A DNA stretch of 24,438 bases, taken from Gonapodya sp. JEL0774 (lineage: Eukaryota > Monoblepharomycota > Monoblepharidomycetes > Monoblepharidales > Gonapodyaceae). The notes under the pieces were generated by a model, which was not told the origin of the DNA, made no database searches, and worked only from the letters and a program-made list of their open reading frames with translations. The translations under genes and the position numbers were made by a program. Shown one piece after another: positions 1 to 24,438 of this stretch; within the stretch, counting starts at the first letter, position 1; each line of letters starts with the position of its first letter. The stretch covers positions 1 to 24,438 of the forward strand of contig JADIIX010000229.1 in the NCBI GenBank assembly GCA_027604505.1. The letters are read 5' to 3'.

Positions 1-735
1 TCAAATCTGTCCTTCCAATGACTATATCCAAGTACTTAATATATCTCGGAGACAAAGTTTTGTAAGAGATGCTGGGACGCTGGCCTGTCCCTTGAAGCAC
101 CGAGACCCTGGAATTCATTCGCAGCGACAGAATGCGCACAAACAGTACGAGGTTCATGATAAAGAAACAAAATCTTCTAAGGCACGAAATTACCAAAGAG
201 AAAGTGAAGGGGTTAGGCAGAAGTGGTGGCTCAACGGGTCACTCGTTGGAAAACTGAGTGGATTCATGCAGCAGAGGTTCAAAGAACGGTGGATTTCCGT
301 TCATCGTAGTCGGCGCATAGAGATTCTTCCCACATTTGCGAAACAAAGCGTTTATCTCAAACTGCCAAGTGATTCGGTCACCAGGCAACACCAACTTGTC
401 CACACTTACCGAAGAAATTGATCACACAATCAAGCTCTCTATATCTACCAGCTCCTGTAGCCACCATTCATCAGCGCGAAATGATCAATGTTACCCGGGA
501 GCTGAGGAAAATGGTGATGGGAATCTAAATAGACAGTGGGAGCGCACCAGATTCATCAGGAACTTTGATTGCCGTTTTTGCGTCCCAAGTTCCAAAACGT
601 ATGTGTCGTTTCAGCTTGAGAGAATCTCGAACATCAACAACGAGGTTATTCTGCAACGTCTCTCTTGATTTCGCGATGAAAGATTAAGTCGCACTCGTCA
701 TATTTCGGACAATAGACGTACAGATGACATGACAG
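1..735. other. no recognisable gene
   Basis: Short open frames occur on both strands, but none shows a known motif and they are broken by many stops. The base composition is more AT-rich than in the genes further right. It may be decayed mobile-element DNA, given the motif that follows, but nothing here proves it. Confidence 0.4.
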
Positions 736-807
736 CATATGAACGATAAAGAAAACTCAAAGTTTACACCTTTAGTCGGCGTAGATCCCGGATGACGTAA
801 CATGTTC
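736..807 (+). pseudogene. possible RuvC-I relic of a second Fanzor/TnpB-like gene
   Basis: One plus-strand frame reads FTPLVGVDPG, a TGA stop at 793-795, then RNMF. Fanzor and TnpB proteins carry their first catalytic aspartate in a motif of the form VGVDPG-x-R. The stop TGA is one transition away from CGA (Arg), which would give DPGRRNMF, a form typical of Fanzors. Further stops follow, and no matching zinc ribbon (EFRTS, C-x2-C) or RuvC-III (NRD-x-N) was found in the next 800 bases. The match is about ten residues long, so chance similarity is a real alternative. Confidence 0.3.
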
Positions 808-1164
808 CGGGTACCATGACCGAGAAGTCGCAAGGCGTGCCCTCCCAAACGACGACGTGTATTAACAAGTTGGCACAAAAAGACACTGCTCATTGAATCA
901 CGGCACATTGTTGCGTCTTCAACTACAAGCAAATAGATTTACAGAGTGACACCAACAACTTTTACGCTAAACTGACCGTGTGTGATCTCATATCACACTT
1001 CTCGAAGTCGTTCCCCCGATACCGCATTCGATTTTAAAATTGAAGGCTTACGGCTTTCGCTTCCCTTACTATGATATCTTTGTTAATCGTGTAGATGTCC
1101 CTCATGCACGTGCACGCTGGAAACGGAGAGGATTGTCAACCGGCATCACAACGTCGGGAATGCG

Positions 1165-1521
1165 GTGCTTCGCAATACGTACGATCCTCTCTATATCCTC
1201 CTGGGCATTTACCCGATATCGAGCAACAGCCGTTGTTGTAGAATCTGCAATGGAGGAAACAACGAATCGTTCAGTCAACATTTGCTTGGTCTTGTTCCCC
1301 ACCATCTATTCCGGTCCCTGTTGGCTCAAATCGATGATCGGATCACTCCACGAAAACAATATGTTATATTGTGTGGCGTTTCTCTCGATCCGTCGTTGTT
1401 GGCAGGTGAGATGTTGGCTGGGCATGCATATGCGTTTGAAGAACTGCAGAGGAGCGTGAGCGCTGATCCACATGCTGAGCTCCTCTTCTTACACAAGCGC
1501 GACCACCAGGACCGCATTTGA
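1165..1521 (+). pseudogene. unrecognised ORF with a Cys/His cluster, possible retroelement remnant
   Basis: A 118-residue open frame without a recognisable start context. Around residues 24-40 it has C-C-R-I-C followed by E-S-F-S-Q-H-L-L. This is loosely like the C-x2-C ... E-(S/T)-x-x-H-L(L/F) cluster found after the reverse transcriptase of many LINE retrotransposons. The usual final cysteine is not evident, and no reverse transcriptase motifs occur upstream. It may equally be a random open frame. Confidence 0.2.
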
Positions 1522-2330
1522 AATTAATTAATTGAATTACAGCTCAAGTAAAACAGCTCAAGTAAACTTTTTTAAAGAAGCCAATTAAGCTGCACTATGG
1601 CCATCGTCTATTTCATATCTGACAGAGTGATAGCCTGCAACGCATGACATATTCACGTGTTCACCGACGCAAGGTGGTTAAATGACCATTGTCGCAAGCC
1701 AGAAACTTATCTAAGCAACTTGTAGCAGCTCCTCCGTTGTTCTCCTTGCGTGATCTCAAGGAGACTCGGGAAGCGCGGGGATTTTCCTCCCCCTGAGGTA
1801 ATAAATGCCGTCCTTCCCAGTCTCCTCTCTCGAGTGCACCACCATCAAAACGTGCAACTTTCTCTTTATAGTTCGACAACTTTGCGTTTGCAATAAGAGT
1901 GACCGTGATTTGTTTGAGTGAGTCTTTGTTTGAATAGTCATAAGTCGAGGTGCCTGCAACCATAGTGTGATCGTGATTTCATTATCATTTTGCTTTCCCA
2001 TTTCCATAAACGAATGCAAATTAATAGCTCTATTCCCTCCGTGACCACGAAATATCCCAACCACTATGTGCCATCACCGTCCGCCCGTCCGAACCCTCCT
2101 CTTCACCTTCCCCTACCCCTCCCTTCATTCTTTCCCATCTGCACCGAGAACGACAGTGCAACACGGGCCGCGAGCGCCCGTCGTTGGTCCTCGGGGAGGG
2201 TTTGGGCCATGTCTGTTTGGTGGAACACGCCGTTGGTGCGACGTGTATTAGTGGGCCGGGGACGCAATGGATGATGGACCGACATAAAGGTGCGCGTAGA
2301 GAAAGACGAGTTGGGAATGTAGAGGTTTGG
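1522..2330. other. intergenic, nothing recognised
   Basis: The stretch lies beyond the 3' end of the minus-strand p34-like gene and should hold its 3' UTR. Several overlapping open frames occur on both strands, but none has a family motif. Bases 1,520-1,620 are AT-rich with a repeated phrase (acagctcaagtaaa) occurring twice in tandem near 1,540-1,566. Confidence 0.4.
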
Positions 2331-5136
2331 TCAATACCGTTCTACCATTCCCCATCCCCTCGGCACCCCATCCTCACCTCTCAACCCCCTCAACTTCTCA
2401 AACGCTCTATCAAACCCTTCAAACACTTCCTCGGGGTCTCCTTCCTCGCCCAACCCGAGATCGAAACCCCCGGCGGCCACCCCTCCCCCTCCAAACCCTG
2501 CAAACGCTCCAAAATCGTCGTCGAATCCGTCCGCGTCCACGTCCACCTCTTCCAACCGATCCGAGCCTCCATCTCTTTCGAACTTGTCCCCGGAACGCAC
2601 AGGCTCCATCCCCTCGAACGCGGCCACCCAGGCGGGGTTGGCGTCCGCGTTGACGTGGCCGTCACCGACCAACGTCGCAGAGGAGGAGGAGGAGCGGGGT
2701 AAGGTGGGGCCGAAGATGTCGAGGTGCATGGCGCGGACGGAGGAGCGGGAGGGGGTGTGTGCGGCTGGGTGGGGGTGGTTGGTGGTGGTGGTTGCGATGG
2801 GGCCCGCGCGGGTGGGCGGTGGGGGAGAATGAGGTGGCGGAGTATGTTAGCCAGATGTACCGACGACGAACAAACAAACCACCGCCCGAAAGACACTCTG
2901 CGCGCACCATTTTTCCCAATTAGGGCTCAAAAGAACACTACGCCCCTTGCCCCCCAAAATACCCACCTAGCCCTGGATCAATCTCCACCATAGCCCTCAC
3001 CACACTCTCAAACTCTCCAAACCCATCGTCATCACCTTGCTCGTCCCCGTCCCTCGCTTTCCTCCTCCCCACACCACCAGCGCCCGTCGCACGCACCCCA
3101 GGCTCACTACCCCCGCCACTCCCGGCCGGCTCCGCCCCATCCCACACATGCGACACTAACGCCTCCACAATGCGGGGCACGCCTTCCCTCTCCCTCCCCA
3201 GTTCTTCGTCCTCGTCTTCCTCCTCCCCGTCCTCCCCGTCCCCCCCACCTCCGCCCAAAACACCGGTACTCGGATCCACCACCACGTACTCGAACCCCCG
3301 CTCGGCACACCAGTCACGGTAACTTTCGTGCAAGGCGGCACGGCGTTTTTCGTGGCCCTGGACCGGAGCGTGCCGTGACCCTGAGCCGGTGCTGATGGGG
3401 TCCGGCACGGGGCCCGAGTGGAGAGAGCCTGCCGGGTCGTAGGCGACGCAGATGGAGATAGAGGGGGAGAATTTGGAGAGGGTGGTGGTGTGGGGAGTGA
3501 GGTGTTTGAGGGTGGAGGGCTGGATTGGGAGCGGAGGGGGGATAGTGTGATGGCAAACAGAGAGACTGAGTGAGTAACGTTTGCCGCGCTAGCTGAGGCA
3601 CAATCAAGAGTATCGAGTGTACAGTGGATGCAGTGTTTCTCTCTCTCACCCATGCATCATGCGGTCCCCCGTCCCCGCGACGTGCTTCTCTTTTCTATAG
3701 TTCCGATTCCCGAATGCAGAATGCCCAATGCCGATGATACAGGTATCCCACTCCCCACCACGGCCCCTACCACGGCACGCACGCAACACACACTGTCTGG
3801 AACGCATCACACAAAAAGAGCCGTCACCTCGGACCGCAATCCAGGACCACGAAGCACCGCAAACCCACAACCCCGCACGCCCCCCGGCCCACCCAAACTC
3901 ACGTTCGCTGGATCGAACACGACGACCACCGCGTCGACCATGGGTCCGATGAGGTCCCAGTCTTGTGGTGTGAGGAGGAAGGGTGAGCTCGGGGAGTGTG
4001 GTGAGGTGGGGGAAGTTGGTGAGGCGAAGGTTGTGTGTGCGGGTTCGGAGGGGGAGGTAGAATCGGGAGCGGGAGGTGTGATGGACAACCCTGTGCCGCC
4101 TTGGGTGTCGGGTCGGGCGGCAGTGGCACCTCCACCCTCACACTCGGCCGCCCCGTCAGTTCCAGCCCCCGCAGGCACCGCTGCCACCCCCGCACCTGCC
4201 CCGCCGACGTGCCCCTCCACCGCCGCCACCCAAAAGTCCAGCTCGGCCCTATAGTACTTGTTCTCCACCGACCAGGGCACAATGGCGCCGTTGGCGAGTG
4301 CGGATGAGGGCGAGGGTGAGGTGGAGGTTGGGGAGGATGGGGAATCGGACGAGGAAAGGAGGGTGTCGAGGTGGGGGAGGAGGGAGGGGGTGGTGGTGTG
4401 GAGGATGTCTGGTGGGTTGACGAGTGACAAAGTGAAAGGTGAAAGAGAAATTTACAACATGTCGAAAGGAAGTCGATGTGAGGAGCGACGGGCGGGACCC
4501 AGCCACCACTCCAACAAACACACGTGAAAGCAAGAAAAAGCCAACAAGGAAAGTACATTTGTATAGGAGATCCCCCGACCGACTGTGTTCCCTGACCACA
4601 ACCAGCAAGCAGAGCGCGTGGAGGACACACCAACGCACGTGTTATAAAACAACTACAATCCGACCAAGAACCAACACGAACCAACGAAAACGACAACCAA
4701 CGACCACACGAGCATCCAAGCACGACGCACACACACAAAAGTCCACGAAAAACAGAACAATCTGTGCCCCCACCGACCGGCCGGCCTCTCAACCCCCCGG
4801 CTGTCTCTGAACGGTGTTTCTCCCACGACCGACGGACGCACCTCTGATCAGATGGACGGGTAAGTGGACTGCTGAGGGATGTGAAGATGAGACGACGAGG
4901 ATCTTGTTTCGGGGGAGGTCGAGGTCCGAGTCGACGTCGGCGTCCATGTCGGCATCTTCACCACCGGGATGAGCGTCCCAGGAGCCGGCACCGTTTCCGC
5001 TCGCTTTCCCCATGCCGTTGCCGGTGCCGTCGCCGAGACCCAGGGAGAGGAGCGCCATGTCGTCTGCCAGCGTCAGCGTCGACTGTGTCTTTGCCGTGCT
5101 CGCCGTCGTCGCCAGCGGATCCGAGGAATTGTCCAT
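2331..5136 (-). CDS. alpha/gamma-adaptin-binding protein p34 (AAGAB/Irc6-like)
   Basis: Four exons on the minus strand (5136-4842, 4408-3903, 3519-2967, 2764-2331) join in frame at GT-AG borders to give 595 residues. The family binds the large subunits of AP-1 and AP-2 clathrin adaptors and acts in the cytosol as an assembly chaperone. Visible family marks are the N-terminal strand NKILVVSSS (residues 77-85), VPWSVENKYYRAELDF (142-157), a (V)DAVVVVFDPAN strand at the end of exon 2 (to residue 267), SISICVAYDP (287-296), WCAERGFEYV (337-346), then GVPRIVEALVSHVW (380-393). The C terminus has FDRAFEKLRGLR, like the FERLFSKLKEMK helix of human AAGAB. The protein is longer than human AAGAB (about 315 residues) because of an N-terminal extension, a Ser/Pro and Gly/Ala-rich insert in exon 2, and acidic and glycine-rich inserts. 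The first ATG of the open frame is used as start; no nearer one keeps the strand intact except internal Met residues at 27 and 42. Fungal homologues are called Irc6; the name is inferred from motifs. Confidence 0.82.
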
Positions 5137-6095
5137 CTGGTGCGAGTCTCAGACTGTGTATGCGGTGTATGGATGTGCTGGATTCCCAGTCTGGACGTCT
5201 TTGCTCTGCTCTCTCTGCGTCGCGGGAAATCAGGTGAAAATGGGTGATCTCGTGTGAAATCAATTCTTTGTGTGAAATTGGGATGCACCCGTGGTCACTG
5301 CATAAACACAAACCTCCATTCCCACTCGCTGCATCTATTCTATGTATTTGCGCATTCAGTTTTCCCAAATCATGGCTATCTGAGTCAATCTGTGCATGCT
5401 CGGGCCGCTCATTCAAATCTCTTTCCCCTCCGTGGTGCCTTGCTCTTTGTCACTCCGACCAAATCCATACAAACCTTCTTCGTCCGTTGGTGCAATCCAC
5501 AGCCTATCCTGTGCTCTGTCACCTGCTTGTTCGAAACGGTTTAGCTTCCTTGAGAGAGCCGTGATCAGGGAAAGGTCCAAGGATTTGTTCGAGACTTGAA
5601 GACTTCTGCAGACGAATCCAATCAAATGATCCAGAAAACGGAGACGGGTACAGGAATACGCGAAAATTGACTTTTCAGGTTTACCAAGGTGGTATGGTGC
5701 GGTAGACGATTTTCGGGTATTCCATCACCCGCACCATCACCTGTGTGTGCGGAGAGTACATTCATTTGTACTTATGTAGTACGCACTCGGGAGAGGCGTG
5801 ATACCTGATTCTCGAAAAACACTCTACAACTATGGTTTCAGAGGCTTTTGGCCAAAACTGGTGGTTTTGGAGCAAAACAGTTTTGGAGCTGCCAAATACG
5901 CCCCAATGAGATCATCCTCGTCTTTCAGCAAACAAAGCTCCACAGCATGACGGGTGTGCCAGCTGCATGCCAAACTGGCAGACAATGGATGTCTATCACC
6001 ACGACGAACGGTTCGTTGATGATCAACACGCTCAACAGATTCATCTCCATCTCTGTCGACGAAAATCCCCTCGTTGTTCTGTAATCTGAACGAGA
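5137..6095. other. p34-like gene promoter side and degraded upstream part of the Fanzor
   Basis: The left part should contain the promoter of the minus-strand p34-like gene. The right part (from about 5,650) is where the N-terminal half of the Fanzor should be, but none of the three plus frames shows a family motif. The longest frame (5848-6084) has no recognisable domain. The N-terminal half has either been lost or decayed beyond reading. Confidence 0.45.
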
Positions 6096-7185
6096 ATTAA
6101 AATTCGTGTATTGGACACCCAATGAACGTGGGCAACCTATCACGCCATCGTGGACGTGCCAATTGGCCACCCAAATGCAACGCCCCCTTTGGATCCAGTT
6201 TCATTCAACAATTGGAACCCCAACTACAATCGCGGCTTCACCACGAACGAATATTACGAACGTGCTGGTTACTTGGCCAACGAGTGAGTTGAAAACCTGG
6301 CCGCAATTGTTTCTTCATTTTCTGAAACATGGATAAACCTTCCCTTTATTCCATATGACATCCTCCCTTTACTTTCATTCAGGAGAATCCGCGCAAAATG
6401 GATGAATCGGAATGCCCGCGTGAACGACTTCAACAAGAGTGTGAAATCGTACAAAACAGTGGATCACGCAGCCCTCCTGGTCGATCTTCAGTTCCGCCTG
6501 AGGGAACTTACTTATGTGATGAGGTTTTATGCAATTCGGCGGTGGCGGTGGTATGTTTCTTCTGCTTCCCTCTCAGTGGCTCAGCACACACAGGTTGACG
6601 CTTTTGTGCTTTCCAAGTCTGCGGCTTAGGGCTAAATCTGGTCAACAACGAGCTCTAGCCCAGCTCATGGACAAATTTTTAGGTGGTAGGAACCCGAACG
6701 AGTGTGTGATAGCGTGGGGTGCAGCAGAGTTTCATCAAGTAAGTGGTATTTTCGGCCTGTGTCCTGCGAGTGCCAGGTTGATGATTGTGATACTTCCAAC
6801 CCAGGCTTCCAAAGGACATCGGACGTCGCCAAATAAGCTGATCCGAAGATACTTTGTGACGCGAGGGGTGACTCTGATCTTGATAGATGAATTTCGCACC
6901 TCAAGGATCTGTTCGAGTTGCCACAACTTCTTTCCCAAGGACGAGGGGACGAAGCAGAGGCTGTGGGGTGTACGGTGAGTTTGATCGGCTGTGACAATGC
7001 TGAGGACGATGGATGCCAAGGAAAGCATCACACTTGTTCCCGCACTCCCCACCAGGTCATGCGCGACCATGAATTGTGGCATAACCTGGAATCGTGACAG
7101 GAATGCCGCCCGGAACATTTTGTACCTCTTCTTCCACGCCAACGCCACTGGCACCGTCGTCCGCCCCGGCCTCTTCCAACGGTGA
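6096..7185 (+). pseudogene. Fanzor (eukaryotic TnpB-like RNA-guided nuclease), 5'-truncated and degenerate
   Basis: Fanzors are transposon-borne eukaryotic relatives of TnpB that cut DNA guided by an RNA made from the element's 3' end. Five exon pieces (to 6283, 6383-6550, 6630-6738, 6805-6974, 7056-7185) join in frame at GT-AG borders; the open part after 6125 gives 244 residues. Marks in order: a degenerate RuvC-I reading VLDTQ-stop-TWATY (Asp kept at 6114-6116, usual PG lost, TGA at 6123-6125); TTNEYYERAGYLANE; RRWRW and QQRAL helix; VIAWGAAEF; SKGHRTSPNK; ILIDEFRTSRICSSCH, with the alternative RuvC-II glutamate of Fanzors and the first zinc-ribbon C-x2-C; then C-x4-C and CGITWNRDRNAARNIL, the RuvC-III aspartate. 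It ends in RPGLFQR, as Fanzors often do. The second zinc pair is only in frame after removing intron 6975-7055, which supports the splicing. A further stop at 6087-6089 and no N-terminal wedge or REC region indicate an inactive relic, unless an unseen exon supplies RuvC-I. Identity is firm; inactivity is inferred. Confidence 0.85.
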
Positions 7186-7372
7186 AGCGCAGGCTGTTCA
7201 CCAGTTAGTTTTATTTGTCATTTGGAGATTCTCTCTACCCACACTCCCTTCACATTTCTTTTGCACATGACTACTCCTGTTCCTGCCCTCCACTTCCCAA
7301 CTCCCTCCAGCCATCTTCTACCAATTTCTCAATCCCTAGACGCTGCCGCCATCCAGGCAAAATAATAGGCGG
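7186..7372 (+). other. 3' flank of the Fanzor relic
   Basis: Pyrimidine-rich sequence with no coding signal. In studied Fanzor elements the guide (omega) RNA lies in or just past the 3' end of the gene, so this stretch and the hairpin and repeat after it are the expected place. No guide scaffold can be recognised by eye. Confidence 0.35.
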
Positions 7373-7404
7373 TGCACATTCACATTGCACCTCGTGAATG
7401 TGCA
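7373..7404 (+). repeat. perfect 11-base inverted repeat (hairpin)
   Basis: The arms TGCACATTCAC (7373-7383) and GTGAATGTGCA (7394-7404) are exact reverse complements separated by ten bases. The right arm overlaps the first bases of the 136-base repeat. It could be an element end, a structured RNA stem or chance; it is 188 bases past the Fanzor stop codon. Confidence 0.8.
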
Positions 7405-7536
7405 TAGGCTCCTCCTGGCGTTGGGCTCTCAGGGCCGACTGTGATCCGGGGTAGGGACCTCTAAGAATTACAGAACGGCATAAGACCCTTAGGAGTACAA
7501 AGCAGTGTCATATTTTGGTTGTGCATGTTATAGGGG
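7400..7536 (+). repeat. dispersed direct repeat, copy 1
   Basis: About 136 bases that match 9,030-9,168 with only scattered substitutions and small indels. The best conserved core runs from agggccgactgtgatccg through gaattacagaacggcat to acaaagcagtgtcat and ends in cgcatgttataggg-like sequence. There is no coding frame, no tRNA-type promoter boxes and no poly-A tail. Within it, CCTCTAAG and CTTAGGAG could pair imperfectly into a stem. It lies about 130 bases upstream of the ATG of the next putative gene, as copy 2 lies about 90 bases upstream of SEM1. Nature unknown: short non-autonomous element, Fanzor end or small RNA gene. Confidence 0.85.
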
Positions 7537-7667
7537 CAACTACTAGATATGTATCAGCCAAGTCGAGCCGAATGAGTCACGAGTCACCACCAGAAGCTCA
7601 GCGTTCCCTACACCTAGTCCAACCAGCACACCCACCTATACGCTTCAAATCAAGCCGAACACAAACG

Positions 7668-8276
7668 ATGCAATCACGCCTGTTCTCGCTTTCTTACGTA
7701 TCCCGGGTATCGCCGGTGTCGCGTGCGCTCCTCTCCATACCCCAGCAGCCTCCACATTCCATCCACAAGCCCCACCCCCACTTCTCCAAACGACCACGGA
7801 GCACAAGCGCTCGTGCACAGGGTCAAGCACGGGACCCGAAACCAGAGAAGACGGAGTACTTTATGGAGTCGGGCGAAGGTAGGTGGTTCGGTCTTCAAAA
7901 AGGAGCGGGACAAGCGAGGAGTTGTTTCCCGGTTTGCTCTCACGCTCGGTTATGTCACCCCGCGTCCCTTCCCCCTGCACGTCTTGGTACCCCACTCGCC
8001 ACAATCCACCACCACCCGCCACTCTTCCAAGACGCCTTCTCCCCCGAACCTGCCCATCTCGATGACGTTGCCGTCAAAGTTGAGACGAACAAGGACTGGG
8101 TCATGGCGAGCGGGGAATGTGTGTTGAATGTACTGGGGGTGACAAGGGTGGGGGCAGGGGGCGCGTGTTCTGGCAACCCGCACTCACACAACGGCTCCTC
8201 TCTTCACTGCTTGCGTCGCCATGTAGTGGGCATTCCTGCGCACCAAACGTCACCGGTTGAGAACGTCCACTCGTGA
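7668..8276 (+). CDS. hypothetical protein with mitochondrial-type N terminus (model incomplete)
   Basis: The start at 7668 begins MQSRLFSLSYVSRVSPVSRA, rich in Arg and Ser and without acidic residues, as expected of a mitochondrial presequence. A likely exon 1 is 7668-7878 (donor GTAGGT), followed by an in-frame, stop-free intron of 153 bases and a second exon from 8032 (acceptor CCAAG) reading DAFSPEPAHLDDVAVKVE and KDWVMASGE. The open frame runs to a stop at 8276, but the true gene may splice on into 8,350-8,530, where a GC-rich segment ending in GGAGCACG|GTGAGT looks like another exon. I do not recognise the family. Confidence 0.35.
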   Translation: MQSRLFSLSYVSRVSPVSRALLSIPQQPPHSIHKPHPHFSKRPRSTSARAQGQARDPKPEKTEYFMESGEGRWFGLQKGAGQARSCFPVCSHARLCHPASLPPARLGTPLATIHHHPPLFQDAFSPEPAHLDDVAVKVETNKDWVMASGECVLNVLGVTRVGAGGACSGNPHSHNGSSLHCLRRHVVGIPAHQTSPVENVHS

Positions 8277-9025
8277 GCGTGTGAATGCGCGTGACGTGCG
8301 TTTTCCACATGATTTTCACCTCATCACCTGCTACCCATGCCTGTCACTGCCTGCCTTTTGCCACCTGCTTCTACAACCGACCCAGCTACTCTCTGGACTC
8401 TGGCGAGACCGTCACAACCACAAATACTCTCCATGGTGACTCGGAGCTCACTCCAGCCGACAGTGAGACACGGCTGGACGGTCGTCCCCACCGGGGCGTG
8501 GAATACGATATGGAGAGCGGGGAGCACGGTGAGTGGTGTTCGTGGAAATTGTGGAAGAGTAATTTTTGTGGGGGATCTGTGTGATGAAGAAGAGGATCGA
8601 GGAGTGGGTGGTGGGTGGACCCCAAGGGGCAACGGAGTGGGGATTGGTGAATGAGGAGGAGCGTCAAAAAAGGGAGTAAGACCAAAACCCTGGGCCATTT
8701 GGAGTTTCGGGAACCCTCGCTGTGGTCGTTTATTCGCTTATGTGCTCTTCCCGAGTCCTGCGTACATTGTTTACTGACGGGAATCTCATCCCACACCCTT
8801 CCCCGCCAATCTCCACCTGCCTGGCCCCGTTACGTCCTCACAGTCGGCAAGTCGGCTGAGTAGCTGAGAAGTGTTGGATGGTCCTCACTTTTTTTTTCGA
8901 ATGTGGATTGTTTGGTGGGGTTCTTGGGTTCACGAGTACTGCGTGTCGGACTGATCTGCATGCTTCATGTAAATAGAAACATTTAGTGGTTCTTGGGGGG
9001 GACAACGTGATGGGAGGAAGGTGCC
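8277..9025. other. no certain gene; possible further exons of the preceding gene
   Basis: Bases about 8,350-8,530 are open in two plus frames and end at a good donor (GTGAGT at 8530), so they may be a later exon of the gene starting at 7668. Beyond 8,650 nothing is recognised. Confidence 0.3.
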
Positions 9026-9029
9026 AATG

Positions 9030-9168
9030 GTGCACGGCTCCTCTGGCGCCGGGCTCGGCTCTGAGGGCCGACTGTGATCCGGGGTAGGGACCTTTAAGAA
9101 TTACAGAACGGCATGGAACCCTTAGGAGTACAAAGCAGTGTCATCTTTTGGCTGCGCATGTTATAGGG
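9030..9168 (+). repeat. dispersed direct repeat, copy 2
   Basis: The 139-base partner of 7400-7536 in the same orientation, about 1.63 kb away. Differences include ctctaag versus ctttaag, cataag versus catgga, and tatttt versus tctttt. No Fanzor coding sequence lies next to this copy, so if the repeat belongs to the element, this is a solo or deleted copy. Confidence 0.85.
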
Positions 9169-9183
9169 TCTATGTGTATGGCG

Positions 9184-9218
9184 AATGGTGCACGGTCTCC
9201 TGCTGTGGTGCCGTGCTC
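9184..9218 (+). repeat. partial repeat of the left edge of the 136-base repeat
   Basis: AATGGTGCACGG(T)CTCCTG followed by a gtgccg/tgctc stretch resembles the start of copy 2 at 9026-9055 with a few changes. It may be a truncated extra copy, or a duplicated flank left by insertion of copy 2. Confidence 0.4.
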
Positions 9219-9259
9219 CCACCCTCCTCACCGAACCGTCATATTCTCAGCACAAACCA

Positions 9260-10225
9260 ATGCCCGCCAAAGCGAACCCCACTCCCGCACCCACTGCGTC
9301 TAAAAAAGACGCCAAAGACGCCAAGAAAGACGCCAAGGACACCAATCCTACCGACACAGACGAGAAGCGCGGCGAGAAGAACCTCGACGAGCTCGACGAT
9401 GCTTTCGAGGATTTCCCGGCAGACGGTGCGTGGGCTGGCAGGTGGTTTGTGGGGATAGGGTGTGCGGGGCGGGAGGGGATTGGGGGGAATGGGGGGGAGA
9501 ATGGAAACGGACGGGCGCTTCACTTGACGGTTTGCGCAACTCCCAGGAGTGGACAACGGTGGCCACGCGGCGGGACAAAGAGCGACCACAACCCGGCTTT
9601 ATTTTTTCCTCCCGTTGAAACGTGGGGCTCGGTTTTCATTCCCTTTCCCTTCCCTAAAAATGTCGCTCCTCTTCCCCGTCGACAGTCTACGACTCTCCAG
9701 ACGCCGACTCCGACCCCGCAAAGACGGCTCACGTGTGGGAAGACACGTGGGAGGATGAGGACCAGGTCGAGGATTTCGGGGCGGGGTTGAGGTGGGTTGT
9801 GTGTGGTGCAGACGGGGGCGAAGTGGGGCGGTCGGCAAGGCGTCGTTGTCGGGGTGGGAGATTGGAGGGAGGGCGAGGCTCGCGTGTGCCGTGCGGGACG
9901 TGAACAAGGAACGTGGGTCCTTGAGAGCCACGACGCAGCCCCCGTTCTGGACACTCATCGTCCGGGCTCGTTTATGTTACACCCACCCATGCGCTTGACC
10001 ACTTTACGGTGACGCATCACTTACCCATATTTCCCTACCCATCCCTTACCCCTTGTCCCCGCCACCCTCTTCACCCGCTTGCGTGCCTTTACCACCTGTT
10101 TTTCTCCTCCTTCAACCATCCACCCCCACCGGTTCCCACCCCATCCCGCCCCCCCTCATTCGCGCCCCAACCCTTACAGAGCCGAACACGAGAAACTTGC
10201 CGGGCCACAGCCTATGAAGATATGA
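9260..10225 (+). CDS. SEM1: 26S proteasome lid subunit SEM1/DSS1
   Basis: Three exons (9260-9425, 9686-9791, 10180-10225) join in frame to 105 residues. SEM1 is a small, acidic, disordered protein that helps assemble the proteasome lid (with Rpn3 and Rpn7) and also works in the TREX-2 mRNA export complex and with BRCA2-type recombination proteins. The family signature is clear: LDDAFEDFPAD at the end of exon 1, then AHVWEDTWEDEDQVEDF in exon 2, and LRAEHEKL ending near the C terminus. The N terminus (residues 1-40) is Lys/Asp/Ala-rich and not conserved. In this model the usual Trp of the first acidic-aromatic site (FPxEDW) is replaced by Tyr (FPADVYD). A later donor after 9,426 would include GAWAG, which resembles the human EDWAG, but those donors break the frame into exon 2. 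The start at 9260 is the first Met giving a family-like length. Confidence 0.88.
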
Positions 10226-11928
10226 GGGGGGGGTGTTGGACCGGTGGGGAGATGTTGGGGACACGGGAGGGAGTGCGTGGTGCGGCGGCGATGGACAATC
10301 AACATGGCGGATGGCGAGTGGTGATTGGTGGTTGGTGGGACGGAGAAATGAGGGAATGAGGGTGGAATGTGGAATGAGTTGCTTTGTGCGTCGAAGAAAG
10401 AACCAAGTGCGTTGATTGGCGGAGGAGAGACCAAGCCGGGTGGTGAGCGAGCGAGCAGGATCACTCGGGAGTGTGCATTGTCTGCTGCGGACGGACGTGG
10501 TTGTGATTCTAGCCGCGGCTGTTGGTGTGTGGTGGTGCGCAGTGCGGAAAGAGAGGGTGTGGCGGTGGCGATGGCGGCGGTTGGTGGGAACTGCACTCGG
10601 CGAGGTGTTGTAGACATGTCAGTCACCTTGCTACACGGGGTGGGGTGTCCACGTGATGCGCACAGCACAAGGCGCCGGTGTGCGATGTACAGGCCACCAG
10701 TGGAACTTTGAGGTTCATTACCAGGATGATTCTAATAGCGCAAGGAGGCGCCAAAAACAACAACAACAATAAAAATTACATGGAGAGCATGTTCACATTC
10801 GCGGTGACCCAGCCGGGCAAGATAGAACAAGGTACCGGCTCGATGTGAGCCATCGTTACATTTATGTACACGTGAACCGCACCGTTGTGGTGTGGTGTGG
10901 TGGTCCCCCTTCGTTCGGCGGGTGCGTTATGGTAATATCAGTTGCGCCGTCTTTTGAGATGGCACCAAACAGAGAACATGCGAAAACTTCGATTCACAGT
11001 GCACAACTCCCGACACCACGAGGCGTTATTTCTGTCTCCTGGTGTGCGATTCACAGTGACTTTTCTGCCCAGAGCAGTCAGGATTCAGGAGTATATGGAC
11101 GCCTTCATCGACGCCGATCGGGAAAGGAACATTCAGTCGGGTCACTATGTAAAGAAAATGACTTATGATCCACATTACAAATGTCGCATGCATGTTATGC
11201 TCGGCAATGTACCAAATCTGATAGTCTCGTGGCGGCATGCATGTAGGCTAAAAAATCGTGTATGCCGAATATTTGCAGTGGCCGATGGCTCGGACTGCGA
11301 TGCTGTGGGGCGTTCGGAAAATCTCGACGAGAGCCCTGTTCATGATCCATGCAGGGCACCTGGTATTAGTACTGGTACTGGTACTGGTACTGGTACTGGT
11401 GCTGGTGCTGGTGATTGTTCTGGTGCCTGTGCTGGTCAGTCCAGGCTCCATCCCTTGGTTGAGTAGTGGGGTGTAAACGGGGAACATACCAAAAATAATC
11501 GATGACAAGGTGTGCTTTGACCACGCCGGCCTTGGGCGGCGTGTGGTATGTAGAACAGCCGTACCTTGTGTTTGTGTAGGGCACGAGTGGTGAGTGGACT
11601 ATTTGAGGGTGACATGTGTTCGGTTCATGGGCGGTACATGAGTCGTTTTGCTCAAAGGATCATGCTGTTCGCGTGGGGTCTAATGTTACTATTTTACACG
11701 GGTTCCCGGTTGGTCCCGAGAACCACACCCACACCAACGACGCACAGAGCCACACGCCACTGTGGTGAATGGTGGGACAGTGGCCGCAGTCTCAAACGGG
11801 AATGGGGAACCGATGCTCCACATCCTCCATCCCCTCAAGTCCGCCCACCCCACATAGCGTGTGCAGTCCAAGTGCCTCCAGTCCACCTCCTTTGCAATCA
11901 CCGCCATCAGCACTCCCAGCCACGACTA
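10226..11928. other. gene-poor stretch, no recognised gene apart from a microsatellite
   Basis: The left part should carry the SEM1 3' UTR. A 174-residue plus-strand open frame (10942-11466) includes a passable globular-looking segment around 11,070-11,280, but its end reads through the microsatellite and no family is recognised. The long open frame starting at 11566 on the plus strand runs antisense into the uS12m gene and is a shadow. Confidence 0.4.
11371..11436 (+). repeat. hexamer microsatellite (ACTGGT)n
   Basis: Five exact ACTGGT units (11371-11400) followed by six GCTGGT-like imperfect units. It is a simple tandem repeat with no sign that it is translated. Confidence 0.92.
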
Positions 11929-12447
11929 CTACATCTTCTGGTCCTTTGGCTTCTTGGCGCCGTATTTACTCCTGGACTTCATCCTACCAGCGACTCCGCC
12001 CAGGTCGTATGCACCCCGTATACACTTGTACTTGACACCGATCAAGTCTCTAATGCGTCCACCTTTGATGAGAACGACCGAATGTTCCTGCAACGTGTGG
12101 CCCTCGCCCGGGATATAGGCGTTGACAGTTTTCCCCGTGGTGAGCCGTACGCGGGCGACTTTCCGCTGGGCCGAGTTTGGTTTTTTGGGAGTCATGGTGA
12201 AGACTTTGACGCAGACGCCTTTACGGTTGGGGCAGGCGTTCAGAGCGGGGGATTTGGAAAGTTTTGTTTTGGGTTTGCGGATGCCGCGGATTACTTGGTT
12301 GAGAGTTGCGGAGGTTGGGGTTGAAGAGTGGAAGGGGCGGGAGAATGGGAGGGACGGGTGTGTGTGCGTGAGGGAGGAGTGCAAGTGCGAAAGGGAGCGA
12401 GACACGAGAGACGGAGCGCGGGCTGAGTACATAGGGCGGGCTGACAT
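11929..12447 (-). CDS. MRPS12: mitochondrial small-subunit ribosomal protein uS12m
   Basis: Single exon of 172 residues. uS12 sits at the decoding centre of the small subunit, here of the mitochondrial ribosome. The mature part follows the bacterial RpsL pattern: [12 protein letters not shown], then the [18 protein letters not shown] loop, [36 protein letters not shown], and a basic end YGAKKPK. The decoding loop residues linked to streptomycin response in bacteria are present (Lys of KKPNS); the Pro of the second loop (KDLPGV) is Ile. The Met at 12447 gives an N-terminal extension rich in Ser, Arg and His, fitting a mitochondrial import signal. A Met six residues on is an alternative. The frame stays open upstream to 12876, but that part shows no conservation and would spoil the presequence. 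Confidence 0.93.
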
Positions 12448-13700
12448 GGCAGCGAGGGCTGAGCTGGACGACAACTTTCTTGTGCCCAGTTGGGTCACCG
12501 GTCCCGCCACTCCTGCCGGCCCCCGACCCCCCAGCGACACGGACGGGGACCAGCCCATGCAGGTTTTCCATCGCCATCGCGCAGATTCCCGGCTCAGCGT
12601 CCGCGATGCCATGCACGCTGTTGACTCCATCCTCCGGTCCGCTGAAACGCGATATGGACTGGTGATTCTGAAGACCTGGGTTTGGGTAATGGGAATGGTG
12701 AAGAGGCCCGATGGACGGCACCGTGCGCGACCACAGAAATCGGCTGGAGAACAACGGAATAAACCACTGGCCAGTAGTATTTTGACAATTGGCCCCAAAA
12801 ATGGGCTGGTGGACAGATGTTCATCATGATCGAATATGTATGACTGCATGTGGAAGGGTTTTCTGGGAATGCGCACCGAAGTCTGTCCCAGCCGCGCCCA
12901 CAGACGAAGACGGTATGTTGGATTATGGTTTACTTACTAAACGCTGGTTTATTCATCTAAAATGTGCCCGGTTCTGACGGGGCCCGGGATGGCTTGGGTT
13001 TGAAGAAGAGCGGAGGAACGAGACGTGAAAGAGGTTGTGATCAGGACGTAAGATCGCGAGCTGAAGAGTTGGTTGTACGTTCTATAAAACCTCAGAAGCC
13101 AGTTCGCAGACTAAAGTGAATTTGCTTTTTCGATACTCGACGGGTACGGCACATGGACCAACGGGCCAAGGACAAAGGACGGGTCACATGCATACAATAT
13201 CATTCCCATATACGTCTGTGTCAAAAAAGCATTACACCTTGACAGAGTGCACTGGTGGGGGGACAAGGGAATGGGGACGGACCCGACGTGTGAACCGTGA
13301 CCACACGGCTTGACTCTCCAAAGTCACAACTCTCCAAAACAAACTTTTGATCCCTGATTAATGCAACGCGTCGTGTGGCTACAAGCACCGTCGGCGGCTT
13401 ATTTCGACAGTCCTTTTGGATCACTAGGTCCTGGACGGGACTTCCCGCCATGTACTCTGTATACATGAATCTGTAAGTGCAGTGTTTCCAAACGCAACGA
13501 GAGATACAAAATCGAATTTATGTAATGGCACTTCTGACGTGACTCTCACGCTGTGCTTGTCGGATTATGTGCACATTTTCCTCCCTGTTATATTCGAGGG
13601 TCCGAGCTTGTCTCGGTCCGGTCTTTTGGCCTGCTTACGAGGACCGAACCCCAACCTCCGATTCTTCCCAAACAGCATTTTCGACTTTGTCTTTGCCAAA
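12448..13700. other. divergent intergenic region between uS12m and the aminotransferase
   Basis: It separates two genes transcribed away from each other, so it should hold both promoters. A TATA-like ctataaaa occurs at 13,081-13,088, but it is over 600 bases from the aminotransferase ATG, so its role is doubtful. No gene is recognised. Confidence 0.4.
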
Positions 13701-15546
13701 ATGACCTCCTACCTCACAAAACACCGCCCAGGACGCACGATATTCGCCAATCCAGGACCTACGAATGTGCGATTTGGCGGACCTCGGTTGCTGTTTTGAA
13801 ACCACGTCTTCTCATTGCTCGTGTTTCTTTCTCCCCCGCCGCCCTCCACAAACGATCCGGCTCAACTCCCTTGTTCCGCGATCGTGATTGCTCACATGTC
13901 ATCGTACGACGACGACATTGTAGATTCCAGAGTCGGTCCTCCATGCCAGCGCGGTTCCGTCTCTCGAGTGAGCAGAGGAACCAAAATCGAAATCGGAGCG
14001 CATGCTCGCACCACCGTAGTCTCATCCCACGCTCTCTCTTTTCCTCACAACTCCCCTCTTGCGTTTATTACCCTGGTTCTCTTCTGGCCTTCCCCCCATG
14101 CCTTCTCGATATCCCGTTGTCTCAAGCTTCATGGATGAAGACTTCACCAACAACGTCTACCTCCCCTCAGTCGAGTACCTCAAAAAGATCCTCAAGACTG
14201 AAACCGCCCAGATTTTCCTCTCCGCGTCGTCGGGAAATGGATCGTGGGAGTCGGTTCTGGTCAACCTCTTGTCTGCCGGTGACAAGATCCTCATCATCGA
14301 GGGGGGTTTCTTCTCGGATTTGTGGGGCTTTATGGCGGTATGTGGTCTTTCTCTGTTTCTTGCATGAGCAAACTCGAGCTTTCGATGCCCATCCTCACTA
14401 CTCGTCCACCCAACCCGCCCCTTCTTCCCCCAGCGCAACCTCAGCCTCGAAACCCAAGTCCTCCCCACCCCCGTTCGCACTGGCCTGGACCTCGACTCCC
14501 TCCGCACCACCCTCCTCGCCGACCCGGAGCACACCATCAAGGCCATCTGCGTGGTCCACAATGAGACGTCGACGGGCGTGACCCTCCCCCTTGGCGAGAT
14601 CCGCCAGGTCATTGACGAGACGGCCCACCCGGCACTGTATCTGGTCGACACTATCAGCAGTCTGGCCAGCATTGATTTCCGTATGGACGAGTGGAAGATC
14701 GATGGTGTGGTGTGCGGGGGGCAAAAGGGACTCATGCTGCCCACGGGGCTTGCCATCTCCGCAGTATCGCCTAAAGGGTGGGCAGCATCGGCGACTTCCA
14801 ACCTCCCCAAACACTACTTCAACTGGCGGTTCCAGATCCAACGCCTGCCGCACAAATCGTTCGCCGGGACCATACCCACACACATGATCTTCGCGCTCCG
14901 CGAGTCACTCCGAATCATCGAGGCTGAGGGTGGCGTAGACGCGGTCGTTGCAAGGCACAAGAGGCTCGCGGAGGGGGTCAGGCGGTGTGTCGCGTATTGG
15001 GGCAACGGAGGCACATCCACTCAGTTGGAGGGCGCGCCAGAGTTTTTCTGTCAGGACCCCACGCGGTACTCGGATTCCATCACAGCGGTGGTGATTCCTG
15101 GAGAGGGGAAACCAACCGAGGTGAAGAAGGCATGTTTGGAGCTTGGAGTGAGCTTGGGTGGTGCGATCGGGAAGTGGACGCAGGGCAAGGTGATCAGGAT
15201 TGGTCACTTGGGTAAGTGTCTGATGATGAATCTCTGTCTGTTCTGCTTTTGTGTCGTTGTGGTTTTGCTACTTTTTTGTTCAGAGGGGGGTGAGAACTCT
15301 ACTTCGAACCGTCTTACCATAACACACGTCCTCCCCTACCCTTAAGGCGACAACAACGAATCTTCCATCCTCGCCATCCTCGCCACCGTTGAAACCGCCC
15401 TCAACATCACCGGAGTACCTCACCACGCCGGCGGTGTGACACAGGCCGTAAAGTATTTCGCGGAGGCGAAAAAGACGGCCAAGAAGGCGGCCGAGGCGGC
15501 GGAATCCGCGGAGCCGGCGCAAGTGAAGACGAACGGACACGCGTGA
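13701..15546 (+). CDS. alanine-glyoxylate / serine-pyruvate aminotransferase, paralogue without PTS1
   Basis: Five exons (13701-13766, 13924-13967, 14127-14337, 14434-15211, 15347-15546) join in frame to 432 residues. The enzyme is a PLP-dependent class V aminotransferase that converts glyoxylate and alanine to glycine and pyruvate (serine is often also used). Marks: FANPGPTN at the end of exon 1 continued by IPESVL in exon 2, the FLSASSGNGSWE phosphate-binding turn, VVHNETSTG, LVDTISSLASIDFRMD with the PLP-ring aspartate, and GGQKGLM with the Schiff-base lysine near residue 205. The C-terminal region has TRYSDSITAV, GKVIRIGHLGDNNE and FFAEAK. The tail after that is Lys/Ala-rich and ends in NGHA, with no peroxisomal SKL-type signal and no clear mitochondrial presequence, so a cytosolic location is likely. 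It shares exon phases with the minus-strand paralogue at the right end. Confidence 0.92.
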
Positions 15547-16416
15547 AAACAACTCGCGTGTGAGGGTGGTTCTGTTGTATGTATGGACTATATAAATGCG
15601 GTTCTTTTGATGGATTCTTCCCAGATCTATCAACAACCCAGACAAATGTATCAACCCAGATAAATTTCATGCGCCGTCAGTAGAATCAGAAATACCATTT
15701 GATCTAGTCTACCTCTGCTTTGGGCGTACTCCGGGAGAATCCCAGTAGTATAAGTATCTTCACCATTATAAGTAATTACTCATCTCTATTCACTACCAAT
15801 ACATGAAGCAGCAAAATACAGCAAGCCGAGGGTGTGACGCCTGATCGGCCAGCAAAAGAAACGGAGGCAGAGCAAGCGATGCCTGCGATTACACACAGGC
15901 ACGGCCCCAAATTTGGTGGAAAAACCATGCAAGCACTTGCGGCATGACCACGGTGTGAGCCTGTTGGGTCAAAGTGGTACAAATAAAACAAAACAAACTT
16001 CACAATCACGGAGACGGACTATTTCGAGTCCTGATTCGGTGCGTTAACAATTCCTACTGTGTATGCGTACCAACACCATGTGCCAGGGTTTGAGCTTGAG
16101 ATTTCACTTCCGGGCAGGAAACAGGAGAGGGCGCACAGGTGACCAGCCTCATTGCCTCACAAACATGTATTAATGAAAACACATGGTACGGATATTGCCA
16201 ACATATGGGTGCCATTTCGGGCTGTGAACAGACTGTGTGCCATCATAGTTCGCGGGCAAATGGCTTCCTCTTACGCGCTCTCTCGGCGAGAGATTTGGAA
16301 ACTTCGATCGAAATTTTGTTTCCCACAAAACGCCCTTACAGTGATCCGGGATCGATAATTGTCGCATGCTTTGATTGTCACTTTACACCAATGACGACAG
16401 TACTTCACCTCGTGAT
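15547..16416. other. intergenic, nothing recognised
   Basis: This follows the aminotransferase stop codon and should include its 3' UTR. Open frames on both strands (for example 16139-16423) lack recognisable motifs. The region leads into a broken copy of the same aminotransferase, so its right part may derive from the duplicated intron 1, but similarity there is not evident by eye. Confidence 0.35.
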
Positions 16417-16660
16417 ATTCTAGAGTAGGTCCCCCATACCAGCGCGGTTCCCTCCCTCCACACGGATCCAAAGTCGGACCATATCCTTACACCATCTCAT
16501 CTCATTCCCCTCTCCTCACGGCCCCCTCTAGCATTTTAATCCGTGGCGGTTGTCGGTTGTGATCTTCACACGATGGATTCTGGATATCGCTGTGCGCGAG
16601 CTCCTTGATGAAAACGTCACCAACAACGTCTACGTTCCCTCTGTCGAGTGGCCAACCTCG
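16417..16660 (+). pseudogene. aminotransferase gene fragment (exon 2, intron 2, start of exon 3)
   Basis: The stretch aligns with 13924-14175 of the plus-strand aminotransferase. Bases 16417-16460 match exon 2 (shared ccagcgcggttcc core), but a TAG has arisen in the exon and the donor GTGAGC has become CACGGA. The middle keeps traces of intron 2. Bases about 16,608-16,650 match the start of exon 3 (gatgaa, then caccaacaacgtctac and ccctc-gtcgagt), after which similarity stops. No other exons are found, so it is a non-functional remnant of a tandem duplication. Confidence 0.8.
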
Positions 16661-17243
16661 TAGTGACCGGAGACACGATGTCAGGGGCTCTGGGCGAAAT
16701 GTTCATTCGGGTCTGCCGAAGACTGAGACATCTGCTGTTTCTTCGGAGGACACATCTTGGACGCTTTGTTGGAAAAGAAAATCAAAAAGATGGTGGAGAA
16801 TCTCAAAGAAAATGAAACAGTCTCAGGTGCAGTGCCCTGTCAGGGCGGTCTTGGGCGAACATTTGCTCGTTGCGTAAAAAGATGGTTCTCTATGAGATTC
16901 AAGCAGAAAAGGACGATCCAGATATTGGCGCCTTTTCAAAGAGCAACAGAAGTCCTAGGAATGGCGGTACTGATTTGGACCGATGTGAGAGTTGAAGAAA
17001 GGGAGCCACCAAAGATTTGAGGGAGAGAACGGGTGATAAGAAATACATTGAGAGGTATCAACGAGGCGTAGCATGCAATAATATTAATGTAAGAATATTA
17101 AGACAATTCTATTGCGAGGTCCCACTGTGGGGAATCTAGTTTCCGATATATAGATTATTGGGGGTTTCTGTGGGATATCCAACACCCGTTCCCGGATCGC
17201 TTCTCTTCCGACCCCAACCCCTTTCCTCCGCCCTGGCCCCCCG
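16661..17243. other. intergenic; one unrecognised lysine-rich ORF
   Basis: A plus-strand open frame at 16757-17020 encodes 87 residues beginning with a Lys/Glu-rich helix-like segment. It has no recognised domain and no conserved context. The right part should be the promoter of the glycosyltransferase gene. Confidence 0.3.
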
Positions 17244-19812
17244 ATGGCGACCCGCCCTGGTCTCCACCTCCCTCGCCGCCATCTGCTCCTGGTGCTTGTG
17301 GTGTGCCTCTCCAGCGGGTTCTTTTTCGCCCGGTTTTTTGCCTACGACTCTATAGATATGAAGCGGTTTACACGGGGATCGGGATCGCGGGCGGATGAGT
17401 GGGAGAGCGCGGAGGGGATACCCGGTGAGTGTGATTGATTTCTCCGGCATGATACAGATCCGGCGAATCACCACACCAGAATGTGGACAAATGCGGGGTC
17501 CATTTACACCAAGCGGGACACTGACTTACAACTCACGCCGCCCAACCGCCCACGCATGCCATGTCATTTCTCGCAGCCGATCTCCGTGCCCTTTTCGATC
17601 TCTCGAGACCGACCGCGCATCACGGCGAGGGGGACGGTGCGGAACCGACAACCGCCACCACCGCCGGCAGGATCGCACCAGCTCGGCGGACGACAACTCC
17701 GCGCCGCAGTACCACGGTACGGCCGGCGCGTGCTGTGAAAACGACGACTTCGTCCACGGGTGCTGGTGCGGGTGATTCGACCACCCCGAGGACGGGTTCC
17801 GTGAGCCCTGGTCCGGGGCCAGGGCCAGCCACGACCGGCCCGGTTCCAGTTGCCCCAACTCCGCCCTCGGCCTCCGCTTGGGCGTCACCTGCCCGCTCCG
17901 CCTCCACCTCCACCTCCCCATCCCCATCCCCTACCACAGACAATTTCGTCTTGGACATCACGCACGTCCCCTACGTTCACAAAACCGTCCACTTCCCCTC
18001 CCGCTCCACCGATGTCCCCACCTACGATGAAGCCCGCGCCTACTACGAACACACCCAGCACCGCCGTCCTCCGCGTCTCTTCAAACCCTTCTACGACTTC
18101 GCTGTGGCCAACAAGTGCAACGTGCTGGGTCACGCACGATTCCAGCAATACTTCAAACACCTACCAGACAACATCACCCTCGAAATGATCGAAAAGGCCG
18201 GCAATCTCGAAAGAGTTGTGACGGTGGTGGTGGGGCCGCCTGAGGGGAAGGATGACGGGCGCGACGGGGACGACTGTTGGTGTGACGGGGAAGGGAACCC
18301 GTTGGAGCACCCTGAGTACATCGTGCAGGACTCGAAGGATATGGGGATCGAACATCCAAAGTGAGCCTTTGTCGGCACTGGGGGTGTTGAAACTCGCCTA
18401 GCGTGAGTTTCGCGTTTTGTGGGTAAAACTCGAATCGAATCCGAATTCCGTTGTGCTAGGTGGGCGAACCTGATCAAGCCCTTCGCCAAGTGGTTGCCCA
18501 AAAATTTTCGGATTCCGGTACGTTATGTCGTTGTGATGGGGAGGGTCCATTTGAAGTAAACCATCTTCTGTCGTTACACAACTCTAACCCGTGATCTCTC
18601 ACTTCGTTCTCAATCCCTTCACGCCCCACATTCACCACTTCCTTACTACGGTCCTACCAAGACAAACGAACTCGACTGGCCCCGCGTGCCCCTCCCCAAC
18701 GTCAGTTGCGTGTACGGCGATAAGATCCCGCCCTCTGTGCTCAACTACCGGGGCCCCGAGACACCTCAACTGCTGCCCGTCCCACCCGATCCAGAGGGCA
18801 CCCCATACAACTGGACACGGCTCAGATCGATGGATCTGAGCAATCCTTTCGACATGAGGGTGCCGCCGTCCATGACGCGGTACCACAATTTTTACTACTG
18901 GCCCAGTGACGAGAGGTACGCGAAGGAGATCGTGCCGCTGTTCTCTCCGGGGATCATTCCGGGGTGTCATGCGGATATTCCTTTTCCGGTAAGGCGAGTT
19001 TTTGAAGCTGTGGGAGTGTCCAGCTGCTGACGCGTTCTCTTCTTTCCACACGAACCTCTGAACCCCTTCGTAAGACGTGGTACGCAGCCGACGACGCTGT
19101 CATTAAAGTTGGCCCCGACCTCACACAATTTGGTGCCGACCTACCTTGGGAGAACAAGACCCCCGTGGCGTTCTGGCGTGGGTCGTCCACCGGCGGCGGG
19201 AGCACCGATGATCCCTCGAGCTGGCAACGCCACCATCGGCTCCGGCTGGCTAAAATCTCCCACGACTTGCACGTCAAGGAGTGCTCCGGCCCAGGTCCGC
19301 CGTGGAACAGCTCGTGTGAGCCGGTGGTAGACGCGCACCTCTACAGGTACATGTTCGCCTCGGTTGGCCTGACCAAGTACTTTGGGGAACATCAGGAAGG
19401 TGTGTTTGTGCCGTTGTGGAAACAACTAGCGTATCGCTACTTGATCGACGTGGACGGGAACGGGTGGTCTGCGAGATTGTACAGTTACTTTAGGGAAGCA
19501 CATTCGTTGATACTACGGGTGAGGGCTTTCGTGGACTTTTTGGACGTGTGGGCAGTGCCGTACGTACACTACATTCCTCTTAAAATGGACTGGTCGGATC
19601 TCTTGGGGGCGATACAGTGGGCAGAGGAGAATCCCGAGGAGGCGAAGAAGGTGGTCGAACGTGCGATGGAACTAGGCGAGAACGGGTTGAGGTGGACGGA
19701 CGCTCACTGCGAAATGTTTGCGCTCGTCGCTGAACTGGATGATAGGTTGGTTGGGAGGGGGAAACTTCCTCCTATCTCGAAACCAAACAAGACTGAAAAT
19801 GCAGCAACTTAA
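17244..19812 (+). CDS. GT90 (CAP10-type) glycosyltransferase, type II membrane protein
   Basis: Five exons (17244-17424, 17577-18360, 18460-18517, 18662-18988, 19075-19812) join in frame to 695 residues. GT90 enzymes include fungal CAP10 capsule xylosyltransferases and animal POGLUTs; they act in the ER or Golgi on glycans of proteins, lipids or the cell surface. The start at 17244 gives a short basic N terminus and a hydrophobic anchor (about residues 13-33: LLLVLVVCLSSGFFFARFF), fitting a type II membrane protein. A Ser/Thr/Pro-rich stem follows to about residue 185. The catalytic region has DEARAYYEH and RRPPRLFKPFYDFA, CHADIPFP before the last intron, WRGSSTGG (484-491) and IDVDGNGWSARL (574-585), all expected of the family, then VPYVHYIPLKMDW. 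Short acceptors (CCAAG and TAAG) make the borders of exons 4 and 5 slightly less certain. The acceptor sugar cannot be told from sequence. Confidence 0.88.
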
Positions 19813-20104
19813 TGACAATGCTCTACTTCTCTACATAACTAATAAGTACCGATATACTTGTATTTGAAGCAATCATAGATTAAGTTTATAAAATGCGGAG
19901 TTTAGAGAACGACGGGTATTCCGGATTCTCACTACGGGAACCAGTACACGACGCCCAAGAACATAGCTCATTGAAAGTAGCAAAGATATCAAACATTGCT
20001 TGCGCTGCCCGTATTCAGGAAATTGTTCCCTGCTGTGTGGGGTAAAACCTAAGTCAGTGCGGAAGTCCGCACATCTTGTGTCTTCACCTCCCCAATTGAA
20101 ACAA

Positions 20105-22484
20105 ATGAAGGTCGTTTTCAAAACGCCAGCTTCCAAACCGGCAGGGAACCTTCCACCACCGCCTGTCTCTGCTGCGTCGCCGAGTCCCCTAGTGCGTGTG
20201 GCCTCCACTGCTGGGTTCGGTGACTCAGAGCCGTCTCCTGGACCGTCCTCGCCAGCCGCAATCCCCGCATCACCAGCCACTCCACAGCATCAATCCTCTC
20301 CATCACATGCGTCGAAATTGCCGACTCGTGAGGGTCCTCGAGACCTGTTTCCGGTTGCGATAGAGCTGGACCCAGAGGCTGCAGCACTGGATTGGGACGC
20401 AGCGAAGACGGCTCGTACGATAGCAGTTGCGACAGTACTCTCGCGGGACCTCAGAGTCTCGCATGTCACTCAGGGTGCACTTGTAATGCTCGCAGATGCG
20501 TTCGACTTTTGTAAGTCTGGATCGTTCTTTGGTTGTGGAATCTCTGCGGGCTACTTTGGAGTGGGATTGGATTCAGGAAATTGTGGACGCACTCATCATT
20601 GTTAATTGGTCTCTGCGAATGGTGTTTACTGGGCAAATGGCGGTTTGGACGTGAATATAATGGAACCCGCAGTTTCAATGAGAGCACTCCTCCTGGACAG
20701 GTGGACTTGATGACTCTACGCTTGACCCGGTTGCGAGGATGCTATAACGTGCTTTCTACTTGTGCGATGACGATCGGGCATTCACATATATTCTGGAATA
20801 GGATATCGCCCGTTTCACGTGTTCTCCTGTCTCCACACTAATCAACTCTTACCCAATGAAAACCACCGTCTGGTTCATAGACTTCCTACAAATTCTCCGC
20901 GCCCTGCGCTCATACCTTGATCTCGCCGGCCGCCTGTACCCAAACCTTCTCGACGTACGAAATCTCCTCGCTGACGCAGATCTTCCCCTCCTCCAACTCC
21001 AGCGATACGCGGACTCACTCGCCCGGAAAAGTGAACAGGGGGCGCCGATTCTTCGCACTCGTCCGGGACGATGGAAGAGATCTAATGTGTCACCCGAATT
21101 CACCTTTCGAAAGCACCCACTCTTGGGTCCGGAGGACGCTGGGCCGGTCGATAAGAGACCCGCCGCGGTACCTCGGTGGATGCCCCCTTATCCGATGCCG
21201 TACACGTACCGCTTTACTCCCGTGAGTAATGAGCTTGTTGTCGCTGTGGTGGTGGTGGCCGGGGGAAATGAGGGAACATCCACCAATTTCCGGACGCTTC
21301 CTCCGTAACTTGTGAGCTCAAAACTTCGACTCTAGGTCGTTCTCCGCCCCGCCCTTACCCCTGCCCAAGTCCGTGCTCTCTATGCCAACCAATCCCGAAA
21401 TGCCATCACCCTTCTCCTCCAACGTGCTGCTTCCAATCCCGACTTCCTCCCAGCATCTCGAGGCTTTGTAAATTACGAGCGCCAGTTTGACGGACCAGCC
21501 GAGGGACCCAGAGTGGTCCAAGTCGTTGCGGAAGATGTGGATGTGTGGAGGAGGCGCGTGGTCGAGGCAAAGGAGATTGAGGACGAGTGGAAGGCTGAGT
21601 TGTTGAGCAAGCTGGCGGAAAGAGAAGAGGCAGAAAAGATGGAGGAGGAGGAGAAGAGACAGGCGGGTATTGGAGGTGCAGATGCTGTCGAAGCGAGAGT
21701 GGGTGGAACGATGGCAGGAGAGCGTGAGAATGTGGCCGTTGCAGAAAGTATTCAGATTGGAGGGCAAACCGGGATAGACACAAGTCGAAATACTGTGGAA
21801 CCTGGGAGAGTGCCTGAGGACTCTGGCATGGACAATGTGGGTTCGGCCACCGAAGGAATCGCCCAAGACCAAGAAGATGATATCGTGAGCGAAGCTTTAG
21901 TCGCTGAGGCTGTGCATTCCATGGAAACAACATTCCCATCGGAGCCGCGACCTGTCGTCACCGACCAAACTGCCAGCCCCGACCGGCCCCCTCCTCCACC
22001 AGATTTCGACAAGGTCATGGTCGCGAATATCGCGTCACACAATACCTGGGATTCCTCAGAGCGTCCACCGGACGAGCGAGTGGTTCATCCAGAGTATTAC
22101 TACGATCCTCAGGAAGATGAAGGGGATGGTGACGAGGCCGACCTGGAAGCAGACCTCGCGATGGAACTTGATCAGGCTGCTCAGGAGGAACTTGACAATA
22201 TGGCTGCGGAGCGTGACGCATCATCCAAACCGCTGGAGTACGCGGTGGATCACGGGGTAGGCTCAGCACCTCACACCGTGACGGACTCGACAGGGATGGG
22301 GAGTGACATTGCGACTGTTCATACTGAGGAGGACAGGCGCGGGGATATAATTGAGACATCGCAAACTGTGGGAGACTCGATCACGGCGTCCCAAGACTGG
22401 GGGGGACTCTTGAGTGGCGACAGTACTCCACAGCCGGACCTACCTCGGTCTCAAAATCGATTTGAAGATCACCGGGAGGGTTGA
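20105..22484 (+). CDS. TFIID subunit TAF8-like (histone-fold protein)
   Basis: Three exons (20105-20510, 20881-21221, 21336-22484) join in frame to 631 residues. TAF8 pairs with TAF10 through a histone fold and helps bring TAF2 into TFIID in the nucleus. Residues about 110-175, spanning the first junction, look like a Bromo_TP/TAF8 histone fold: TARTIAVATVLSRDL, then VTQGALVMLADAFDFYF and LDLAGRLYPNLLDVRNLLAD. After it comes PRWMPPYPMPYTYRFTPV (near 233-250), matching the HLPPFPxxHTYxxTP motif of the TAF8 C-terminal domain, followed by LTPAQVRALYANQSRNAI, like the helix after it in human TAF8. The N terminus is Pro/Ser-rich and disordered. The long tail has an acidic coiled coil near 325-350 and low-complexity acidic sequence, much longer than in animals. 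An upstream ATG at 20000 is possible. A second open frame (22414-22644) overlaps the end, so the last exon might splice differently. Confidence 0.62.
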
Positions 22485-22718
22485 TGGAGACGTTCCCATG
22501 GGATACGAAGATGGCCCGGAGTTTAATCAATTCATGGCGTCGGCCAATGACGCCATGAATGTGATGGCGGAAAGAGGGAGTGTGGACGGGAGGAGGAAGG
22601 AAGGAGACAGGGTTCTCGCGGAGGAGCACGGTGGAGGCACATAATCATTTCTATCACTTCTCTATATAAGTTTTGATTTCTGCGAGCGAGTGCAATGTAT
22701 TCTCGCATGCATGTCTAC

Positions 22719-24303
22719 CTACAGCTTGCTCCCGGTCTCGCCAGACCGTGCTTCTGCAAAGAACCGAACCGCCTTGGTGACCCCACCCGGGTAGTGAGGA
22801 ACTTTGGCGATGTTCAAGGCAACTTCGATGGTGCCAAGGACACCAAGAATGGATGATTCGTTGTTGTCCCCTGTTATGTGCAGCGGATGATGAGTTGAGA
22901 CACACACACAAAGCACGGTGCACCGTTCGACCCACCCAAGTGTCCGATTCGAATAATCTTCCCCTGTGTCCACTTTCCGATTCCTCCGCCAAGACTCACG
23001 CCCAACTCTAAGCTCGTCTTCTTCACCGCCTCGGGCTTCCCGACTCCCGGAATCAGCACCGCGGTTATCGAGTCCGAATATCTCGTGGGATCCTGGCAAA
23101 AGTTCTCTGGTGCACCTTCCAACTGCTTCCCCGCGTCCCCTTTACCCCAGTGGTCCACGCACCGCCTCACACCCTCGGCCAGCCGGTGATGCCTGGCGGT
23201 GACGGCGTCGACCCCTCCTTCGGCTTCGATCAAGCGCAGCGACTCGCGGAGGGCGAGTATCTGCTGTGTGGGCATGGTGCCGGCGAAGGATTTGAAAGGG
23301 ACGCGGGTGATGGCGACTTTGTAGTTGAAGTAGTGCTTGGGAAGGTTGGAATGGGCGGTGGCGGCCCACGCTTTGGGAGACACGGCGGAAAAAGCCAGAC
23401 CGGTTTGGAGCATGAGGCCCTGTGTCGTTATGTGATGATAATGCGAGGGTGTTGATGAGGGGGGGCTGACTCCGTGGACGTGTATGTGCCGCCACGTGCA
23501 GCAAAAAGGTACTGGAACACACCTTCTGCCCCCCTCCAACGACCCCGTCCACTTTCCACTCGTCCATCCGAAAATCTATACTTGCCAGACTGCTGATGGT
23601 ATCCACCAAGAACAATGCCGGGTGGGCCACCTCGTCGATCACCTTCCTAATCTCTGCCAGGGGCAGGGTGAGACCTGTGCTGGTCTCGTTGTGGACCACG
23701 CAGACGGCCTTGAGCCGGTGAGCCGTGTCGGCCGAAAGCACGGTGCGGAGTTCGCCCAAGTCGAGGCCGATACGGGCGTTTGTGTGGATGTACCGGACTT
23801 GGAGGCCCAGGTTTTTCTGTGGTGGGTCGGTCATCGGGTGGCCCCACCAGTGAGCATTGAGCATGCAGGCGGGGTTTTAACACAAGTTCGCACACCGGAA
23901 TGGTCGAAGGCTCACCGCCATGCCCCCCCACGCCTCGGGGAAAATCCCGCCCTCGACCATGAGTATTTCATCACCCGAGGACAACAAGTTGACGAGCACG
24001 CTTTCCCACGCGCCGTGGCCCGAGGACGCGGACAGAAAGACCTGCCCTGAGGTGGTTTTGAGCACGCGTTTCAAGGCGGCCACGGTGGGGAGGTACACGG
24101 TGTCTGCGAAGTCGTCGCTTTGGGGGCTTTATGGGACGGGCATGAGAGCAATAGGGGAATGGAGAAGACGGGGAATTTTGATGGGGGACGGAAGAGGGGG
24201 GCATCGGAGTTCCGGATGTGATTGGATCGGGTGGCACTATTCTCCAGAATAAAACTCACTCGAGGGACGGGATCGACGCGGCCTGCAAGACCGAGTGTGG
24301 AAT
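22719..24303 (-). CDS. alanine-glyoxylate aminotransferase, peroxisomal (PTS1) paralogue, 5' partial
   Basis: Five exons are visible on the minus strand (24303-24260, 24117-23916, 23816-23523, 23419-22936, 22870-22719), all joining in frame for 391 residues. Exon 1, which should encode the start and the PGPTN segment, lies beyond the right edge. Marks: IPHSVLQAASIPSL, FLSASSGHGAWE, VVHNETSTGL, LVDTISSLASIDFRMD, GGGQKGLML with the PLP lysine, TRYSDSITAVL and GKIIRIGHLGDNNE. The protein ends in GETGSKL: the final SKL is the classic type 1 peroxisomal targeting signal. It is closely related to the plus-strand paralogue; the exons have the same lengths and phases, except that this gene has an extra intron directly after the catalytic lysine codon. 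Its likely job is glyoxylate disposal in peroxisomes or glyoxysomes. Confidence 0.92.
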
Positions 24304-24438
24304 CTAGAAAGCAAAACAGCCGATTTGTGACATCAGAATGATCAAGAACTCCCCGGGGTAGGGGGACGGGGGGGGGGGGGGGGGGGGGGAGGGGAACCAT
24401 GTAAACCAAACCCCCCCTTTAACCTTTACACGGGGGCA
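24304..24438. other. intron 1 of the aminotransferase, poly-G run and likely contig end
   Basis: On the minus strand this precedes exon 2 of the aminotransferase (acceptor TTTCTAG at 24304-24310). Bases 24368-24389 are 22 G in a row, followed by short C and G runs, which looks like low-quality sequence at an assembly edge rather than biology. Confidence 0.6.

Follow-up and report, generated by a model that had tools for sequence, protein, structure and literature searches.

Probable Fanzor1-type C-terminal half in the surviving 3′ portion of a repeated element of Gonapodya sp. JEL0774

A 24,438-nucleotide stretch of Gonapodya sp. JEL0774 DNA (contig C229, positions 1–24438; hereafter the window) carries on its plus strand what its motifs identify as the C-terminal half of a Fanzor protein. 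We consider it quite probable that this half is of Fanzor1 type, has lost the rest of the protein through RuvC-I, and lies within the surviving 3′ portion of a repeated Gonapodya element. The window copy is most likely a recent relic. Other copies, named here by their contigs, come from the 25.0-Mb draft assembly (381 contigs) that was searched. The features of the window are as follows.

2941–3408: ORF, adaptin-binding (Pfam E=0.011, below cut-off)
4792–5136: ORF, TrAA12-like (Pfam E=0.0011, below cut-off)
6133–7563, plus: 5′-truncated Fanzor element copy (C-terminal coding half and 3′ noncoding end), by blastn to C8 and C179; 3′ end common to other copies
6133–6134, unstranded: 5′ breakpoint, where homology to longer copies stops sharply; upstream DNA unrelated
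6135–6283, plus: exon a, just downstream of RuvC-I (TYHAIVDVP...LANE)
6284–6382, plus: intron GTGAGT...CAG, with corresponding sites in C8 and C179
6383–6550, plus: exon b
6551–6617, plus: intron GTATGT...AAG, the only AAG acceptor among the four introns
6618–6738, plus: exon c
6739–6804, plus: intron GTAAGT...CAG
6805–6974, plus: exon d, with the relocated RuvC-II Glu codon (6889–6891) and first zinc pair CxxC (6910–6921); Pfam PF07282
6975–7055, plus: intron GTGAGT...CAG
7056–7185, plus: exon e, with the second zinc pair C-x4-C (7060–7077), RuvC-III Asp (7096–7098) and stop (7183–7185)
7410–7563, plus: 3′ noncoding module with CCAA as its last bases, a candidate for a guide-RNA scaffold or a transposition end; aligned in 7 copies
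9026–9037, plus: left copy of the 12-bp direct repeat AATGGTGCACGG
9038–9183, plus: solo second 3′-end module of the same element, 146 bp; 96% identical to the C179 3′ end over 9036–9172
9184–9195, plus: right copy of the 12-bp direct repeat AATGGTGCACGG
9185–9787: ORF, DSS1/SEM1 (Pfam E=0.033, below cut-off)

The window exons (6135–7185) encode 245 residues in a single open frame, with a natural TGA stop at 7183–7185. The last four (195 aa) match Pfam PF07282 (Cas12f1-like TNB zinc-ribbon) with an E-value of 1.3e-11 and 44.9 bits, well over the cut-off of 26.3, in agreement with the Fanzor identification made in the preliminary description. The same C-terminal 195 residues reach 1.4e-10 and 41 bits with the NCBI guided_TnpB model, whose curated cut-off is 100. 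Single-sequence comparison of the window protein with the PDB was weak (best LaTranC, 0.0032; Parasitella Fanzor 1, 0.021; SpuFz1, 0.25). A profile of three spliced Gonapodya copies placed the solved Fanzor1 nucleases SpuFz1 of Spizellomyces punctatus (6.6e-5) and Parasitella parasitica Fanzor 1 (3e-4) at the top of the 10 PDB sequences listed with E up to 1, a ranking by profile score.

PMC10711439 gives two marks of Fanzor proteins: a RuvC-II Glu that has moved to a place six residues ahead of the zinc finger, and a RuvC-I DPG motif. The first, E-x6-C, is found in all four copies compared for it (window, C179, C124 and C94), and the relocated Glu is lost in C8. The second is present in C179, C124 and C94 and absent from the window copy, where its position would fall beyond the breakpoint. 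The Fanzor pattern D-X(125,275)-[TS][TS]xx-C4 zinc finger-X(5,50)-RD, taken from PMC3627910, is complete in the catalytic half of C179, and the window contains all of it except the first D. The shifted RuvC-II Glu, both zinc pairs and the RuvC-III Asp noticed earlier are all located in window exons. The half does have introns and splices to one open frame, as had been proposed; the four introns within the homologous stretch, each starting with GT and ending with AG, are supported, against five junctions proposed. Copies C8 and C179 have the same exon order, which excludes chance for the window exon structure. The start of the feature, formerly put at 6096, should be moved to about 6133, and beyond the stop the element continues as noncoding sequence to about 7563.

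Searched in six frames with the window protein, the genome yielded 27 matches spread over ten contigs, bearing out the expectation of further copies elsewhere in the genome, and C179 and C94 possess a complete catalytic half. Family A comprises the window copy, C8, C179 and fragments; family B, C124 and C52 (82% identical over 1841 columns); and family C, C94 and C53 (89% over 704). Judged by sequence, C94 seems the best candidate for a complete copy: its catalytic half is open (CDPG, relocated Glu, both zinc pairs and RD, via GT...AG introns), and its deposited protein P0003 (854 residues) covers the N-terminal part and extends just past RuvC-I. C179 has CDPG and a complete catalytic half; its standing as an intact copy is weakened by one N-terminal exon that shifts frame relative to C94, a change bypassed by differing splice choices in our 706-residue model and in the deposited model. 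C8 is decayed, with the RuvC-I Asp and RuvC-II Glu replaced and a repeat of ~172 bp interrupting it, and C29 is a decayed Fanzor piece. No copy, C179 and C94 included, is more than a candidate for a functional enzyme. A structure prediction of protein P0002 from a two-row alignment (mean pLDDT 30) was not used.

Several smaller observations concern these copies. The repeat in C8 (C8:6579–6750, TG...CA) has 35 matches in the genome including the C8 copy itself, several of them at contig ends, and resembles a solo LTR, including a 4-bp duplication. C143 carries an isolated 142-bp internal Fanzor piece (L015:4508–4649), 99% identical to C179 and without either element end, as if it were filler in break repair. 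Near the N-terminus of P0003, residues 127–144 form a CxxC-x4-H zinc-knuckle-like stretch that is echoed in C179; the Pfam match of the C179 stretch is weak (zf-CCHC_6, E=0.055).

By blastn, the window element is 94.5% identical to C8 (6133–7561) and 87.4% to C179 (6133–7554), and homology to both extends only from about 6133 rightwards. In the register of C179, five 30-nt blocks downstream of this point match at 28–30 positions and seven blocks upstream at 5–10, the mean of 300 shifted registers being 7.4. When gaps were allowed, the 300 nt upstream of this point did not outscore 200 shuffles in alignment with the upstream regions of C179 (P=0.46) or C8 (P=0.82). The preliminary description had read LDTQ-stop-TWATY at this place as a RuvC-I that kept its Asp, lost PG and gained a TGA. 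That string instead straddles the breakpoint, with the entire 5′ part missing and no TGA gained: the Asp codon (6114–6116) and the TGA (6123–6125) lie upstream of the breakpoint in flanking DNA, outside the element, because homology to C179 and C8 drops to chance level upstream of 6133. A once-complete gene inactivated here by point mutation is thus highly improbable. The Asp codon at 6114 is in register with the Asp of CDPGRD, and a six-frame protein alignment ran through it, but DNA identity falls from 28–30 of 30 to chance at 6133, no upstream homology was found even with gaps, and no N-terminal exons were found upstream in the contig. Point mutation is already contradicted by the sequence, unless the contig is misjoined, and we infer that the register match with the RuvC-I Asp is a coincidence.

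A six-frame search with P0002 as query found no N-terminal exons upstream of 6114 in the window contig. It matched such exons in C179, C8 and C94, in C52 from residue 475 and in C124 from residue 497, and gave one 52-residue match in C366. The window break and the repeat insertion in the sister copy C8 lie only a few bases apart; chance, a hot spot or one earlier event common to both copies may account for this. Upstream of the break, the window contains short repeats at 5815–5903 and 5653–5729, common to C56 and C169, and to C21, respectively.

Substitutions were assigned to branches with C179 as outgroup, leaving out gapped codons and sites differing in all three copies (2 of 730 exon sites). 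On the window branch, 9 of the 10 exon changes are synonymous, and the one nonsynonymous change replaces V by I close to the break. The C8 branch has 5 synonymous and 21 nonsynonymous changes (P=0.0002 for the difference between these two branches), and the C179 branch 31 and 18. Under neutrality 72–77% of changes are expected to be nonsynonymous, which gives P = 1e-5 to 8e-5 for the window branch (4e-5 at a share of 0.74), and a narrower count limited to codons on which the other copy and C179 agree gives 7:0. The introns took the same number of changes on the window and C8 branches (7 and 7 of 302 sites), and the 3′ region took 5 and 3 over 368 sites, so mutation rates in the two copies look similar. 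The 9:1 count, set against 5:21 on the C8 branch, therefore indicates that purifying selection acted on the half until a short time ago, or acts on it even now. A period free of selection, if one has begun, would cover ~18% of its branch at most. The counts fit the earlier impression of a recently inactivated gene.

A half without any use would show such counts only after a very recent truncation, given this limit of at most ~18% of the branch. Continued use offers another account, in which a shortened or fused protein remains under selection after losing RuvC-I, for example binding guide RNA or competing with a complete enzyme. We regard it as unlikely. It would explain the 9 synonymous changes against 1 nonsynonymous (P=4e-5 against neutrality) and the intact exons, splice sites and zinc finger, and a break at the C8 insertion site would fit an old shared disruption; on the other hand, an in-frame start or upstream exon, looked for by eye, was not seen, the recognition domains are missing, and a very recent truncation accounts for the same counts. 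Quite unlikely as well is the proposal that a Fanzor C-terminal RuvC/zinc-finger half has been kept by selection after loss of RuvC-I and of the recognition domains, as a eukaryotic counterpart of nuclease-dead TnpB derivatives. If true, open-frame relatives and solo repeat-flanked 3′ ends could supply the partner enzyme and guide RNAs.

A misjoin of C229 at 6133, the true gene being full length, would make the break an assembly artefact, which we consider rather improbable: the assembly is a draft in 381 contigs and the exons look functional, but none of its contigs was found to contain an orphan N-terminal half for the window copy, the matches being those in C179, C8, C94, C52, C124 and C366. 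For the preferred recent relic, insertion of an already truncated copy and deletion or rearrangement are equally possible origins of the truncation, no target-site duplication being found at the window fragment. The full-length enzyme presumably works like other Fanzors, taking a guide RNA from the element 3′ end and cutting matching DNA with RuvC. The window half, without RuvC-I and recognition domains, would be unable to cut. A preserved half with a datable break, a decayed sister copy and open-frame relatives together allow a clean test of whether Fanzor halves like this one are remnants or genes put to a new use.

A 241-base query from the C179 3′ end found nine places: C179, C18, C16, C8, the window twice, C20, C120 (which runs into a contig end) and C72 (a short piece). 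The end of the element is reached at eight of them, as CCAA in six, TCAA in C18 and CGAA in the solo window copy, and is not reached in C72. A 601-base query from the C179 5′ end matched only C179 and C8, the 5′ end being more diverged (64–80% between these two) and harder to detect than the 3′ end. Copies truncated at the 5′ side and retaining 3′ ends comprise five of family A (the window twice, C18, C16 and C20) and C53, whose 3′ part is in pieces separated by ~480 bases of other sequence; C120 was left out. With its introns retained, the element has probably been copied as DNA. Most of the copies detected retain the 3′ end and are missing 5′ sequence to a varying extent. The retained introns rule out LINE-type retrotransposition of a spliced mRNA for the window copy. 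Reverse transcriptase matches number 25 in the genome, with none at the nine 3′-module places.

Direct repeats were tested at nine junction pairs (six truncated copies, two full-length copies and one internal piece) and stand out at two of the six truncated copies. At the solo window module, whose boundaries (9038–9183) were placed by its flanking repeat, a 12-bp match was reached in 0 of 2000 shuffles, a figure that is post hoc since the repeat defined the junctions; none of 20,000 random 30-mer pairs shares 11 or 12. The repeat at C16 is 8 bp (P=0.009) and partly overlaps the element's own end. In the shuffle test, no repeat stands out at the window fragment, C18, C20, C53, C143, C8 or C179. 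With its repeats (9026–9195), the solo module lies just upstream of the ORF with the sub-threshold DSS1/SEM1 match.

C20 has an overall identity of 83%, with only 2 differences in one 44-base stretch of its module; a scaffold for guide RNA or an end used in transposition might show such a pattern. Between the window and C179, however, identity in the module (85.1%) does not exceed that in the remaining 3′ UTR (86.3%) and is below that in exons (91.5%). Nine stretches were folded: the seven from 3′ modules gave z-scores of +0.26 to −1.89, no better than shuffles, and the two from the 3′ UTR upstream of the module gave +0.28 (7186–7335) and −2.51 (7264–7413; 0 of 200 shuffles), the latter a hairpin before the module that is not enough for a guide-RNA claim. 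An Rfam search returned nothing at gathering thresholds.

The copies resemble the CRe elements of Chlamydomonas in their introns, 5′ truncation, kept 3′ ends and, in some cases, direct repeats. As described by Bao and Jurka 2013 (PMC3627910), CRe-1/2/3 are intron-containing Fanzor1 elements, often 5′-truncated with 3′ ends kept; many truncated copies have direct repeats of ~7–19 bp, with none reported there at copies with full 5′ ends. That paper ascribes the loss of 5′ sequence, the excess of 3′ ends and the target-site duplications of varying length to one-ended Helitron transposition, CRe elements sharing ends with Helitrons, and its target-site duplication figures present 150, 70 and 35 loci. 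Unlike those elements, the Gonapodya copies are few and have repeats at two of six truncated copies; Helitron_like_N (PF14214) gave 0 matches in the genome, a search in which control genomes were equally silent. The Gonapodya copies may be a second, fungal case after Chlamydomonas of 5′-truncated Fanzor copies with 3′ ends kept, some with target-site duplications.

The Gonapodya copies are a new, divergent Fanzor lineage of a known kind of enzyme. Their LIDEFRTS...CxxC segment aligns to Parasitella Fanzor 1; the single C179 sequence is distant from both Parasitella (0.15) and SpuFz1 (0.4). In contrast to these two proteins, the family has many introns, a C-x4-C second zinc pair and an N-terminal CxxC-x4-H stretch, and the window copy is without RuvC-I. 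Searches of 5.8 billion proteins with the C-terminal piece, the core and the profile, the latter two scoring the 7994 and 7993 candidates that share most words, retrieved only three JEL0774 proteins at thresholds. All are named hypothetical proteins; two gene models do not include the zinc-finger end, and the third leaves out the region that bears the relocated Glu and first CxxC. Surveys of annotated proteins likely miss this lineage, because all three database models are without part of the catalytic end. Among viral contigs, 583 pattern matches included 0 relatives by tblastn, and no publication mentioning both Fanzor and Gonapodya was found in a literature search outside which subscription papers mostly lay. 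The copies add a divergent, intron-rich Fanzor lineage from Monoblepharomycota.

A separate intronless Fanzor2/TnpB-like ORF with DPG and relocated Glu, both recognized by eye, is located in C314 (L066:409–2478, minus strand). It is overlapped by a second ORF (1520–2242, minus strand), named serine-recombinase-like by eye, and from these motifs the locus appears to be an IS607-type element in the same genome. Fanzor2 and IS607-type TnpB likewise have DPG and the relocated Glu, but the window family is built otherwise.

The placement of the feature between housekeeping genes holds only in a loose sense: ribosomal protein S12 (E=2.7e-34) starts ~4.4 kb to its right, but the nearest ORFs scanned have no Pfam match above cut-off, including those at 7518–8273 and 8285–8581 with no Pfam match. 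Farther along, the window contains two inverted copies of an aminotransferase class V gene (14209–15449 and 22768–24044), ~69–74% identical in pieces.
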